Shown one piece after another: positions 1-64,000 of a DNA stretch of 64,000 bases. The position numbers and the translations under genes were made by a program. Source of the stretch: Hymenobacter sp. ISL-91 (GTDB taxonomy: Bacteria; Bacteroidota; Bacteroidia; Cytophagales; Hymenobacteraceae); contig NZ_JAGGPS010000026.1 in the NCBI RefSeq assembly GCF_018613725.1, forward strand, positions 71,835 to 135,834. The letters are read 5' to 3'. Every line of letters starts with the position of its first letter. The first letter of the stretch is position 1. The notes below the pieces were generated by a model. It was not told the origin of the DNA. It did no database searches and worked only from the letters and a program-made list of their open reading frames with translations.

Positions 1-15
1 CGCCCCTACATCGTT
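1..15. repeat. Truncated arm of the aggggcgggg-type palindromic repeat
   Basis: The first bases (cgcccctacatcgtt) match the right arm of the intergenic palindrome at 12081-12166. The rest of the element should lie just outside the window. Bases 16-51 hold nothing recognisable. Confidence 0.55.
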
Positions 16-51
16 TCGGCAAACTCACTTCGCAGCTTGAAGTATCAGAGT

Positions 52-100
52 AAAAACGGCCGATGAACACCCCTAAAATGGGGTATTCATCGGCCGTTTT
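52..100. terminator. Bidirectional hairpin terminator after kdsB
   Basis: A near-perfect 22-bp stem (aaaacggccgatga with its complement) closes on a short A-rich loop. It has an A run on the left and a T run on the right, so it can stop transcription from both sides. It lies 14 nt past the kdsB stop codon. Confidence 0.75.
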
Positions 101-113
101 GCGCAATCCAGAT

Positions 114-854
114 TCAACTTCCGAGGAAACGCAACGCCCGCTCCACGTCTTCCAGTGTGTCAATTCCGATGGTTTCCAGCTCGGTTTCGGCGGTTTGGAT
201 GGGGTAGCCGGCTTCGAGCCAGCGGAGCTGTTCGAGGCTTTCAGCCAGCTCTAGAGGCGAGGGTGGCAGCTGGGTGAGGGCGCGCAGCACGGCGGGACGG
301 TAGGCGTAAAGGCCGATGTGGCGCAGGTAGCGGTGGTGCTGCAGCCACTCGCTTTGCGGGTACTGGCGCTGGTAGGGCAGGGGGTGGCGGCTGAAATACA
401 GTGCCCGACCCCGGCCATCGAGTACCGCTTTGGGCAGGTGCGGGCTGAACAGTTCTTCTTCACTGATGACCGGCTTCACCAGCGTCCCGATTTGGGTGGT
501 GGGGTCGGCAAACAAGGCCAGCAGCGCGTTTATCTGGTCGGGATGAATGAACGGCTCGTCGCCCTGGATGTTGACGACGCAGTCGGCTGCTACGCCCAGC
601 TGCTCGTAGGCGTCGCGCACCCGGTCGGTGCCGCTGGGGTGGTCGGAGTTTGTGCGTACAGCCTCACCACCGAAGCCGCGTACATGCTTCAGAATCCGCT
701 CGTCGTCGGTGGCCACTACCACTCGTTGCAGGTTGGCTAGTTGGGCCTGCCGCACCACCCGTTCTATCATGGTCTGGCCGCCCAGGTCGATGAGCGGTTT
801 GCCGGGTAAGCGAGTGGAGGCGTAGCGGGCCGGAATGATGCCGATGGCGAGCAT
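114..854 (-). CDS. kdsB: 3-deoxy-manno-octulosonate cytidylyltransferase
   Basis: Activates Kdo as CMP-Kdo for lipid A-core assembly in the cytoplasm. The 246-residue protein has the usual family length. The nucleotide-binding start IIPARYASTRLPGKPL lies at residues 6-21, HPSGTDR at 72-78 and the metal/nucleotide motif VNIQGDEPF at about 94-102. The frame stays open further upstream, but the ATG at 854 puts the IIPARY motif at the N-terminus as in homologues, so the longer start is rejected. It is divergent from the LysM gene and ends at a strong hairpin. Its presence indicates a Gram-negative cell that makes Kdo-containing LPS. Confidence 0.96.
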   Translation of the reverse strand: MLAIGIIPARYASTRLPGKPLIDLGGQTMIERVVRQAQLANLQRVVVATDDERILKHVRGFGGEAVRTNSDHPSGTDRVRDAYEQLGVAADCVVNIQGDEPFIHPDQINALLALFADPTTQIGTLVKPVISEEELFSPHLPKAVLDGRGRALYFSRHPLPYQRQYPQSEWLQHHRYLRHIGLYAYRPAVLRALTQLPPSPLELAESLEQLRWLEAGYPIQTAETELETIGIDTLEDVERALRFLGS

Positions 855-1052
855 AGCAGGAGGGGCAGGTGGATAGAGCGCAAGAAACGGCAAAACCCGC
901 GAACTGCCGGCCACAGAAGTCCGGGTGGGCTCCCGGATAACCGGATTATAGGCCACAGGGGTGGTGCTACGGCCCGAATCCGTAACTTTAGGCAAAGTTT
1001 ATGCAGCTGCGCCGGTTTCGGTTTGCTCGTCTGCTTTGTGTACTGCTCTCCT

Positions 1053-2018
1053 ATGTCCCGATTTTCGTTGCTGACTGCTGCTCTCGTTTTCTCCGGCCTG
1101 TCTGCCTGGGCCGCTCCCGCGCCGGTAGCCCCGCCCGATTCCATCGGCGTGGAGTACCGCAACAACAAGCTGCTGATTCGCCACCGCGTAACGGCCGGCG
1201 AGACTATCTACGGCCTTTCGCGCCGCTACAAAGTGCCCGTTGAGGATATTGTGGAGGCCAATTCGGGCCAGAAAGGCCAGCTCAACCTGGGCCAGATAGT
1301 ACTTATTCCGCGCACCCGCGTGGTGCTCACGCCTGCCCCCGCCACCGCTGCCCGGCCGGCCACATCCACAGTTGCTGCTCCGGCTGCGTCGGTACGCGCA
1401 CTGCCCACTGATGCCAACGGCAACCGGGTGTACAAAGTAACGCCCGGCATGACGCTTTACGCCATTGCCCGCCGTTTCCAGACTACGCCCGCTGAGCTGG
1501 CCCGTCTCAACGGCTTTGCGGCCGACCACAGTGTGCGGGTAAATGAAGTGGTAATTATAGCCGCTCCGGCCACCGGGGCGGCTGGCCCGCCGGCACCCGT
1601 AGTGGCTGCCGCCCGCCCCACGGCCCGCGAGAAAGCCGTGGCCCGCGACGCCGAGCGCGAAAAGGCCCGCGACGAAGCCAGTTCGCCGGCCGTAACGCCC
1701 GAAACCAAAGACACGTCGGCACCCGCCCCGGCCCGCGTCAACGAGGCGGGCCGCCGCGTCACGGAAAGCGGCCTGGCCATGGTCATTCCTACCGATGCCT
1801 CCGATAAGTACCTGGCCCTGCACAAAACGGCCGCCGTGGGCACCATCATGGAGGTGCGCAACATCATGAACGGCCAGGCCGTGTACGTGCGCGTTATCGG
1901 CCGCCTGCCCGACACCGGTGAAAACGACAAAGTGCTGCTGCGCCTCTCCAAGCGTGCCGTGCAGCGCCTCGCCACTCCCGACCAACGCTTCCGCGTGGAA
2001 ACCAGCTATGTGCCGTAA
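1053..2018 (+). CDS. Secreted LysM-repeat protein with C-terminal RlpA-like domain
   Basis: A 321-residue protein with an N-terminal signal peptide (MSRFSLLTAALVFSGLSAWA). Two LysM peptidoglycan-binding repeats follow, at about residues 43-86 and 127-170, each with the YxVxxGxTxxxIxxR pattern. A charged Ala/Pro/Glu/Arg-rich linker comes next. The last 85 residues resemble the double-psi beta-barrel of RlpA-type proteins (GTIMEVRN, VYVRVIGRLPDTG, LRLSKRA). It probably acts in the periplasm on peptidoglycan during growth or division. The role is inferred from domains only. The ATG at 1053 is preferred over 1023 because it starts the signal peptide. It is divergent from kdsB. Confidence 0.85.
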   Translation: MSRFSLLTAALVFSGLSAWAAPAPVAPPDSIGVEYRNNKLLIRHRVTAGETIYGLSRRYKVPVEDIVEANSGQKGQLNLGQIVLIPRTRVVLTPAPATAARPATSTVAAPAASVRALPTDANGNRVYKVTPGMTLYAIARRFQTTPAELARLNGFAADHSVRVNEVVIIAAPATGAAGPPAPVVAAARPTAREKAVARDAEREKARDEASSPAVTPETKDTSAPAPARVNEAGRRVTESGLAMVIPTDASDKYLALHKTAAVGTIMEVRNIMNGQAVYVRVIGRLPDTGENDKVLLRLSKRAVQRLATPDQRFRVETSYVP

Positions 2019-2025
2019 GCCGTCG

Positions 2026-2131
2026 AGTACTGAGCAGTTGGTAGTGAGTAGTGAGACTCGACTTGGCTAATACCAACGACTGTAAAGCGTCAGTCTCATT
2101 ACTCACTACCCACTACCCACTACTCAGTACT
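2026..2131. repeat. Intergenic inverted repeat, actcactac type
   Basis: The left arm (agtactgag...gtagtgagtagtgagact) is matched by an imperfect reverse complement on the right, and both arms are built from short actcactaccc-like units. It fills the spacer between the LysM gene and the next CDS. A related element lies at 40365-40470. Confidence 0.7.
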
Positions 2132-2136
2132 AATAC

Positions 2137-2895
2137 ATGAACCACGCCCAGGTGCGGGCGCTGCTCGACGAGAAGTACCGCCGCTACGACCAGTCCGGCT
2201 TTATTGCCCTCGACCCCATCAGCATTCCGCACCAGTTCTCGGCCCGGCCCGATATAGAAATCAGTGGGCTGTTTGCGGCCGTGCTGGCCTGGGGGCGCCG
2301 GCCCACCATCATCAGCAAGTGCCGGGAGCTGCTACGGCGCATGGACGATGCCCCCCACCAGTTCATCACCCAGCACCACGACGACGACCTGAAACGGCTG
2401 CTGGGCTTCTGCCACCGCACCTTCTGCGACACCGACCTGCTGTACTTTGTGCACTGGCTGCGCTGGTACTACGGGCAGCACGCGTCGCTGGAAGACGCTT
2501 TCCTGCACGGCAATACCCAGAAGCAGCGACTGGAGAACTTCCACAACCTGTTCTTCAGCCTCGACGATGCGCCCCAGCGCACCCGTAAGCACGTGGCCAC
2601 GCCCGCCCGCGGTTCGGCCTGCAAGCGCCTCAATATGTATCTGCGCTGGATGGTGCGGCAGGACGAGCACGGCGTGGACTTCGGCCTCTGGACGCGCCTC
2701 TCGCCCGCCGACCTCATCTGCCCCTGCGACGTGCACGTCGAGCGCGTGGCCCGCCGCCTGGGTTTGCTGGAGCGCAAGCAACTCGATTGGTTGGCCGCCG
2801 AAGACCTGACCGCCCACCTGCGCACCTTCGACTCGCTGGACCCCGTGAAGTACGATTTCGCGCTGTTTGGCCTGGGGGTGGAAGGGGAGATGTAG
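2137..2895 (+). CDS. TIGR02757 family protein
   Basis: A 252-residue protein of a conserved bacterial family (TIGR02757/DUF2400) with no established function. It was recognised from the N-terminal LDEKYRRYD...SIPHQF region, the IEISGLFAAVLAWGRR segment and the C-terminal DPVKYDFALFGLG ending. The His- and Cys-containing stretch around TRLSPADLICPCDVHVERV is typical. No signal peptide or membrane segment is visible, so it is probably cytosolic. Its TAG stop lies within an atgtagcgcga motif that repeats in the palindrome that follows. Confidence 0.88.
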   Translation: MNHAQVRALLDEKYRRYDQSGFIALDPISIPHQFSARPDIEISGLFAAVLAWGRRPTIISKCRELLRRMDDAPHQFITQHHDDDLKRLLGFCHRTFCDTDLLYFVHWLRWYYGQHASLEDAFLHGNTQKQRLENFHNLFFSLDDAPQRTRKHVATPARGSACKRLNMYLRWMVRQDEHGVDFGLWTRLSPADLICPCDVHVERVARRLGLLERKQLDWLAAEDLTAHLRTFDSLDPVKYDFALFGLGVEGEM

Positions 2896-2901
2896 CGCGA
2901 A

Positions 2902-2996
2902 ATGTAGCGCGAAGCTCCAGCTTCGCGTGTCGTTGCTGACTGCCGCGCCAGCTGTAACCGTGCACCGATGCGCGAAGCTGGAGCTTCGCGCTACAT
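2902..2996. repeat. Intergenic inverted repeat, tgtagcgcgaagct type
   Basis: The arms read atgtagcgcgaagctccagcttcgcg on the left, with gcgcgaagctggagcttcgcgctacat on the right. Each arm is itself nearly palindromic (gaagctccagcttc). An extra atgtagcgcga copy immediately upstream contains the stop codon of the preceding gene. Related copies lie at 18515-18560 and, decayed, around 32357-32400. Confidence 0.75.
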
Positions 2997-3071
2997 CCCT
3001 GAATCTTTCCCGGCCCATTTGCTGTTTACCTTCGCACTGCCATTCAAGTTACCCAATACGAACTACCTCTT

Positions 3072-5495
3072 TTGATTCTACCTCAGAATTTCGAGCAGAA
3101 AATAGGCTTCTCCCAACTGCGGGACATGCTCAATGAGTTGTGCCTGAGTGGCCTGGGCCGGCACTTTGTAAGCAAGATGAGCTTCCAGACGCAGGCCGAG
3201 CAGCTCCAGAAGCTGCTGCTGCAAACCGATGAATTTCGCCAGCTGCTCAACAGCGGCGTCGACTTCCCCGGCAGCCACTACCACGATGTAAACCCTTACC
3301 TGGTACGGGCCAGCCTGCCCGGCTCCTACCTCGATGTATCGGCGTTTTTCGCCATCAAGATGAGCCTGCGCACCATCCGCGAGGCGCTCATGTTTTTCTC
3401 GCGGGCCGAGGACGACCTGTTTCCTACGCTACGCCTGCTGGGCATCGGCGTGCAGGTCGACCGCAACCTGCTGGCCGCTATGGACAAAGTGGTGGACGAC
3501 GAGGGCCAGGTGCGCGATGATGCCTCGCCGCTGCTGCGCCAGCTGCGCCAGGAGCTGATTTCGCGGCAGATGATGCTGCGCAAGCAGATTGGCAGCATCC
3601 TGCGCAATGCCCGCCAGCAGGGCTGGGTGCCGGAGGGGGCCGAGCCTACCATCCGGGGTGGGCGGCTGGTGCTGCCGGTGGTGGCCGAGCACAAGCGCCG
3701 CGTGAAAGGCCTGATTCATGACGAGTCGGCCACGGGCCAGACGGTGTACATTGAGCCCGAGGCCGTGTTCGAGCTCAACAACGACATCAAGGACCTCGAC
3801 AATGCCTACCAGCGCGAGCTGATGCGCATTCTCACCCAGCTTACGGCCCAGCTGCGCCCCCATATTCCGGACCTGCGCAAGGCCTACCAGTACCTGGGCC
3901 TCATCGATTTCATCCGGGCCAAGGCCCAGTTGGCGCGCCGCCTCGAAGCCACGCTGCCGGTGCTGCACCCGCAGCCAATGCTGCGCTGGAAACAAGTGCG
4001 CCACCCGCTGCTCTACCTCACTTTCCTGGCCCACGCCAAAACCGACCCCCGCGAGGTAGTTCCGCTCGACATCGAGTTGACGCCCGAGCAGCGTATCCTG
4101 CTGATTTCGGGGCCGAATGCCGGCGGTAAGTCGGTGAGCATGAAAACGGTGGGTTTGGTGCAGTACATGCTGCAGTGCGGGCTGCTGATTCCGGCCGGCG
4201 AGAAGTCGGAGGCCGGCATGTTTGACGATATTTTCATTGACATCGGCGACGAGCAGAGCCTGGAAAACGACCTGAGCACGTACTCCTCGCACTTGCTCAA
4301 CATGAAGCAGTTCATCACGCTGGCCAACAAGCGCAGCCTGGTGCTGATTGACGAATTCGGTACCGGTACCGAGCCTAGTCTGGGCGGAGCCATTGCCGAG
4401 GCCGTGCTGGAGCAGCTCAACCGGGCCCGCGCGTTCGGCGTTATTACCACCCACTACACCAACCTGAAAAACTATGCCGAGCGCACGCCCGGCATCGTGA
4501 ACGGGGCCATGCGCTACGACCCCGATAAGCTGCAGCCGCTTTACCGCCTCGAAATCGGTAAGCCCGGTTCGTCGTTTGCCATCGAAATTGCCCGCAAAAT
4601 CGGTCTACCCCGCCAGCTCGTCGAGCGGGCCAGCCAGCTCGTGGGCAAGGATAAGATTCGCTACGACCAGCTGCTCGAAGGCCTCGAAAAAGAGAAAACC
4701 GAGCTGGAGCAGCGCACCGCCGAAGCCGCCAAGGCCGAGCGCCGCCTCAAGAAAGCCGCCCAGGAATACCAGGACCTCAAGCGCTACCTCGACGACACCA
4801 CCCAGGAAACCCTGCGCACGGCCAAAGCCCAGGCCAAAACCCTGCTGCGCGACACCAACCAGCAGATTGAGGCGACAATCCAGGAAATCCGGCTGGGCCA
4901 GGCCGACAAGGAGCGCACCAAGGAGGCCCGCGGCAAGCTCGACACGTTTGTGCGCGAGAAGCTACAGATTGAGCCCCCCAAAGCCCGCGCCACCCGCGAG
5001 CTGGCCGACGCCGCCACCCTCAAACCCGGCGACAAAGTGGCGCTGCTGGGCCAGGAGGGCCACGGCGAAATCATGGCCGTGAAAGGTAAAACGGCCGAGG
5101 TGTCGTTTGGGGGCATGAAAACCATCGTCAAGATTGGCCAGCTCGAAAAGCTTACGCGCTCCGAAATTCGGGAGCGGGAAAAGCAGGCGGCCCGGCTGGC
5201 TCCGGCTCAGTATGCGGGTTCGGGCTTCAATACCACCGGCCGCATGGCCAGCTTCAACCCCACGCTGGACCTGCGCGGCGAGCGGGCCGAGGATGCCGTA
5301 ACCAAAATCCAGAGCTACGTCGATGATGCCATCATGCTGGGCATCCCGGAAATCAGAATCCTGCACGGCCGCGGCAACGGCGTGCTGCGCCAGATTGCCC
5401 GCGACTACCTGCACCGCACCCGCGAGGTAGCCAGCGTAGCCGACGAGCACGCCGACCGCGGCGGCGACGGCGTGACGGTGGCGGTGTTGAAGTAG
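3072..5495 (+). CDS. mutS2: Endonuclease MutS2 (MutS family with Smr domain)
   Basis: An 807-residue DNA-binding ATPase. MutS2 proteins suppress recombination or act on stalled ribosomes, depending on species. The core/lever helices are followed by Walker A GPNAGGKS near residue 347 and Walker B LVLIDEFGTGTEP near 423. A long Lys/Glu/Ala coiled coil spans about 520-640, and the C-terminal Smr nuclease domain has LDLRGERAEDAV and LHGRGNG at about 733-807. The start is TTG at 3072: the LPQNFEQKIGF motif that follows is the family N-terminus and no upstream ATG is available. A TACCTTCG promoter-like motif lies about 50 nt upstream. Confidence 0.95.
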   Translation: MILPQNFEQKIGFSQLRDMLNELCLSGLGRHFVSKMSFQTQAEQLQKLLLQTDEFRQLLNSGVDFPGSHYHDVNPYLVRASLPGSYLDVSAFFAIKMSLRTIREALMFFSRAEDDLFPTLRLLGIGVQVDRNLLAAMDKVVDDEGQVRDDASPLLRQLRQELISRQMMLRKQIGSILRNARQQGWVPEGAEPTIRGGRLVLPVVAEHKRRVKGLIHDESATGQTVYIEPEAVFELNNDIKDLDNAYQRELMRILTQLTAQLRPHIPDLRKAYQYLGLIDFIRAKAQLARRLEATLPVLHPQPMLRWKQVRHPLLYLTFLAHAKTDPREVVPLDIELTPEQRILLISGPNAGGKSVSMKTVGLVQYMLQCGLLIPAGEKSEAGMFDDIFIDIGDEQSLENDLSTYSSHLLNMKQFITLANKRSLVLIDEFGTGTEPSLGGAIAEAVLEQLNRARAFGVITTHYTNLKNYAERTPGIVNGAMRYDPDKLQPLYRLEIGKPGSSFAIEIARKIGLPRQLVERASQLVGKDKIRYDQLLEGLEKEKTELEQRTAEAAKAERRLKKAAQEYQDLKRYLDDTTQETLRTAKAQAKTLLRDTNQQIEATIQEIRLGQADKERTKEARGKLDTFVREKLQIEPPKARATRELADAATLKPGDKVALLGQEGHGEIMAVKGKTAEVSFGGMKTIVKIGQLEKLTRSEIREREKQAARLAPAQYAGSGFNTTGRMASFNPTLDLRGERAEDAVTKIQSYVDDAIMLGIPEIRILHGRGNGVLRQIARDYLHRTREVASVADEHADRGGDGVTVAVLK

Positions 5496-5525
5496 AGTGT
5501 GTAATTTGACAGCCGAAAAAACGGT

Positions 5526-5643
5526 GTCATGCTGAGCGAAGCGGAGCGCAGTCGAAGCATCTCTACTGCAATGGCAACCCTAAAGTTGGGTTTACTACTG
5601 TGGTAGAGATGCTTCGACTGCGCTCCGCTTCGCTCAGCATGAC
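5526..5643. repeat. Intergenic inverted repeat, gtcatgctgagc type
   Basis: About 40-bp arms, starting gtcatgctgagcgaagcg and ending in the exact reverse complement, flank a roughly 36-bp unrelated loop. The same arm sequence with one or two changes occurs at 16327-16460, and a shorter relative at 54926-55022. Confidence 0.85.
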
Positions 5644-5720
5644 GGTCTATTAAAGCCGTAACTTGCCAAAAAGCGGCCCGCTTCTTCGGGCGCTTCTTCA
5701 CCTTTAGTACCCCAAAACTC

Positions 5721-6659
5721 TTGCATCCTCGCAACCCCCACAACGGCCGCTACGATTTCGCCCAACTCACGGCCGCCAGCCCCGCCCTTGCGCCTTTCGT
5801 GGTGTCCAATCCGGCCGGTGATAACAGCATCGACTTCGCCAACCCCGCCGCCGTGAAGGCCCTGAACCAGGCGTTGTTGCGGCAGCACTATGACGTGCAG
5901 CACTGGGACGTGCCGGCTGGCTACCTCTGTCCGCCCATCCCCGGCCGCGCCGATTATATCCACTACGCTGCCGACCTGTTGGCCACCGACAATGGGGGAG
6001 TAGCGCCGACCGACAAAGCCGTACACGTGCTCGACATCGGGGTGGGAGCCAACTGCGTGTACCCCATCATCGGTAGCAAGGCCTACGGCTGGCGCTTCGT
6101 GGGCTCCGAAACCGATTCAGTAGCCCTAAAAGCAGCCAAGAGCATGGTGGCGGCCAATCCGGCGCTGGCTAACCGCGTGGAGCTGCGCGTGCAGAGCCAT
6201 CAGGCTTTCGTGTTCGAGGACATTGTGAAGCCCCGCGAGGAGTTCGATCTGGTGGTATGTAACCCGCCGTTCCATTCCTCGGCCGAGGAGGCCGCCAGCG
6301 GCAGCCGCCGCAAGGGCCGCAACTTGGGCTACCCCAAAACGGCCGGCGGTGCGCCGGTGCTCAACTTCGGGGGGCAGAACACGGAGTTGTGGTGCGAGGG
6401 CGGCGAAGAGGGCTTCCTCAAGCGCATGGTGGCCCAGAGCGTGGGCGTGCGCGAACGGGTGCTGTGGTTCAGCACACTCATTTCTAAAAAGGACACCCTG
6501 CCCAGCATCTACCACTTCCTTAAGCTAGCCGGCTCGCCCGAAACCCGCACCATCGAGATGAAGCAGGGCCAGAAAATCAGCCGCATCGTGGCCTGGACCT
6601 TCCAGACGCCCGAGCAGCGCCAGGAATGGGCCGCGCGGCGCTGGAAGGCACAACAGTAG
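5721..6659 (+). CDS. rlmF: 23S rRNA (adenine(1618)-N(6))-methyltransferase RlmF
   Basis: A 312-residue SAM-dependent methyltransferase. The family N-terminus HPRNPHNGRYDF follows directly after a TTG codon at 5721, which is the only plausible start. The SAM motif DIGVGANCVYP lies near residue 107 and the catalytic NPPF motif (LVVCNPPFHS) near 181, as expected for N6-adenine methylation. The length matches E. coli RlmF. It targets A1618 of 23S rRNA in the family; that target is assumed here. It is convergent with the following minus-strand gene, and the two share a hairpin terminator. Confidence 0.95.
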   Translation: MHPRNPHNGRYDFAQLTAASPALAPFVVSNPAGDNSIDFANPAAVKALNQALLRQHYDVQHWDVPAGYLCPPIPGRADYIHYAADLLATDNGGVAPTDKAVHVLDIGVGANCVYPIIGSKAYGWRFVGSETDSVALKAAKSMVAANPALANRVELRVQSHQAFVFEDIVKPREEFDLVVCNPPFHSSAEEAASGSRRKGRNLGYPKTAGGAPVLNFGGQNTELWCEGGEEGFLKRMVAQSVGVRERVLWFSTLISKKDTLPSIYHFLKLAGSPETRTIEMKQGQKISRIVAWTFQTPEQRQEWAARRWKAQQ

Positions 6660-6692
6660 ACCTTTGCCACCCGTTTGGTAAATTGCCTGCCA

Positions 6693-6733
6693 AGCAAAGA
6701 GCGGCGCCCCACACTGGGGCGCCGCTCTTTGCT
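6693..6733. terminator. Bidirectional terminator between rlmF and the convergent gene
   Basis: A perfect stem, caaagagcggcgcccc with its complement, closes on a 5-nt loop and is flanked by A-rich and T-rich ends. It is positioned between two convergent stop codons. Confidence 0.8.
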
Positions 6734-6765
6734 TTACTTGCTGTGGGCTTCCTGGCAACTCCTGC

Positions 6766-7308
6766 TTAGCCTCCGGCAGTGCCGCGAATCATAATAGTGC
6801 CGGGCGCATGCTCGGGCTTGGGCGACTGAGCCAGCCACACATCCACGAGCGTGGCGGGTTGCCCGGCCGTGGGGCGTACAATGTGCAGTTGGCCGATAGC
6901 AGCCGGCGCAATGCGCAGGCCGGCCACTGTTGGCGCGTCGAGCGGGTGTCCGTTTAGGGCGAACAGCACCGGCCCGTTTATGCCCAGTTGCTTGCCCAGT
7001 TCGGCAAACGACTGGCTCTTGATGCGCTCAGACGATTGTACATCGACGACGGCCACCCCGAGGTTGCGGAGCTGAGCAGGATAGTCTGCTTTGTTGCCCT
7101 TATACACCTTCACCGCTTTGATATCGTTCGAGTTCACTTCATGCAGTATGCCGCTGATAATGATGTTGGAATTCAGCACAACGATGGGTTCGGTTAAAAC
7201 TGCAGGAGGTCGAACATATGCGGAGGTTTGCTGTGCCAGAGCGGTGTGGGCCCCGCCCCAGACGCCGGCCAGCAGGATAACCGTAAGGTAAAGCCGATTT
7301 GCACGCAT
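6766..7308 (-). CDS. Small secreted protein, TonB plug-like, function unknown
   Basis: A 180-residue protein with a clear signal peptide (MRANRLYLTVILLAGVWGG...ALAQ). The middle segment NDIKAVKVYKG resembles the plug-domain stretch of TonB-dependent receptors, where a small N-terminal segment names a residue that nucleates export. The C-terminal GTIMIRG is also plug-like. No barrel follows, so it is not a receptor. Bacteroidetes carry many small periplasmic proteins of this type. The start at 7308 is chosen because it begins the signal peptide; the upstream extension is rejected. Function is not assigned. Confidence 0.6.
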   Translation of the reverse strand: MRANRLYLTVILLAGVWGGAHTALAQQTSAYVRPPAVLTEPIVVLNSNIIISGILHEVNSNDIKAVKVYKGNKADYPAQLRNLGVAVVDVQSSERIKSQSFAELGKQLGINGPVLFALNGHPLDAPTVAGLRIAPAAIGQLHIVRPTAGQPATLVDVWLAQSPKPEHAPGTIMIRGTAGG

Positions 7309-7407
7309 ATGGATAGTAAAGAGAGTGGATGGAAAGGTCGTTGACAGGCATACGGTAAGTGGTGGCCGCATTGCTGTAAAGCGCAGTAATATATTGCTAA
7401 TCAGTTT

Positions 7408-7443
7408 AAAAAAAGGCAGCTCCCGTTTCGGGAGCTGCCTTTT
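7408..7443 (-). terminator. Terminator of the phospholipase D-like gene
   Basis: The perfect stem ggcagctcccg / cgggagctgcc has a TTTC loop. An A run on the plus-strand left side becomes a U tract for minus-strand transcripts. It lies 49 nt past the stop at 7492. Confidence 0.8.
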
Positions 7444-7491
7444 ACGACTTGCCAGAACCGGTGAAAATTCTCACCTCTCCGTTATGGCAAC

Positions 7492-9795
7492 CTACTCTAC
7501 CACTACGCGGCCAACCTGGGTGGCTTCGGGGGTTACAATCTGCACCATGTAGAGGCCAGCTTTCAGGGCGGAGGCGTCTACGCTCACGTCCTGGCCGTTG
7601 AGGGGCTTGGTCTGGTCGAGCACTACGCGGCCGGTGGCATCGCGCAGCACTACGCGGGCGGTGCGGGCGGCACCCGTCTGCACCCGCAGGCGGAACTTGC
7701 CGGTGGTGGGGTTGGGGTACACCTGCACGCTGCTACGCTGGATACTGGCGTTTTTGGTGGCCAGCACCAGGTTGCATACCTGCACGCCGTTGTTCTGGTC
7801 GGCAATGCGCTGGGCAAACTCCTGGTAGTACTGGTTGGCAATGCGCTCATCGTGCACAATCAGCGTGTTCTCGTCGTTTTCGGTGTTGGCCGAGAGGCTC
7901 CAGTTGTGCGAGCCCACGAACACCTGCGGGTCCGACTGCGGCGCGGTGGCGTCGATGATGGCGTATTTGTGGTGCATGATGCCGGACGGGTTGTCCAGCA
8001 TGAGGCGCGCGCCAAGCACGGTTTTGATGTTGTCGAAGATGTCCTGAGCCGCGGAGTTGGCCTGAATGCTCTCCATCAGCATCTCCGAGCAGCCGGCTAT
8101 GTTTTTGGTCCGGATTTGGTTGGCAATGGCGTTGCCGATGTCCGTTTGGGTGAGCAGCATGGTGGCAATGTGCAGGTCCTTATCGGCCGACTGGATGGCG
8201 TCGATCAGGCGGCCGTTCACGTTGTCGGTGGGCGAGAACCACGACTCTACCTGCTTGCCGGCAATGTTGAAGTAGTGCGGCGTATTATCGGTTTTGCGCG
8301 AGCCGAACAGGGCCGTAGCCTGGGTGCCGCCGCCCCACATCTCGTTGAACTCGACGGTGTACGTGCGGGCCAGCGACTGGTCCTGTACGGCAATGGAGTT
8401 GTTGCGGTCGGTGCTGAGCTGGGCGGGCGTCCAGTTGGTTGAGCCGGTCCAGACCCAGGGCTGGTTGGGTTCGGTGCTGTTGGCGTCAATCACCACAAAC
8501 TTGTTGTGCATGATGTTCTGCAGCGTCTGGCGCTTGATGCGCGGAATAGCCGCGTCGAGGCTGGCGATACTGATGTTGGCGTTTTCCCCTTCGTAGATAA
8601 CACGCACGGCCACACCACGGGTTTTGGCGGCATTTACGGCGGCTACAATCGTGGCGCTGTTCCAGTTATAGATGGCAATATCGAGCGTTTGCTTGGCCAG
8701 GCCAATGTAGCGGGCCACCGTGTCGGCCATGGCGCCGTTGGGCAGGTGCAGGGCGGTGTTGCCGGGCAAAGCCAGCGCCGCATTCACGGGGTTGGTGAAG
8801 TAGGTGCGCATCTTGCCCGTCGAGTTCGAAGCCGTAATCATGGGCACTACCCGCGACTCGGAGAGGCCCACGGCGTTGGTGCTGCTGGCTTTCACGTAGT
8901 AAATGGTAGCCGGCTGCAGGCCCGTAATGGCGAGGCTGTGGCTGGTGGTGCTGGCCGTGTTAGTTACTGCCGTAAACGGCCCGGCAGGGCTGGCGGCGTA
9001 CTCCAGCTTGCTGCTGCCAGCATTCTGGGTAACGAAGTTTACTGTGAAGCCGGTGGTGCTGATGTTGGTGGGGTAGGGGGTAGCCAGGAAGTTAGGCGTG
9101 TTGCCCTGCCGGAAGTCGGCGTATAGGCGCGGCAGCAGCTGGTAGCCGGTGCCGGCCCCGGTAGGAGCCGTGTTGGTGAACTGGCTCATGATGCCGACCA
9201 CATCGAACTTGCCGGTGGGCGAGGGCTTGCCTACCAGTCCGTCGGGGCCGTCGGAAGCCCGGTTCACGTACATCACGGTGGCGGCGTTGCCACTCACGCG
9301 GTACGAGGTGTTGGCCGAAAAGGCCGATACCGGCGCACCCGCAACCGTGGTTACGGTGGTGGCATCTACCAGCTTCACCAGCTGGCCCTCGTACTGCTCG
9401 GCGTAGGCGGCCGTAGCCGTGGCCACCGAAAACTCGACGGGCTTAGGCAGCGGCCGGTTGCCGGCTACCACTTCGAGCGAGGTGATGGGGTCAATTTCGA
9501 GCAGCCCCCGGAAATCCTTGAGCACGCCGGTAACTAGAATGGAGTCGCCGGCTACAACATCATTCAGCTGCGTGGCCGAATACACGGCAATGCCGCCGGT
9601 GCCGTCCTGCATATAGCGGATGGACCCCAACTCGGCGCCGTTGGTAACAATGCCCCGCAGCGTAACGGTGGCTCCCGAGGTATTGAAGGCCGGAGCCTGA
9701 GCCCGGGCGGCCCCAATGGTAATAGCAGTTTGCGCCTGCGCCGACTGCCAGCCGGCCAAACTCAGCAGCAACGCCAGCAAGGGTAATTTTTTCAT
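7492..9795 (-). CDS. Secreted phospholipase D-like nuclease/lipase with T9SS sorting domain
   Basis: A 767-residue multidomain exported protein. It has a signal peptide (MKKLPLLALLLSLAGWQSAQA), then an OB-fold region of the DUF5689/YhcR type (about residues 25-225). A fibronectin type III domain follows (about 240-320). Two phospholipase D HKD motifs come next, MHNKFVVID and MHHKYAIID, each followed by the G-S-x-N-W pattern. The end is a classic type IX secretion C-terminal domain (VYPNPTTGKFRL...GLYMVQI). Two HKD motifs in one chain can form a complete active site. The substrate could be phospholipid or DNA. The sorting signal implies release or surface attachment through T9SS. The start at 9795 begins the signal peptide. 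Confidence 0.88.
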   Translation of the reverse strand: MKKLPLLALLLSLAGWQSAQAQTAITIGAARAQAPAFNTSGATVTLRGIVTNGAELGSIRYMQDGTGGIAVYSATQLNDVVAGDSILVTGVLKDFRGLLEIDPITSLEVVAGNRPLPKPVEFSVATATAAYAEQYEGQLVKLVDATTVTTVAGAPVSAFSANTSYRVSGNAATVMYVNRASDGPDGLVGKPSPTGKFDVVGIMSQFTNTAPTGAGTGYQLLPRLYADFRQGNTPNFLATPYPTNISTTGFTVNFVTQNAGSSKLEYAASPAGPFTAVTNTASTTSHSLAITGLQPATIYYVKASSTNAVGLSESRVVPMITASNSTGKMRTYFTNPVNAALALPGNTALHLPNGAMADTVARYIGLAKQTLDIAIYNWNSATIVAAVNAAKTRGVAVRVIYEGENANISIASLDAAIPRIKRQTLQNIMHNKFVVIDANSTEPNQPWVWTGSTNWTPAQLSTDRNNSIAVQDQSLARTYTVEFNEMWGGGTQATALFGSRKTDNTPHYFNIAGKQVESWFSPTDNVNGRLIDAIQSADKDLHIATMLLTQTDIGNAIANQIRTKNIAGCSEMLMESIQANSAAQDIFDNIKTVLGARLMLDNPSGIMHHKYAIIDATAPQSDPQVFVGSHNWSLSANTENDENTLIVHDERIANQYYQEFAQRIADQNNGVQVCNLVLATKNASIQRSSVQVYPNPTTGKFRLRVQTGAARTARVVLRDATGRVVLDQTKPLNGQDVSVDASALKAGLYMVQIVTPEATQVGRVVVE

Positions 9796-9981
9796 CAAAT
9801 GAGAAAGTGAAACGAGGGTGAAAAAGCACTGCTGCACGCCGGCAGTTACAGGCAAAGGTCTTGATTTCAGCCGCAAAAAACGAACCTGCCGGGTGAAGTT
9901 TATATGACGCCCGCGTCAGCCGGGCTGTAGTTATATATTCTGAGTTACAGGCTAGTGCTAGCCCGCAGTCAGCAACCTGGG

Positions 9982-11010
9982 CTACATAATGTTCACTTCG
10001 GGGTGCAGCTCGATGCCGAACTTCTCGCGCACTGAGGCAATGATTTCGTAGGCCAGGTCGCGGATATCCTGGCCTTGCGCGCCGCCGTGGTTCACGAGCA
10101 CCAGCGCCTGCCGGTCGTGCACGCCGTGGGGGCCGCGGCGCTGGCCCTTCCAGCCGCACTGCTCAATCAGCCAGGCGGCGGGCACCTTTACGCCGCCCGG
10201 CACGGGGTAGCCCGGCAACTCGGAAAACTGGCCTTTCAGCTCATCGAACTTGGCCTGCGACACTTCGGGGTTCTTGAAAAACGAGCCCGCATTGCCAATC
10301 TGGGCCGGGTCGGGCAGCTTGCTGCGGCGGATGCTGCTGACGGCCTCGCTGATGTGCAGCGGCGTAGGCTCGCCCGCTATGCCCATGTCCTGCAGCGTCG
10401 TCTGGATGTCGCCGTAGCGCACGTTGGGGCGCGCCTGGCGGTGCAGCCGCAGCAGCACGCTGGTGACGATGAACTGGTTTTTAAGCGGGCCTTTGAACAC
10501 GCTTTCGCGGTAGCCAAAGCCGCACTCGGCCGCCGAAAACGTGCGCAGCCGGCCGGTAGCCAACTCCAGCGCCTCCAGTTGCTCAAACGTATCCTTCAGC
10601 TCGGCCCCATAGGCACCGATGTTCTGGAGCGGCGCGGCACCCACCGTACCCGGTATCAGCGACAGGTTTTCGATGCCGCTCAACTCCTGGCCCAGCGCGT
10701 ACTGCACCAACTCATGCCACGACTCGCCGGCGCCCGCCCGCACCAAAGCTGTTTCCTCGTCCTGGTCGGTGACTTCCAGCCCTCGGATTTCGTTTTTGAG
10801 CACCACGCCCTCGAAGTTGCGAGTGAAGAGCAGGTTGGAGCCGCCCCCCAGGATAAGCTTTTCGGCGGCCTGCACCTCGGGCAGGGCCAGCAGGGCCCGC
10901 AGCTCATCAACCGAAGCAAAGCGGGCAAACCAGCGGGCCGTTACATCGAGGCCGAACGTGTTGTAGGGACGGAGCGAAACATGGGCTTCGAGAACAGGGG
11001 CGTGGCTCAT
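9982..11010 (-). CDS. murB: UDP-N-acetylenolpyruvoylglucosamine reductase
   Basis: FAD-dependent reduction of UDP-GlcNAc-enolpyruvate to UDP-MurNAc, the second committed step of peptidoglycan synthesis. The length of 342 residues equals E. coli MurB. The start MSHAPVLEAHVSLRPYNTFG and the FAD loop LGGGSNLLF are visible, as are IPGTVGAAPLQNIGAYG, the catalytic-Ser region GNAGSFFKNP, and the C-terminal HPEVN carrying the catalytic Glu. This is the type I (E. coli-like) layout. A TACCTTTG promoter motif lies 25 nt upstream of the ATG. A weak ggctagtgctagcc hairpin lies about 20 nt past the stop. Confidence 0.96.
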   Translation of the reverse strand: MSHAPVLEAHVSLRPYNTFGLDVTARWFARFASVDELRALLALPEVQAAEKLILGGGSNLLFTRNFEGVVLKNEIRGLEVTDQDEETALVRAGAGESWHELVQYALGQELSGIENLSLIPGTVGAAPLQNIGAYGAELKDTFEQLEALELATGRLRTFSAAECGFGYRESVFKGPLKNQFIVTSVLLRLHRQARPNVRYGDIQTTLQDMGIAGEPTPLHISEAVSSIRRSKLPDPAQIGNAGSFFKNPEVSQAKFDELKGQFSELPGYPVPGGVKVPAAWLIEQCGWKGQRRGPHGVHDRQALVLVNHGGAQGQDIRDLAYEIIASVREKFGIELHPEVNIM

Positions 11011-11035
11011 GGCAGCGGGTAAAACAGTGAGAGCC

Positions 11036-11043
11036 CAAAGGTA
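11036..11043 (-). promoter_or_regulatory. TAnnTTTG promoter element for murB
   Basis: TACCTTTG on the minus strand matches the Bacteroidetes -7 consensus TAnnTTTG, 25 nt before the murB ATG. No convincing -33 box was identified. Confidence 0.5.
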
Positions 11044-11071
11044 CATCAGTTGCCGGTTGCCAATAGAAAGG

Positions 11072-11160
11072 CGTAGGGGCGGGGCTTGCCCCCGCCCGCC
11101 GCCTGAACGATTATCGTTGCAACGGGGCGGACGGCGGGCGGGGGCAAGCCCCGCCCCTAC
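11072..11160. repeat. Intergenic inverted repeat, aggggcgggg type, copy 1
   Basis: The left arm gtaggggcggggcttgcccc... and a complementary right arm ending ccccgcccctac flank a loop of about 30 bp. Copies occur at 12081-12166, at 18391-18502 and, cut by the window edge, at 1-15. Confidence 0.85.
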
Positions 11161-11237
11161 ACCGTTTTGCCGGCAAATCTCGTATATGCCAGCCCGGCCT
11201 TGCAGGCCAGTCCTTCACTGAAATCCCTCTTTCTGCT

Positions 11238-12047
11238 ATGCAGCGCATTTCCCGTTTTACTTCCCGCCTGGCGCTGGGTACTTTGCTGGCAGCCGGCACG
11301 CTGGCTTCTGCCGGCTGCGGCTATGTTGGCTACCTGATTCCACTCAACCCGACTTCCCAGGACGGCCGCACCCTCGACCATTCGGCCTGGGATGGGCTGC
11401 TCAAGAAGTACGTCGATGAGCAGGGAATGGTGAATTACAAGGGCCTCAAGCAGGACAGCGCCTCACTCAACGCATACCTAAAAACCCTCGGCGACAATCT
11501 GCCGGCCAGGAATTCGCCTGCCGATGAGAAGCTGGCCTACTGGCTAAACGCCTACAACGCCTTCACGCTGCAGCGCATCATCCGGTCGTATCCAGTGAAG
11601 AGCATCAAAGACCTGGGCGGCGACAAGATCTTCGTCAACACCGTCTGGGACCAAGATTTTATCCCGCTCGGTGGCAAGCGCTACACGCTCAACGACATCG
11701 AACACCGTATCATCCGCAAGCAGTTCGACGACAACCGGATCCACTACGCGCTGGTGTGCGCCGCCATGAGTTGCCCACCGCTGCGGCAGGAGGCATATGT
11801 GGGGGCTACGGTGCAGGAGCAGCTCGCCGACCAGGGCCGCAGCTTCATCAACAACCCCCAGAAAAACGACCTCACGCCCGCTGCTACGCCCACGCTGTCG
11901 GCCATCTACAGCTTTTACCCCGGCGACTTCAAGAAAAATGGTAGCACTTCCATTCAGGATGCCGTGAACCGCTACGCCAAGCAGAAGATAGCCCCTGACG
12001 CGAAGCTGAGCTACAAAGAGTACAACTGGAGCCTGAACGAACAGTAA
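11238..12047 (+). CDS. DUF547 domain-containing secreted protein
   Basis: A 269-residue protein. The N-terminus has a basic-hydrophobic signal ending LASAGCGY, which could be a weak lipobox, so it may be a lipoprotein. The rest is a DUF547 domain (KLAYWLNAYNAFTL, IPLGGKRYTLNDIEH, RIHYALVCAAMSCPPL), recognised by the YWLNAYNA and HFALVC-like motifs. The conserved Cys and His in ALVCAAMSCPPL fit the suggested papain-like or cysteine-dependent fold, but no enzymatic activity is established. It stands alone between two palindromic repeats of the same family. Confidence 0.88.
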   Translation: MQRISRFTSRLALGTLLAAGTLASAGCGYVGYLIPLNPTSQDGRTLDHSAWDGLLKKYVDEQGMVNYKGLKQDSASLNAYLKTLGDNLPARNSPADEKLAYWLNAYNAFTLQRIIRSYPVKSIKDLGGDKIFVNTVWDQDFIPLGGKRYTLNDIEHRIIRKQFDDNRIHYALVCAAMSCPPLRQEAYVGATVQEQLADQGRSFINNPQKNDLTPAATPTLSAIYSFYPGDFKKNGSTSIQDAVNRYAKQKIAPDAKLSYKEYNWSLNEQ

Positions 12048-12080
12048 GGGGCTGTTATCTTGCTAGAAGTGTAAAAGATG

Positions 12081-12166
12081 ATGTAGGGGCGGGGCTTGTC
12101 CGCGCCCGCCGTTGAACGGTCCGCGTGGGATTCGTTTAACGGCGGGGACAAGCCTCGCCCCTACAT
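12081..12166. repeat. Intergenic inverted repeat, aggggcgggg type, copy 2
   Basis: The left arm atgtaggggcggggcttgtc and right arm gacaagcctcgcccctacat pair around a loop containing cgttgaacg...cgtttaacg. It sits in the spacer between the convergent DUF547 gene and transporter gene, where it may also end transcription. Confidence 0.85.
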
Positions 12167-12206
12167 CGTTCTTCACTGCACGCCGCATGACGTTCTAACA
12201 GCTAAC

Positions 12207-13613
12207 TCAGCGCTGCACCCGGTAGCCGTTCAGGGCATAGAACAGCAGGTAGGCGTAGCAAAGGGCGGGCAGGATGAAGGCCACGCGCAGGCCGCCGCCG
12301 TGGGTAGCCAGCAGGCCCATGAGCGGCGGAATAATGGCTCCGCCCACGATGGCCATAATCAGGTATGAGGAGCCCTGTTTGGTGAAGCGGCCCAGTCCGG
12401 TAATGGCCAGTGGGAACACCACGGGCCAGATAATGGCGTTGCACAAGCCACAGAGTACCACCAGCCACAGCGCGGTTTCGCCTGTACTGAAAATGGAGAA
12501 GATTACCAGCGTCACGCCCGCGGCGCACACACCCGCCAGCAGCTTGCGGGCATCGAAGCGGCTGAGCAGCGGAATGCCGATAATGCGGCCCACCATCACG
12601 CCAAACCAGTAGGAGGCCACCAGCACCGCGCCCACGGCCTTCGTGAAACCGGCTGAAGTGTCGATGGCCTCGGGCGTGTTGCCGAACAGCGCGGCGGCCC
12701 AGTTGGTGGCCAGGCTGAGGATGCGCACCAGCTCCTGCGTAAAGCCGCTGAGCTGGCGGATGTCCTGGGCTTCGCCGTAGCGGATGATGAACGAACCGAT
12801 GCCTACTTCCACGCCCACGTACACGAAAATGGCCACCACGCCCAGCGTCAGGTGCCGGAAGCTGAGGGCCGACGAGCGGCCGGTTTCGGCAGCAGCCTGC
12901 GCGGTGGCGGCGTCCTCATCGGCGGGCAGGCTCTCGATTTCGGGCAGGCGCACCAGGAAAAACAGCAGCGCCAGCACCGCCAGAAACACGGCCAGCCCTA
13001 CGTAGAGCGGCTTTACCAGCGCGGCTTCCTCGCTGAGGCGCTGCTCCAGCGGCAGCTGAGCCAGCTGGGCCTTAAGAACCGTGGAACCGCCGAACAGAAT
13101 CAGGCCGCCGATGAGGGGTGAAAGGGTGCCACCCAGCCCGTTGGCCACGCCCACAATGCTCACGCGGCTGGCGGCGGTACGGGCCGGGCCCAGTACGCTC
13201 ACGTAGGGGTTGGCCGCCACCTGCAACAGCGTAATACCAGCTCCCAAAAAGCTCAGCGCTAGCAGAAACAGACCGAACGTGCGCGAATTGGCGGCCGGTA
13301 CGAACAGCAGCGCCCCCACGCCCATCACCAGCAACCCCAGCACAATGCCGCGCTGGAAACCCAGCTTTTCGAGCACCCGCCCGGCCGGCAACGACATCAG
13401 GAAATAGGCCCCAAAAAAAGCCGACTGCACGGCCGTCGACTGGAAGTCGGTGAGCTGGCACACGTCCTTGAGGTAGGGCATGAGCACGTCGTTGAAGTTG
13501 GTGACGGCCCCGAACAGGAAGAACAGGGTCGTCATGAGCACCATCGGCCCCAGGTAGGAGCGGGCGGCGGCCGGGGCGGCAGTAGCGGGGGAGGAGGCGA
13601 GGGGAGCGGCCAT
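12207..13613 (-). CDS. Sugar MFS transporter, FucP/GluP (FHS) family
   Basis: A 468-residue inner-membrane sugar:proton (or sodium) symporter with about 12 hydrophobic segments. FHS-family signatures include FFLFGAVTNFNDVLMPYLK in the first helix, FFGAYFLMSLPAGRVLEKLGF, and LLQVAANPYVSVLGP. The substrate could be fucose, glucose/galactose or N-acetylglucosamine; no catabolic gene is adjacent to settle it. The N-terminus is Ala/Pro-rich and cytoplasmic. A related but distinct paralogue lies at 27470-28753. Confidence 0.92.
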   Translation of the reverse strand: MAAPLASSPATAAPAAARSYLGPMVLMTTLFFLFGAVTNFNDVLMPYLKDVCQLTDFQSTAVQSAFFGAYFLMSLPAGRVLEKLGFQRGIVLGLLVMGVGALLFVPAANSRTFGLFLLALSFLGAGITLLQVAANPYVSVLGPARTAASRVSIVGVANGLGGTLSPLIGGLILFGGSTVLKAQLAQLPLEQRLSEEAALVKPLYVGLAVFLAVLALLFFLVRLPEIESLPADEDAATAQAAAETGRSSALSFRHLTLGVVAIFVYVGVEVGIGSFIIRYGEAQDIRQLSGFTQELVRILSLATNWAAALFGNTPEAIDTSAGFTKAVGAVLVASYWFGVMVGRIIGIPLLSRFDARKLLAGVCAAGVTLVIFSIFSTGETALWLVVLCGLCNAIIWPVVFPLAITGLGRFTKQGSSYLIMAIVGGAIIPPLMGLLATHGGGLRVAFILPALCYAYLLFYALNGYRVQR

Positions 13614-14053
13614 TTGTGGGAATCAGGGGAAATATGCGGCCTTAAAGATAGGCGCTTGTCCCAAACCGACGCGGCCCCTGCACCGGGCAGAGGCCGTTGG
13701 ACAGCTACTGGCAGCACAAGCACCTTGGCGCCTCGCGACAGCTGTTGGAAGACCGCTACGGCTTCCCGACTGCTCTCCACCGATTGGTTCTGCCTTCCCA
13801 GGCGTTCCGGGAGGGCAAAACCAATCGGTTTTACTCTCCCGGAACGCCTGGGAGTCTTCCAACGATTGGTTTTATCCTCCCGGAACGCCCGGGAGCCTTC
13901 CACCGATTGGTTCTATCCTCCCGGAAGTTCCGGGAGCTCTCCGACGAGTGGTTTTGCCTTCCCCGGCGGTTGGGTAGCGTTCCAACGAGTGGTTTTGCCC
14001 GGTGTCGTCGTTTAACGCCAAGACGCGATGGGTCGCGTTTCTACACCGTTCAA
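13614..14053. repeat. Gene-free stretch holding a degenerate 41-bp tandem repeat array
   Basis: This is the only gap over 300 bp. From about 13774 to 14000 a unit recurs every 41 bp, in about six copies. Its core is tccaacgattggtttt followed by a small palindrome, ctcccggaacgcccgggag. One unit near 13815 carries the core in inverted orientation (aaaaccaatcggt). ORFs running through the array are low-complexity and have no gene-like features. Nothing else was found in 13614-13773 or 14001-14053. Confidence 0.75.
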
Positions 14054-14467
14054 CTACTTCAGCAGCGCCAGTGTCTTGGCGTCAGGCCGGCCATCATAGA
14101 ACCGCTCCAACACCCGCCCAAATACTGCCGACGCGCCCGGCACGGCCCCGAACAGCGTCATCGAGGAGCGCAGCTTCACATCGTCGGGGCTGCCGAAGAT
14201 GCGGGTGGCGTCGGTGCCGGGCTGTTGCAGCAGCGCCTCGCAGATTTCCACGAGCCGCGGCCCCAGCACCGGGTGGGCCAGGTAGGCGGCCGCTTCGGCT
14301 GCATCTGCTATGCCGTAGAAGCGGGCCGTTTCGCTGAAGCCCAGGCCTTTTAGTTGCGGGAAGATGAACCACATCCAGTGGCTGCGCTTGCGGCCGTTCT
14401 GGATTTCGCTTAGGGCTGTTGGGTAGGTGGACTGCTGGGCGTCGAGGAAGCGTTGGAGGGCAGGCAT
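14054..14467 (-). CDS. DUF1810 domain-containing protein
   Basis: A 137-residue cytosolic protein of the DUF1810 family. It was recognised by the N-terminal LQRFLDAQ...TYPTALSEIQNGRKRSHWMWFIFPQ region, the HPVLGPRLVEICEALL helix and the IFGSPDDVKLRSSMTLFG motif. The family is widespread and usually encoded alone; its biochemical role is unknown to me. It lies next to the 41-bp repeat array and just before an AT-rich, apparently foreign segment. Confidence 0.9.
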   Translation of the reverse strand: MPALQRFLDAQQSTYPTALSEIQNGRKRSHWMWFIFPQLKGLGFSETARFYGIADAAEAAAYLAHPVLGPRLVEICEALLQQPGTDATRIFGSPDDVKLRSSMTLFGAVPGASAVFGRVLERFYDGRPDAKTLALLK

Positions 14468-14550
14468 GGATACTTATGAATCTAATGATTTTGGTTTTTT
14501 CAATTTTTAAAAGCGTGTGATAATTGTAGTTGCATGTGTGTGCTCGTCTT

Positions 14551-14946
14551 TCAGATTATTAATTTCTGGCTTAATAAGAACTTTTTGATCATTGGTCTAG
14601 TGTATTTATCTACTGGGTCTATACTGGTATCATCATTAGGATGACGATACTCGCCAGAATCAAATGCATCAAAACATTCCCATGCTATGTCTGAAAAGCC
14701 GTATTTTGCAAAATAATTATCATTTGTCCACCAGAAAGAATATATATTGTTCATAATGTAGTCACCGGTTATATACTCTATTTCTTTATTCCAATATCTT
14801 AAAGCAGTTTCAATAGATATTATTTCAATAGTCTCTGTTGGATATTCCAATGGGTTGCCTAGTATTTCTGCAACTTGGTCTGCATTTAACAGAGATGCTG
14901 ATAACTTGCTCAGTATATTTTCAATGTTTATTGAATGCTCAGACAT
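14551..14946 (-). CDS. AT-rich orphan protein, function unknown
   Basis: A 131-residue acidic protein with no signal peptide and no family that I recognise. It is rich in Ile, Tyr, Trp, Asn and Asp (NNIYSFWWTNDNYFAKYGF, SDIAWECFDAFDSGEYRHPND). Its codons are strongly AT-rich, unlike every neighbour, and so are the flanking spacers (14470-14550 and 14947-15060). This suggests recent acquisition. The size, acidity and aromatic content resemble immunity or SMI1-like proteins, but nothing in the context supports that. The ATG at 14946 gives the full frame. Confidence 0.6.
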   Translation of the reverse strand: MSEHSINIENILSKLSASLLNADQVAEILGNPLEYPTETIEIISIETALRYWNKEIEYITGDYIMNNIYSFWWTNDNYFAKYGFSDIAWECFDAFDSGEYRHPNDDTSIDPVDKYTRPMIKKFLLSQKLII

Positions 14947-15115
14947 ATAGCTGGTTTTCCAATAGTGACGTTTGGCTCTCTTTGAGGTGCAGACTCAAAC
15001 AAGTGCCTACACTGGAATTTTTGATTCTCGAAATGATTACAAGTACCGAAGATAAACGTCTGCCGCCGATTCCGCTGCAAGTCCCGACCTTTGCGGCTTC
15101 ACCTGAAACTACCCT

Positions 15116-16321
15116 ATGTCTGCCAACCGCCGCGACCAGCCGTTTTACATGACCGCCACCACCCAGTTCGGGCTCGAAGAAGTGCTGGCCCAGGAGCTGC
15201 GGGCGCTGGGCGCTAAAATCGAGAAGGTGGGGCAGCGGGCCATCGAGTTCAGCGGCAACCAGCAGCTGCTTTACGAAGCCTGCCTGTGGTGCCGCACGGC
15301 CGTCCGCATCCTGCGGCCCTTCGCCGGCTTCGCGGCTCCCGACGAAAAATCCCTGTACCGCGAAGTGGGCCGCATCGACTGGAGCAAGTACCTGCGCCAG
15401 GACCAGACGTTTGCCATTACGGCCGTCGTCAACAAGTCCAACCTGGAGCACTCGCTGTTCGTGGCCCAGCTCACCAAAGACGCCATTGTCGACCAGTTCC
15501 GCAACCGCACCGGCGAGCGGCCCAACGTGGACGTGCGCAACCCCGACATTCGGCTGCACCTGCACATGCTCGAAAACGAGGTGGTGCTCAGCCTCGATGC
15601 CTCGGGCGAATCGTTGCACAAGCGCGGCTACCGCCAGCAAACCAACGTGGCCCCTCTCAACGAGGCCCTGGCCGCCGGTTTGCTGCTGCTGGCCGGCTGG
15701 GACGGCAAAACGACCCTTGTGGACCCCATGTGCGGCTCGGGCACCATTCTCACCGAAGCCGCACTCATTGCCCAGCGCATCGCCCCGGGGCTGTATCACC
15801 AGGGCAAGTTTGGCTTCGAGCACTGGGCCGATTTCGATGCGGCGCTCTGGGAAACCGTGCAGATGGATGCGCGGCAGATGCGGCTGGAGGAGCCCCAGTG
15901 CTACATCGGTGGCTCCGACCTGAGCCGGGACTTCATTGAGCTGGCCCGCGAAAACATAGCCGCCGCCGACCTCGAAGACTTCATCCGGTTGGGCGTGCGC
16001 GACGTGAAGGACGCCACCGCGCCCGCCCGCGCCGCGCCCGGCATCGTGCTCACCAACCCACCCTATGGCGAGCGAATCGGGGAGGAAACGGAAATGGACG
16101 AGCTGTACAAAACCATCGGCGACACGCTCAAAACCGGCTTCCAGGGCTACGACGCCTTTATTTTTACCGGCAACCTGCAGGCCGCCAAGCGCGTGGGCCT
16201 CAAAGCCAGCCGCCGCATCCCGCTCTACAACGGCCCCATCGACTGCCGGCTGCTGAAGTACGAGCTGTACCGGGGCACCCGCAAGGTGGTGAAGGAAGGC
16301 GAGGAGGGAGTTGGGGAGTAA
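15116..16321 (+). CDS. THUMP-domain class I SAM RNA methyltransferase (RlmL N-terminal type)
   Basis: A 401-residue rRNA (guanine-N2) methyltransferase homologous to the N-terminal half of E. coli RlmL and to YpsC. The ferredoxin-like/THUMP RNA-binding part (about residues 8-165) starts MTATTQFGLEEVLAQEL. The methyltransferase part follows, with DPMCGSGTILTEAA (SAM motif, about 204-217) and the catalytic TNPPYGERIGEE (about 312-323). The K fusion partner of E. coli RlmKL is absent. The target is presumably G2445 of 23S rRNA, from the family. A GACCTTTG motif 20-30 nt upstream may be its promoter. Confidence 0.92.
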   Translation: MSANRRDQPFYMTATTQFGLEEVLAQELRALGAKIEKVGQRAIEFSGNQQLLYEACLWCRTAVRILRPFAGFAAPDEKSLYREVGRIDWSKYLRQDQTFAITAVVNKSNLEHSLFVAQLTKDAIVDQFRNRTGERPNVDVRNPDIRLHLHMLENEVVLSLDASGESLHKRGYRQQTNVAPLNEALAAGLLLLAGWDGKTTLVDPMCGSGTILTEAALIAQRIAPGLYHQGKFGFEHWADFDAALWETVQMDARQMRLEEPQCYIGGSDLSRDFIELARENIAAADLEDFIRLGVRDVKDATAPARAAPGIVLTNPPYGERIGEETEMDELYKTIGDTLKTGFQGYDAFIFTGNLQAAKRVGLKASRRIPLYNGPIDCRLLKYELYRGTRKVVKEGEEGVGE

Positions 16322-16326
16322 AAACC

Positions 16327-16460
16327 GAACGTCATGCTGAGCGCAGCGGAGCGCAGTCGAAGCATCTCTACCCCAGTGCCAACCCTTTCGTTTGCTCAGT
16401 CATTGCAACGAAGCGGTAGAGATGCTTCGACTACGCTCCGCTGCGCTCAGCATGACGTTC
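16327..16460. repeat. Intergenic inverted repeat, gtcatgctgagc type, copy 2
   Basis: The arms gaacgtcatgctgagcgcag... and their reverse complement ending catgacgttc flank a loop different from that at 5526-5643. The arms are nearly identical between the two copies, while the loops differ. Confidence 0.85.
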
Positions 16461-16510
16461 TATTACGCCCAAATCCCAGCTTATCTTACCCCTCCAACCC
16501 ACCCCGCCCC

Positions 16511-18382
16511 ATGAAAAAACTCCTGCTCCTGCTGTTGCTCCTGCCACTGCTGACAACGGCCCAGTCCATCACCCGCGTAAACCCCACCAACTGGTGGGTG
16601 GGCATGCAGGAGCCGAAAGTGCAGTTGCTCGTGTACGGCCCGCAGGCCGGTACGCTGGCCTATACTATCGAACATCCGGGCGTCACGCTCACCGAAACCC
16701 ACACCGTCGAGAACCCCAACTACGCCTTCCTCGACCTCACGATTGCGCCCGAGGCCAAGCCAGGTACCGTGCGGCTGGTGGGCCGGCGGGGCAACAAGCT
16801 CATCACCCACAAATGGGAGCTGAAAGCCCGCGACAACCGCCCCAAGGGCCAGGGCGTAACGGATGCCGACCTGATCTATCTGGCCATGCCCGACCGGTTT
16901 GTGAATGGCGACCCGAAAAACGACAAGTTCAAAGACCTGGCCGACCCCAACGCCGACCGCACCAACCCGTTCTTCCGCCACGGCGGCGACTTGCAGGGCG
17001 CGGCCCAGAAGCTCGATTATCTGCAGGATCTGGGCGTGACGGCCGTGTGGTTTACGCCCGTTATTGAAAACAACCAGCCTCTCACAGACGAAGGCGGTGC
17101 CATGCGCTCGGCCTACCACGGCTACGGTTTCACCGACCACTACACCGTGGATAAGCGGCTGGGCGGCAACGCGGCCTACCTGAACCTTGTGCAGCAGGCC
17201 CACGCCAAGGGCTTGAAAGTGGTGCAGGATGCCGTGTACAACCATGTGGGCATCAACCATTGGTTCGTCAAGGATTTGCCCTCCAAGGACTGGCTGCACC
17301 AGTGGCCCAGCTACACCAACACCAGCTACCGCTACCAGCCCATCACCGACCCACACGCCGCCAAAACCGACCGGCTTGTGACCACCGACGGCTGGTTCGT
17401 GCCCTTCCTGCCCGACCTCAACCAGCAGAACCCCTACGTGGCCAACTTCCTGATTCAGCACGCGCTGTGGTCGGTCGAAAACTTTGGGGTGGATGCCTGG
17501 CGGATTGACACTTACCTCTACAACGACCAGCCCTTCATGAACCGCTGCAACGCGGCGCTGCTGGCCCAATACCCCAACATCCACATCTTCGGCGAGTCGT
17601 GGGTGAACAACGTGGTCGACCAGGCCTACTACGTGCGTAACAAGATTGATTTTCCCTTCAAATCCAACCAGCCCGGCGCCCTCGACTTTGTGCTGGAAGG
17701 CGGCATGCTGGCGGCCCTGAAGGAAGTAGGCACCCCCGGCGCCACCGGCTGGGACAATGGCGCCCAGCGCGTATACCAGGCCCTGGCGCAGGATGCTGTG
17801 TACCAGGACCCCAACAAACTCGTCACCTTCCTCGACAACCACGACCACAACCGTTTTCTGTCGGAAGTAGGGGAGGACGTGGCCAAATTTAAAATGGGCC
17901 TGACGTGGATGCTGACCACGCGCGGCATTCCGAGCATCTATTACGGCACCGAAATCCTGATGAAGAACTACAAGGACCCCTCGGATGCCGAAGTGCGCCG
18001 CGACTTCCCCGGCGGCTTCCCCGGCGACCAGGCCAACAAGTTCACGGCCGCCGGCCGCACTGCTGCCGAAAACGACGCCTTCAACTTTGTGCGCACCCTG
18101 GCTACTTACCGCCGCACGCATCCCACGCTCAGCTCGGGCCAGCTGATGCAGTACCTGCCCGAAAACGGCCTTTACGTGTATTTTCGCTACGATGCCAACG
18201 GCACCGTAATGGTCGCCACCAACACAACCGACAAGGAGGCATCATTGCCCACCGCCCGCTTTTCGGAGCGCATGAGCGGCTTCACAAAAGCCAAAAACGT
18301 ACTGACAGGCGAGGCTATAGCCAACTTGACCACGCTGCAGCTGCCCGCTAAAACGGCGGTAGTGCTGGAACTAGCGAAGTAG
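16511..18382 (+). CDS. Secreted GH13 amylase/neopullulanase, SusA-like cyclomaltodextrinase
   Basis: A 623-residue starch- or cyclodextrin-hydrolysing enzyme. The signal peptide is MKKLLLLLLLLPLLTTAQS. An N-terminal immunoglobulin-like domain (about 20-115; NPTNWWVGMQEPKVQLLVYG) is typical of the cyclomaltodextrinase N-domain. The GH13 barrel carries DAVYNHVG, the nucleophile motif DAWRIDTY near 329-336, the acid/base Glu in FGESWVNN near 360 and the third acid in FLDNHDHNR near 441. A small beta-sandwich C-terminal domain ends the protein. Export suggests a periplasmic or outer-membrane role as in SusA, but no susC/susD pair is present here. The long upstream frame is rejected because the signal peptide starts at 16511. 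Confidence 0.93.
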   Translation: MKKLLLLLLLLPLLTTAQSITRVNPTNWWVGMQEPKVQLLVYGPQAGTLAYTIEHPGVTLTETHTVENPNYAFLDLTIAPEAKPGTVRLVGRRGNKLITHKWELKARDNRPKGQGVTDADLIYLAMPDRFVNGDPKNDKFKDLADPNADRTNPFFRHGGDLQGAAQKLDYLQDLGVTAVWFTPVIENNQPLTDEGGAMRSAYHGYGFTDHYTVDKRLGGNAAYLNLVQQAHAKGLKVVQDAVYNHVGINHWFVKDLPSKDWLHQWPSYTNTSYRYQPITDPHAAKTDRLVTTDGWFVPFLPDLNQQNPYVANFLIQHALWSVENFGVDAWRIDTYLYNDQPFMNRCNAALLAQYPNIHIFGESWVNNVVDQAYYVRNKIDFPFKSNQPGALDFVLEGGMLAALKEVGTPGATGWDNGAQRVYQALAQDAVYQDPNKLVTFLDNHDHNRFLSEVGEDVAKFKMGLTWMLTTRGIPSIYYGTEILMKNYKDPSDAEVRRDFPGGFPGDQANKFTAAGRTAAENDAFNFVRTLATYRRTHPTLSSGQLMQYLPENGLYVYFRYDANGTVMVATNTTDKEASLPTARFSERMSGFTKAKNVLTGEAIANLTTLQLPAKTAVVLELAK

Positions 18383-18390
18383 CCCAAAGC

Positions 18391-18502
18391 TACCAGAACG
18401 GCGTAGGGTGCGGGGCTTGTCCCCGCCCGCCGTTGAACTGTCCGCATAGGATTCGTTCAGCGGCGGGCGGGGACAGGCCCCGCACCCTACGCCGTTCTGG
18501 TA
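18391..18502. repeat. Intergenic inverted repeat, aggggcgggg type, copy 3
   Basis: A long palindrome with outer arms taccagaacggcgtagg and cctacgccgttctggta, and inner GC-rich arms of the same family as 11072-11160. The loop again contains a gttgaac...gttcagc pair. It separates the amylase gene from the convergent copper-storage gene. Confidence 0.85.
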
Positions 18503-18514
18503 TGCAATCTGCAA

Positions 18515-18560
18515 AATGCGGATATAGCGCGAAACTGAAGCTTCGCGCTATATCCGCATT
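18515..18560. terminator. Hairpin of the tgtagcgcgaagct repeat type, likely terminator
   Basis: The arms aatgcggatatagcgcgaa and ttcgcgctatatccgcatt form a stem of about 19 bp with a short loop. It lies 14 nt past the stop of the copper-storage-like gene. The core tagcgcgaa...ttcgcgcta is shared with 2902-2996. Confidence 0.6.
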
Positions 18561-18574
18561 TGCGTACTTCTGTC

Positions 18575-18919
18575 CTACTTCTGGTAGCTCTTGCAGGCCT
18601 CCACGCAGGCGCGGCAGGCCTCGGCGCACTGCTGGCAGTGGTCGTGCTGGTGCTTGCCACACTCATCGGCACACTTCTGGCAAATTTCGATGCACTCTTT
18701 GAGCACGTGCTGGGCGTGGTCGGAGCCGCGGGCAATGAAGGCGTGGGTGAGGCGGCAGATATCGGCGCAGTCGCGGTCGAGGCGAATGCAGGGTACCATC
18801 ATTTTGATGTCATCTTCCTGCAGGCAGGCAGTGGCGCAGGTTTCGCAGGCGGCAATGCAGCGGGCGAGGGCGTCGAGGACCTGCTGGTTTTGGGTGGCGG
18901 AAGTGGTGGATTGAGCCAT
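18575..18919 (-). CDS. Four-helix-bundle copper-binding (Csp-like, DUF326) protein
   Basis: A 114-residue Cys-rich protein with 16 Cys, most in CxxxC pairs along predicted helices (ARCIAACETCATACLQ, CADICRL, CIEICQKCADECG, CQQCAEACRACVEAC). This is the pattern of Csp copper-storage proteins, where Cys residues line the core of a four-helix bundle and hold many Cu(I) ions. There is no signal peptide, so it is a cytosolic (Csp3-like) form. The role, copper storage or detoxification, is inferred from the family. The start at 18919 begins the conserved region; an upstream in-frame extension is not family-like. Confidence 0.88.
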   Translation of the reverse strand: MAQSTTSATQNQQVLDALARCIAACETCATACLQEDDIKMMVPCIRLDRDCADICRLTHAFIARGSDHAQHVLKECIEICQKCADECGKHQHDHCQQCAEACRACVEACKSYQK

Positions 18920-19150
18920 AATAATGGAAGGGTTTGGAATGAATGGTATGTCGATGAAAGAGGAACCTGGGCTACCTGTTCCAAGCCAAGTGTTGTGAGC
19001 AAGTAGCTCAGAATCCTTATTCCTCGACATGGTTAGTACCCTTTGTACGGGTGGGGCACGACAGTCGTTCGTGCACGATTTTGCAGGCTGCGTGCACGAT
19101 TCCCGCTTTGTGCGGGTTCATTTCCTGCTTTCCGCCGCCGCCATTTACTG

Positions 19151-19158
19151 TACCTTTG
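19151..19158 (+). promoter_or_regulatory. TAnnTTTG element 4 nt before the recQ start
   Basis: TACCTTTG, then cgct, then ATG. If it acts as the -7 element, transcription would start at or next to the start codon, giving a leaderless or near-leaderless mRNA. Confidence 0.5.
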
Positions 19159-19162
19159 CGCT

Positions 19163-21418
19163 ATGCTATTCGCCGCCGAACCCCTCGCCCCGACCATCGA
19201 ATCTGCCCGCCTCGTGCTCAAAAAGTACTACGGCTACGACACGTTCCGGCCGATGCAGGAGGACATTATCCGCAACATTATGGGCGGGCAGGACACGGTG
19301 GTGCTCATGCCCACCGGCGGCGGCAAAAGCGTGTGTTTCCAGGTGCCGGCCGTGGTGCAGGAAGGCGTCTGCATCGTCGTTTCGCCGTTAATTGCGCTGA
19401 TGAAGGATCAGGTGGAGGCCCTGAAGGCCAACGGCATCCCGGCGGCCTACATCAACAGCAGTGTGGGCAGCAGCGAGGCCAACAACATTGCCGCCGACTG
19501 CCTCAACGGCCACCTCAAGCTGCTCTACGTGAGCCCCGAAAAGCTGCTCTCCGACGGTTTTCTGAGCTTTCTCAAGCGGCTGCGCGTGAGCATGTTCGCC
19601 ATCGATGAAGCCCACTGTATCTCGTCGTGGGGCCATGATTTCCGGCCCGAGTACACCCAGCTGCGGGTGCTGCGCGACCAGTTTCCGCAGGTGCCCATCA
19701 TTGCCCTCACCGCCACCGCCGACCGCCTCACCCGCCGCGACATTCAGCAGCAGCTGCGCCTGAGCAAGCCCCGGGTGTTTCTGTCGAGTTTTGACCGGCC
19801 CAACCTCAACCTCATTGTGCGGCCGGGCCAGGATCGGGTAGGGGGCATTCTGGAGTTTCTGGAGCGCCACCAGGGCGAGGCGGGCATCATTTACTGCCTG
19901 AGCCGCAAGCAGTGCGAAACGCTGGCCCAGAAAATTCAGGCCAAGGGTATTAAGGCCGGCTACTACCACGCCGGCCTCACGCCCAACCAGCGCAGTGCGG
20001 TGCAGGAAGGCTTTCTGAAGGACGACTTGCAGGTGATTGTGGCCACCATTGCCTTCGGCATGGGCATCGACAAGAGCAACGTGCGCTGGGTGATACATTA
20101 CAACCTGCCCAAAAATATCGAGGGCTACTACCAGGAAATCGGCCGGGCCGGCCGCGACGGCTCGCCCGCCACAGCGCTGCTGTTCTACTCGTTTGGCGAT
20201 GTGATGAGCCTGCGCGACATGCTCACCAAAGAAAACCCCCAGCTCAACCAGCTCAACCTCACCAAGCTGGAGCGCATGCAGCAGTTTGCCGAGGCCGCCG
20301 GCTGCCGCCGCCGCATCCTGCTCAACTACTTTGGCGAAACCCTGCCCCACGACTGCGGTAACTGCGACATCTGCCGCAACCCACCCACCACCTTCGACGG
20401 CACCGAAATAGCCCAGAAGGCCCTCTCGGCCCTGGTGCGGGGGCGCGAGCGGCTCAGCATCAGCCTGCTGATTGATGTGCTGCGCGGCATGCGCAACCAG
20501 GCCGTACTCAGCGGCGGTTACGACCAGATAAAAACCTACGGTGCCGGCCGCGACCTGCCCTACCTCGACTGGTACAGCTACGTGCATCAGATGCTGAACG
20601 ACGGGCTGGTGTACATTGCCTACGAGGAAGGCTACGCGCTCAAAATAACGGACCTGGGCCGCGAAGTGCTGCTAGGCCAGCGGCCGGTGTCGATGAAGAA
20701 GTTTCAGCCCGCCGAGAAGGCCGAGAAGAAGCCGCGGGGCCGCAAAGCCGCCGCTACGGCTGCCGTGCCTGCCGCTTCGCGCGAGGCCCAGCTGTTCGAG
20801 GCCCTGCGCGCCCTGCGCAAGCGCATTGCCGACGAGCAGGGCGTGCCGCCCTATGTCATCTTCACCGATTCTACGCTCCAGGAAATGGCGGCCGAGCGCC
20901 CCGTAAACCGGGTGGCTATGCTGGGCATTTCGGGTGTGGGCATGAAGAAGTTCGATACCTACGGCGAGGCCTTTATCCGGGAGGTGATGGCCCACGGCGG
21001 CAACCCCGCCGCCCAGGCCGAGTTCGACGATGCACTGCCCACCGGCCTCGACCCCGATGATGCCGGCGCGCCCCGCGCCCCGCGCAAGAAAGAGGCGAAT
21101 ACGGAGGCTGGCTCGACGGTCGAAACCACCTACCAGCTCCACCGCATGGGCCTGAGCCCCGAGGCCATTGCCGAGCGCCGCGGCCTGGCCCTAAGTACCA
21201 TCCAAAGCCACCTGACGACGTTGTATACCAACGGGTTCGAGTTGCGGCTGGAAGATTTCCTGTCGTCGCAGGATTTAGCCAACATTCAAACGGCCGTAGC
21301 CCAGCTCGGCGGCCAGCCGCTGCTGCGCGACCTGTTCGACCACCTGCGCGAAGACTACGACTACTTCCGGCTGCGGCTGGCGCAACAGTACTTCCGGCGG
21401 CTGCGCGGCGAAGGGTAG
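19163..21418 (+). CDS. recQ: ATP-dependent DNA helicase RecQ
   Basis: A 751-residue 3'-5' helicase. Walker A MPTGGGKS lies at residues 49-56 and DEAH (FAIDEAHCISSWG) near 145. The RecQ helicase C-terminal part has the Arg-finger segment GRAGRDG. The zinc-binding Cys set CRRR...CGNCDIC is near 380-403, followed by the RQC winged helix and an HRDC domain (about 545-625). The last 100 residues are a helix-turn-helix of the type found at RecQ C-termini in Bacteroidetes (LSPEAIAERRGLALSTIQSHL). The frame extends 40 codons upstream, but the ATG at 19163 fits homologues and the promoter motif. Confidence 0.95.
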   Translation: MLFAAEPLAPTIESARLVLKKYYGYDTFRPMQEDIIRNIMGGQDTVVLMPTGGGKSVCFQVPAVVQEGVCIVVSPLIALMKDQVEALKANGIPAAYINSSVGSSEANNIAADCLNGHLKLLYVSPEKLLSDGFLSFLKRLRVSMFAIDEAHCISSWGHDFRPEYTQLRVLRDQFPQVPIIALTATADRLTRRDIQQQLRLSKPRVFLSSFDRPNLNLIVRPGQDRVGGILEFLERHQGEAGIIYCLSRKQCETLAQKIQAKGIKAGYYHAGLTPNQRSAVQEGFLKDDLQVIVATIAFGMGIDKSNVRWVIHYNLPKNIEGYYQEIGRAGRDGSPATALLFYSFGDVMSLRDMLTKENPQLNQLNLTKLERMQQFAEAAGCRRRILLNYFGETLPHDCGNCDICRNPPTTFDGTEIAQKALSALVRGRERLSISLLIDVLRGMRNQAVLSGGYDQIKTYGAGRDLPYLDWYSYVHQMLNDGLVYIAYEEGYALKITDLGREVLLGQRPVSMKKFQPAEKAEKKPRGRKAAATAAVPAASREAQLFEALRALRKRIADEQGVPPYVIFTDSTLQEMAAERPVNRVAMLGISGVGMKKFDTYGEAFIREVMAHGGNPAAQAEFDDALPTGLDPDDAGAPRAPRKKEANTEAGSTVETTYQLHRMGLSPEAIAERRGLALSTIQSHLTTLYTNGFELRLEDFLSSQDLANIQTAVAQLGGQPLLRDLFDHLREDYDYFRLRLAQQYFRRLRGEG

Positions 21419-21478
21419 CCGTTGGGCCAACCCAATAGTCAGCAGGCTTTATCGTAAAAATTTTAGTAAAGTTTTCAG

Positions 21479-21491
21479 CTAATTGAATTAG
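21479..21491. promoter_or_regulatory. Candidate operator dyad upstream of the XRE-S24 gene
   Basis: CTAATT-G-AATTAG is a perfect 6-bp dyad in an AT-rich stretch about 20 nt upstream of the TATCTTCG motif. It would overlap the -33 region. Autoregulation by the adjacent repressor-like protein is an inference. Confidence 0.35.
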
Positions 21492-21511
21492 TATTATCGT
21501 AGCGGAGTTCT

Positions 21512-21519
21512 TATCTTCG
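21512..21519 (+). promoter_or_regulatory. TAnnTTTG-like element for the XRE-S24 gene
   Basis: TATCTTCG is one mismatch from TAnnTTTG and lies 54 nt before the ATG. Confidence 0.4.
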
Positions 21520-21573
21520 TGAGCCGGTCCCTATAGGCCTTTTTTGCCCCGTTTCCCCGGCTCCCTCTGCGTT

Positions 21574-22392
21574 ATGATTAATACGAACCTTAAATTCTGG
21601 CGGCGCGAGCTGAGTCTTACCCAGGCGCAGATGGCCGAAAAACTCGGCATCAAACGCTCGTTGGTGGGTGCTTATGAAGAAGGCCGGGCCGAACCCAAGC
21701 TGGCAACCCTCGTGAACATGGCCCGCCTGTTTGGCATCACACTCGATGCACTGGTAACCACCGACTTCAGCAAGAAAAAGAACGCCAAAGCCGCTGCCCA
21801 GCTGCAGGCCCAGAACGCCCAGATGGCGGCCACCGACACCAGCGCCGTGCATGCGGGCGGGGGTAAGCTGCGCATTCTGGCCCTGACCGTGGACCGGGAA
21901 CAGAACGAGAACATTGAGCTGGTGCCCCAGAAGGCCGCCGCCGGTTACCTCAACGGTTACGCCGACCCCGAGTACCTGGAGGAGCTGCCCAAGTTCCGGC
22001 TGCCGATGCTGGGCAGTTCGGGCACGTTCCGGGCCTTCGAAATTGCCGGCGACTCGATGCTGCCCATTGCCAGCGGCACCGTTATCGTGGGACGCTACAT
22101 TGATGACTGGCTGAACCTCAAGGATGGTACGCCCTGCATCATCGTCAGCAGCAAGGAAGGCATTGTATTCAAGCGGGTGTTCAACCGCCTTAAAGACAAT
22201 GCTATGCTGGCGCTGCATTCCGACAATCCGCTGTACTCGCCCTACGAAATTGATGTGGAGGACGTAGTGGAAATCTGGGAGGCCAAGGCGTACATCAGCA
22301 GCACGTTCCCGATTGCCGACCTTTCGCTGACGCGGCTCGCCAGCATTGTGCTCGACCTGCAGCAGCAGGTGAGCACGATGAAAAAGGTGTAG
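21574..22392 (+). CDS. XRE-type HTH regulator with S24 (LexA/CI-like) C-terminal domain
   Basis: A 272-residue regulator. The N-terminal HTH (about 5-60; LTQAQMAEKLGIKRSLVGAYEEGRAEP) is followed by an Ala/Gln-rich linker. A C-terminal S24 fold carries the catalytic Ser in GDSMLPI near 161 and the Lys in GIVFKRVF near 200. Both residues of the Ser-Lys dyad are present, so self-cleavage is possible. No obvious Ala-Gly cleavage site is evident in the linker. CI-like and LexA-like proteins of this form control prophages or stress genes, but no phage genes are nearby and many Bacteroidetes carry chromosomal copies. The ATG at 21574 starts the HTH. Confidence 0.9.
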   Translation: MINTNLKFWRRELSLTQAQMAEKLGIKRSLVGAYEEGRAEPKLATLVNMARLFGITLDALVTTDFSKKKNAKAAAQLQAQNAQMAATDTSAVHAGGGKLRILALTVDREQNENIELVPQKAAAGYLNGYADPEYLEELPKFRLPMLGSSGTFRAFEIAGDSMLPIASGTVIVGRYIDDWLNLKDGTPCIIVSSKEGIVFKRVFNRLKDNAMLALHSDNPLYSPYEIDVEDVVEIWEAKAYISSTFPIADLSLTRLASIVLDLQQQVSTMKKV

Positions 22393-22603
22393 CAAATCAG
22401 GGCAACAGCAGCAGGCTCCCCCGATTCAGCTGCTTTCAACGAACTCTGAACCAGCATCTGCATTCAGGCTTTCACTCTCACTCCGGCCCTGTTGCCTTCA
22501 CTGGCGGCGGGGCCGGATGTTATGGGGCAGTCCGCATCCGGAGCTAACTTCCGGGGGCGGGCTGCGTAAATCGGTACAGTACTCACTTGATTTCTCTCTC
22601 CCG

Positions 22604-23323
22604 ATGCTGAAGCTGATTCCTGCCACCGACCGTTACCATGCTACCCCCACCAACTGGCTAAGCAGCTATTACCTGCTTAGCTACGCCGATTACAACGACC
22701 CCGATAACGAGCATTTTGGCCCGTTGCGGGCCTTTAACGATGCTACTATTCAGGGCAAGGGTGGCTACCCGCAGCAGCCGCGCTCCGAAATGGAGATTGT
22801 TACGCTGGTGCTTGATGGGGAACTGCAACACGACGACACGGTGGGCAACCGCGGTGTGGTGAAGAAGGGCGACGCGCAGCGTATTACGGCCGGCACCGGC
22901 CTGGCGCACGCCGAAATGAACGCCACCGATACGCCCACGCATATTTTTCAGATGTGGCTGCTGCCCAGCCAGCCAGGGCTGGCACCCAGCTACGAGCAGA
23001 AGGACATCAACCTGTTTGATACCAGCAACAAGCTGGTTCCGATAGCCTCGGGCCAGAAAGTGCTCGAAGATCTGCTCTACATCAATTCCAACAGCACTAT
23101 TTACTGGTGCAACCTCGATGCCGACGAAACGGTGCGCTTCAAAACCTTTCCCATCCGAAACACTTTCATTTATGTACTCGATGGGCACCTTTTTGTAAAC
23201 GGCCTCGATGTAGGCACCAGCGACCAGCTGCGGGCCACCGATGAGCATGTACTCGAAATTCAGGCGACGGCCGATGCCCGTTTTGTGCTGCTCGATCTGC
23301 CGGTTTCTCCGGCTAACTACTAA
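22604..23323 (+). CDS. Pirin family protein with altered metal ligands
   Basis: A 239-residue bicupin. The pirin N-terminal cupin is recognisable from FGPLRAFND, MEIVTLVLDGELQHDD and AGTGLAHAEMN. In metal-binding pirins the segment before MEIVT carries two His ligands (HPH-like). Here it reads YPQQPRSEMEI, so both His appear replaced by Gln and Arg. The downstream His and Glu of LAHAEMN remain. Quercetinase or redox activity is therefore doubtful. The GAF-protein gene follows 9 nt after its stop, so the two are probably cotranscribed. The ATG at 22604 is preferred to 22517. Confidence 0.85.
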   Translation: MLKLIPATDRYHATPTNWLSSYYLLSYADYNDPDNEHFGPLRAFNDATIQGKGGYPQQPRSEMEIVTLVLDGELQHDDTVGNRGVVKKGDAQRITAGTGLAHAEMNATDTPTHIFQMWLLPSQPGLAPSYEQKDINLFDTSNKLVPIASGQKVLEDLLYINSNSTIYWCNLDADETVRFKTFPIRNTFIYVLDGHLFVNGLDVGTSDQLRATDEHVLEIQATADARFVLLDLPVSPANY

Positions 23324-23332
23324 ATTTACTGC

Positions 23333-24049
23333 ATGCGCATTTCCTTTCCCGACAGCCTGATACCAGCCGATGAGGCCGCCCGGCTGCGGGCCCTGCACCT
23401 TTACCAGATTGCTAACACACCCCCTGAGCCCATTTTTGACGAATACGTTGCCTGGGCAGCACAGCTGTTTAATACCCCCATTGCCGTAATTTCTCTGGTT
23501 GACGAGGAACACGTCTGGTTTAAGGCGGTAGCCGGAGCCGACGACCTTACCGAACTACCCCGCAACTCCAGCCTTTGCTCGGCGGCCATCCTGGTCGATG
23601 TCCCCATCGTTACGTCCGACTATTCGCCTGACAGCTGCCAGATTATCAAGCCCGATGTGGCTTTGCAGATGGGCCTAAGCTTTTATGCCGGCGCCGCACT
23701 ACGCACGCCCGATGGCTCCCGCATCGGTATGATGGCCGTAATCGGGCAGGAAGAGCGGGTACTATCGGAGGCAGAAGAGGGGGTATTGAAGCACTTGTCG
23801 GTGCTCGTCAGCCGTATCATTGAGTTGCGGTTCAAGTACCTGCAGGCTGAGCACAACGCCGATTGGGAGGCCGCTCAGCGCGAGCTTTCTGCTACGCTCG
23901 ACGACAACGCGACGCTTACCCGTTACCTGATGGCCCGCAATGATGGGCTTAATCTCAACGACCCCGAAATACACGCCCTCGTGGTTGCCCGCATGGCCGG
24001 TATGGTTAAGGTACTGGACCGCCGGATGGACGAAAACGACGCGGCGTAG
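23333..24049 (+). CDS. GAF domain-containing protein
   Basis: A 238-residue soluble protein. A single GAF domain covers about residues 10-160. It shows the usual form of GAF proteins that precede histidine kinases: EAARLRALHLYQI, FDEYVAWAAQLFNTPIAVISLVDEEHVWFKA, SLCSAAIL and GMMAVIG. The remaining C-terminus is helical with no recognisable output domain. It probably senses a small ligand or redox state, with the partner unknown. The GAF Cys in NSSLCSAAI corresponds to a commonly conserved position. It lies 9 nt behind the pirin gene in a likely two-gene operon. Confidence 0.85.
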   Translation: MRISFPDSLIPADEAARLRALHLYQIANTPPEPIFDEYVAWAAQLFNTPIAVISLVDEEHVWFKAVAGADDLTELPRNSSLCSAAILVDVPIVTSDYSPDSCQIIKPDVALQMGLSFYAGAALRTPDGSRIGMMAVIGQEERVLSEAEEGVLKHLSVLVSRIIELRFKYLQAEHNADWEAAQRELSATLDDNATLTRYLMARNDGLNLNDPEIHALVVARMAGMVKVLDRRMDENDAA

Positions 24050-24164
24050 CAACCAGTTGCTACGCCGCCGCGGTTACAAAGCTGCCCAGCGCTGCTACAA
24101 GTAGCTCCAGCGCCTTGGGCACGGGCCGGATGTGGCGGGAGTGCTGCATGCTGTACGAAAAAGA

Positions 24165-24190
24165 ATGGTCCGGCAAAGCTGCCGGACCAT
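24165..24190. terminator. Hairpin terminator between convergent GAF and M2 peptidase genes
   Basis: A perfect 10-bp stem, atggtccggc / gccggaccat, closes on aaagct. It has an A-rich left flank and lies 5 nt past the stop of the minus-strand peptidase gene. Confidence 0.65.
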
Positions 24191-24195
24191 GGAGG

Positions 24196-26043
24196 TTACA
24201 TAGTGTATTTGCGGCCTTTGTTTTTCTCCTTGAGGTAGGCCATCAGCGGCTGGAAGTATTCGACCATGGCGCGGGCCGAGAGGTCTTCGCCGGTTTTCTC
24301 CTTGAGCACCGTGCGCCAGTCCTTGCTCGCGCCGGGCCGCATAATGTCGGCCAGGAAGGCGCCGACTTCCTGGCTGCCGTAGTAATTGGTGGCGTGCGGG
24401 TCCTGCTTGAGAATGTTTTTGGCGATGTGGTCGTGGAGTTGGAACAGGATGACGTAGCTCAGGGCATAGTCGTAGTACTGGGCCGGGTCGTCGTTGATGT
24501 GGGTTTTGGTGGCCGGGTCGAGGTACTGCTCGCCGCGGGTTGTGGGTGGCACTATTCCCTGGTACTGCTTGGCCAGTTCCCACCAGCGGGCATTCAGCTG
24601 GTCGGCGGGCAGGTTGTCGGCGTAGAAGCTGTTTTCCCACTCGCTCATTACGCCCGAGGCAAATGGGATGAATACCACTGAGCCGAGTGCCTCCTTCAGC
24701 AACGACTGCATCTCATCGGTTTTCACTTTGGGGTCAATCAGCCCCAGGCCGGCCAGAAACGGCTTTTGCCGGGCGGCCAGGCCCATCAGGCTGCCCATGG
24801 CCTCGTGGTAGGCGCGGTTGGCGCCGCCTCGCAGCAGCACCGGCACCTCGGGGTTGGTGTAGCTGAGGTAGTAGTAAATGTGGCCCAGCTCGTGATGGGT
24901 GGTTTCATACCACTCGGCGTTGGGCTCCACGCTCATCAGGCTGCGCACGTCCTGCTCCAGGTTCATGTGCCAGGCCGAGGCGTGGTTGTTCTTCTTATAA
25001 TCAGCCCCCTTGGGCAGTGGGTACAGGCTCGACTTCTCGTAGAACACCGGCGGCAGGGCCGGGAACCCCAGGCTCTGGTAGAAACGCTCGGCCTGCTGCA
25101 CCTGCCACTCGGCCCCTTTTTTGGCCAACACCGGGTCGAGGTCGAGGCCCTTCACTTCCACCATACTGCTCCAGTCCTGGCCCCAGCGGTTGGGCAGCCA
25201 GGAGGCGGGCAGATAATCGGGCACCTGCTTCACGCCGTACTGCTTGGCCAGCTCGTAGCGGGCGTACGTGTGCAGCTCGCGGTAGAGCGGCCGCAGCTCA
25301 TCGTTGAGCTGGCGCACCAGCGTCATCATCTCCTGGCGGTTCAGGCCATAGTCGGAGGCCTGGTAGGTGAAGTAATCGGGGTAGCCCAGGGCCTGCACCG
25401 TTTGGTTGCGCAGGTCGCGCAGCTTCAGCAGGCCGGGCTTCAGCGTGGGGCCAATTTCCTTGCTGACCTCCCAGAGCTGTTGCCGCCGGGCAGGGTTTTT
25501 CTCCTTGCGCAGCAGCTCGTCCAGGTCGTTGGTGGTTACCGACTTGCCCTGGTATTTGTAGTCGAAGCCGTAAAGCTTTTCGGTCTGCTGGGTTTCGGCC
25601 TTGATGCGGGCCTTCACCACATCGGCAATGATCTGGGGCGAGTTGGCGGCGTTGTAAAGGGCTGTTTCAAGCTGCTTTACCTGCAGACCGGTCAGCTCGG
25701 CTTTGTGCTCCAGTAGCTGGCGCAGGCGGGTTATGTTTTCCGTCGAGCCGGTGAAGGCGGCCATCCGCTCGTTAGCGCGGGCCGTGGCCCCGGCATTGGC
25801 CGTGTCGCCGGGTACAATGTGGATATTGGAGCGCCACTCGGCCTCGGCCGACGCCGTGTACAGCTGCTGATACCGGCGCGAATAGTCGGCCAGGTAGGTT
25901 TCGGCCAGCGACGGCCAGTGGGGCGCGGCCGGAGCCGGCTGGGTTTCGGGTGGGGGCGTAGTAGCTACCGGAACCTGGGTGGTGGGGGCGCAGGCCGCGA
26001 GCAGCGTAGCAGTGGCGAGTACGGGCAGGAAGGACTTTTTCAT
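24196..26043 (-). CDS. M2 family (ACE-like) metallopeptidase, lipoprotein
   Basis: A 615-residue zinc dipeptidyl-carboxypeptidase-like enzyme. The lipoprotein signal MKKSFLPVLATATLLAAC gives a lipobox LAAC and membrane anchoring. A Pro/Thr-rich tether follows. The zinc motif is HHELGH near 380-384, with the third ligand Glu in YHEAMGS near 412. The spacing resembles angiotensin-converting enzyme. The family trims dipeptides from peptide C-termini in the periplasm; the substrate is unknown. The ATG at 26043 is chosen over 26049, and either leaves the signal intact. Confidence 0.93.
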   Translation of the reverse strand: MKKSFLPVLATATLLAACAPTTQVPVATTPPPETQPAPAAPHWPSLAETYLADYSRRYQQLYTASAEAEWRSNIHIVPGDTANAGATARANERMAAFTGSTENITRLRQLLEHKAELTGLQVKQLETALYNAANSPQIIADVVKARIKAETQQTEKLYGFDYKYQGKSVTTNDLDELLRKEKNPARRQQLWEVSKEIGPTLKPGLLKLRDLRNQTVQALGYPDYFTYQASDYGLNRQEMMTLVRQLNDELRPLYRELHTYARYELAKQYGVKQVPDYLPASWLPNRWGQDWSSMVEVKGLDLDPVLAKKGAEWQVQQAERFYQSLGFPALPPVFYEKSSLYPLPKGADYKKNNHASAWHMNLEQDVRSLMSVEPNAEWYETTHHELGHIYYYLSYTNPEVPVLLRGGANRAYHEAMGSLMGLAARQKPFLAGLGLIDPKVKTDEMQSLLKEALGSVVFIPFASGVMSEWENSFYADNLPADQLNARWWELAKQYQGIVPPTTRGEQYLDPATKTHINDDPAQYYDYALSYVILFQLHDHIAKNILKQDPHATNYYGSQEVGAFLADIMRPGASKDWRTVLKEKTGEDLSARAMVEYFQPLMAYLKEKNKGRKYTM

Positions 26044-26122
26044 GGGCAATATATAGCGTGGCTGGGGTGATGTTTGGGATAGTTACCCCAGATTGCTAAG
26101 ATACGCTGCCCACCGAAATGCC

Positions 26123-27067
<945 letters not shown>

Positions 27068-27125
27068 GAGGCGCTAAACGGCCGGTCGGGGCTCAGGGTT
27101 GGCCGGCCTACTAGTTAGCCGGCGC

Positions 27126-27455
27126 CTATACGTCCACGGCCAGCTGTTCGCGCAGCCGCTCACGCAGCAGCTCGATCAGTAGGTGGCTCATAAACTGGAA
27201 CTTGTCAGGAATGCGCAGGTTGATGACGCGCTTGCCGGCCAGCTCCTCCGGGAACTTCTGGCGCAGAATATCGGCGTGGCGGCGTTCCATCACCAGCACC
27301 ACCTCGGCCCAGCCCAGGTGGCCGGCGGTTACGCGCACGCGGGCCCCCGGCTCGGTGCCGGCCGAACGGGCCTGACATGTAGGATGGTTATCCAGCAGCC
27401 GCTCGGCCGTCAGGCTGCGCCAGCGGTTCTGACTACAGATAAACAGGAGCTTCAT
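27126..27455 (-). CDS. Low-molecular-weight protein-tyrosine-phosphatase-like protein
   Basis: A 109-residue protein with the phosphatase loop CSQNRWRS (C-x5-R-S) at residues 7-14. The SAGTEP motif lies at 31-36, and RIPDKFQFM at 81-89 supplies a likely general-acid Asp. It is shorter than classical LMW-PTPs (about 150 residues), but this short form is a known family of its own. The substrate is unknown. It starts 14 nt after the stop of the upstream sugar transporter gene on the same strand, so the two are likely cotranscribed. The long frame starting at 27743 overlaps the transporter and is rejected. Confidence 0.85.
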   Translation of the reverse strand: MKLLFICSQNRWRSLTAERLLDNHPTCQARSAGTEPGARVRVTAGHLGWAEVVLVMERRHADILRQKFPEELAGKRVINLRIPDKFQFMSHLLIELLRERLREQLAVDV

Positions 27456-27469
27456 GTGAACCCGTGCTG

Positions 27470-28753
27470 CTAGGCCGCGCGGGCGGCTACTACGGGGCGG
27501 TGGCCTTTGAGGCCGTACCACACAATGTAGGCGTAGCAGAGCACCGGCAGCACAAAGGCCCAGCGCAGCCCGCTGCTGTCGGCCACCATGCCAAACAGCA
27601 ACGGAATGATGGCGCCCCCCACAATGCCCACGTTCAACAGGCCCGAGGCCTCCTCGGTGTGGCGGCCCAGGTCGCGCACGGCCAGCGTGAAAATGGTGGC
27701 AAACATAATGGAGTTCATCAGGCCCACCGCCAGCAGGCTCCACATGGCCAGCGCGCCAGTGGTGCTCACCGACAGCAGCACCAGCAGCACGGCGCCCAGC
27801 GCGTTAAAGGCCAACAGGCGGCCCGGATTGAATTTATTGAGTAGGTAAGCCCCCATAAAACGGCCTACCATGGCCCCGCCCCAGTACCAGGCCACCTTGT
27901 CGCCGGCCAGTTTGGGCGAGAGGCTCATCACGTCGGGCAGGTGCAGGTAGTTGACGATGTGCGAGCCGATGGCCACCTCGCCGCCTACATAGGCGAAAAT
28001 AGCCAGCACCCCGAAAACCAGGTGGCGGTAGTGGTAGGCGCGGCGGCTCAAGTCCTCGTTCTCCGACTCCGCGTGCTTGATTTTGGGCAACCTGAGCATG
28101 GCCAGCAGCAGGCTGATAAGCACCAGCACGCCGCCAATGGCCAAGTAGGGCGTCTGCACGGCCTTCACATCAATGGCCGCTGCCGCCGCAGTAGTGTCGA
28201 GGTCGGGCAGGTTGTTGAGGATGAGGGCCGAACCCAGCAACGGGGCCACCGTGGTTCCCAGCGAGTTAAAAGCCTGCGTAAGCGTAAGCCGCGCCGGCGC
28301 CGACTGTGCCGGACCCAGAATAGCCACGTAGGGGTTGCCCGCCACTTGCAGCAGCACAACGCCCGTCGCCAGCACAAACAGTGCCCCCAGAAACAGCCCG
28401 TAGCTACGGCTATCGGCGGCCGGGTAGAACAGAAACGAACCCAGCGCGGCAATCAGAAACCCGGTCAGCATGCCACCCTTGTAGCCTATGCGCTGCACCA
28501 GCCGCCCGGCCGGAATGCCCATCACGAAGTAGGCCCCGAAAAAACACAGGTTAATGAGGTTGGCCTGCGTGTAGCTGAGGCTGAAAATGGCTTTCAAGTA
28601 CGGAATCAGAATATCGTTCAGACAGGTGATGAAGCCCATCATGAAGAACAGCACCGTGAGCGAGGCCAGGGCGGGCGTGTAGTTGGGCGTTTCGGTGCCG
28701 GGTGCGGTGGGCATAGTGGCCGGAATTGGGGCAGAAGACAGAGGGGCGGCCAT
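27470..28753 (-). CDS. Sugar MFS transporter, FucP/GluP (FHS) family, second paralogue
   Basis: A 427-residue inner-membrane sugar symporter with about 12 hydrophobic segments. It has the same signatures as the 12207-13613 gene (FFMMGFITCLNDILIPYLK, CFFGAYFVMGIPAGRLVQR, LLQVAGNPYVAILGP). The two are clearly different in sequence, so this is not a recent duplication. Substrate cannot be told from sequence; glucose/galactose or fucose are typical. The ATG at 28753 begins an Ala/Pro-rich cytoplasmic head as in the paralogue; the longer frame is rejected. A phosphatase-like gene follows in the same direction. Confidence 0.92.
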   Translation of the reverse strand: MAAPLSSAPIPATMPTAPGTETPNYTPALASLTVLFFMMGFITCLNDILIPYLKAIFSLSYTQANLINLCFFGAYFVMGIPAGRLVQRIGYKGGMLTGFLIAALGSFLFYPAADSRSYGLFLGALFVLATGVVLLQVAGNPYVAILGPAQSAPARLTLTQAFNSLGTTVAPLLGSALILNNLPDLDTTAAAAAIDVKAVQTPYLAIGGVLVLISLLLAMLRLPKIKHAESENEDLSRRAYHYRHLVFGVLAIFAYVGGEVAIGSHIVNYLHLPDVMSLSPKLAGDKVAWYWGGAMVGRFMGAYLLNKFNPGRLLAFNALGAVLLVLLSVSTTGALAMWSLLAVGLMNSIMFATIFTLAVRDLGRHTEEASGLLNVGIVGGAIIPLLFGMVADSSGLRWAFVLPVLCYAYIVWYGLKGHRPVVAARAA

Positions 28754-28929
28754 AAGGACGAAGGTGGGAAAAGGTGGGCGACCAAACAGCGGATTCAGGG
28801 GGTAAGTCCGCCCAGCAAAGTAGCGGATTTCCGCCTCATACCTGCTGCATACACCCATGCAGCATGCCTTTTGCTTGATATTGGCAAAAATAACATCAGC
28901 CAGCGGCTCAATGCAGGCAGTTCATCCGC

Positions 28930-28971
28930 AAAAAAAGCCCGCCCCGACGCCATAACGGCATCGGGGCGGGC
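28930..28971 (-). terminator. Terminator of the DbpA-like helicase gene
   Basis: The stem gcccgccccga / tcggggcgggc is followed on the minus strand by a run of U (plus-strand A run 28930-28936). It is located 29 nt past the helicase stop and upstream of the sugar transporter gene. Confidence 0.8.
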
Positions 28972-28999
28972 GAGGTACTTGGAAAACGGGGCCGACGCG

Positions 29000-30418
29000 T
29001 TAGGCCACTATCGATACGCGCACTTTGCGGCCCTTTACCTTGGTGCCGGCCAAGCGCTCGGCCACCAGCTGGGCCTGCTCGCGGGGCACGGCTACATAGC
29101 TGTAATAGTCGAACACCTCAATGTGGCCGACTTGCTCGCGGGCTACGCCGCCCACGTTCACAAAGGCACCTACCAAATCGTGGGCGCTTACCTTATCCTT
29201 CTTGCCGGCCGAAACGTGCAGCGTTACGTTCTCGGGGCGTGGTGCTTTGGGGGCGGCAGGCGGTAGTTTGGGCGCGTGCAGGGGCGCCCACTTGATGCCC
29301 TCGGCCACCGGCCACTTGCTTACGTGGCTCTTTTCTTTTTCGGTGGCCAGCAGGTGAGCCGTGCCGGCGGCTCCGGCGCGGGCCGTGCGGCCAGCCCGGT
29401 GCTGGAAACCGTCGGCCTTGTCAGGCGCGTCGTACTGCACTACCGTGTCGAGCTGGGTTACGTCGATGCCACGGGCGGCCACGTCGGTGGCCACCAGTAC
29501 CTGACTGGAGCCGTTGCGCAGCTTCAGCAGGGCTTTGTCGCGCTCGGGCTGGGGCATTTTGCCGTGCAGCACCTCGGCCGCTACGCCGCGGCCCACCAAA
29601 AAGCGCGTCAACTCCATGCACCGGTCGCGGGTGTTGCAGAAGATAAGGGCGCGGCCGGTTTCGGGCAAATTCAGCAGGTGCAGCAGCGCGGCCGGCTTCT
29701 GCTCGATAGGCCCAACGTGGCCGAGCAGGGTCAGGTTTTCGGGCAGCTCGTCGGTGTCCTGGCCCGCGTTTACTACGCGCGGCCGGGTTAGGTTTTTCCG
29801 AATCAGATCCAACACCTTGTCCGACATGGTGGCCGAGAACAGCAGGGTCTGGCGGCGGCGCGGCAGGCGCTTGATAATTTCCACCAGCTCATCCTGAAAG
29901 CCCAGTTCCAGCAGCTTGTCGGCCTCATCCAGAATCAGGGTTTTGAGCTGGTTGGGGATGATGGAGCGCCGCTCGAAGTGGTCGAGCAAACGGCCGGGCG
30001 TGGCCACCACAATGTGCGGGGCCTGGGTGAGCGAGGCGGTTTCTTCGCGGAAGGCGTGGCCGCCGTAGAAAGCCGCCACCCGCAGGTTGGGCATATACTT
30101 GCCCAGCTTTTTGAGGGCGTCGCGCACCTGCAGGGCCAGCTCGCGGGCCGGCACCAGCACAATTACCTGCACCGCATCCTGCTTCAAATCGAGCAGTTGC
30201 AGGACCGATAGGCCGTAAGCAGCCGTTTTGCCCGAGCCGGTGGGAGCCTGTCCGGCTACATCCTGCCCGGCCAGGGCCATCGGCACTACCTGCTCCTGCA
30301 CGGGCGTGGGCGTCTGGAACTGGAGCTCTTCCAGGGCTTGCAGCAACTCGGGCGTCAGGCCCAAATCAGCGAAAGTAGCGGTGGCGGCGGCAGGGGTATT
30401 CGGTTCGGTCGGGGTCAT
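29000..30418 (-). CDS. dbpA: DEAD-box RNA helicase, DbpA type
   Basis: A 472-residue ATP-dependent RNA helicase. The Q motif is FADLGLTPELLQALEELQFQTPTPVQEQ. Walker A APTGSGKT, DEAD in LILDEADK, the SAT motif in LLFSATMS and HRAGRTARAG are all present. The last 75 residues (PENVTLHVSAGKKDKVSAHDLVGAFVNVGG...) form the DbpA RNA-binding domain that in E. coli recognises helix 92 of 23S rRNA. It therefore probably acts in large-subunit assembly. A Pro-rich linker joins core and tail. A TATCTTTG promoter motif lies 18 nt before the chosen ATG. Confidence 0.92.
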   Translation of the reverse strand: MTPTEPNTPAAATATFADLGLTPELLQALEELQFQTPTPVQEQVVPMALAGQDVAGQAPTGSGKTAAYGLSVLQLLDLKQDAVQVIVLVPARELALQVRDALKKLGKYMPNLRVAAFYGGHAFREETASLTQAPHIVVATPGRLLDHFERRSIIPNQLKTLILDEADKLLELGFQDELVEIIKRLPRRRQTLLFSATMSDKVLDLIRKNLTRPRVVNAGQDTDELPENLTLLGHVGPIEQKPAALLHLLNLPETGRALIFCNTRDRCMELTRFLVGRGVAAEVLHGKMPQPERDKALLKLRNGSSQVLVATDVAARGIDVTQLDTVVQYDAPDKADGFQHRAGRTARAGAAGTAHLLATEKEKSHVSKWPVAEGIKWAPLHAPKLPPAAPKAPRPENVTLHVSAGKKDKVSAHDLVGAFVNVGGVAREQVGHIEVFDYYSYVAVPREQAQLVAERLAGTKVKGRKVRVSIVA

Positions 30419-30436
30419 ATTCAGAGATTCAATCAG

Positions 30437-30444
30437 CAAAGATA
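30437..30444 (-). promoter_or_regulatory. TAnnTTTG promoter element for dbpA
   Basis: TATCTTTG on the minus strand, 18 nt upstream of the ATG. Confidence 0.5.
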
Positions 30445-30510
30445 AGGCTTTGCGAGAGGGGAGCGGTGGCTGGGGAGAGATAGTAGAAGTTAGAGGTGAG
30501 AAGTAAGAGG

Positions 30511-30610
30511 GAACGTCATTCAGAGCGCAGCGAAGAATCTCGCGTGCTGACGTCGAGTTACTATCGCAACATTAGCACGCGAGATTCTTCGCTTCGCTCT
30601 GAATGACGCT
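30511..30610. repeat. Intergenic inverted repeat, gaagaatctcgcg type, copy 1
   Basis: The left arm gaacgtcattcagagcgcag...gaagaatctcgcgtgct pairs with its near-perfect reverse complement ending gaatgacgc, around a loop of about 20 bp. A second copy lies at 42862-42966. Confidence 0.85.
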
Positions 30611-30637
30611 CTGTTTCCCGTTATCCCCCACTAACCA

Positions 30638-31576
30638 CTACTCTTCCTCTACCACATCAACCAGCTTGTAGCGCACGGCCGATTTTTTGGGGCGGATGTC
30701 GAGGCCTGCATACTGGGCGTATGCCTTGGTGAAGCAGGCGCCGAAATAGAATATCATGGCCGAATAGAACACGAACAGCAGCACCAACACAATGCTCGAA
30801 GCCGGCCCGTAGATGGGGCCCAGGTTGCGCGGAACCAGCAGCAGCCCCAGCGCGCTTTCGCCCAGGCTGATGAGGCTGCCTGTGAGCAGCGCCCCGCGCC
30901 AAACGGCTTTACGCGGGATTTTGGCCGAACTCAGGTTGCGGAATGTAACGCCGCACCAGCCCACCAGAATCAGTAGCGAAAACAGCCGGTTGGCTATTTC
31001 CAGCACCACATCACTAAACGTGGCATTAAAGTAGTCGGCGTAGCTGGCCACAAAACCCAGGGCCGCATCCGACAGAAAGGCCAGCATCGAGAGCAGACCG
31101 GTGGCCAGCAGCAGACCCAGCGAGCGGGCCCGCTCCTTGAGCACGGTGCGTAGCTGGCCGGTGCGGCGGCGTACCCGAACCTGCCATATCTGGTTGAGCG
31201 AGTGCTGAATAACGCCGAACAGGGTGGTGGCAATGAACAGCAGAAACGCGAAGCCCAGCCACGTAACCAGCCGGCTGCGCGCCACATCGGTTACGTTGCG
31301 CAGAATCTGCTCGACCAGGCCCGCCGCCGAGGCGCCCAGCAGGTGCGAGAGTTTGGTCAGCAGCAGCACCCGCACCTGCGAGGCCGAGTACAGGTAGCCC
31401 AATCCCTGAATGAGAATGATGACGATGGGCGGTAGGGCAAACGTGGCAAAAAAGGCCGTGGCCGCCCCCAGCCGCAGCGGGTCGTGGGTGCCAAACTCGC
31501 GGGCCGCGTGGCGTAGCAGCAGCCAGAATACAACGAACGGACGGCGGGCTACGGGCCGCAGGTGTACTTTTGTCAT
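30638..31576 (-). CDS. YihY/virulence factor BrkB family membrane protein
   Basis: A 312-residue inner-membrane protein with about six membrane segments. Family features are LGAATAFFATFALPPIVIILIQ, the PIYGPASSIVLVLLFVFYSAMIFYFGACF segment and the C-terminal cytoplasmic tail. The family was once called ribonuclease BN by error; its function remains unclear, and an envelope role or transport is suggested. The ATG at 31576 is chosen, with a TACCTTTG motif 44 nt upstream. It is divergent from the DUF2062 gene. Confidence 0.9.
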   Translation of the reverse strand: MTKVHLRPVARRPFVVFWLLLRHAAREFGTHDPLRLGAATAFFATFALPPIVIILIQGLGYLYSASQVRVLLLTKLSHLLGASAAGLVEQILRNVTDVARSRLVTWLGFAFLLFIATTLFGVIQHSLNQIWQVRVRRRTGQLRTVLKERARSLGLLLATGLLSMLAFLSDAALGFVASYADYFNATFSDVVLEIANRLFSLLILVGWCGVTFRNLSSAKIPRKAVWRGALLTGSLISLGESALGLLLVPRNLGPIYGPASSIVLVLLFVFYSAMIFYFGACFTKAYAQYAGLDIRPKKSAVRYKLVDVVEEE

Positions 31577-31620
31577 GGAAGGCACCCGCCGGCCCAGGTT
31601 TGGGCGAACCGGCAATTGTG

Positions 31621-31628
31621 CAAAGGTA
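31621..31628 (-). promoter_or_regulatory. TAnnTTTG promoter element for the BrkB-family gene
   Basis: TACCTTTG on the minus strand, 44 nt upstream of the start, in the divergent spacer. Confidence 0.45.
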
Positions 31629-31683
31629 GGTGCTGCCCGGCCTACTTACGGCAAGTTTGGTGCTCCTGGAGGGGTTGTGCGCT

Positions 31684-31691
31684 TATCTTTG
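31684..31691 (+). promoter_or_regulatory. TAnnTTTG promoter element for the DUF2062 gene
   Basis: TATCTTTG on the plus strand about 100 nt before the proposed GTG start. A second match, TACGTTTG, lies at 31773-31780, only 12 nt before that start, so the promoter in use is uncertain. Confidence 0.4.
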
Positions 31692-31792
31692 CCCGCCGGC
31701 CCACATGCTTACCGCCAGTTGGCAGGCGGCGTTTGCCGGAGCTGCCGGGTAAGCACAACACGGCCTGTTTTTTACGTTTGAAATTCCCTGCT

Positions 31793-32311
31793 GTGTCTGA
31801 ACCGCTGTCTGAACCGCTGGCGCCACCCCGTAGCTGGTGGCAACGCCGGATTACCGACCCCGTGCTCGGGCTGCTGCGCCAGGGCCTCACGCCGCACCAG
31901 CTGGCCCTTACGGTGGTGCTGGGCTCGGCCTGCGGGGTAGTGCCGGTGCTGGGCCTAACGACGCTCACGGCTACATTTGCAGCCTTGCGGCTGCGCCTGA
32001 ATGTGGCCGCCACGCTGCTCATTGCCCACCTCTGGAGCCCGGTACAGTTGCTGCTTGTTATTCCGCTGTTGCGGCAGGGGGCTTTGCTATGGGGCGACCA
32101 GGCACCTGAGCTCACCCTCGACAAATTACGCTACCTGCTGGCCAACGACTGGCTGGCAGCGCTGCAGCTACTCTGGCAAGCCATGCTGGGCGCGCTACTA
32201 CTCTGGGCCGGCGCGTTTCTGGTGCTGGGGCCGGTTGTGTATTTCGTGCTGCGCCCGCTGCTGGCGCGGGCCATGCGTAACAAAAGTTCAGAAACAACAG
32301 CGTTAGAATAA
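31793..32311 (+). CDS. DUF2062 domain-containing membrane protein
   Basis: A 172-residue integral membrane protein. The DUF2062 signature is RRITDPVLGLLRQGLTPHQLALTVVLG followed by hydrophobic helices, including RLNVAATLLIAHLWSPVQ. The function is unknown; the domain is often fused to glycosyltransferases, which suggests a lipid or envelope role. No ATG fits: the frame runs upstream into non-coding-like sequence. A GTG at 31793 (VSEPLSEPL) or a TTG at 31778 are the likely starts, and GTG is chosen. A strong hairpin at 32413-32448 ends the unit. Confidence 0.8.
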   Translation: MSEPLSEPLAPPRSWWQRRITDPVLGLLRQGLTPHQLALTVVLGSACGVVPVLGLTTLTATFAALRLRLNVAATLLIAHLWSPVQLLLVIPLLRQGALLWGDQAPELTLDKLRYLLANDWLAALQLLWQAMLGALLLWAGAFLVLGPVVYFVLRPLLARAMRNKSSETTALE

Positions 32312-32412
32312 GGCGGACACAACACAGGAAATGCCGCCCTTTGGCACTTGGGCTGTAACGTAAAGCGCCAGCTTCGTGCATCGTTGCTGACTGCCAACTA
32401 TATAAACGAAAA

Positions 32413-32448
32413 AAAGGAACGCCACTCCGTCTGGAATGGCGTTCCTTT
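32413..32448. terminator. Bidirectional terminator between DUF2062 and SseB genes
   Basis: The stem aaaggaacgcca-tcc / gga-tggcgttccttt has one mismatch and a GTCT loop, with A and T runs at its two ends. It serves the two convergent genes. Confidence 0.8.
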
Positions 32449-32475
32449 CTAAGCTCTAAGCTCTAAGCTCTAAGC
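32449..32475. repeat. Heptamer tandem repeat (tctaagc)
   Basis: About four copies of tctaagc run head to tail and contain the TAG stop codon of the SseB-family gene (minus strand). The stop is thus supplied by the repeat. Confidence 0.65.
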
Positions 32476-33471
32476 CCGGGCGTACACCGGCTCGGTGGTG
32501 CGCAGGTACTGAACCAGCGGCTCCTCAGAATTGGGGTCAATCAGCATCAGGTCCACGAACTGCTCTTCGGCAATGTTGCCCTTGATGATGGGGCCCAGGT
32601 CCTGCATAAAGGCGGGGTCGGTTTCTTCGGTATCGAAGGCCACAAGTAGCCGCGACTGCTCGGGGGCGTTCTGCAGGCGCATTTCGGCCAGATATACATT
32701 GCGGATGGCCGGCTGGGTGGCGCTGTACGTGCGCAGGCCTTCGAGCAGGGCGGTGGGCTCGGGCTCGGGCTGGTGCAGGGTTACCTGCACATCTTGCTGC
32801 GGCGCGCCCTCGAAGAGCTGGCCGGACACCAGGGCCTTGATTTCGTCGGCCGGCATCAGCTTGCCCACTGCCGAGAAAGGATTGATGGCGCAGTCGGCGT
32901 CCTGCACCATAGTGAAGAAGTCGTGGCCCCGCAGGCGCATGTAGGTAACGCTGCCCTCGGGTACGGCACCGTTATCAAAAATGCGCTCCACAGCGGTGAA
33001 AATGGCAATTTTACCATCATGTAGCGCCTGTAGCTGGATTTCCATGCCTTCAGTTGGCGTAATCTCGCCGGGCTCCTGGTCTTCGCGGGCGGCCAGCACC
33101 ACGGTCAACTCCTCGCCCAGCAGGGCCTGGTAGAAGGGTGGCCGGAACTGCGGGTCGTAGGAGGCCTGCAGCAGTAGCTGCTCCAGAATGTTGGTGGGCT
33201 CGAAAGCAGGCTGCTCAGGCATGCCACCATCCGGCTGGCCGGCCATCATGCCGGGCATGGCAATGGGCGGGGCCGGCGGAATCATGGGCATGGGAGCCGG
33301 GGCTTCCGGGGCAGGCATCTGGTAGTTGGAGCCTTTGTAGCGGGGGCCGGCCGGCTCGGCTGGCGTAGCCGGGGCAGCTGGCGCGGTGCCGGATCCGGCG
33401 GCCGTAGCAGGCGTTGCAGGTGCCGAAGTGTTGTCTTCGGACTTCTTCTTCAGAAAGTCAAATAGGGCCAT
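32470..33471 (-). CDS. SseB family protein with long Pro/Ala-rich linker
   Basis: A 333-residue cytosolic protein. A short basic start (MALFDFLKKKSED) is followed by a low-complexity Ala/Pro/Met-rich linker (about 12-92). The SseB N-terminal domain comes next (about 92-220; FYQALLGEELTVVLAARE...IFTAVERIFDNG). The last part is the SseB C-terminal domain (about 230-333; YLAEMRLQNAPEQSRLLVAFDTEE). SseB was named for serine sensitivity in E. coli; its molecular role is unclear. The second ATG (33471) is used because MALFDF fits a normal N-terminus, although 33477 is possible. The stop lies in a heptamer repeat. Confidence 0.85.
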   Translation of the reverse strand: MALFDFLKKKSEDNTSAPATPATAAGSGTAPAAPATPAEPAGPRYKGSNYQMPAPEAPAPMPMIPPAPPIAMPGMMAGQPDGGMPEQPAFEPTNILEQLLLQASYDPQFRPPFYQALLGEELTVVLAAREDQEPGEITPTEGMEIQLQALHDGKIAIFTAVERIFDNGAVPEGSVTYMRLRGHDFFTMVQDADCAINPFSAVGKLMPADEIKALVSGQLFEGAPQQDVQVTLHQPEPEPTALLEGLRTYSATQPAIRNVYLAEMRLQNAPEQSRLLVAFDTEETDPAFMQDLGPIIKGNIAEEQFVDLMLIDPNSEEPLVQYLRTTEPVYARA

Positions 33472-33706
33472 ATTCAAGCAAAGAAATGAAGGTGCAAGCT
33501 AAGCAGGTTTGGGCGAAGATGCACGACCAAAACCCACTGCCAGCCGGCCGGCCGACTAAAAACAACGGCCCTTGTTGGCTGGCAGTTCCCGCTTGGCACC
33601 CGGCCGTTTGTAGCTTCCTGCCGCCTGGCCGGTTATGTGTCGCTCAGGCGGCAGCAAGCTTATAGTACCGGGCTTTTCGGGCGCGGGGGCAGCTTTTGGC
33701 TGCCGC

Positions 33707-34141
33707 TTACTGGCCGTCCGAGCCGTTGCAGCGGCCGAGCAACTCGGCCGTCTCGCGGATGGTGTAGGGCTGGTTGGTGTTGCCCCAGTTGGTTTGCAGA
33801 AAGTTGAGCAGGTTGGTGATTTGCGAGTCGGTCAGATCCTCATGTCCCGGCATAATCTGGCTGTAATGAATGCCATTGACCACTATATCGCCCTGCATGC
33901 CCTTGCGAACAATGCAGGGCAGCTCGGCGCGGTTGCTGGCAATATAATCGGCAGCTGCTACGGGCGGAATGAGGCGCTCCAGACCCTGGCCCTGGTCGCC
34001 ATGGCAGCTGCTGCAGTGGGCCGCGTACAGCTGGGCGCCCTCGTTCTGGCGCTCAGTAAAGCAGCTGCCCAGCGAAAAGCTAAGCGTGAGCAGCAGGCCC
34101 CCGGCCCCCAGCAGCCGCAACGAATGGCCCCGCATCCTCAT
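33707..34141 (-). CDS. Class I c-type cytochrome
   Basis: A 144-residue exported monohaem cytochrome. The N-terminal signal (LRLLGAGGLLLTLSFSLGSC) may be a lipobox, LGSC, giving a membrane-anchored form. The haem site is CSSCH near residues 43-47, and the distal Met is probably in SQIMPGHEDLTD. Its ATG overlaps the TGA of the upstream SCO1 gene (ATGA), indicating translational coupling. It is probably an electron carrier in the periplasm, last gene of a three-gene operon. The spacer 33472-33706 that follows has only a small ggcagcttttggctgcc hairpin just past the stop. Confidence 0.9.
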   Translation of the reverse strand: MRMRGHSLRLLGAGGLLLTLSFSLGSCFTERQNEGAQLYAAHCSSCHGDQGQGLERLIPPVAAADYIASNRAELPCIVRKGMQGDIVVNGIHYSQIMPGHEDLTDSQITNLLNFLQTNWGNTNQPYTIRETAELLGRCNGSDGQ

Positions 34142-34824
34142 TTGGCCGCTACGGGCTGCGCCTCGGCCTCCTCCTTCAGCAATACCGGAATGTCCTTGAT
34201 CAGTTGATTGACCTGCTCGGGCACCATGCCATCGTACACGCCCCGTACCCGCCGCTGCGAATCGACTAGGGCAAACGTGCCGCTGTGGGCAAAGCCGCCG
34301 GGCACGGTGGCATCCACCTCCGCGCCCGTCATGTAGGCTTTGGCCAGGGCAAAAACCGAGTCGCGGCCGGCGGTGGCGAAATGCCAGCGTGAGGCGTCGT
34401 TGATGCCCAGCCGCTCGGCGTAATCGCGTAGCACCGGAATTGAGTCGTGGGCCGGGTCGATGGTGTGGCTCAGAAACAGTACGTCGGGGTTGGCTTCGAA
34501 GGCCTTGTACACACGTAGCAGCTCGCTCTGCATTTTGGGGCAGATGCTGGGACAGGTGGCGAAGAAGAAGTCGGTAACGTAGACTTTGCCGGCGAAGGTC
34601 TGGTTGGTAATCACCTGCCGGTCCTGGTTGGTGAGGCGGAAGGCAGGAATAGGGTCGGGCAGCGTGTCGGAGGGCGAGGTAGGCTCGGCCGACTTGAAGC
34701 CCAGTACCGGCAGGCGCTCAACGGAGGAGGAAGTGGAATCTGAAGAGCAGCCACCGAGTGATAAGCTCAGCGCGGCCCCGGCGGCGGCCAGCAGCAGGCC
34801 GGCCCGGCGAAACGAATTAGTCAT
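34138..34824 (-). CDS. SCO1/SenC-type copper chaperone lipoprotein
   Basis: A 228-residue thioredoxin-fold protein that delivers copper to the Cu-A site of cytochrome oxidase in the family. A lipoprotein signal ends LSLGGC (residues about 22-27). The copper ligands are visible as CPSIC (TCPSICPKM) near 100 and the distal His in GGFAHSG near 188. DFFFATCP is the usual context. The start ATG at 34824 follows a TTG; either gives the same signal. It is the middle gene of the operon, overlapping the cytochrome gene by four bases and starting 11 nt after the upstream lipoprotein gene. Confidence 0.93.
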   Translation of the reverse strand: MTNSFRRAGLLLAAAGAALSLSLGGCSSDSTSSSVERLPVLGFKSAEPTSPSDTLPDPIPAFRLTNQDRQVITNQTFAGKVYVTDFFFATCPSICPKMQSELLRVYKAFEANPDVLFLSHTIDPAHDSIPVLRDYAERLGINDASRWHFATAGRDSVFALAKAYMTGAEVDATVPGGFAHSGTFALVDSQRRVRGVYDGMVPEQVNQLIKDIPVLLKEEAEAQPVAAK

Positions 34825-34835
34825 CAAAAAACAGC

Positions 34836-35273
34836 TTATTGAGTAACGGAAGAGGAGGCAGGCGTAGCAGCGGGGGAGGACCCCAGCAGCTGGCGGGCGG
34901 CCGCCTGGCTGCTCTCAAACAAACGACCCACCGAATCGATGCGTTCCTGCTGCCGGGCATAGTAAGCCAGCCGCCGGGTGTCGGCCACGGTGTCGGCCGG
35001 GCGGCGGTAGCGGTGCATCCAGTCCATCATACCATTTTCGGCGCCTACAATTGCCCGGCGGGCCTGCCCCACGGCTACGGTATCGGCGGCCGGCAGCTTG
35101 GCCAGCTGCTGGCGCAGTTCGTACAGCCGGTCCATCTGCACCATCAGCGAATCATGATCAGCAAGTACGGTCTTCTCGGCCTCGGCCACCTGTTGGCCGG
35201 TTTCAGGTTGAGTTGATGAGGGCTGGCAGGCTGCCAGCAACAACAGCAGCGGAACAAATCGAAGGGTTTTCAT
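34836..35273 (-). CDS. Small lipoprotein preceding SCO1, function unknown
   Basis: A 145-residue protein with lipoprotein signal MKTLRFVPLLLLLAAC (lipobox LAAC). The mature part is mostly helical, charged and probably coiled-coil (DSLMVQMDRLYELRQQLAKL, RRLAYYARQQERIDSVGRLFES). The GMMDWMHRYRRP segment is Trp/Met/His-rich and could bind a metal, which would fit its SCO1 and cytochrome c neighbours; this is inference. Proteins like this sit beside SCO1 in other Bacteroidetes and are often named viral A-type inclusion protein by chance similarity. A TACCTTTG motif lies 4 nt before its ATG. Confidence 0.75.
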   Translation of the reverse strand: MKTLRFVPLLLLLAACQPSSTQPETGQQVAEAEKTVLADHDSLMVQMDRLYELRQQLAKLPAADTVAVGQARRAIVGAENGMMDWMHRYRRPADTVADTRRLAYYARQQERIDSVGRLFESSQAAARQLLGSSPAATPASSSVTQ

Positions 35274-35277
35274 GCCC

Positions 35278-35285
35278 CAAAGGTA
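35278..35285 (-). promoter_or_regulatory. TAnnTTTG element 4 nt before the lipoprotein-SCO1 operon
   Basis: TACCTTTG, then gggc, then ATG on the minus strand. The spacing is the same as at recQ and the TIGR03862 gene and suggests a leaderless transcript. Confidence 0.5.
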
Positions 35286-35330
35286 GGCACGCCGGGCCTG
35301 AGCGGCCACAGTGCCTCCACCATCATTGCC

Positions 35331-35816
35331 CTACCACTGCACCGACTCGCCCCAGTTCCAGAGCACCGAACCCAGCCACCAGGCAGCCCACACCAGCAAC
35401 CCTCCCAGTGCCAGCAGCACCAGGGCCAGCACCAGCAACAGGCCCTTGCCCGAACCCTGGTGCTTGCCCTCGGCGTAATGGGCGCGCAGTAGCGCTACGT
35501 TGCGGTTGTTGGCCTTATAGGCGAAGTCGAAAATGTTGCCGACTATCGGAATGGCGCCAATCAGCGCGTCGAGTACCACATTGAACACCATGCGCACCAC
35601 TAGGTTGCCGCTGGCCCCGTGGCGCATCATGGTCATAATCAGCAGGCCCGAAACAGCCAGCGAGGGCAGGCCACCCACCACCGGCAGCAGGCCCATAATC
35701 GGGTCGAGGCCGAAGCGCCAGTTGGTGCCGGGTACCCGGAACTGGCTGTCGAGCAGTCGCGAAACACGCTCTACCCACTGTAGGCGGTCATCTTGATTGA
35801 AAGTAGGAACAGACAT
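35331..35816 (-). CDS. DUF4112 domain-containing membrane protein
   Basis: A 161-residue protein with three hydrophobic segments. The first half is typical DUF4112 (LLDSQFRVPGTNWRFGLDP, LLPVVGGLPSLAVSGLLI, DALIGAIPIVGNIFDFAYKANNRN). The C-terminus adds one strong helix (LLLVLALVLLALGGLLVWAAWW). The function is unknown to me. It is encoded alone on the minus strand, 37 nt downstream of the diadenylate-cyclase-domain gene, and could share its transcript. Confidence 0.88.
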   Translation of the reverse strand: MSVPTFNQDDRLQWVERVSRLLDSQFRVPGTNWRFGLDPIMGLLPVVGGLPSLAVSGLLIMTMMRHGASGNLVVRMVFNVVLDALIGAIPIVGNIFDFAYKANNRNVALLRAHYAEGKHQGSGKGLLLVLALVLLALGGLLVWAAWWLGSVLWNWGESVQW

Positions 35817-35852
35817 AGCAGAGAACAGGAAAAGGAGGGAAAGCAGGCACCG

Positions 35853-37307
35853 CTACCGCTGAATAGGGGGCAGCAGGTCAATCCAGCCGTCTTCGCTTAC
35901 CACTACGGCCAGTACCGGGTAACGGCTGCTTTCTACGTATCGTAGCACCGAGTTGTAGCGTGAGCCCCGGCTGGAGTCGCCCTTTTCGGTGGCTAGGCCG
36001 TCGAGAATGGCTCCGATGGCGTGGCAGGTGCCGCTGGGCTCGATGAGTACGGCCCCATCGATGTTGGTTACCAGCCGGAGCACCGAGGGCGTCATCAGGC
36101 GCGGGGTTACGCGGAAGCACTGGGGCGAAAGCCGGACGGCCTCCTGCGCCGCGCCCTCCGAAATCAGCAGGATAGTGCCGTGCTCCTGTTTGGCGGCGTT
36201 CAGCGTCAGCTCCCACAGATAGGCAATGCCGGCCGCATCAAGCACCGGAAAAATGCGGCACACCACCTTGGTAAAGTTGTTTTCGTCGATAGTGCCCTGC
36301 GGCAGGCGGGGCGTGTTCGACACCACTTTCATCATGCGGTGCCCATCGTGGCTCAGCTCCCAACTGTAGTGCTTGGTGAAATGCACCGTGAACAGGGGCT
36401 CGTATTGCGCATCGTCGGGCTCCACCAGGTAGCCCAGCCCGAACACGTCGGTGGCGTCGGTAATAAGTGCATGGCGGTCTTCACTCAGCTCCAGAAGCTT
36501 ACGAATGCGGCGGTGGTCGCGCAAGGGCACCGGCGTGTCGAGCATGAGTACCGGCACCACGGCCGGGTGGTTGCGCCGCGAAATAAGCATGGTGCCCACC
36601 CCCTCGTCGCCCTCGTGGCGCAGGGCCGCTACGCCGTTGCAGGCATCGTAGAGGCCGTGGCTGCCAGCGGCGGCGCGCAGCATAAAGCGGCGGCCGGCGG
36701 CGCGCAGCACCTCATTATAGTCGCGGTTGAGCACCAGTCGGTCGTCATCGGCGTGGTCGGACTCGCGCAGGGCCCGCGAGGCGTCGAGCAGGAGCTCTTC
36801 GATGGTGGCGGCCAGCAGTGCGGCCGGGCGGTTGGGCACGGTTGGGCCAGGCAGGGCGTAGTAGCTGTGGTAGGCCTCGGCCGAAAGCTGCAACACAATC
36901 AGCACCTGGTAGCCACCCGTACTCACGGGCATCGAACAGAAGCTTACCCGATCCTCCTGGCGCTGGGCTACCAGCTCGTGCAGCGTATGTTCGGTGGCGC
37001 GGCGCAACAGCTCGTACCAGCGCTGCTTTTCGTAGCGGTCATGGTCGAGCTGATGCAGATGGTACACCACTTCGCGGGGGCCATCGGGCTCGAGGGCCAC
37101 GGCGTGAGCTTTCACGGCCGCAAAATCGGCGCCGGTGTAGCGGTGGCTCTGTGGCTCGATGAGTACTGCCTGGGGCTCATCGGTTTCGCGGGCCGAGGCA
37201 ATACCCAGCAAAAAAATCTCCGGTTTCAGCGCCCGGTCGAGCAGGTTAAATACGCCATCGGCAAACAGCTGGGCGGATACGCGAAACAGGCTTTGGTTTT
37301 CCCACAT
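35853..37307 (-). CDS. DisA_N (diadenylate cyclase-like) domain protein with large N-terminal sensor region
   Basis: A 484-residue soluble protein. The last 120 residues resemble the DisA_N nucleotide-binding fold that makes c-di-AMP from two ATP. They show the DGA motif in NIDGAVLIEPSG, a GAILDG loop, the RGSRYNSVLRY segment at the place of the RHR motif, and LAVVVSEDG. The first 330 residues are not a membrane anchor or a DisA helix-hairpin-helix. I recall a proposed sensor domain named DACNV in this position, but cannot confirm it. The altered motif (GSRYNS for GTRHRA) makes true cyclase activity uncertain. It may serve nucleotide signalling in stress or defence. Confidence 0.75.
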   Translation of the reverse strand: MWENQSLFRVSAQLFADGVFNLLDRALKPEIFLLGIASARETDEPQAVLIEPQSHRYTGADFAAVKAHAVALEPDGPREVVYHLHQLDHDRYEKQRWYELLRRATEHTLHELVAQRQEDRVSFCSMPVSTGGYQVLIVLQLSAEAYHSYYALPGPTVPNRPAALLAATIEELLLDASRALRESDHADDDRLVLNRDYNEVLRAAGRRFMLRAAAGSHGLYDACNGVAALRHEGDEGVGTMLISRRNHPAVVPVLMLDTPVPLRDHRRIRKLLELSEDRHALITDATDVFGLGYLVEPDDAQYEPLFTVHFTKHYSWELSHDGHRMMKVVSNTPRLPQGTIDENNFTKVVCRIFPVLDAAGIAYLWELTLNAAKQEHGTILLISEGAAQEAVRLSPQCFRVTPRLMTPSVLRLVTNIDGAVLIEPSGTCHAIGAILDGLATEKGDSSRGSRYNSVLRYVESSRYPVLAVVVSEDGWIDLLPPIQR

Positions 37308-37506
37308 AGGGGCAGCGGGCAGAACGTGGAGGGCGGAAAGGGGCAGTTACGCAAAAAGTGCCCCGAAAGATGGGTTTTGCCAGCCCGCGGCCGCAACCTT
37401 CGTGCTCCGGGCGGGTTAGCAGCAGGCGCCGCGGCCCTTGCCCGGCTGCCGATAATACCGTATCTTCCGTACCGATTCAGTTTTTCCACTACTTAGCATA
37501 GGCCCC

Positions 37507-37764
37507 ATGTTCATCGATCTGGTAATTGCGGGCCTGTTTGCCATGTCGCTGGTGCCGCTGATAACCGGCTATTGCGCCTACAGCTACGGCCGCTCGTTCT
37601 GGCTGTGGTTTGCGCTGGGGCTGCTGCTGCCCATCGTGTCGTATTTCGTGCTCTTCGCCCTCATCCTGCGCCAGCAGCTCGACCATGGCCAGCGCCTGCT
37701 CAACGAAGCCAAAGCCGTGCTGGCCGAAGCCGAAGAGCTTGAGCGTGCAGAGCGGGAAAGGTAG
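37507..37764 (+). CDS. Small two-helix membrane protein with coiled-coil tail
   Basis: An 85-residue protein. Two hydrophobic segments (about 4-24 and 31-53) enclose a GYCAYSYGRSFW loop. A Leu/Ala/Glu-rich helix follows (LLNEAKAVLAEAEELERAERE), probably a cytoplasmic coiled coil. No family is recognised. The reading frame, GC-rich codons and position, immediately convergent (4 nt) with the TIGR03862 gene, support a real gene. TATCTTCC about 40 nt upstream is a weak promoter candidate. The spacer 37308-37506 holds nothing else clear. Confidence 0.65.
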   Translation: MFIDLVIAGLFAMSLVPLITGYCAYSYGRSFWLWFALGLLLPIVSYFVLFALILRQQLDHGQRLLNEAKAVLAEAEELERAERER

Positions 37765-37768
37765 GCGC

Positions 37769-39004
37769 CTAGGGCTGCCGTCCCAGCCAGCTTAGCAGGC
37801 CGCGGGCAGCCCAGGCTCCCGTACTGAAACAGCCCTGCAGCAGGTAACCGCCGGTGGGGGCCTCCCAATCGAGCATTTCGCCGGCCACGAACGTGCCGGG
37901 CCGCATCCGCAGCATCAGGTGTTCATCCAGGGCCTCCCAGGCCACTCCTCCGGCCGTGCTTATGGCCTCATCGAGCGGGCGCAGGCCGGTTATGGGAATG
38001 GGGAGAGCCGACAGCAGGGCGGCGGCTTCGGTGGCCCCGGCCGGAAATATGGCCGGGCCCAGCTCGCGCAGCAGCGTGGGTACCGGCGGCCCCAGCCGCA
38101 GCGCCTCCCCCAGAAACGACGCTACCGACTTGCCCGGCTTGCGCCGCGCCAGCTTTGCCTGCAGCTGGGTCGGGCTCAGGTCGGGTTTGAGGTGCAGATG
38201 CAGCACGGCCGGACCGCCAGCCGCCAACTGGGCCCGCAATTGAGGCGTGAGGGCATATACGGGTGTGCCTTCGAGGCCGTAGTCGGTGAGCAGGATTTCG
38301 CCGCGTACCGTTTCCGATCCGCAGCTTAGCGCCACGTTCTTCAGCGGCTGCCGCCCCACCTTCTCGCGGAAAAACCCCGACCAGGCCACCTCGGCACCGC
38401 AGTTACCGGGCGCAAAGGGCACTACCGGCACGCCGACGCGCTCCAGCTCGGGCCGCCAGGCACCGTCGGAGCCGGTTTTGGCCCAGCTGGCCCCGCCCAG
38501 CGCCAGCAGCGTGGCGGCGGGCCGTACGGTGGCCAGTTCGCCGGTGGTTTCGTTGCGCAGGTGCACCGCGCCATCGGGGCCGAAACCCAGCCAGCGGTGG
38601 CGCACATGTATGGCTACGCCCAGCGCCTGCAGCCGTGCCACCCAGGCCCGCAGCAGGTCGGCGGGTTTGTGGTGGGCCTCCGGAAATACCCGGCCGCTAG
38701 TGCCCACAAACGTGCTGATGTCCAGCCCAGCGGCCCAGGCGCGCAGATGAGCAGGGGAGAAGTGGGCCAGGAAACCCGTGAAGTCGGGGGCGCGGGCGGC
38801 ATAGCGGGCAGCAAACGGGGCGGCGTCTTCGGCATTGCTCAGGTTGAAGCCCCCGTGCCCGGCCACCAGAAACTTGCGGCCTACCGTGGCCTGCGCCTCA
38901 TAAAGCCGCACCCGGCAGCCGGCTTCGGCCAGGTGCTGGGCGGCCAGCAGGCCCGCCGGCCCGCCACCTACTACGGCCACTTCTTTCCCCCAAAGCTGTT
39001 GCAT
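37769..39004 (-). CDS. TIGR03862 family flavoprotein (HI0933/BaiN-like NAD(P)/FAD oxidoreductase)
   Basis: A 411-residue flavoprotein. The FAD-binding Rossmann motif is VAVVGGGPAGLLAAQHL at residues 9-25. The HI0933-like signature GRKFLVAGHGGFNLSN is near 42-57 and the second dinucleotide region LLALGGASWAKTGSDG near 165-180. The C-terminal GTFVAGEMLDWEAPTGGYLLQ closes the FAD site. The family shares a fold with BaiN-type reductases, but its substrate is unknown. A TACCTTTG element lies exactly 4 nt before the ATG. Confidence 0.92.
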   Translation of the reverse strand: MQQLWGKEVAVVGGGPAGLLAAQHLAEAGCRVRLYEAQATVGRKFLVAGHGGFNLSNAEDAAPFAARYAARAPDFTGFLAHFSPAHLRAWAAGLDISTFVGTSGRVFPEAHHKPADLLRAWVARLQALGVAIHVRHRWLGFGPDGAVHLRNETTGELATVRPAATLLALGGASWAKTGSDGAWRPELERVGVPVVPFAPGNCGAEVAWSGFFREKVGRQPLKNVALSCGSETVRGEILLTDYGLEGTPVYALTPQLRAQLAAGGPAVLHLHLKPDLSPTQLQAKLARRKPGKSVASFLGEALRLGPPVPTLLRELGPAIFPAGATEAAALLSALPIPITGLRPLDEAISTAGGVAWEALDEHLMLRMRPGTFVAGEMLDWEAPTGGYLLQGCFSTGAWAARGLLSWLGRQP

Positions 39005-39008
39005 CAGG

Positions 39009-39016
39009 CAAAGGTA
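39009..39016 (-). promoter_or_regulatory. TAnnTTTG element 4 nt before the TIGR03862 gene
   Basis: TACCTTTG, then cctg, then ATG on the minus strand; the third case in the window with this exact spacing. Confidence 0.5.
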
Positions 39017-39123
39017 CGCCGCCCGCCCACGCCGCCCCGGCTCAACTGGCCGGCCCGCGCTACCGGCGCCGAAAGCGTATCTTCGCCGTTCCGGGTTTTC
39101 TCCGCCCCGGTCAACCGCCCTCT

Positions 39124-39146
39124 ATTCCGGCTCGTATAGCCGGAAT
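39124..39146 (+). promoter_or_regulatory. 5' leader hairpin of the antiporter gene
   Basis: A perfect 9-bp stem, attccggct / agccggaat, with a 5-nt loop, 24 nt before the antiporter ATG and downstream of a TATCTTCG promoter-like motif near 39078. It could modulate translation; no known riboswitch fold is recognised. Confidence 0.35.
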
Positions 39147-39170
39147 TCATTTTGGGCTTACCTGCATTCT

Positions 39171-40358
39171 ATGGGTTCTTATTCCATTCTTATTGGCCTC
39201 AGCCTGGCCATTATTCTTTCTTACCTCTTCGACCTGATTGCCCGCGCCACCAAGGTGCCGTCGGTGCTGATGTTGCTGCTCTCGGGTATTGCCCTGCGTC
39301 AGGCCGCCGACTACTTCGAATTTACGTTCGTCGCGCCTAAGGTAATTCTGGAGATATTCGGAATTATCGGCCTGATTATGATTGTGTTGGAGGGGGCGTT
39401 GGACCTCAAAATAACCCGCGAAAAATTCCCGCTTATCCGGCGTTCCTTCTTCGCGGCCGTGCTTATGCTGGTGGTGCAGTCGCTCGCCATTGCCCTTATT
39501 CTGCACTACTGGCTGGGGGTAAACTTCCAGAGCTGCCTGGTCAATGCCATTCCGCTGGCCGTCATCAGCTCGGCTATTGCCATTCCCAGCGTCGCGGGTC
39601 TTACCGGCGAAAAGCAGGAGTTCATCATCTACGAAAGCACCTTCTCCGACATTCTGGGCATCATGCTCTTCAACTTCGCGTTGCAGGCAAATTTTGGCCA
39701 GGGCATGTCGGTGGCCACGTTCGGGCTCGATGTTATTGCGGTGGCCTTGGTGGCCATTGCCAGTACGGCCGCGCTCATCTTCCTGCTCGACCGTATTCGG
39801 CTGCACGTTAAGTTTTTCCTGATTCTGGCCTTTTTGGTGCTGCTCTATAGCGTGGCCAAAAACCTGCATCTATCGTCGCTGGTGCTGGTGCTGGTGTTCG
39901 GATTGGCCGTTAACAACGCCGAGCAGTTTATGGTGGGGCCCATCAAAAACTGGTTCAATCCAGCCCGCCTCACCGATGAGCTGCACCAGCTGCGCAGCAT
40001 TACGGCCGAGTCGGCCTTCCTGATCCGCACGTTTTTCTTTCTGCTCTTCGGTTACAGCATCACGGTCAGCAAGCTGATGAGCCCGCAACTGCTGCTGCAA
40101 GGCGTAATTATTGTGGTGGCCCTCACGGCTATTCGCTACTTCTACCTGCGCTTCATTGCCAAAACCGACCTTATTCCCGAGCTGTTTATTGCCCCTAAAG
40201 GCCTGATTACGGTGCTGCTGTTTTACAGCATCCCGCAGCAGCACCTCATCGGCGAAGTCTCCGAAAACATCCTATTTATCGTCATTCTGCTCACTGGCGT
40301 GCTGATGATGGTGGGCCTGCTGATGAGCCGCGAGGAACCCGCTATTGGGGAGTACTGA
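39171..40358 (+). CDS. Cation:proton antiporter (CPA family)
   Basis: A 395-residue inner-membrane protein with about 11-12 hydrophobic segments. Early features are LFDLIARATKVPSVLMLLLSGIALRQ and FGIIGLIMIVLEGALDLKI. The core is PLAVISSAIAIPSVAGL followed by IIYESTFSDILGIMLFN, whose acidic residues are the likely ion-binding site. The layout is that of Na+/H+ or K+/H+ exchangers without a C-terminal RCK/TrkA domain. It likely supports pH or salt homeostasis. It is divergent from the flavoprotein gene, with a hairpin in its leader. Confidence 0.9.
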   Translation: MGSYSILIGLSLAIILSYLFDLIARATKVPSVLMLLLSGIALRQAADYFEFTFVAPKVILEIFGIIGLIMIVLEGALDLKITREKFPLIRRSFFAAVLMLVVQSLAIALILHYWLGVNFQSCLVNAIPLAVISSAIAIPSVAGLTGEKQEFIIYESTFSDILGIMLFNFALQANFGQGMSVATFGLDVIAVALVAIASTAALIFLLDRIRLHVKFFLILAFLVLLYSVAKNLHLSSLVLVLVFGLAVNNAEQFMVGPIKNWFNPARLTDELHQLRSITAESAFLIRTFFFLLFGYSITVSKLMSPQLLLQGVIIVVALTAIRYFYLRFIAKTDLIPELFIAPKGLITVLLFYSIPQQHLIGEVSENILFIVILLTGVLMMVGLLMSREEPAIGEY

Positions 40359-40364
40359 CGGTTC

Positions 40365-40470
40365 AGTATCGAGAAGGGAGTAATGAGTAGGGAGACTTTC
40401 GTGCTGTAGCTTGGCTTAACCATGCCACCAGCACGAAAGTCTCCCTACTCATTACTCCCTTCTCGATACT
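40365..40470. repeat. Intergenic inverted repeat, actcattactccc type
   Basis: The arms agtatcgagaagggagtaatgagtagggagactttcgtgct and the perfect reverse complement flank a loop of about 20 bp. It lies between the convergent antiporter and marC genes, 3 nt from the marC stop, and may act as terminator. The agtagggagact part relates to 2026-2131. Confidence 0.85.
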
Positions 40471-40473
40471 AAA

Positions 40474-41034
40474 TCAGAAGTTCGTTTTGAACAGCTTGAT
40501 GGCAATGGCCAGCAGGATGACACCGAACACGCGGCGCAGAATATCCTCGCCGGCTTTGCCAAGTTTGCGCTCAATCCAGGGCGAGCTTTTGATGACCAGG
40601 TACACAAATATCAGGTTTACAAGCACGCCGGCCAGCACGTTGGGCAGCGCGTAGGCGGCCCGTAGCGAGAGTAGCGTGGTCATGGTGCCGGCACCCACAA
40701 TCAGCGGGAAGGCCAGCGGCACAATCGAGCCCGTGCCCGCTGCCGGGTCGTGCCGGAATAGCTCAATGCCCAGAATCATCTCCATACCAATGAGGAAGAT
40801 AATGATGGCGCCGGCCAGAGCAAACGACTGAAAGTCAACCCCAAAGAGCGACAGAATGCTTTGGCCCACAAACAGGAAGCTCACCATCAGTATACCTGCC
40901 ACAATGGTGGCCTTTTCGGCATTTACATCGCCTTCGCGCTGCCGGATCTGGATGATAATGGGCACCGAGCCCAGAATATCGATAATGGCGAACAGTGTGA
41001 GTGTAACCGAGGCTATTTCCTTGAGACTAAACAT
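40474..41034 (-). CDS. MarC family integral membrane protein
   Basis: A 186-residue inner-membrane protein with six hydrophobic segments. Family markers are LFAIIDILGSVPIIIQI at the N-terminus, AGAIIIFLIGMEMILGI and PLAFPLIVGAGTMTTLLSL. MarC was named for a presumed multidrug-resistance role that was later not supported; some members are proposed amino-acid exporters. There is no substrate evidence here. It ends next to a palindrome and starts near the 41078-41210 repeat. Confidence 0.92.
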   Translation of the reverse strand: MFSLKEIASVTLTLFAIIDILGSVPIIIQIRQREGDVNAEKATIVAGILMVSFLFVGQSILSLFGVDFQSFALAGAIIIFLIGMEMILGIELFRHDPAAGTGSIVPLAFPLIVGAGTMTTLLSLRAAYALPNVLAGVLVNLIFVYLVIKSSPWIERKLGKAGEDILRRVFGVILLAIAIKLFKTNF

Positions 41035-41077
41035 AAATCACAGATGTTGCAGATGATGTGGATGTCGCAGATTCGTT

Positions 41078-41210
41078 CTGAATCACAGCTGGTACAGATG
41101 ACTAGAATAACGCAGATCCGTTCTAGTAAGAGGGCCGAAAGACGATTGAACGAATCCGCTGCCAGAACGAATCTGCGTTATCCTAGTCATCTGTACCAGC
41201 TGTGATTCAG
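41078..41210. repeat. Intergenic inverted repeat overlapping an aminotransferase stop codon
   Basis: The left arm ctgaatcacagctggtacagatgac... pairs with a right arm ending gtaccagctgtgattcag; about 45 bp pair with few mismatches. The right end contains the TGA stop (minus strand) of the class V aminotransferase. The region 41041-41077 upstream carries degenerate cagatg units of the same kind. Confidence 0.8.
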
Positions 41211-42274
41211 GAAAACTCCTTGGCGAAGAACTGCACGAGCTGCTCGAAGGCGGCATCGGGGATGGCGGGGAAGTTGGCGATGCGCAGGCTGGTGGCTTTC
41301 AGGTCGCCGTAGCCGCTGCCCAGGTACAGGTTTTGCGCCAGAGCGCGGCGCCTGACCTCCTCGATAAGGGCGGGGGCGCCCTGCAGGCCAATGACGGTGT
41401 ACGAGCGGGTTTCGGGGTTGGAAACCAGCGGCCGCAATTGGGTGGCCTGGTCGAAGTAGTCGTAGAGTTTGGTGGCCCGCCCGACGACGTGCTGGTGAAT
41501 CGTTTTAATGGGCGGGTTGTCGTGGATGGCGCGGCTCAGCAGGTAGATTCCCAGCACATTGGGCGTGTGGGTGGTCTGGAAGTTGAGCATCTTGTCGTAC
41601 TGGTCGGCCAGCGAGTTGTAGTGGCCGCGCTCCTTCAGCTGGCGCACCCGCTCGATGGCCCGCGGCGAGAGCACCATCACCGAAAGGCCCGCCGGCAGCC
41701 CGAAACACTTCTGCACCGAGGCGTACCAGATGTCGCCCTTGATGTACTTAAGCTGCACCCCAGCCATCGACGAAGTGGCATCGACGGCCAGCAAAGCCTT
41801 GGGCGGCAGCCGGTTGTATAAGTTGAGGATAACGCCGTCGCGCAGCTGGGTGGTCGTGGAGGTTTCGTTCTGGGTGATGCACACCAGATCGGTCTGCTCG
41901 TCGAGGCCCGGCAGCCGGTCGGCGTCGGGCACCTCATCAATCCCGAATTTCAGCCCTACCGAAGCCGGCCGCAGGGCGCGGGCGGTTTCGTACCATTTCT
42001 GGCCAAAAGCGCCGTTGTAGAGGTGGAAGCTTTTGGTGGGAGTGAGGCTCTGGGCCAGTACTTCCCAGCATTCGGTGGCCGAGCTGAGAAAGAAAATGGT
42101 GTAGTCCTGCGGGATATGGAGCTTGGCTTTGAGCTCCTGCACGGTCTGGCGCATCAGCTGCACAAACTTCTCGCCCCGGTGCGGCGCCGAAAGCCAGCCC
42201 TCATCAAAGGCATCCTGAAGATACTGGCGCACCTGCGGGTACACCTGCGAGGGCCCTGGATTAAACGTATACAT
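41207..42274 (-). CDS. Class V PLP-dependent aminotransferase (SerC-like)
   Basis: A 355-residue enzyme of the phosphoserine or alanine-glyoxylate aminotransferase group. The start MYTFNPGPSQVYPQVRQYL is SerC-like. Early motifs are APHRGEKF and FLSSATECWEVLAQSL, followed by VDATSSMAGV. The PLP Lys is in ASVQKCFGLPAG near residue 190. The C-terminal LYLGSGYGDLKATSLRIANF is the usual small-domain end. It probably makes phosphoserine from 3-phosphohydroxypyruvate, but no serA/serB lies nearby, so the substrate is open. The ATG at 42274 fits the family; the frame start at 42337 does not. Confidence 0.88.
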   Translation of the reverse strand: MYTFNPGPSQVYPQVRQYLQDAFDEGWLSAPHRGEKFVQLMRQTVQELKAKLHIPQDYTIFFLSSATECWEVLAQSLTPTKSFHLYNGAFGQKWYETARALRPASVGLKFGIDEVPDADRLPGLDEQTDLVCITQNETSTTTQLRDGVILNLYNRLPPKALLAVDATSSMAGVQLKYIKGDIWYASVQKCFGLPAGLSVMVLSPRAIERVRQLKERGHYNSLADQYDKMLNFQTTHTPNVLGIYLLSRAIHDNPPIKTIHQHVVGRATKLYDYFDQATQLRPLVSNPETRSYTVIGLQGAPALIEEVRRRALAQNLYLGSGYGDLKATSLRIANFPAIPDAAFEQLVQFFAKEFS

Positions 42275-42301
42275 AGCGGCGGATTTCTTGGAAAGGAAGT
42301 G

Positions 42302-42309
42302 CAAAGGTA
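42302..42309 (-). promoter_or_regulatory. TAnnTTTG promoter element for the class V aminotransferase
   Basis: TACCTTTG on the minus strand, 27 nt upstream of the ATG. Confidence 0.5.
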
Positions 42310-42366
42310 GGAAAGCGAATGAGGGCCAGCCGGGCAAATGCGGGATATCCGCCCCCTTCGGCTGCC

Positions 42367-42813
42367 CTACACCCGAAACCCCATGCGCTTGGGGCGCTGC
42401 CCGTCGAGGTAGTGCAGGGCCAGCCGGTAGCTTTCCAGCCCGAAGCCGCTGATGCTGCCCGCGCAGTGGCGGCCCAGCAGGCTGCGCTGCCGGAACTCCT
42501 CGCGGGCGTGCAGGTTGCTCAGGTGCACCTCAATTACCGGCGAACCGATGGCGGCCACCGCGTCGGCCAGCGCCACGCTGGTGTGGGTGAAGCCGCCGGC
42601 ATTGAGCACGATGCCGTGGTAGCTGAACCCCACTTCGTGGAGCTTGTCGATGAGGCCGCCCTCATGGTTGCTCTGGGCATATTCCAGTTCGAACTGCGGG
42701 AAGGCTTCTACTAATTCGGGCAAAAAGTCTTCGAACGAGCGGGTGCCATAGATGCCGGGTTCGCGCCGGCCCAGCAGGTTAAGGTTGGGGCCGTTAAGCA
42801 GCAGGATTTTCAT
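42367..42813 (-). CDS. aroQ: Type II 3-dehydroquinate dehydratase
   Basis: A 148-residue shikimate-pathway enzyme converting 3-dehydroquinate to 3-dehydroshikimate. The start MKILLLNGPNLNLLGRREPGIYG carries the active-site Arg/Tyr loop. The motifs NHEGGLIDKLHE, LNAGGFTHTSVAL and VEVHLSNLHAREEFR (catalytic His) all match AroQ dodecameric enzymes, and the length is normal. It stands alone, divergent from xerD across a palindromic repeat. The ATG at 42813 begins the conserved region. Confidence 0.96.
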   Translation of the reverse strand: MKILLLNGPNLNLLGRREPGIYGTRSFEDFLPELVEAFPQFELEYAQSNHEGGLIDKLHEVGFSYHGIVLNAGGFTHTSVALADAVAAIGSPVIEVHLSNLHAREEFRQRSLLGRHCAGSISGFGLESYRLALHYLDGQRPKRMGFRV

Positions 42814-42861
42814 TGGAGGGAGGGCTGAAGGGAATGGTTTCTGGGAGCTTGGTGGGCAAAG

Positions 42862-42966
42862 GAACGTCATTCTGAGCGGAGTGAAGAATCTCGCGTGCCA
42901 CAGTAATTTTAGCTATTGGAGGTGCCACTGCACGCGAGATTCTTCGCTCCGCTCAGAATGACGTTC
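42862..42966. repeat. Intergenic inverted repeat, gaagaatctcgcg type, copy 2
   Basis: The left arm gaacgtcattctgagcgg... with the reverse complement ending gaatgacgttc; about 35-bp arms. The arms match 30511-30610 closely, while the loop is different. It lies in the divergent aroQ-xerD spacer, so a pure terminator role is unlikely here. Confidence 0.85.
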
Positions 42967-43001
42967 TTTTGTGCCTCAGTTCATCAGTCCCTTTTCCGCC
43001 C

Positions 43002-43904
43002 ATGTCGCCCTGGAATCTTGCCATCAAACAGTTCGAGGGCTACCTGCAACTCGAAAAGTCGTTGTCGGCCAACTCGGTGGAGGCCTATGCCCGCGACGTG
43101 CACAAGCTGCGCCAGTACCTGGAGCTGGAGCGGCTGCCAGCCTCACCCCAGCAGGTAACCACCCGCCTGCTGCGCGACTTTCTCGCCTGGCTGGGCGGTA
43201 TGGGCCTGGAGGCTACCTCGCAGGCCCGCACGCTGTCGGGCATCAAGGCCTTTTACCGCTTCCTGATCATGGAAGACCTGCTTTCCATCGACCCCACCGA
43301 CACGCTGGAAGCGCCCAAAACCGGCCGCAAGCTGCCCGACACGCTCAGCTACCCCGAAGTGGAGCAACTACTGGCCGCTATTGATTTGAGTACGCCCGAG
43401 GGCACCCGCAACCGGGCCATATTGGAGGTGCTCTACAGCTCGGGCCTGCGCGTGAGCGAGCTGACCGGCCTACGGCTGTCCAACCTCTACGCCGACCAGG
43501 GCTTCGTGCGCGTGACGGGCAAGGGCAATAAGGAGCGGCTGGTGCCCATCGGCCGCGACGCGCTCAAGCACTTGGGTTTCTACCTGCAGGGCATCAGGGC
43601 CCACCTCGATATCAAGCCTGGCCACGAAGACACGGTGTTTCTGAATAAGCGCGGTGCGGGCCTTTCCCGGGTGATGATTTTTCATATCATCAAGGCCGCC
43701 GCCGAGAAAGCGGGCATTGGCAAGAGCGTCAGCCCGCACACCTTCCGCCACAGCTTCGCCACGCATTTGATTGAAGGCGGGGCCGACCTACGGGCCGTGC
43801 AGGAAATGCTGGGCCACGAAAGCATAACCACCACCGAAATCTACACCCACCTCGACCGCGACTACCTGCGCCAGGTTATCACGCAGTTTCATCCACGCAG
43901 TTGA
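43002..43904 (+). CDS. xerD: Tyrosine recombinase XerD
   Basis: A 300-residue site-specific recombinase that resolves chromosome dimers at dif with XerC and FtsK. The N-terminal SAM-like core-binding domain (about 1-95) is followed by the catalytic domain. The catalytic set is complete: Arg in SSGLRVSELTGL near 149, Lys in GKGNKERLVPIG, His-x-x-Arg in HTFRHSFATHL near 246-249, His in GHESITTTE near 272, and Tyr in EIYTHL near 282. The length and composition are chromosomal rather than integrase-like. The ATG at 43002 is preferred to 42969. ftsK lies 2.5 kb downstream. Confidence 0.95.
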   Translation: MSPWNLAIKQFEGYLQLEKSLSANSVEAYARDVHKLRQYLELERLPASPQQVTTRLLRDFLAWLGGMGLEATSQARTLSGIKAFYRFLIMEDLLSIDPTDTLEAPKTGRKLPDTLSYPEVEQLLAAIDLSTPEGTRNRAILEVLYSSGLRVSELTGLRLSNLYADQGFVRVTGKGNKERLVPIGRDALKHLGFYLQGIRAHLDIKPGHEDTVFLNKRGAGLSRVMIFHIIKAAAEKAGIGKSVSPHTFRHSFATHLIEGGADLRAVQEMLGHESITTTEIYTHLDRDYLRQVITQFHPRS

Positions 43905-43925
43905 AGTACCTGCGGCCGGCCGCTT

Positions 43926-44351
43926 TTAGTGGGCCGGTTGCTGCCTACACGCTGCCAGCCAGTCGTTGGCTTCGGCCAGCAGATCGAAAAACTGGATTTC
44001 GAATTGGGTGAATAAGTGGTGCGTGGGTGTGCCCAGAAACAGGGTGGCCAGCGTGCCGCTTCGTACTACATGGGCCACATACTGCACGCCGGCTTGGGCA
44101 GCAGCCGGCGCCCATTGTTGCGCCAGCCACAGCAACGAGTCGAACCACGGGCCCTGCAGGTCGGTGTTGTCGTTGAGTAGGCAGCAGCATGGATACCGGC
44201 GCAGAATATCGAGCGCGGCCTGGGCTCCGTCGTAAGCCAGCGGCCCCGTTACGTTTCCCTGCCAGGTAACGGTGAGCTGCTTCTGTTCCGACGAATAGTA
44301 TAGTCGGCAATAATCAGGACACTCGGGGCTGGAGAGTACACGCTCTGTCAT
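43926..44351 (-). CDS. SpoIIAA/STAS-like fold protein, function unknown
   Basis: A 141-residue soluble protein. A beta strand pair (RLYYSSEQKQLTVTWQGNV) is followed by AQAALDILRRYPCCCLLNDNTDLQGPWFDSLLWLAQQW. This resembles the lineage-expanded SpoIIAA-like proteins of Hymenobacter relatives, where a short strand and NDN(S/T) loop precede a Trp-containing helix. Three adjacent Cys are unusual. A regulatory protein-protein role is possible but unproven. It is divergent from the DUF6044 gene and convergent with xerD. Confidence 0.7.
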   Translation of the reverse strand: MTERVLSSPECPDYCRLYYSSEQKQLTVTWQGNVTGPLAYDGAQAALDILRRYPCCCLLNDNTDLQGPWFDSLLWLAQQWAPAAAQAGVQYVAHVVRSGTLATLFLGTPTHHLFTQFEIQFFDLLAEANDWLAACRQQPAH

Positions 44352-44462
44352 GATAAAACACTAAAAAAGATGGAAATATTTTAACGTGAGGCAGGCCGGT
44401 CGGGATGCCTTTTGCCGAAAAAAGGCAGTTACTTTTACGGCCCCGTTCCTGCCGCTGCTTTC

Positions 44463-46196
44463 ATGCCTGCTCCTTTTAGCGCCATTGCTTTGCCATTTCG
44501 CCCTCGCCGCGTCCTGCTGGGGGCAGCGCTGGCCCTGCTGCTGCTGGCTCTGGTTTACGTAGCCCCCGCCGGCCGCACCTACATCCTGCTCGACGATAAC
44601 CTCGACACCGAGCTGGCCACCGGCTACGCGTTGGTAGCCGAAGGTAAGGCCCTCGACTACCGGCCGGGCACCGTGGTAGAGCGCCTGCTGAACGGGCTGC
44701 CCCGCAATGCTCTGCGGCCGGGTTTGCAGCCTCTGGTAGGCCTGCAGGCCCTGCTGCCCACGCTGCCCGCCTACCTGCTGCACGAGCTGCTGGTGCGCCT
44801 GGCGGGCCTGGTGAGTATGTACTGGCTGCTGCGCCGCCACCTGCTGCCCGGCCCCCGCAACGTTGCGTTGTGTGCCGGGCTGGCCCTGGCCTGGGCAGTG
44901 CTGCCCGCTTACACTACCTACGGCGTATCGGTGCTGGGGCAGCCGGCGGTGGCAGCCGTGCTGCTGCAGCTGCGCCGCCAGCCGGCCCGCTGGCCGAACT
45001 ACGTGGTGCTGGGGATGTTCGGGCTGTGGTCGAGCCTTGTGCTGGCGGGGGTGTTTGTGCTGCTGGCGGGTGGGGTACTACTATTGTGGGAGGCCTGGAG
45101 GGGCCGCTACCAGGCCGCCGGCCGCCTGTTGCTGGGGCTGGCCGTACTGGCCGCCACCTATCTGGTGGTAGAGTACCCGCTGGTTTCGGCACTGCTGGGC
45201 GGGCAGTTCGTATCGCACCGGCTGGAGTTCGATTACGCCCGACTAGCCCTAACAGGGGCAGGGGTGGGGCTGCTAACGGCAGCGCGCTATTTTTTGCTGG
45301 GCCATTACCATAGTGGCCAGCTGGTGTGGCTGGCCCCGTTGCTGGCCGCCGGGGGCGCTGCGTTTCTGGTGCCGGCTGGCGCGGCCCGCAACCAGTTGCG
45401 GCGGGTACTGGTGGTGTGGGTGGGGGCGCTGGCCGGGGCCGCGCTGTTTTGTGGCTTCTACCCGCAACTGACAGCGGTGGGCCAGCAGATCCTGCCGCTG
45501 CTGCGGGCCTTTAATCTTTCGCGGCTTCATTTTTTGCTGCCGCTGGCGTGGTTTTGCCTGCTGGTTTTCAGCCTACGCCACTTGCCGGCCGGCCGGGGCC
45601 GCTGGGCGCTGGTGGCGTTGCAGCTGCTGCTGGGCCTGGGCTTCAATACCGAATGGACGCTGAATGTGCGCCGTTTGCTGGGCCGGTTGCCGGCTTCGGA
45701 GCCCACATATGCTGCCTACGTGGCCCCCGGGCTGTTTGGCAAGGTGCAACAGGCTATTGTCGAGCGCACGGGCCAGCCGCCGGCTGCCTACCGGGTGGCC
45801 TGCCTGGGCTTTCCGCCGGCCGTGGCTACGCTCAACGGGTTTTTCACCCTCGATGCCTACCTCAATAACTACCCCCTGGCCTACAAGCACGCGTTCCGGC
45901 CCCTGATAGCCGGCGAGCTGGCTAAAAGCCCTGCCCTGGCCACGTATTTCGATGCCTGGGGCAACCGCTGCTACCTGTTTTCGGCTGAGCTGGGCAAAAA
46001 TTTCCGGGTGCCCGCCACGCCTGCCCGCACCGTGCAGCACTGGCAGTTTGATGCCGCCGCCTTCCGCCGGCTTGGCGGGCGCTATGTGTTTTCGGCGGCC
46101 CGGCTGGCCCGGCCCGGGGCCAGCGGCCTGCGCCTGTTTGGCCAATATGCCTCGCCCAACGCTTACTGGCACCTGTGGGTATATGAGGTGTTATAG
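44463..46196 (+). CDS. DUF6044-like polytopic membrane protein
   Basis: A 577-residue inner-membrane protein with about 10-12 hydrophobic Leu/Ala-rich segments. It resembles the DUF6044/YkoS-like family, having an extracytoplasmic loop TYILLDDNLDTELATGYALVAEG after the first helix and a C-terminal soluble domain of about 150 residues. That C-terminal part (CLGFPPAVATLNGFFTLDAYLNNYPLAYK) fits the family. It may be an envelope glycosyltransferase-like protein, but there is no catalytic motif that I can name. The ATG at 44463 follows a TACTTTTA motif at 44430. Confidence 0.75.
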   Translation: MPAPFSAIALPFRPRRVLLGAALALLLLALVYVAPAGRTYILLDDNLDTELATGYALVAEGKALDYRPGTVVERLLNGLPRNALRPGLQPLVGLQALLPTLPAYLLHELLVRLAGLVSMYWLLRRHLLPGPRNVALCAGLALAWAVLPAYTTYGVSVLGQPAVAAVLLQLRRQPARWPNYVVLGMFGLWSSLVLAGVFVLLAGGVLLLWEAWRGRYQAAGRLLLGLAVLAATYLVVEYPLVSALLGGQFVSHRLEFDYARLALTGAGVGLLTAARYFLLGHYHSGQLVWLAPLLAAGGAAFLVPAGAARNQLRRVLVVWVGALAGAALFCGFYPQLTAVGQQILPLLRAFNLSRLHFLLPLAWFCLLVFSLRHLPAGRGRWALVALQLLLGLGFNTEWTLNVRRLLGRLPASEPTYAAYVAPGLFGKVQQAIVERTGQPPAAYRVACLGFPPAVATLNGFFTLDAYLNNYPLAYKHAFRPLIAGELAKSPALATYFDAWGNRCYLFSAELGKNFRVPATPARTVQHWQFDAAAFRRLGGRYVFSAARLARPGASGLRLFGQYASPNAYWHLWVYEVL

Positions 46197-46404
46197 TAAA
46201 CCATAGAGGCAGGCGCGCCGGACGTTTGCCCGCTCGGGCCGTGCCGGGTAAGTGTTCGGGCTTCAGTGGCCTAGTGCCATCCGGCGGGCTGCTGCGGCTC
46301 TGCAGTGCCAAACACTCCGGTTCATTATCTCCCTGTCCGGGCTTGTCTTTTCTCGCTATTTCACCTGTTTTATACCTAGATTTGGTATCTGGCGTACTTT
46401 TCCA

Positions 46405-49368
46405 ATGGCTAAAAATACCTACAAGCAACCGGCCGAAACTCCCACCCGCCGCGGCAACGAGCCCCGGCCGGCTGACCCGCGGCCGGCCCGCAACCAACCC
46501 CGTCCCGCTGCTGCTACTGATGCGCCTGCGCGCGAAAACCGGCGCAACGAGCCGAAGTCGGCGGCCGCGGCCAAGCCCAGGAAAGAGCGCACGCCGCTGA
46601 AACTGCCGGTTTTTCGCTTTGGAGAACTGTTTGGTTTTCTGCGCGACCGGCGCTTCCAGCTGTTTGTGGGCTTTTTTCTGCTCTTCAGCTCCATTTACCT
46701 CACTATTGCCTTCGTCTCATTCCTGTTCACCGGCCATGCCGACCAGAGCGTGACCGAAAGCGTGGGCCGCACTGCCCTGCGCGACGCGGGCCAGGAAACC
46801 GGCAACTGGCTGGGGGTAGTGGGCGCGCTGCTGGCCGAGTGGCTGATTCAGGACGGCTTTGGCGTGGCCGCGTTTGCCCTGATTCCAATTGTGTTCTTTC
46901 TGGGCTATAAAACCGTGTTTCGGCGCGGGGTCGTTTCGTTCAGCTATGTGCTGGCCATGTGCCTGTTCACTACGCTCTGGCTGAGCGTGCTGCTGGGCTA
47001 CGTGGTCCTTTCGCTGCAAACCCCCGGCATCGACCCTGTACTGGCCCATAGTCTCGACTTTTTGTGCGGCGGCGTGGGCTACGAAACAGCCTTCTGGCTC
47101 GACAGCCTAATTGGCTGGGGCACGGTGCTGCTGCTGGCCTTCCTGCTGATTTCGTTTGTGGTGTTCTTCTTCAACATCACCACCCTCAACCTGGGCAGCA
47201 GCCCCAATGAGGCGTCCGACGAGCCCGCCGCCGTCCGTCGCCCCGCCACCAACGAGCCCGCTCCCTGGGCCGTTGATGCCCCTTCGGCCCTGGATGCCGA
47301 CGACAACCCGCTGGGCCTCACGCTCCGCGACACGCGCGGCTCGCGGGCTGTGGCAGCTGAGGAGCAGGAGGCTGACGATGAATTTGAAGAAGCCGAACCG
47401 GCTCCTGCGCCGCTCCGGACCGGCGCCGTGGCTTCGTCGGCGCTGGCGGCGGCCACCACAGCAGGAGGGGGGCTGGCGGCCGGTGCTGCGGCGCTGCCCT
47501 TAAGCGTGGCGCCGGTAGCCGCGGCTGCGGCAGCAGCAGTGGTGCCCAAAGCCAGTGGCCCCAGCTTCTCCATCGAAGTAGCCGAGCCGGAACCCGACCG
47601 CGCCCCTATTGCTCCGGCCGTGCCCCTGGCTGCCAGCGTACCCACCCCGCTTTCACTGGCCGACCTGGCCGATGATGACGATGCGCCGCTGCCGGCTTCG
47701 TTGCCGCTCCCGGCCGCTGCGTCGGCCCGGCCTGCCGGCCTGTCGTTCGAGGTGGAAGACGCTACCGGCAAGCCCGAGCTCGATCCCTCGGCCGGCCTTG
47801 ATATGGCCGTTATTGCCGAGGAAGACGAGGAAGCCGAGGTGATGCCGACCGGCGAGTACGACCCCACCCTCGATTTGCCCCGCTACCAGTACCCCACCCT
47901 GGAACTGCTCAACGACTACGGCCAGGCCAAAGCCCAAGTAACCAAGGAGGAGCTGGAAGCCAACAAAGACCGCATTGTAGAAACACTGGGCCACTACGGC
48001 ATCAACATCGCCAGCATCAAGGCCACCATCGGCCCCACCGTTACGCTCTACGAAATTGTGCCCGATGCCGGGGTGCGCATCAGCAAAATCAAAAGCCTGG
48101 AAGATGATATTGCCCTGAGCCTCGCGGCCTTGGGCATCCGGATTATTGCGCCTATTCCGGGCAAGGGAACCATTGGTATCGAGGTGCCGAACGCTAAAAA
48201 GGAGATGGTGAGCATCCGCTCGGTGTTCAACACCGACAAGTTTATTTCCACGGAAATGGACCTGCCCATTGCTTTTGGCCGCACCATTACCAACGAGGTA
48301 TTTGTGGTCGATCTGGCCAAGATGCCCCACTTGCTGATGGCCGGTGCTACGGGTCAGGGTAAGTCGGTGGGTTTGAACGTGATTCTGGCTTCGCTGATTT
48401 ACAAGCGCCACCCCAGCCAACTCAAGTTCGTGCTCGTCGACCCCAAAAAGGTAGAATTGAGCATCTTCAACAAGATTGAGCGTCACTTTCTGGCCAAGCT
48501 GCCCGACACCGAGGAGCCCATCATCACCGACACCAAAAAGGTGGTGAACACGCTCAACTCGCTGTGCATGGAGATGGACAAGCGCTACGATTTGCTTAAG
48601 GATGCCGGCTGCCGCAACCTCAAGGAGTATAACCGCAAGTTCGTGGAGCGCCGCCTCAACCCCAAAAAGGGCCACCGCTACATGCCCTTCATTGTGCTGG
48701 TGATTGACGAGCTAGCCGACCTGATGATGACGGCTGGCAAGGAGGTGGAAACGCCCATTGCCCGCCTGGCCCAGTTGGCCCGTGCCATCGGCATCCACCT
48801 GATTGTGGCCACCCAGCGCCCCTCCGTGAACGTCATTACCGGCATCATCAAGGCCAACTTTCCCTGTCGGATTTCCTTTAAAGTCACCAGCAAAATTGAC
48901 TCGCGCACCATCCTCGATGCCGGCGGCGCCGACCAGCTCATCGGCCAGGGCGACATGCTGATTTCGCAGGGCTCCGATATCATCCGGGTGCAGTGCGCCT
49001 TCATCGACACGCCCGAAGTAGACCGCCTCTGCGACTTCGTGGGCGAGCAGCAGGGCTACCCCGATGCCTACCACCTGCCCGAAGTGGTGGGCGAAAGCGG
49101 CGGCGGCAACGGCGACACCGACGACTTCAACCCCGCCGACCGCGACGCCATGTTCGAGGAAGCGGCCCGCGTTATCGTTACGCACCAGCAGGGCAGCACC
49201 TCCCTGATTCAGCGCCGCCTCAAGCTGGGCTACAACCGCGCCGGCCGCCTGATTGACCAGCTGGAGCACGCCGGCATTGTGGGGCCGTTTGAGGGCAGCA
49301 AGGCCCGGGAGGTATTAATTCCGGATGAGTACAGTTTGGAACAGTTGTTGAATACGCTGCCCAGGTAG
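46405..49368 (+). CDS. ftsK: DNA translocase FtsK/SpoIIIE
   Basis: A 987-residue septal DNA pump that segregates chromosome termini and activates XerCD. A basic disordered N-terminus (about 1-70) is followed by four membrane helices (about 85-260). A low-complexity Ala/Pro/Glu linker spans about 270-490. The alpha/beta motor has Walker A GATGQGKSVGLN near 647 and Walker B IVLVIDELADLMM near 765. The C-terminal winged-helix gamma domain (about 913-987; LIQRRLKLGYNRAGRLIDQLE) reads KOPS-type sites. The start is the ATG at 46405; the frame extends 51 codons upstream, but that part is not FtsK-like. A long antisense frame in the linker is an artefact. Confidence 0.95.
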   Translation: MAKNTYKQPAETPTRRGNEPRPADPRPARNQPRPAAATDAPARENRRNEPKSAAAAKPRKERTPLKLPVFRFGELFGFLRDRRFQLFVGFFLLFSSIYLTIAFVSFLFTGHADQSVTESVGRTALRDAGQETGNWLGVVGALLAEWLIQDGFGVAAFALIPIVFFLGYKTVFRRGVVSFSYVLAMCLFTTLWLSVLLGYVVLSLQTPGIDPVLAHSLDFLCGGVGYETAFWLDSLIGWGTVLLLAFLLISFVVFFFNITTLNLGSSPNEASDEPAAVRRPATNEPAPWAVDAPSALDADDNPLGLTLRDTRGSRAVAAEEQEADDEFEEAEPAPAPLRTGAVASSALAAATTAGGGLAAGAAALPLSVAPVAAAAAAAVVPKASGPSFSIEVAEPEPDRAPIAPAVPLAASVPTPLSLADLADDDDAPLPASLPLPAAASARPAGLSFEVEDATGKPELDPSAGLDMAVIAEEDEEAEVMPTGEYDPTLDLPRYQYPTLELLNDYGQAKAQVTKEELEANKDRIVETLGHYGINIASIKATIGPTVTLYEIVPDAGVRISKIKSLEDDIALSLAALGIRIIAPIPGKGTIGIEVPNAKKEMVSIRSVFNTDKFISTEMDLPIAFGRTITNEVFVVDLAKMPHLLMAGATGQGKSVGLNVILASLIYKRHPSQLKFVLVDPKKVELSIFNKIERHFLAKLPDTEEPIITDTKKVVNTLNSLCMEMDKRYDLLKDAGCRNLKEYNRKFVERRLNPKKGHRYMPFIVLVIDELADLMMTAGKEVETPIARLAQLARAIGIHLIVATQRPSVNVITGIIKANFPCRISFKVTSKIDSRTILDAGGADQLIGQGDMLISQGSDIIRVQCAFIDTPEVDRLCDFVGEQQGYPDAYHLPEVVGESGGGNGDTDDFNPADRDAMFEEAARVIVTHQQGSTSLIQRRLKLGYNRAGRLIDQLEHAGIVGPFEGSKAREVLIPDEYSLEQLLNTLPR

Positions 49369-49375
49369 AGAGGTA

Positions 49376-49484
49376 GTATTGAGTAACTAGTATTGAGTAG
49401 CTAGATCAAAGCGCGTTTTTTTCCGCGTTTTTCCGCTCTTAACCGAACAAAGTCTCGATACGAACGTCTCAGTAGTCAATACTT
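49376..49484. repeat. Imperfect inverted repeat, agtattgagta type
   Basis: Two direct copies of agtattgagta at the left and a reverse-complement agtcaatact at the right flank the ftsK-lolA spacer. The match is shorter than in the other repeats. Confidence 0.45.
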
Positions 49485-49495
49485 AAAATCCTGCA

Positions 49496-50140
49496 ATGAA
49501 AAAGTACCTCGCTCTGCTCGCCCTGTCCGTTTCGTTTTCCTCCGTGGCTTCGGCCCAGCAGGACCCCAAGGCGGGGAAGATTCTGGACCAGATGAGCGCG
49601 AAATACAAGGCTATGAAGGCCTTTAAAGCCACCTTCACTCAAACCCTCGAAAACGATGCGGCCAAGGTGAAAGAGAATCTGAGCGGCGACATTACCGTGA
49701 GCGGCCAGAAGTTTCGGCTGAAGATGAGCGGCCAGGAGGTCATCAACAACGGCCAGACCATGTGGACCTACATGAAGTCGGAAAACGAGGTGAACGTATC
49801 CGACTACGAGCCCGACGAGCAGGAAGTGTCGCCCTCCCAGATTTACACGCTCTACAAGAAGGGTTACAAGTACAACTATGCCGGCGAAGCCAAGGAAGGC
49901 GGCGAAATGGTCGACATCATCGACCTGTCGCCCGAGGACCGCAACAACCCCGTGTATAAGGTGCGCCTGAAAGTAGGCCGCAACGACAAAGCGGTGAAAA
50001 GCTGGCAGATGTACAAGAAAAATGGCAACCGCTACACTTACCGCATCAGCAAGTTCCTGCCCAACGCGCCGGTCGACGCTACTACTTTCAACTTCGACAA
50101 AACCAAATACAAAGGTGTAAAGGTGATTGACCTGCGCTAG
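49496..50140 (+). CDS. LolA-like outer-membrane lipoprotein carrier
   Basis: A 214-residue periplasmic protein. The signal peptide MKKYLALLALSVSFSSVASA is cleaved before QQDPKAGKILDQMSAKYKAMKAFKATFTQTLEN, the usual LolA start. The GDITVSGQKFRLKMSGQEVINNGQTMWTYMKSENEV region gives the hydrophobic half-barrel that carries lipoproteins across the periplasm. Bacteroidetes LolA proteins are divergent and often lie next to ftsK, as here. A strong terminator follows, so it ends its unit. Confidence 0.9.
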   Translation: MKKYLALLALSVSFSSVASAQQDPKAGKILDQMSAKYKAMKAFKATFTQTLENDAAKVKENLSGDITVSGQKFRLKMSGQEVINNGQTMWTYMKSENEVNVSDYEPDEQEVSPSQIYTLYKKGYKYNYAGEAKEGGEMVDIIDLSPEDRNNPVYKVRLKVGRNDKAVKSWQMYKKNGNRYTYRISKFLPNAPVDATTFNFDKTKYKGVKVIDLR

Positions 50141-50159
50141 TCGCTTATCTTGGAAGCCT

Positions 50160-50204
50160 AACCGGCCCGCTCCTGCTGTTTCTGCAGGGGTGGGCCGGTT
50201 TTTT
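50160..50204 (+). terminator. Intrinsic terminator after the LolA-like gene
   Basis: Stem aaccggccc-gctcctgc / gcagggg-gggccggtt followed by six T. It lies about 20 nt past the stop. Confidence 0.85.
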
Positions 50205-50274
50205 GTTGAGCGGCTTTTACCTACTTTGAATTCTCTTTGAGTCTTGAATGCTAACTTATTAGGCTTGATCCGCT

Positions 50275-51558
50275 ATGCAAGAGGATTTTCTCCATTACAT
50301 CTGGCAGCACCAGTACTTCGATAAAACCGACCTGCAAACCGACGATGGTCAGCCGATAACCGTGCTGCGGCCCGGCCACCGCAACCCCGATGCCGGCCCC
50401 GATTTCTTGCAGGCTCGCCTGAAGATTGGAGAGGTGGAGTGGAACGGGGCCGTGGAAATTCATCTGCGTGCCTCCGACTGGCACCGCCATCAGCACCAGA
50501 CCGACCCCAAATACGACCAGGTGATATTGCACGTAGTAAATGTAGCCGACGTGCCGGTGCAGCGCACCAACGGCACCGAAATTCCGGTGTTGACGCTGGC
50601 GGTACGCCTGCCGGCCGGTGCCCTGGCGGCCTACGAGCAGCTGCGCGGCCAACCGCCCGAAACACTGCTGCCCTGTGCCCCGCTGCTACCCCAGACCTCG
50701 GAGTTGACGCGCACCATGATACTGGGCCGCACCCTGCTGGAACGCATGGAGCAGAAGGCCGCCCGCGTAACCGAGCTGCACGAGCGACTGGGCCAGGACT
50801 GGGAGGCCACCGCCTGGCACGCGCTGGCGGCGGCCTTTGGCTTTCAGAAAAACGCCGAGCCGCTGGCCCGCCTGGCCAAAGCGCTGCCGCTGGCCCTGCT
50901 GCGCCGCTATCGCGCCGACAGTCGCCAATTGGCCGCGCTGGTGTTCGGGCAGGCCGGATTTCTGGACGACGAGCCGCTGGACGACTTTAGCCGCGACCTG
51001 CAGACCGAGTTTGGGTTTCTGCGCCACAAGCACAACCTGCATGGCACGGCGCTGGCGGCCCACGAGTGGAACTTCCTGCGGCTGCGGCCGGCCAACTTCC
51101 CCACCGTGCGGCTGATTCAGCTGGTGGCCCTGTTGCACGTCCGTCCCACGCTCTTCGACGCCCTGCTCACGGCCCGCGACGGGCGGGCGCTGGAGCAGTT
51201 TTTTCGGGCCCCGTTGCCCGACTATTGGCAGAACCACACCCGCCCCGGCCGCCCCGGCAAAGTGGCCGAGCTGGGTCGTAGTAGTGTGCACCTGCTGATA
51301 ACCAACACCGTAGTGCCTTTGCGCGTGGCCTATGCCCGCTCGGTTGGCAACCCCGAGCAGGTGGAAGCCGCCCTGGCCCTGCTCGACCAGCTACCCGCCG
51401 AACGCAACCACCTCACCGACGCCTACGAAGCCGCCGGCTTCCGCCATACCTGCGCCGCCGACTCGCAGGCGCTGCTGGCCCTGCACCGCGACTATTGCAC
51501 CCCGCGTCGCTGCGTGCACTGCGGTATCGGGGCCAGTTTGCTTCGCCAGAAAGGGTGA
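50275..51558 (+). CDS. DUF2851 family protein
   Basis: A 427-residue soluble protein of a Bacteroidetes-enriched family of unknown function. It starts MQEDFLHYIWQHQYFD and continues with the conserved GHRNPDAGPDFLQARL and WNGAVEIHLRASDW segments. HVHL-like and PTVRLIQL segments and a C-terminal YCTPRRCVHCGIG cluster follow, the latter resembling a metal- or iron-sulphur-binding motif. The ATG at 50275 fits the family start. No signal or membrane helix is visible. It is followed after 86 nt by a membrane protein gene on the same strand. Confidence 0.9.
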   Translation: MQEDFLHYIWQHQYFDKTDLQTDDGQPITVLRPGHRNPDAGPDFLQARLKIGEVEWNGAVEIHLRASDWHRHQHQTDPKYDQVILHVVNVADVPVQRTNGTEIPVLTLAVRLPAGALAAYEQLRGQPPETLLPCAPLLPQTSELTRTMILGRTLLERMEQKAARVTELHERLGQDWEATAWHALAAAFGFQKNAEPLARLAKALPLALLRRYRADSRQLAALVFGQAGFLDDEPLDDFSRDLQTEFGFLRHKHNLHGTALAAHEWNFLRLRPANFPTVRLIQLVALLHVRPTLFDALLTARDGRALEQFFRAPLPDYWQNHTRPGRPGKVAELGRSSVHLLITNTVVPLRVAYARSVGNPEQVEAALALLDQLPAERNHLTDAYEAAGFRHTCAADSQALLALHRDYCTPRRCVHCGIGASLLRQKG

Positions 51559-51644
51559 TCTTCAGGCAACAAGCTGCTATTGGACGTCAGCTTGCGACTT
51601 GTGGCTTGCGGCTTGCAACTCAAAGCAAGTAGCTTGCAGCTCAA

Positions 51645-52898
51645 ATGAAGATTATTCTTGCCCTGCTGCTCAATGCCGGCCTGCTGTGGCTGCTGTGGCG
51701 GTGGCTGCCCCGGGTGCGGCAGTTGCCCCAGGTGGGCCGCTGGGTGCTGCCCACCCTAGCCCTGAAGCTGCTGGCCACGGCCATTACCCTGGTTGTGCTG
51801 ACTGAGGATGCCACGTACTTCCTGGATTGGAGCCGGCGCATGACCGACCAGTTGTGGCAGGCTCCCGGCCAGTGGCTGCAGATGCTGCTGACCGACGAAT
51901 TCCATTGGCAGGGCGCAAAGCTAGTATTCCACGGCTTCTCCAACACGCTTTTCATCATCAAGCTGCTATCAGTACTGAACCTGGGCAGCCTGGGCAGCGG
52001 GTGGCTGAACGCGCTATATCTGTCGGTATTTAGCTTTGTGGGTGGCTGGGAGCTGGTGCGGCAGCTGCAGCGGCTGTGGCCCGGGGCAGTGCCGCTGGCG
52101 GGTGTGGGCGCTTTCCTGCTCTGGCCCACGGTGGTGTACTGGACTTCGGGCCTGACCAAGGAAAGCCTGCTGGTAGGCAGCAGCGCGCTGGTGCTGGCCG
52201 CCGTGCTGCGGCTGGCCTACGGGCCGCCGGTGGGCCGGGCCTGGGTGGTGGTGGGGCTACTGGCCGCCGCGCTGCTGCACTTCAAAATGCGCTATTTCTT
52301 CGCCGTAGTGCTGTTTGGAGTGTTGGCCGGATTGGGACTCATTCGGGTTTTCCAGGCAATGCAACTGGCCCGGAAGCGGCTGGTACAGCTGGCGCTGCTG
52401 CTAGCGCTGCTGGCTGGCGGCGGTTGGGTGGCCGGCGAGATGAGCACACTTTTCCGGCCCAACAAATTCACCTCCCAGCTCCAGCGCAACTACACCGCCC
52501 TGCTGCGCGTTTCCCTCGACCGGCCCCACCTGCGCTACCCCGATCTGCAGCCTACCACCGCAAGCGTGGTTCGTCATGCACCGCTGGCTGCCCTCAACAC
52601 ACTGGCGCGGCCCTGGCCCTGGGAAGGCGACTCGCTACGCTACGTAGCCGCGGGCCTCGAAAACCTGCTGCTGCTGGCACTGCTGGGGGTGGCCCTGGTA
52701 GCTGTAGTGCGGGGCCATGCCGGCCGGTTGCCGTTTGCCGTGGTAGCGGCTCTGTTGCTTTACTGCCTGCTGCTGGCCGCGCTGCTGGGCCTCACCACGC
52801 CCAACCTGGGCACCCTCAGCCGCTACCGCACCACATTCCTGCCGTTTTTGCTGCTACTGCTGCTGCAAAACGACTATGCGCGCCGTTGGCTCAAATGA
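51645..52898 (+). CDS. Polytopic membrane protein, function unknown
   Basis: A 417-residue inner-membrane protein with about 9-10 Leu/Ala/Val-rich helices. A periplasmic region with DATYFLDWSRRMTDQLWQAP and FHWQGAKLVFHGFSNTLF and a WPTVVYWTSGLTKES loop recall membrane glycosyltransferase-like or O-antigen-related proteins in Bacteroidetes. No catalytic motif is certain. A helix break in the middle (RPNKFTSQLQRNYTALLRVSLDRPHLRYPD) forms a soluble loop. The final base of its TGA stop is the first base of a perfect 33-bp palindrome. Confidence 0.75.
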   Translation: MKIILALLLNAGLLWLLWRWLPRVRQLPQVGRWVLPTLALKLLATAITLVVLTEDATYFLDWSRRMTDQLWQAPGQWLQMLLTDEFHWQGAKLVFHGFSNTLFIIKLLSVLNLGSLGSGWLNALYLSVFSFVGGWELVRQLQRLWPGAVPLAGVGAFLLWPTVVYWTSGLTKESLLVGSSALVLAAVLRLAYGPPVGRAWVVVGLLAAALLHFKMRYFFAVVLFGVLAGLGLIRVFQAMQLARKRLVQLALLLALLAGGGWVAGEMSTLFRPNKFTSQLQRNYTALLRVSLDRPHLRYPDLQPTTASVVRHAPLAALNTLARPWPWEGDSLRYVAAGLENLLLLALLGVALVAVVRGHAGRLPFAVVAALLLYCLLLAALLGLTTPNLGTLSRYRTTFLPFLLLLLLQNDYARRWLK

Positions 52899-52970
52899 GT
52901 TGCTGGTTGTTCGTTGTCAGTAGAGGAAGCGTATCATGCTTCCTCTACTGACAACGAACAACCAGCAACT
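52898..52970. repeat. Perfect 33-bp inverted repeat with 7-nt loop
   Basis: The arm agttgctggttgttcgttgt... and its exact reverse complement enclose gtatcat. The arm begins on the last base of the upstream stop codon. There is no T run, so it is more like a repeat element than a classical terminator. Confidence 0.9.
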
Positions 52971-53045
52971 GAATCCGCATCTCGTATCTTTGCTGTTTCG
53001 TTCTTAACTCCTCATCGGCCGCCCCGCGGCCGTTTTTTAATAGAT

Positions 53046-53678
53046 ATGGAAAACCCCGTAATCATTCTGGGAGCCCAGGTCGTGGGCACTGCCGCCCTCG
53101 ATGCCTTCCAGAGCAACGACGTAGTGGTGTACTGCTTGCTCGACGACGATGCCGCTCTGCAGGAAACTGAGCTCAACGACGTACCCGTAATGGGCAATAC
53201 CGACGACAAGGAGCTACTGAAGCTGCTGGGCAAGAAGTGCGAGGTATTTGTGGCTACCGAAGACACGGCCAGCCGCCGCAGCCTTACCAACATGTTGCGC
53301 GAAGAGTACAGCGTGGCACCCGTCAATGCTATTCATGCGCGGGCCAGCGTATCGGCTCATGCCTGGCTGGGCCACGGCAACCTCGTGGGCGCCAACGCTG
53401 TGGTAACCGGCACCGCCCGCCTCGGCGACGGCTGTATTCTGGGCGCCAACGCTGTGGTCGATGTAAAGGCCGAAGTGGGCGACTACGTCCAGCTGGGAGC
53501 CGGGGCCATTCTCAACGCCGGCGTAACAGTAGGCGAGCAGGCCTTTATCGGGGCCGGGGCGGTAATTGTCGCCGGCGTTAGCATTGGGGCGAAAGCCCGC
53601 GTAGGGGCCGGCTCGGTGGTGGTGGCCGATGTGGCCGCGGGCCAGACGGTGTTCGGCAATCCGGCAGCTAAAGTTTAA
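53046..53678 (+). CDS. NeuD/PglD-type sugar O- or N-acyltransferase
   Basis: A 210-residue enzyme. The N-terminal Rossmann-like part starts MENPVIILGAQVVGTAALDAF. A left-handed beta helix of hexapeptide repeats follows (about 95-200; HAWLGHGNLVGANAVVTGTA, LGAGAILNAGVTVGEQAFIGA), the fold of acetyl-CoA-dependent acyltransferases. NeuD/PglD relatives acetylate sugars for sialic acid, legionaminic acid or bacillosamine pathways; the substrate is open. The catalytic His is probably in NAIHARASVSAHAWLG. The ATG at 53046 is preferred to 52914. The TAA stop opens a heptamer repeat tract. Confidence 0.85.
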   Translation: MENPVIILGAQVVGTAALDAFQSNDVVVYCLLDDDAALQETELNDVPVMGNTDDKELLKLLGKKCEVFVATEDTASRRSLTNMLREEYSVAPVNAIHARASVSAHAWLGHGNLVGANAVVTGTARLGDGCILGANAVVDVKAEVGDYVQLGAGAILNAGVTVGEQAFIGAGAVIVAGVSIGAKARVGAGSVVVADVAAGQTVFGNPAAKV

Positions 53679-53766
53679 TTATGAATTATGAATTATGAAT
53701 TATGAATTATGAATTATGAATTATGAATTATGAATTATGAATTATGAATTATGAATTATGAATTAT
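53677..53766. repeat. Heptamer tandem array (aattatg)n
   Basis: Twelve full copies of aattatg plus six bases, without interruption. The array starts within the NeuD-like stop codon (TAA at 53676-53678). It is extremely AT-rich in a GC-rich genome. Confidence 0.95.
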
Positions 53767-53850
53767 CTTTTTCTAACTTCTTGAAAAGCGTTCTTCCGAA
53801 TTGTGATGATGACTTATGAACGAAGTGCAACTGTCGACTCAGTAACTTCA

Positions 53851-53881
53851 ATTCATAATCCATAATCCATAATTCATAATT
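53851..53881. repeat. Inverted counterpart of the aattatg array
   Basis: attcataatccataatccataattcataatt is the imperfect reverse complement of the 53677-53766 array, so the two form a long inverted repeat. It ends 10 nt before the TTG start of trhO. Confidence 0.8.
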
Positions 53882-53891
53882 CCCAAAGAAT

Positions 53892-54839
53892 TTGGACTAC
53901 CTCGTTCTACTTTACTACTGCTATACGCCGCTCGAAAACCCCGAGCAATTTCGCGACGAGCACCACCGGCTTTGCCTGCAGCTGAACCTGCTGGGCCGCA
54001 TCATCGTGGCTCCCGAAGGCCTCAACGGCACCGTGTCGGGCCGCCGGGCAGATTGCGCCGAATACATGCGGCTGGTAAAGGCCGATCCACTCTTCGCCAC
54101 CCTCGAGTTCAAGGTGGAAGAGGCGCCGGAGCACACTTTCCGTAAGCTGCACGTGCGCGTGAAGCCCGAAATTGTGCATGTGGGCCTGCCCGCCATCCGG
54201 CCCTACGAGCGTACCGGCATCCACCTTTCGCCCGAGCAGTTCCGCGACCTGAAGGACCAGCCCGACGTGGTGGTGCTCGATGTGCGCTCTGATTACGAAC
54301 ACCGCCTAGGTCGCTTTAAAAACGCCGTGACGCTCGACATCGAGAACTTCCGCGAATTTCCGGAAAAAGTAGCCGAGTTGGCGCAGTACAAGGACAAGAA
54401 AATCCTGACTTACTGCACCGGTGGCATTAAGTGCGAAAAGGCCAGCGCTTTTCTGCTCGACCAGGGCTTCGACAATGTGTACCAGCTCCACGGCGGCATC
54501 ATCAAGTACGGTCTGGAGGCTGGGGGCGAAGATTTTGAGGGCAAGTGCTACGTCTTCGATGGCCGCGTGGCCGTGGATGTGAATACGGTAAACCCCAGTG
54601 TCGTCAGCCAGTGCCAGCACTGCCGCACGCCCTCCGACCGCATGGTGAACTGCGCCAACCCGGAATGCAACGCCCATGTGCCCCTCTGCGAGGCCTGCGC
54701 CGAACAGATGGCCGGCGCCTGCTCGCCCACCTGCCAAACCCACCCTGCCAAGCGCCCCTACGACGGCACCGGTACCTACCCCAAGCTCAGCAACCATTAC
54801 AGCCCCGAACAGGGCCTGGTTTCCTACAAGAGAAGTTAG
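53892..54839 (+). CDS. trhO: tRNA uridine(34) hydroxylase TrhO (YceA-type rhodanese)
   Basis: A 315-residue enzyme that makes 5-hydroxyuridine at the wobble position of some tRNAs in an oxygen-dependent way. An N-terminal acylphosphatase-like region (LLYYCYTPLENPEQFRDEH, GLNGTVSG) is followed by a rhodanese domain (about 118-215). Its active Cys is in TYCTGGIKCEKAS near 174. The C-terminal Cys-rich segment (CQHCRTPSDRMVNCANPEC, CEACAEQM) likely binds zinc. The start is TTG at 53892 (MDYLVLLYY); no in-frame ATG precedes the conserved N-terminus. It lies just downstream of a heptamer repeat tract. Confidence 0.92.
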   Translation: MDYLVLLYYCYTPLENPEQFRDEHHRLCLQLNLLGRIIVAPEGLNGTVSGRRADCAEYMRLVKADPLFATLEFKVEEAPEHTFRKLHVRVKPEIVHVGLPAIRPYERTGIHLSPEQFRDLKDQPDVVVLDVRSDYEHRLGRFKNAVTLDIENFREFPEKVAELAQYKDKKILTYCTGGIKCEKASAFLLDQGFDNVYQLHGGIIKYGLEAGGEDFEGKCYVFDGRVAVDVNTVNPSVVSQCQHCRTPSDRMVNCANPECNAHVPLCEACAEQMAGACSPTCQTHPAKRPYDGTGTYPKLSNHYSPEQGLVSYKRS

Positions 54840-54845
54840 AGAATC

Positions 54846-54900
54846 AAAAGAATGTCATGCGCCATCGTACGTCCGCGAAGCTGATGCATCACATTCTTTT
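54846..54900. repeat. Small inverted repeat after trhO
   Basis: aaaagaatgt and acattctttt pair around about 35 nt of weakly palindromic sequence (gatgcatc). It lies just past the trhO stop and may end its transcript. Confidence 0.55.
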
Positions 54901-54925
54901 AATGAAGCTGTTTACAAAGTCAGAA

Positions 54926-55022
54926 GAACGTCATGCTGAGCTTGCCGAAGCATCTCTAGCGTTTCGTTGAACGACTGCTACGAAGCGGTAGAGGTGCTTC
55001 GGCAAGCTCAGCATAACAGTTC
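54926..55022. repeat. Intergenic inverted repeat, gtcatgctgagc type, variant copy
   Basis: gaacgtcatgctgagcttgccgaagcatctct on the left pairs with agaggtgcttcggcaagctcagc on the right. It is related to the 5526-5643 element through gtcatgctgagc and gaagcatctct, but the middle of the arm is different. Confidence 0.75.
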
Positions 55023-55104
55023 CGCAACCATTGACGGCTTTGTAAACGGCTTCAATTCTCCAAACGGCTTCTTATATACTTCTCAACCGTCCAACTCCCT
55101 CCCC

Positions 55105-55977
55105 ATGCCCATCGCCGAATCAGAATTCATTCTCAATAAAGATGGCAGCGTTTATCACCTCAACCTGCTGCCCGACCATATTTCCGACACCATTATCACC
55201 GTCGGCGACCCTGAGCGGGTGCCCAGCGTAAGTGAGCATTTCGATTCCATCGAAACCAAGATTCACAAGCGCGAATTCGTGACCCATGTGGGGTACTACA
55301 AGGGTAAGCGGATGGCCGTTATCAGCACCGGAATGGGTACCGATAACATTGATATCCTGATGAATGAGCTTGATGCGCTGGTTAATATCGACTTCGTGAC
55401 CCGCGAGGTGCGGCCCCAGGCCGAGCACATCAGCCTGCGCATTGTGCGGGTGGGCACCAGCGGCTCACTGCAGGCCGATGTGCCGGTGGGTTCGTTGCTG
55501 GCCTCCGAGCACGCCGTGGGGCTCGATTCGCTTATGCAGTTTTACCCGCTGGTAGAAACCGGCCTGGAAATAGAAGTGGCCCAGGGCATCCAGCAGGCCC
55601 TGCAGTTGCCCTACCGCCCCTACTGCGTGCGCGGCTCCGATCTGCTGCGCGAGCAAATCGGCCACGACATGATTATGGGCAACACGCTCACCTGCCCGGG
55701 TTTCTACGGCCCGCAGGGTCGGGTGCTGCGCCTCGATCTGCGCCTGCCCCATCTCATCGAGGCCTACCAGAACTACCGCTACCAGAGCGCTGAGGGTGAG
55801 TTCCGGCTCACCAATTTCGAGATGGAAACGGCCGGCTATTATTCGCTGGGCCGCATGCTGGGCCACGAGGTGCTTTCGCTCAACGCCATTGTAGCCAACC
55901 GCGCTACCGGCGAGTTTGCTACCAACGCCGACCAGATTGTAGGCGACCTGATCCAGAAAACCCTGGACCGCCTGTAA
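55105..55977 (+). CDS. Nucleoside phosphorylase (PNP_UDP_1 family)
   Basis: A 290-residue enzyme, probably uridine phosphorylase-like, for nucleoside salvage. The start is MPIAESEFILNKDGSVYHLNLLPDHISDTIITVGDPERV, giving the phosphate-binding GDPERV. Further motifs are VISTGMGTDNIDILMNELDAL, RVGTSGSLQADVPVG and the purine/uridine-site region RLTNFEMETAGYYSLGRMLGHE. Substrate specificity cannot be set from sequence. The chosen ATG follows a spacer with two inverted repeats. It ends at a terminator shared with the next, convergent gene. Confidence 0.93.
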   Translation: MPIAESEFILNKDGSVYHLNLLPDHISDTIITVGDPERVPSVSEHFDSIETKIHKREFVTHVGYYKGKRMAVISTGMGTDNIDILMNELDALVNIDFVTREVRPQAEHISLRIVRVGTSGSLQADVPVGSLLASEHAVGLDSLMQFYPLVETGLEIEVAQGIQQALQLPYRPYCVRGSDLLREQIGHDMIMGNTLTCPGFYGPQGRVLRLDLRLPHLIEAYQNYRYQSAEGEFRLTNFEMETAGYYSLGRMLGHEVLSLNAIVANRATGEFATNADQIVGDLIQKTLDRL

Positions 55978-56026
55978 ACAGGTAAGAGTAGAATCCGAGG
56001 ATCAATCTGGGTATTGTACAACTGCA

Positions 56027-56090
56027 TAACGGCCCAACGCAAAGCCTACTCAAACAACATCTGTTGAATGAGCTTTGCGTTGGGCCGTTA
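56027..56090. terminator. Bidirectional terminator hairpin
   Basis: A stem of about 19 bp, taacggcccaacgcaaagc with its complement, flanks an inner region that itself folds (ctcaaacaac / gttgaatgag). It sits between the convergent nucleoside phosphorylase and the small orphan gene. Confidence 0.75.
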
Positions 56091-56114
56091 GCGTGTGCGG
56101 AGAACTGGTTGGGT

Positions 56115-56414
56115 TCAGCAAAAATCGAAACCCAGCACGCAGCGCAGAGGCAGGAAGTTGCCGGCTTTGAGCGTGAGGTGGTCGGCGTCGGTAGCCCAAA
56201 TGGTGGTTTGGACTCGCTTAACAGCCCCATCTGCGGTGCGGAAATAGATGTTGACCTTGCCGTGGTGGGCATTGCCTAGCGTAGTGGCCCGCTCGGCATG
56301 GTAGCGTCGGCTCTGCCGGTCGGCAGCAGTAGTCAGCACGTCCTGGGGTGCAAAACGGTACTCACGCAACGACTCTTTGGCAACGGTTTGGGGAACTTGG
56401 GCTAGCGTAAGCAT
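56115..56414 (-). CDS. Small conserved-looking protein, function unknown
   Basis: A 99-residue basic cytosolic protein with His/Arg-rich central part (RQSRRYHAERATTLGNAHHGKVNIYF) and a C-terminal beta-rich stretch (VQTTIWATDADHLTLKAGNFLPLRCVLGFDFC). Small beta-proteins of this appearance recur in Hymenobacter-type genomes, but I do not recognise a named family. It has GC-rich codons like its neighbours, a clear ATG, and a terminator at its 3' end. Upstream 56415-56512 is AT-rich with a TTAATAT-like stretch and no other gene. Confidence 0.6.
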   Translation of the reverse strand: MLTLAQVPQTVAKESLREYRFAPQDVLTTAADRQSRRYHAERATTLGNAHHGKVNIYFRTADGAVKRVQTTIWATDADHLTLKAGNFLPLRCVLGFDFC

Positions 56415-56512
56415 AGGGCAGATGTTGGTTTAAGATGAGCCTAATCTACCTTCAGACTTATTAAAATGCAATTAAAAGGCAATTTTTAATATCGATTTAA
56501 CGGCATAGGCTT

Positions 56513-57544
56513 TTAGGCTAGGTCTGCCAGAAACGCCATAGTATCTACGCCGTCGGCAAAGTCGTCGAGGGCGGGGTGCTGGGCCTGTCCGAAAGCGAAG
56601 GAGCCCGGATACTGGCCGCCACCTGATACAAGGCACTGGGTTTGCGGGGCTGCGTCGGTGAGTTGGTCGACCAGATCTATTTCGGTGGTGTAGGTGCTGT
56701 AATGCAGCACCGAAATGGGCGACACAAGCCGGGCACTTTCGGTGAGCAGCAGGAAGCCCGAGTCGAGGTGGGGCACAGCATTTACCAGCAAGATGCTCTT
56801 GTTATAGTCGTAGTTGTTTTGGTAGCGGTTGTGCTGCAGCACGTGCTGCCAGGGCTGCAGCGCATCGAGCAGCAGCGGAAAGTTGTAGCCGACGGGCGCG
56901 TATACCTTGCTCACGTTGCGGCAGCCCAGGCCATAGTAGCGGAAAATGTCTTCGCCCAGCAAACCCAGCTCGTGGGGCGTTTCGCGGCCCGTGAGCACGG
57001 CCAGGCTGGTGCGGTTGCGCCGGATAATGTGGGGCTTCTTGCCGAAATAGTATTCGAAGTAGCGGGCCGTGTTGTCGGAGCCGGTGGCAATGAAGGCATC
57101 GGCGGCATTAAGGCGCTCGGCGAGCTGCATGGCATCGGCGAAGCGGGGTTCTAGGGTAGTTAGCTCGCTGAGCATCCAGCGCATGAGTAACGTATCGTCG
57201 GAGCTGAGCTTGGCCAGTAGGTGGTGGCCGCTGAGTAGCACGCACAGCGCGTCGTGGAAACCCACCAGCGGAATGTTGCCGGCCATCACCACGCCTACCA
57301 GCCGGGGGGCCGGGTCGGGCTCGGGACGGTAGCGGCCGGCCCAGCGGCGCAGGGGTTCCTCGCGCAGCATTTCGGCTATACCTTCCAGGGCAGCCCGCAC
57401 GTTGGGCGCATCAAACCAAGGATTGTTGTTGCGGGCCCGGATGCAAAGCTCGGTCAACTCATCATTGGTCGGGGGCAGGGAAAGCAGAGCGGTAAGGCGC
57501 TGGCCCAGGGCCACGAAAGCGGCCAGGCGGTCGGCGTGGGTCAT
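56513..57544 (-). CDS. LuxC-like acyl-CoA reductase
   Basis: A 343-residue NADPH-dependent reductase related to LuxC, which reduces acyl-CoA or acyl-enzyme to aldehyde. The nucleotide-binding region LVGVVMAGNIPLVGFHDALCVLLSGHH lies near 85-111, followed by IATGSDNTARYFEYYFG. The aldehyde-dehydrogenase-like Cys is in YYGLGCRNVSKVYAP near 220. No luxD, luxE or phenylacetate-CoA ligase lies here. The divergent ferredoxin gene could supply electrons, but that is inference. The ATG at 57544 is chosen over the upstream frame. Confidence 0.88.
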   Translation of the reverse strand: MTHADRLAAFVALGQRLTALLSLPPTNDELTELCIRARNNNPWFDAPNVRAALEGIAEMLREEPLRRWAGRYRPEPDPAPRLVGVVMAGNIPLVGFHDALCVLLSGHHLLAKLSSDDTLLMRWMLSELTTLEPRFADAMQLAERLNAADAFIATGSDNTARYFEYYFGKKPHIIRRNRTSLAVLTGRETPHELGLLGEDIFRYYGLGCRNVSKVYAPVGYNFPLLLDALQPWQHVLQHNRYQNNYDYNKSILLVNAVPHLDSGFLLLTESARLVSPISVLHYSTYTTEIDLVDQLTDAAPQTQCLVSGGGQYPGSFAFGQAQHPALDDFADGVDTMAFLADLA

Positions 57545-57663
57545 GGATAGAAAATGGATAGAAAGCTGAGAGGACGAGGGAGAGGGGCAGACGGAGCCGT
57601 ATAAAAACAAAATCGGTGGCCCGAAATTACATAGCATATACGTAGGGGTGTTCGGCGAATGCC

Positions 57664-57671
57664 TACTTTTG
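57664..57671 (+). promoter_or_regulatory. TAnnTTTG promoter element for the ferredoxin gene
   Basis: TACTTTTG 76 nt before the ferredoxin ATG, in the spacer shared with the divergent acyl-CoA reductase gene. Confidence 0.45.
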
Positions 57672-57747
57672 CCTTTTCGTATCCTGCCTGCGGCTGCTTA
57701 CGTACCCTATATACCCGATTTTCTCTCCCTTCAAGATTCCCGAGGCT

Positions 57748-58101
57748 ATGGCCATCATGATAACCGACGAGTGCATCAACTGTGGTGCCTGCGAACCGGA
57801 ATGCCCCAACACCGCTATTTACGAGGGCGGCGCCGCCTGGCGCTGGGCCGACGGCACCACCCTGAAAGACGTGCAGCTCGATGGCGGCCAGACTGTATCG
57901 GGCGTTGCGCCCCAAACGCCGGTTTCCGACGAGTACTACTACATCGTATCGGACAAGTGCACCGAGTGCGTGGGTTTCCACGAGGAACCCCAGTGTGCCG
58001 CCGTCTGCCCCGTAGACTGCTGCGTAGACGACCCTGACTACCGCGAGTCGCAGGAGAAGCTGGTCGCCAAGCAGCAGTGGCTCCACCAGATCACGAATTA
58101 A
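57748..58101 (+). CDS. 2[4Fe-4S] ferredoxin, Alvin (long-loop) type
   Basis: A 117-residue electron carrier. The first cluster is [12 protein letters not shown] at residues 9-20. The second has [18 protein letters not shown], with the eight-residue insertion typical of Alvin-type ferredoxins, followed by VDCC. A 30-residue helical tail ends QITN. The final codons and stop (gatcacgaattaa) repeat the start of the adjacent inverted repeat, so the C-terminus may have been rewritten by that element. It is divergent from the LuxC-like reductase. Confidence 0.95.
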
Positions 58102-58711
58102 GATCACGGATTAGCACGGATTTTAGCGGATTTCACGGATTTTGTAGACGGCTCCTGGCAACGGGGGCCGTTTGCTTGTTATTGGTAAAGCTAATGAGGC
58201 GGGTTGTGCAGGAAACGTTTGAATTTCAGACTTGCTTCTCCAAAATTCATGAGGAGCGCAACTTCAAGTCGATAAGCTTTTAAGTAATTTATTATTTGGG
58301 CGTGGTGAGCCTCGGTTATCTCATTTACTGCCTTCAGTTCGACTAATACATGCTTTTCAACCAGAAAATCGGCTCTTCTCGAACCTATATTCATCTGTTT
58401 ATAGAAAACCGGCAAGTGGATTTCGCCTTGAAAATTAAGGCCTGCCTGTTTTAGTTCAACCGCTAGACTGCGCTGATAAATTACCTCAGGAAAGCCGCTT
58501 CCTAGTTCTGTATGCACTCGCATTGCACAGCCAATTATAACTTTTGTCAGTTCGGTATACCGATTATCGAGCAGCATAATGGCAAACGGTTTTCGTGTAA
58601 TGCTGTAAAGTAGATAAACTCCGACAGCCAACTATAAACAAACGGCTCCCGTTGCCAGGAGCCGTCTACAAAATCCGTGAAATCCGCTAAAATCCGTGCT
58701 AATTCGTGATC
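58102..58711. mobile_element. Inverted-repeat element carrying a GxxExxY ORF
   Basis: The left arm 58102-58173 and the right arm 58640-58711 are inverted copies differing at only about two of 72 positions; weaker pairing continues a few bases inward. Each arm holds cacggatt units and a hairpin (acggctcctggcaacggg-gccgt) followed by T-rich sequence, so each arm can terminate transcription. The only gene between the arms is the GxxExxY ORF. The outer ends touch the stop codons of the two convergent flanking genes. There is no transposase, so how it moves, if it does, is unknown. Confidence 0.7.
58191..58577 (-). CDS. GxxExxY protein (PD-(D/E)XK nuclease-like fold)
   Basis: A 128-residue protein. 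The name motif is GSGFPEVIY near 29-37 (G-x-x-E-x-x-Y), followed by a predicted nuclease core with RADFLVEKHVLVELKAV near 72-88 carrying the Asp...Glu-x-Lys pattern. A helix (EAHHAQIINYLKAY) and the ending LLMNFGEASLKFKRFLH follow, typical of the family. Its GC content is visibly lower than its neighbours. Activity has not been established for the family as far as I know. The ATG at 58577 is chosen; the frame start at 58631 adds non-family residues. It lies entirely between the two arms of the inverted repeat. Confidence 0.88.
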   Translation of the reverse strand: MLLDNRYTELTKVIIGCAMRVHTELGSGFPEVIYQRSLAVELKQAGLNFQGEIHLPVFYKQMNIGSRRADFLVEKHVLVELKAVNEITEAHHAQIINYLKAYRLEVALLMNFGEASLKFKRFLHNPPH

Positions 58712-59873
58712 AGCTGCCGCAGTTAAAGTACTTGTCGTGCGCTGATTCAGGGATAAGCCGGAATTGGCTGAGTACCTTAATGGGCCAGCGGAGGCGGCGG
58801 ATGAGGGCGTAGTTGTTGGGGTAGGAGCGGAAGGTGGTGGGCGGCGTAGCCACAATTTGCTCGAAATCCTCGCGGCTCAGGCCCAGGCGCTTGATGCAGA
58901 GGTTGATGACCTTTTCATCCTCAATGCTATTGACGTGGCGCACTTTTTCCAGCGCATCCGGGCGGGTCATCTGGCCCGAGCGTACGAGGGCCGAGTAGTT
59001 AAACAGCCGCCGGTCGATGTTGAACTTGGTGCGGTTGAGGTAATAAATAACGCTCTGGTACAGGTCGTCGAAATAGTGAGCACCGGGGTTCACCCAGTCG
59101 AGCTCCTTCTGGAGCAATTGGTCTACATCGGCGCGCACATAATCGACGTGATAGAGCAGCGTGACGGTCTTGATGCGCCGGATGAAGGCGTAGTAGAACA
59201 TTTCCTTCACATCGAGATGAAAGCCTGGGTCGGCGGGCTTCCAGGGGCGCAGCGCCACGGTGCCGAACTGCTTGTGCACGGCCTTCAGGTACTTGCCGTC
59301 GAGGTAGTTCCAACTCAGCGGCGCAATGCCCTCAGTCCGAAACGACTGGCCAATAACAATACGCTGGATACCTTCCTTGGCGGCCACACCGTAGAGGGCC
59401 GTCGCAATTCCTACGTCGGTACCTTCCTCCATGTCGGGCACCGAGGCCTTCAGAAAGGCAATTTTCAGGTCTTTGGATTCGCGCCAGTCGGAGGTGATGG
59501 TGCGCATTTCCACGCCCAGCTTGCGGCAGGCCTTGGTCATGTTCTCGCCGGCTATGGGGTTGCCGAAGCCGTCGTTGAAATGCACAGCCAGCGGGCGAAG
59601 TCCCAACTTCACCACGCAGTACCAGAGCGTAAACGACGAGTCGCGCCCCCCGCTCACGCCCAGCACGCAATCGTAGCGTTTGCCGCGCCCCAGGCGCTTC
59701 ATGTCGGCCGTCATGGCCTGTACGTGCCGTTCGCCGGCCGCGCCCAGTGGGCAGGCGCGGTCCATTTTGTCGTGTAGCGCGCAGAAATTACACTCGCCCC
59801 GGGCATCGAAATTGATGCCGGGTACGGTGGTATCCATAATACAGCGGTTGCATTGCTGGTAGAGGTCAGCCAT
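58710..59873 (-). CDS. N-acetyl sugar amidotransferase (WbpG/PseA-like)
   Basis: A 387-residue ATP-dependent enzyme that converts an acetamido group on a nucleotide sugar or nonulosonate to an acetamidino group in the family. A zinc-type Cys set near the N-terminus (CNRCIMDT, CNFCALH) is followed by the PP-loop GVSGGRDSSFTLW near 70-82. The HFNDGFGNPIAGEN, TSDWRESKDLK and IGQSFRTEGIAPLSWNY motifs complete the adenylating core. It is probably part of LPS/O-antigen decoration. The TGA stop is at the outer end of the inverted-repeat element. The nitrilase-like gene lies 50 nt upstream on the same strand. Confidence 0.88.
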   Translation of the reverse strand: MADLYQQCNRCIMDTTVPGINFDARGECNFCALHDKMDRACPLGAAGERHVQAMTADMKRLGRGKRYDCVLGVSGGRDSSFTLWYCVVKLGLRPLAVHFNDGFGNPIAGENMTKACRKLGVEMRTITSDWRESKDLKIAFLKASVPDMEEGTDVGIATALYGVAAKEGIQRIVIGQSFRTEGIAPLSWNYLDGKYLKAVHKQFGTVALRPWKPADPGFHLDVKEMFYYAFIRRIKTVTLLYHVDYVRADVDQLLQKELDWVNPGAHYFDDLYQSVIYYLNRTKFNIDRRLFNYSALVRSGQMTRPDALEKVRHVNSIEDEKVINLCIKRLGLSREDFEQIVATPPTTFRSYPNNYALIRRLRWPIKVLSQFRLIPESAHDKYFNCGS

Positions 59874-59923
59874 TCAAAAGAGGATGTGGATTCGGTGCGA
59901 GAAATAATCGGGAGGCCCGGCGG

Positions 59924-60886
59924 CTACTGGGCGGGGGCGGGCAGCTCATCGAACCGGAAGCCCTTGCGGGCCAGCATCTGCCCGATCTGGGTGCCCTGCT
60001 CGGCGCGTACCGGCCGGGGCAGATCGGCCACCACGAGCTGGCCGGCAAACTCGTTGAACACGCCTTGGGCCCGGATGCCGCCCGCATCAACGGCCAGCGA
60101 GCAGCCGATACTCTTCTTGCCCTCGTAGGGCCCGCCCACAATGTAGCCCACCGATGTAGTACCCACTACGCTCACGTTATAGAGCTGGGCCAGAATAGAA
60201 TATGGCTTGATCCACTTCTCGCTGTACGGGTCGTGCTCCTCTGTAATAGAGTAGTCCACCGTCCAGGAAGAAGGGGAGAGAATGAACTCGGCTCCCATGC
60301 GGGCCAGTGTATGGCCGATAGCCAGGCCGTCGAGGAAGTTGTCGGCACAGATGTTGACGCCGATTTTGCCCAGTGGCGTATCCACCACGTTCAGCGTTTG
60401 GCCCACCGCATAGAAGGGAAACTCAACTTCGAGTAGGTTGATTTTGTGATATTTGCAGATGATGTCGCCCGCCGGATTGATGAGCAGGGCAGTGTTATAG
60501 TTGCGGCCGTCGGCAGCGCGCTCGGTGAGGCCGGCGCACACATAGACGCTGTGCTGGCGGGCTGCCTGGCAGAGGCGGTTGGAATACAGGCCGGGAATGG
60601 GCTGAGCCTCGCTTAGGGCGCTGGGGTGGGTCCAGGCAAAGTCGAGGGTTTCGGGTAGCAGCACCACCTCGCATCCCTGGGCGGCAGCATCGGCCACCAT
60701 CTGTTCGGCCCTGACCAGGTTGCGCTCGGGCTCACCGCCTTCTACCAACAGCTGGCCCAGGCCCACGCGCAACGAGCCGGCAAACGAGGGGGCAGTAGCA
60801 ACGAGGGCAGGGGCAGCCGGTGTAGGAGCCGCCGGCAGCAGCGCAGAGCGGGATACCGAGGGTTTGCGGAGCGAAAAAAAGGCCAT
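59924..60886 (-). CDS. Carbon-nitrogen hydrolase (nitrilase superfamily)
   Basis: A 320-residue amidase-type enzyme. The Glu-Lys-Cys triad is visible: VVLLPETLDF, CKYHKINLLE and GVNICADNF. A Pro/Ala-rich N-terminal extension precedes the domain. In glutamine-type pathways such hydrolases release ammonia. Its position just upstream of, and on the same strand as, the N-acetyl sugar amidotransferase suggests it may supply ammonia or trim a precursor, which is an inference. The ATG at 60886 is used. The spacer to valS is 224 nt and holds divergent promoters. Confidence 0.87.
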   Translation of the reverse strand: MAFFSLRKPSVSRSALLPAAPTPAAPALVATAPSFAGSLRVGLGQLLVEGGEPERNLVRAEQMVADAAAQGCEVVLLPETLDFAWTHPSALSEAQPIPGLYSNRLCQAARQHSVYVCAGLTERAADGRNYNTALLINPAGDIICKYHKINLLEVEFPFYAVGQTLNVVDTPLGKIGVNICADNFLDGLAIGHTLARMGAEFILSPSSWTVDYSITEEHDPYSEKWIKPYSILAQLYNVSVVGTTSVGYIVGGPYEGKKSIGCSLAVDAGGIRAQGVFNEFAGQLVVADLPRPVRAEQGTQIGQMLARKGFRFDELPAPAQ

Positions 60887-61069
60887 AGGCGGGCTGGAGA
60901 AATGCGGAAAATGCAGCAATATGGTCCAAACCGGGTTCTGGTTGTAAGCCCCACATTAAATCGTGCTACTGAGGCTTCAAAAATAAACAATGCACACCGA
61001 TGCAGCAGCGCTGAGGGCTATAAATAATAGTGTGCGGCTGCCCCGTTTCCGGCCCCGGCCCGAAATAGC

Positions 61070-61077
61070 TACTTTTG
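61070..61077 (+). promoter_or_regulatory. TAnnTTTG promoter element for valS
   Basis: TACTTTTG 33 nt before the valS ATG. Confidence 0.5.
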
Positions 61078-61110
61078 CGCCCATATCTGCCCTCGTTTTT
61101 ACTCCGACCG

Positions 61111-63810
61111 ATGACCATTGCCAAAACCTACACGCCCGCCGACGTTGAAGCCAAATGGTACCAGCGCTGGCAGGAGCAGGGCTTTTTCAAAGCCAAAGCT
61201 AACCCCCGCAAGCAGCCGTATTCGGTCGTGATTCCGCCGCCCAACGTAACGGGCGTGCTGCACATGGGCCACATGCTCAACAACACCATTCAGGATGTGC
61301 TGGTGCGTCGCGCCCGGATGCAGGGCTTCGAGGCCTGCTGGGTGCCCGGCACCGACCACGCCTCTATTGCCACCGAGGCCAAAGTAGTAGCGTTGCTGAA
61401 AGAGCAGGGCATCGAGAAGAAAGACCTCACCCGGGAACAGTTTCTGGAGCACGCCTTCGCCTGGAAAGAGAAGTACGGCGGCATTATTCTCGAGCAGCTC
61501 AAGCAGCTGGGCGCCTCCTGCGACTGGGACCGGACCCGCTTCACGATGGAGCCGGCCCTGACCGATGCCGTGCTGCGCACGTTCGTGGACTTGCACCAGA
61601 AAGGCCTCATTTACCGCGGGGTGCGGATGGTGAACTGGGACCCGCTGGGCCAGACGGCGTTGTCGGATGAGGAGGTCATTCCGAAAGATGTGATGGCCAA
61701 GATGTACCATCTGCGGTATGATTTTTCAACTGATAGCTCAGAGCCTTTAGCTGTTAGCTTTCCGTCGAACGAAGCTAACAGCCAACAGCTCAAAGCTAAC
61801 AGCTCAATAATTATAGCTACTTCCCGGCCCGAAACCATCATGGCCGACGTGGCGGTGGCCGTGAACCCGAATGACCCGCGGTATCAGCACCTGATTGGCC
61901 AGAAGTTGCGGATTCCGCTGCTGGGGCGTGAAATTCCGGTTATTGCCGACGAGTACGTGAGCATTGATTTTGGGACCGGGGCGCTGAAGGTGACGCCGGC
62001 CCACGATTTGAACGACTACGAGCTGGGCTTGAAGCACAACCTGCCCGTTATCGACATCCTGAACAACGACGGCACGCTCAACGAGAAAGCGGTGCTGTAC
62101 GTGGGCCAGGAGCGGTTTGCGGCCCGGCGCAACATTGTGAAGGATTTGGAGGAGGCCGGCCACCTGGTGAAGGTGGAGGAGTACGCCAGCATCGTGCAGA
62201 CGTCGGAGCGCACCAAGGCCGTAATTGAGCCGCGCCTGAGCATGCAGTGGTTCCTGAAAATGGAGCACCTGGCCAAGCCCGCGCTGGAGGTAGTGGAAAA
62301 CGATACGGTGCAGCTGCACCCGGCCAAGTTCAAGAACACCTACCGGGTATGGATGGAGAACGTGCGCGACTGGTGCATTTCGCGCCAGCTGTGGTGGGGC
62401 CAGCAGATTCCGGCCTACTATCTGCCCGACGGCACGTACGTGGTGGCCCTCACGCCCGACGAAGCGCTGGCCAATGCCCGCCGCCAGACCGGTAACGAGG
62501 CCCTGACGGCCGCCGATTTGCGCCAGGACGAGGACGTGCTCGATACCTGGTTTTCGTCGTGGCTGTGGCCGATTTCGGTGTTCGACGGCTTTGCCGACCC
62601 TGACAACGCCGATGTCAACTACTTCTACCCCACCAACGACCTGGTAACCGGCCCCGACATCCTGTTTTTCTGGGTGGCCCGCATGATTATGGCCGGCCTG
62701 GAATTCCGTAAGGAAGTGCCGTTTAAAAACGTGTACCTGACCGGCATCGTGCGCGATACGCAGGGCCGCAAGATGAGCAAGCAGCTCGGTAACTCGCCCG
62801 ACCCGCTCGACCTGATTGCCCAGTTCGGGGCCGACGGCGTGCGTACCGGCATGCTGTTCTCGGCCCCGGCCGGCAACGATTTGCTGTATGATGAGAAGCT
62901 GGTGGAGCAGGGCCGCAACTTCAGCAACAAGCTCTGGAACGCTTTCCGCCTAAGCAATGGCTGGGAGGTTGATGCCGAGTTGCCCTTCGTGAACGATAAG
63001 GCGGTGGAGTGGTTTGGCGCGCGCCTGCAGGCCGCCATAGCCGAGATGGACGAGCACTTCGCCAAGTTCCGGATTTCGGATGCCCTGATGACGGTGTACA
63101 AGCTGGTCTGGGATGACTACTGCTCGGTGTATCTGGAAATGGTGAAGCCCGCCTACCAGGCCCCCATTGACCCTGAAACCCTGCGCCACACCACGGCCTA
63201 CCTCGAAACGCTGCTGCGCCTGCTGCACCCGTTCATGCCGTTTATTACGGAGGAAATCTGGCACGAGCTAAAAGAGCGCGGCCCCAAGGAGTACATATGC
63301 GTGGCCGCCTGGCCCAAGCCCCAGCCCGTGGCCGAGGCACCCGCGCTGCTGGCCCGCATGGCCCAGGCGTTGGAAATCGTGGGCGGCGTGCGCACCATCC
63401 GCAACCAGAAGGGCCTGGGCCCCAACAAACCCCTGACGCTGGCTGCCAAAACCACCGATGCTGCGCTGCAAACGCTGCTGACGGACTACGCCGGTATCAT
63501 CCGTAAGCTGGCCGCCCTCACCGATATTTCGGTGGTAGACGCTGCCCCGGCGGCCGCCGTGGGTTTCGTGGCTGGCGGGGCCGAGTTCTTCGTGCCCCTC
63601 GAAGGCCAGATTGACCTCGGAGCCGAAAAGGAGCGCCTCACCAAGGAGCTGGAGTATGCCCAGGGCTTCCGCGACTCGGTGGGCAAAAAGCTCAGCAACG
63701 AGAGGTTTGTGGCCAACGCCAAGCCCGAGCTGGTAGCGCGCGAGCGGCAGAAGCTGGCCGATGCCGAAGCCCAGATTGCCGCCCTGGAGCAGCAGCTGGC
63801 GGGGCTGTAG
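61111..63810 (+). CDS. valS: Valine-tRNA ligase
   Basis: An 899-residue class I aminoacyl-tRNA synthetase that charges tRNA-Val. The N-terminus MTIAKTYTPADVEAKWYQRW is followed by the HIGH-type motif HMGHMLNN near 51-58 and the KMSKQ signature (GRKMSKQLGNSPDPLD) near 553. The CP1 editing domain has the ATSRPETIMADVAVAVNP region. An anticodon-binding domain and a C-terminal coiled-coil arm (about 830-899) end the protein. Residues about 207-231 (STDSSEPLAVSFPSN... SSII) are an unusual Ser/Asn/Ala-rich insert before ATSRPET. It is encoded by a palindromic sequence and would be expected to be a surface loop. Confidence 0.95.
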   Translation: MTIAKTYTPADVEAKWYQRWQEQGFFKAKANPRKQPYSVVIPPPNVTGVLHMGHMLNNTIQDVLVRRARMQGFEACWVPGTDHASIATEAKVVALLKEQGIEKKDLTREQFLEHAFAWKEKYGGIILEQLKQLGASCDWDRTRFTMEPALTDAVLRTFVDLHQKGLIYRGVRMVNWDPLGQTALSDEEVIPKDVMAKMYHLRYDFSTDSSEPLAVSFPSNEANSQQLKANSSIIIATSRPETIMADVAVAVNPNDPRYQHLIGQKLRIPLLGREIPVIADEYVSIDFGTGALKVTPAHDLNDYELGLKHNLPVIDILNNDGTLNEKAVLYVGQERFAARRNIVKDLEEAGHLVKVEEYASIVQTSERTKAVIEPRLSMQWFLKMEHLAKPALEVVENDTVQLHPAKFKNTYRVWMENVRDWCISRQLWWGQQIPAYYLPDGTYVVALTPDEALANARRQTGNEALTAADLRQDEDVLDTWFSSWLWPISVFDGFADPDNADVNYFYPTNDLVTGPDILFFWVARMIMAGLEFRKEVPFKNVYLTGIVRDTQGRKMSKQLGNSPDPLDLIAQFGADGVRTGMLFSAPAGNDLLYDEKLVEQGRNFSNKLWNAFRLSNGWEVDAELPFVNDKAVEWFGARLQAAIAEMDEHFAKFRISDALMTVYKLVWDDYCSVYLEMVKPAYQAPIDPETLRHTTAYLETLLRLLHPFMPFITEEIWHELKERGPKEYICVAAWPKPQPVAEAPALLARMAQALEIVGGVRTIRNQKGLGPNKPLTLAAKTTDAALQTLLTDYAGIIRKLAALTDISVVDAAPAAAVGFVAGGAEFFVPLEGQIDLGAEKERLTKELEYAQGFRDSVGKKLSNERFVANAKPELVARERQKLADAEAQIAALEQQLAGL
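61727..61806. repeat. In-frame palindromic repeat inside valS
   Basis: gctgttagctt (61750-61760) pairs with aagctaacagc (61772-61782), and a direct second copy lies at 61793-61803. The ten-odd short agcta/taaca units look like intergenic repeat DNA rather than coding sequence, yet the frame stays open. Confidence 0.7.
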
Positions 63811-63828
63811 CGGCGTACGTCCTAGTGT

Positions 63829-63872
63829 TTGCGCCTGTTGTGCGCCCTATGTAGGGCGCACAACAGGCGCAA
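63829..63872. terminator. Perfect palindrome after valS
   Basis: A 21-bp perfect stem, ttgcgcctgttgtgcgcccta with its complement, on a 2-nt loop, 18 nt past the valS stop. There is no clear T run, so it may be a terminator hairpin or another repeat element. Confidence 0.6.
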
Positions 63873-63914
63873 CGTGCCCCCCAACTTAAAGAGTATCTAC
63901 CCCATCCTTCCTAC

Positions 63915-64000
63915 ATGTCCCAGCCGCCCGTTGCCCTCATCAAGGCCCACGCCCTCGTGTCACCCTTTGGTACCCGTACCGATAACTACTATTGGCTGAA
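63915..64000 (+). CDS. S9 family (oligopeptidase B/prolyl oligopeptidase-like) peptidase, N-terminal fragment
   Basis: Only 28 codons fall inside the window, and the gene continues past its right edge. The start MSQPPVALIKAHALV followed by FGTRTDNYYWL matches the N-terminal motif (H/F-G-x-x-R-x-D-x-Y-x-W-L) of S9A serine oligopeptidases, whose beta-propeller follows. Catalytic residues are outside the window, so activity and completeness cannot be judged. Confidence 0.6.
   Translation, partial: MSQPPVALIKAHALVSPFGTRTDNYYWL

Follow-up and report, generated by a model that had tools for sequence, protein, structure and literature searches.

The window analyzed here is a 64-kb stretch (64,000 nt) of contig C19 from a 4.03-Mb Hymenobacter genome. 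Between a ferredoxin gene and an amidotransferase gene that converge on each other, it carries a 610-bp segment in which one small gene of the GxxExxY family lies between two inverted repeats, here called arms, each with an array of short words in its outer part. The features of this locus, together with one related copy elsewhere in the window, are as follows.

57748-58101, + strand: YfhL-family 4Fe-4S ferredoxin gene, the convergent left neighbor (ORF, profile)
58090-58099, + strand: probable extra word-like sequence, ATCACGAATT, in the ferredoxin 3' end beside the left arm (sequence reading)
58102-58185, + strand: left inverted arm, 84 nt (inverted-repeat search)
58102-58143, + strand: left-arm word array, four CACGGATT/GCGGATT-type words at about 10-bp spacing, starting GATCACGG (read from the sequence; periodicity from 102 genus arms)
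58144-58171, + strand: left-arm inner end, with GTAG ahead of a GC-rich hairpin (sequence, folding)
58191-58577, - strand: GxxExxY gene (TIGR04256/PF13366), 128 aa, predicted PD-(D/E)XK fold with E31, D70, E80, and K82 (profiles, model, alignment)
58628-58711, - strand: right inverted arm, 84 nt (inverted-repeat search)
58642-58669, - strand: inner end of the right arm, GTAG and a GC-rich hairpin (sequence, folding)
58670-58711, - strand: right-arm word array (read from the sequence, arm comparison)
58710-59873, - strand: WbuX-type N-acetyl sugar amidotransferase gene, the convergent right neighbor (ORF, profile)
41035-41209, no strand assigned: gene-free inverted pair of the arm family that accompanies the contig C6 GxxExxY gene, with ACAGATG words (arm-family search of the source genome)

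The two arms are 93% complementary, with 442 nt between them, and their outer 46 nt are 98% alike. A first-pass annotation made from the sequence had described near-identical arms of 72 bp with about two differences. It had also placed the outer arm ends against both convergent stop codons, and this is what we find: the ferredoxin stop codon (58099-58101) directly adjoins the left arm, and that of the amidotransferase (58710-58712) shares 2 nt with the right arm. The hairpin it noted in each arm is likewise seen on folding, at -34.5 kcal/mol (z -4.3) on the + strand of the left arm and -38.3 kcal/mol (z -3.9) on the - strand of the right. The arms form the sole inverted repeat of at least 20 nt within the 1.8 kb searched and match other places in their own genome with E values down to 5.7e-18, so the repeat is above chance. 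Besides the GxxExxY frame, for which an alternative TTG start gives a longer ORF of 146 aa, no ORF of at least 80 aa lies wholly between the outer arm ends, in keeping with the earlier description of a lone 128-codon gene with no transposase. A search of 57900-58900 against Rfam gave nothing at gathering scores, and an RNA-family reading was dropped on that ground.

The encoded protein scores 139.6 bits against TIGR04256 (cut-off 35) and 137.1 bits against PF13366 (cut-off 22), itself a PD-(D/E)XK family. Its signature motif reads GFPEVIY, and G28, E31, and Y34 are present in all 215 GxxExxY proteins, from a set of 222, that were long enough for alignment. At the putative active site, E31 and K82 are kept in 215 of these 215, D70 in 214, and E80 in 213; we take the four to be the catalytic residues of a PD-(D/E)XK nuclease, an ExK-type site with acidic residues whose catalytic role is putative. 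An AF2 model (pLDDT 94) gave no Foldseek match at E ≤0.001, the best being SSO0001 at 0.0011, which we take to be a Cas4. SSO0001 was also the best solved match in VIA-align (Z 9.0, rmsd 5.1, 103 aligned), ahead of the restriction enzyme R.SwaI (Z 8.4, rmsd 3.5, 116 aligned) and of Hjc, whose Z of 6.3 lies in the range below 8 that may reflect just a shared arrangement. The predicted structure and PF13366 membership together point to the PD-(D/E)XK fold that the first-pass annotation had proposed. Cas4 is thus the closest solved fold, but the window protein scores below the Cas4 cut-off (Pfam Cas_Cas4 17 bits, cut-off 22.7; PADLOC Cas4b E 1.4e-4), and because these profile matches are only weak a defense-system reading was dropped. 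A phage-protein reading was also set aside, the PHROG matches being one weak hit of unknown function (E 6.8e-5) and another at E 0.053. Neither the window protein nor five others attain the cut-off of any Pfam profile but PF13366, and the protein encoded between the window arms is a PF13366 member, not a Y1 (IS200/IS605-like) transposase.

The source genome encodes three GxxExxY genes, and all three lie between inverted repeats, each with a word of its own: CACGGATT at the window gene, CGCAGAGG/CGCAGTG at the gene on contig C54, and ACAGATG at the gene on contig C6. For every one of them, gene-free copies of its own arm family are dispersed through the genome. The window family has 11 gene-free pairs of 162-262 bp and a further five single or decayed copies, while the C54 and C6 families occupy further gene-free places, several of which are near-perfect hairpins. 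Two CGCAG copies (L333 and L334) have the opposite polarity.

This pairing of gene and repeat extends through the genus, where a profile search finds TIGR04256 in 70 of 101 Hymenobacter genomes. We took 112 genes from the listed matches by descending score, mostly skipping fragments and copies with stops, and 108 of them had an inverted match above 30 bits between their 700-bp flanks, compared with none of 157 control windows shifted by 1300 bp (650-bp flanks; maximum 29.7). The remaining four loci scored 22.6 (L048), 21.1 (L057), 0 (L139, where a contig end lies 289 bp away), and 21.1 (L152). Since the shifted windows lie mostly inside genes, flanks of different loci were cross-paired as a second control. 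Upstream and downstream flanks of the same gene matched with a median of 62.5 bits, whereas only 3 of 206 flank pairs drawn between clades reached 30 bits (largest 38.3); within one word type, 31 of 93 did. In competition with as many as 12 same-type arms from elsewhere, the downstream arm of the same gene ranked first as partner in only 60 of 104 loci. A test for word arrays found them on both sides of 45 of the 112 genes and of none of 158 controls, the yield being limited because the test word omits several of the genus words.

Outside the genus, 39 of 77 named-record loci from several phyla (80 loci, three dropped for too-short flanks) had an inverted repeat of at least 35 bits, against none of 279 controls, of which four exceeded 30 bits with 34.0 as the largest. 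A few records of this named set are from Hymenobacter, which makes it overlap the genus set; many of the others are metagenome-assembled genomes whose taxon names may err. The controls, again with 650-bp flanks, were drawn from the named loci only, the 30 loci of a separate Bacteroidota set being too short for controls; 12 of these 30 reached 35 bits, bringing the wider set to 51 of 107 by the inverted repeat alone. Word arrays stood on both sides of 43 of 78 named loci and 19 of 30 Bacteroidota loci versus 0 of 279 controls, 12 of which had them on one side; the same test run for the opposite word orientation was positive on both sides at 8 of 78 and 2 of 30. Taking either test, 83 of 108 loci in the wider set carry the repeats. 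The first-pass annotation had reckoned the link coincidental should most GxxExxY genes lack flanking inverted repeats, and most of those examined here have them. The loci of at least 35 bits are named as Bacteroidota, Cyanobacteria, Planctomycetota, SAR324, Acidobacteria, Verrucomicrobia, Desulfuromonadaceae, Desulfobacteraceae, and Promineifilum, and at several loci below the inverted-repeat threshold words are visible by eye.

The arms have a common anatomy. Almost every one of the 108 arms listed shows, by eye, a short word present in about four copies, and across 102 genus arms self-matching rises to 0.36 and 0.34 at shifts of 9 and 10 bp and to 0.33 at 21 bp, against 0.26 after shuffling; the words are thus spaced by about one turn of the DNA helix. 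Their type follows the protein. When proteins were assigned to two clades by a simple motif, leaving six unclassed, the 41 clade-A loci had GAT-words exclusively and the 61 clade-B loci GAG, GTG, or AAG words exclusively, and none of these 102 combined a protein of one clade with a word of the other. When six word types are mapped onto a protein tree (111 proteins, 107 labeled), 12 changes of type suffice compared with 56.9 for shuffled labels, and none of 200 shuffles came as low. Because arm and gene are linked, this agreement shows joint inheritance and does not by itself amount to recognition. The clades also differ at the inner edge of the array, where 14 of 43 clade-A loci (the window's at 58144-58147) and 0 of 65 clade-B loci have GTRG immediately past the fourth word of each arm; in some clade-A elements a GC-rich hairpin comes after the GTRG. 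At many clade-B loci the upstream arm ends just ahead of the gene start. Many arms adjoin stop codons, which by a rough ORF call mostly lie no more than about 15 bases from the arm edge; we used these distances, with caution, in place of gene orientation, which is unreliable when taken from the longest ORF in GC-rich DNA (one neighbor, L032, was miscalled).

The arrays are common across the genus. Triple CGGATT arrays occur in 108 of 120 genomes, with none for the reversed pattern in the same 120, and the reversed CGCAGDG pattern gave 0-5 matches per strand; all such counts are pattern matches, which may overlap and which include the gene's own arms. The median number of CGGATT matches was 34.5 where a clade-A gene was confirmed (34 genomes) versus 3 where GxxExxY gave no match (31 genomes; p 9e-10), and that of CGCAGDG matches was 14 in 48 clade-B genomes versus 4 in the same 31 (p 4e-6), these p-values and those below being optimistic because the genomes are related. 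CGGATT matches were also higher in nine A-only than in 23 B-only genomes (p 0.015), the latter having a median of 17, with clades assigned from the fetched genes, which are a part of all the genes present. CGCAGDG matches did not differ significantly between B-only and A-only genomes (p 0.11), and 7 of the 31 genomes without a GxxExxY match have more than 10 CGGATT matches each.

In four of the six genomes with listed positions, the 67 arrays among the matches listed form 18 neighboring CGGATT pairs within 2.5 kb, 31 arrays having no partner under the strict pattern. All 18 listed pairs have the +- polarity of the gene-bearing element, and 16 of them, at 114-231 bp, are too short to hold a gene; one encloses a GxxExxY gene and one encloses other genes. 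The first-pass annotation had asked whether the same arms flank unrelated genes just as often, and with one such pair in the 18 listed they do not. That sole case (L325 1008-3380) is an inverted pair 2.36 kb (2,358 bp) apart whose contents look like unrelated genes. CGCAGDG pairs from two genomes comprise 15 in the +- arrangement, of which one encloses GxxExxY, and three in the -+ arrangement, so polarity is not absolute. The interior of one array pair (L326, G074:C3:476754-476967) contains a unit of about 20 bp (GGATTTTGTAGACGGGCTGC) repeated in tandem.

Evidence of movement comes from two gene-free copies, L024 and L026 on contigs C30 and C2. Their arms and interiors match, the latter at 89% over 73 bp, both end at GATCACGG and CCGTGATC, and their flanks are unrelated; the C2 copy is nested in an older array, as is its ortholog in G074. 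Here a gene-free unit with terminal inverted repeats has been duplicated to a new site in the manner of a MITE, and this is the one clear case. A hairpin of the GCCACCTC type is shared by the interiors of L024, L026, L031, and L029, and, because its exact pattern does not occur in the 64-kb window, it may be part of the unit. No target-site duplication was evident by eye in the 11 paired copies or in L024/L026.

Orthologous junctions show the arrays in several states. The ferredoxin/amidotransferase junction was readable in 28 of 30 loci, window included. It holds a GxxExxY gene in the window, G074, and G087, arms around a terminator with no gene in several loci, and a bare terminator in the others, among them the near relatives G099, G004, and G067, so that the empty sites sought by the first-pass annotation do exist. 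In L272, L273, L275, and L281 the junction measures 807-904 bp, with word-like repeats by the ferredoxin stop that are decayed in L281. At the same junction, relatives have word arms of the GGTGA type (L282, L286, L289, and L291) or the ATGTG type (L290 and L294), and 33 of 61 genomes contain GGTGARRT triples, partly as short inverted pairs. A second junction, readable in 27 of 30 loci and lying between genes that we take, from their translated ends, to be ndk and a transporter gene, likewise occurs in bare, armed, and one-armed states. In L342 and L348, this junction has GAT-type words on one side of the terminator and AGC-type words on the other, and two array classes can therefore share one site.

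Within one clade, an orthologous terminator stem is conserved while its arms are of the CGGATT type, of the CAGATT type, or absent, so arms are also gained and lost around a resident terminator. Single arms occur as well. With the orthologous terminator retained inside differing arms and single arms present, we rejected the idea that every array was inserted as one unit together with its interior. The gene-bearing copies are mostly inherited vertically and move rarely: among 228 protein pairs of at least 80% identity, both flanks are common to 169, one or part to 31, and neither to 28. The possibly mobile cassette envisaged by the first-pass annotation is supported, empty sites being present at the orthologous junction, but the 169 of 228 pairs that sit at the same locus speak against its being very mobile.

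The two arms of a copy resemble each other more than they resemble arms of other copies. Among copies with two readable arms (the three gene-bearing ones included, L335 and L336 left out), mean within-copy similarity compared with that of re-paired arms was 0.93 versus 0.91 for 12 CGGATT copies, 0.96 versus 0.80 for five CAGATG copies, and 0.94 versus 0.91 for five CGCAG copies, with 0, 22, and 82 of 2000 shuffles, respectively, as good. Some copies have specific variants shared by both arms, such as GATGAGC in L026. Such likeness would be expected from a hairpin intermediate or from hairpin-templated repair; alternatively, it may stem from recent insertion from distinct sources.

On balance, we favor the view that the 610-bp segment in the window belongs, in a gene-bearing form, to a family of small repeat elements and that its GxxExxY protein is a word-specific nuclease driving their copying, a reading we hold to be somewhat better than even. 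The protein, as a putative PD-(D/E)XK nuclease, would bind the arrays of about four words in each arm and cut in or beside them, and this cutting would drive the copying of its own element. Gene-free arm pairs may be copied in trans as REPIN-like satellites, as the correlation between array counts and gene presence suggests, and the two arms of an element may be copied from one another via a fold-back (hairpin) intermediate. If true, this would provide a role for a widespread family of unknown function and an owner for common unexplained intergenic repeats, a small nuclease would replace the transposase in a REPIN-like system, and, with one word per protein, there would be many natural protein-DNA specificity pairs. 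In the open-access literature searched, we found no account of a GxxExxY-repeat pairing; TIGR04256 and PDDEXK_3 go unnamed there, PF13366 is rarely named, and the arm word strings gave unrelated matches only. GxxExxY itself is named there as a viral gene and beside a reverse transcriptase, at the place where cas4 is expected (a gene annotation in the available excerpt of PMC8934634).

The closest known parallel is the RAYT/REPIN system, described in the available portions of PMC2817692 and PMC3116915 as a small gene between inverted repeats, with dispersed inverted gene-free doublets and a repeat type linked to the protein. The GxxExxY elements resemble it in all three respects, and the analogy drawn by the first-pass annotation fits as far as organization goes. 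The proteins differ, RAYT being a Y1 HUH transposase and the GxxExxY protein PD-(D/E)XK nuclease-like, and so do the repeats, a REP being a single GTAG-headed palindrome and the arms being arrays of about four words, some clade-A arms having an inner GTRG. By organization the elements would thus be a new variant beside RAYT/REPIN, whereas by enzyme they are no RAYT. Proteins of the Rpn/Transposase_31 family (PF04754) share the PD-(D/E)XK fold, but PF13366, not PF04754, is the family that the window protein matches. In the part of the literature available, Rpn/Transposase_31 proteins have been linked to recombination and horizontal transfer.

Of the rival explanations the strongest, which we consider unlikely, is that the arrays are moved by other machinery, be it recombination, hairpin-based template switching, or a Y1/HUH transposase of the RAYT kind, with GxxExxY as a passenger or parasite settling in array pairs or as no more than their regulator. 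A Y1 transposase encoded elsewhere is its main form, suggested by the GTRG beside the fourth word of some clade-A arms, in some followed by a hairpin, which resembles the GT(A/G)G head of REPs (in the available portion of PMC2817692). Array matches persist in some genomes lacking the gene, and different word families can surround the same orthologous terminator, as this explanation would also have it. However, clade-B arms have no GTRG at the inner place, word type tracks the GxxExxY clade, genomes with the gene have more array matches, and a passenger would have no need of a putative active site that no fewer than 213 of 215 proteins retain.

Slightly less probable again is that the arrays are resident 3'-end elements that serve to end transcripts, stabilize mRNA, or structure the chromosome, and that GxxExxY binds them; selection would maintain them, and recombination would spread them only slowly. 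The many arms that abut stop codons (by the rough ORF call) and enclose terminator hairpins speak for it, as do the mostly syntenic gene-bearing loci, and the position of the clade-B upstream arm just before the gene start would make autoregulation possible. Resident elements sit poorly, however, with arms that are present, absent, or differently worded at one junction in close relatives, with a unit duplicated to unrelated flanks, and with conserved residues of a nuclease-type active site. A merely coincidental pairing of gene and repeat is hardly credible after the inverted-repeat, word-array, and cross-pairing tests, both within the genus and beyond it, and we rejected it.

More tentatively, and with less than even confidence, the nuclease reading may be extended to the phylum-spanning scale. 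GxxExxY proteins with arrays phased at about one helical turn would then constitute transposase-free mobile repeats run by a PD-(D/E)XK protein, with arms copied by fold-back, and S23/TIGR02436 would form a parallel class with words of its own, the two together explaining the CGCAAAG-, CACAGAG-, and CGGATT-type repeats of many bacteria. The Coxiella 23S rRNA intervening sequence is a selfish element of 428 nt whose single small ORF lies within terminal inverted repeats (available text of PMC4990558). Such intervening sequences with an S23/four-helix-bundle ORF, in Coxiella and Leptospira, are like the GxxExxY elements in having a small ORF between inverted repeats; they differ in their unrelated protein and other words, and the GxxExxY elements read here sit between protein genes and not in rRNA. 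In Hymenobacter, TIGR02436 (four-helix-bundle) genes have inverted word-array flanks above 30 bits in 32 of 50 cases versus 0 of 100 controls with shorter, 400-bp flanks, and the words around them (L295-L324 and L370-L389) are TTAGTTGTCAG, AGTGCTT, and GAGAACT. Within the window, words of the AGCTAACAGC type, as in the arms of the source-genome TIGR02436 gene L382, are found at 61749-61804, inside a 911-aa ORF (61075-63810) that presumably encodes a valyl-tRNA synthetase.
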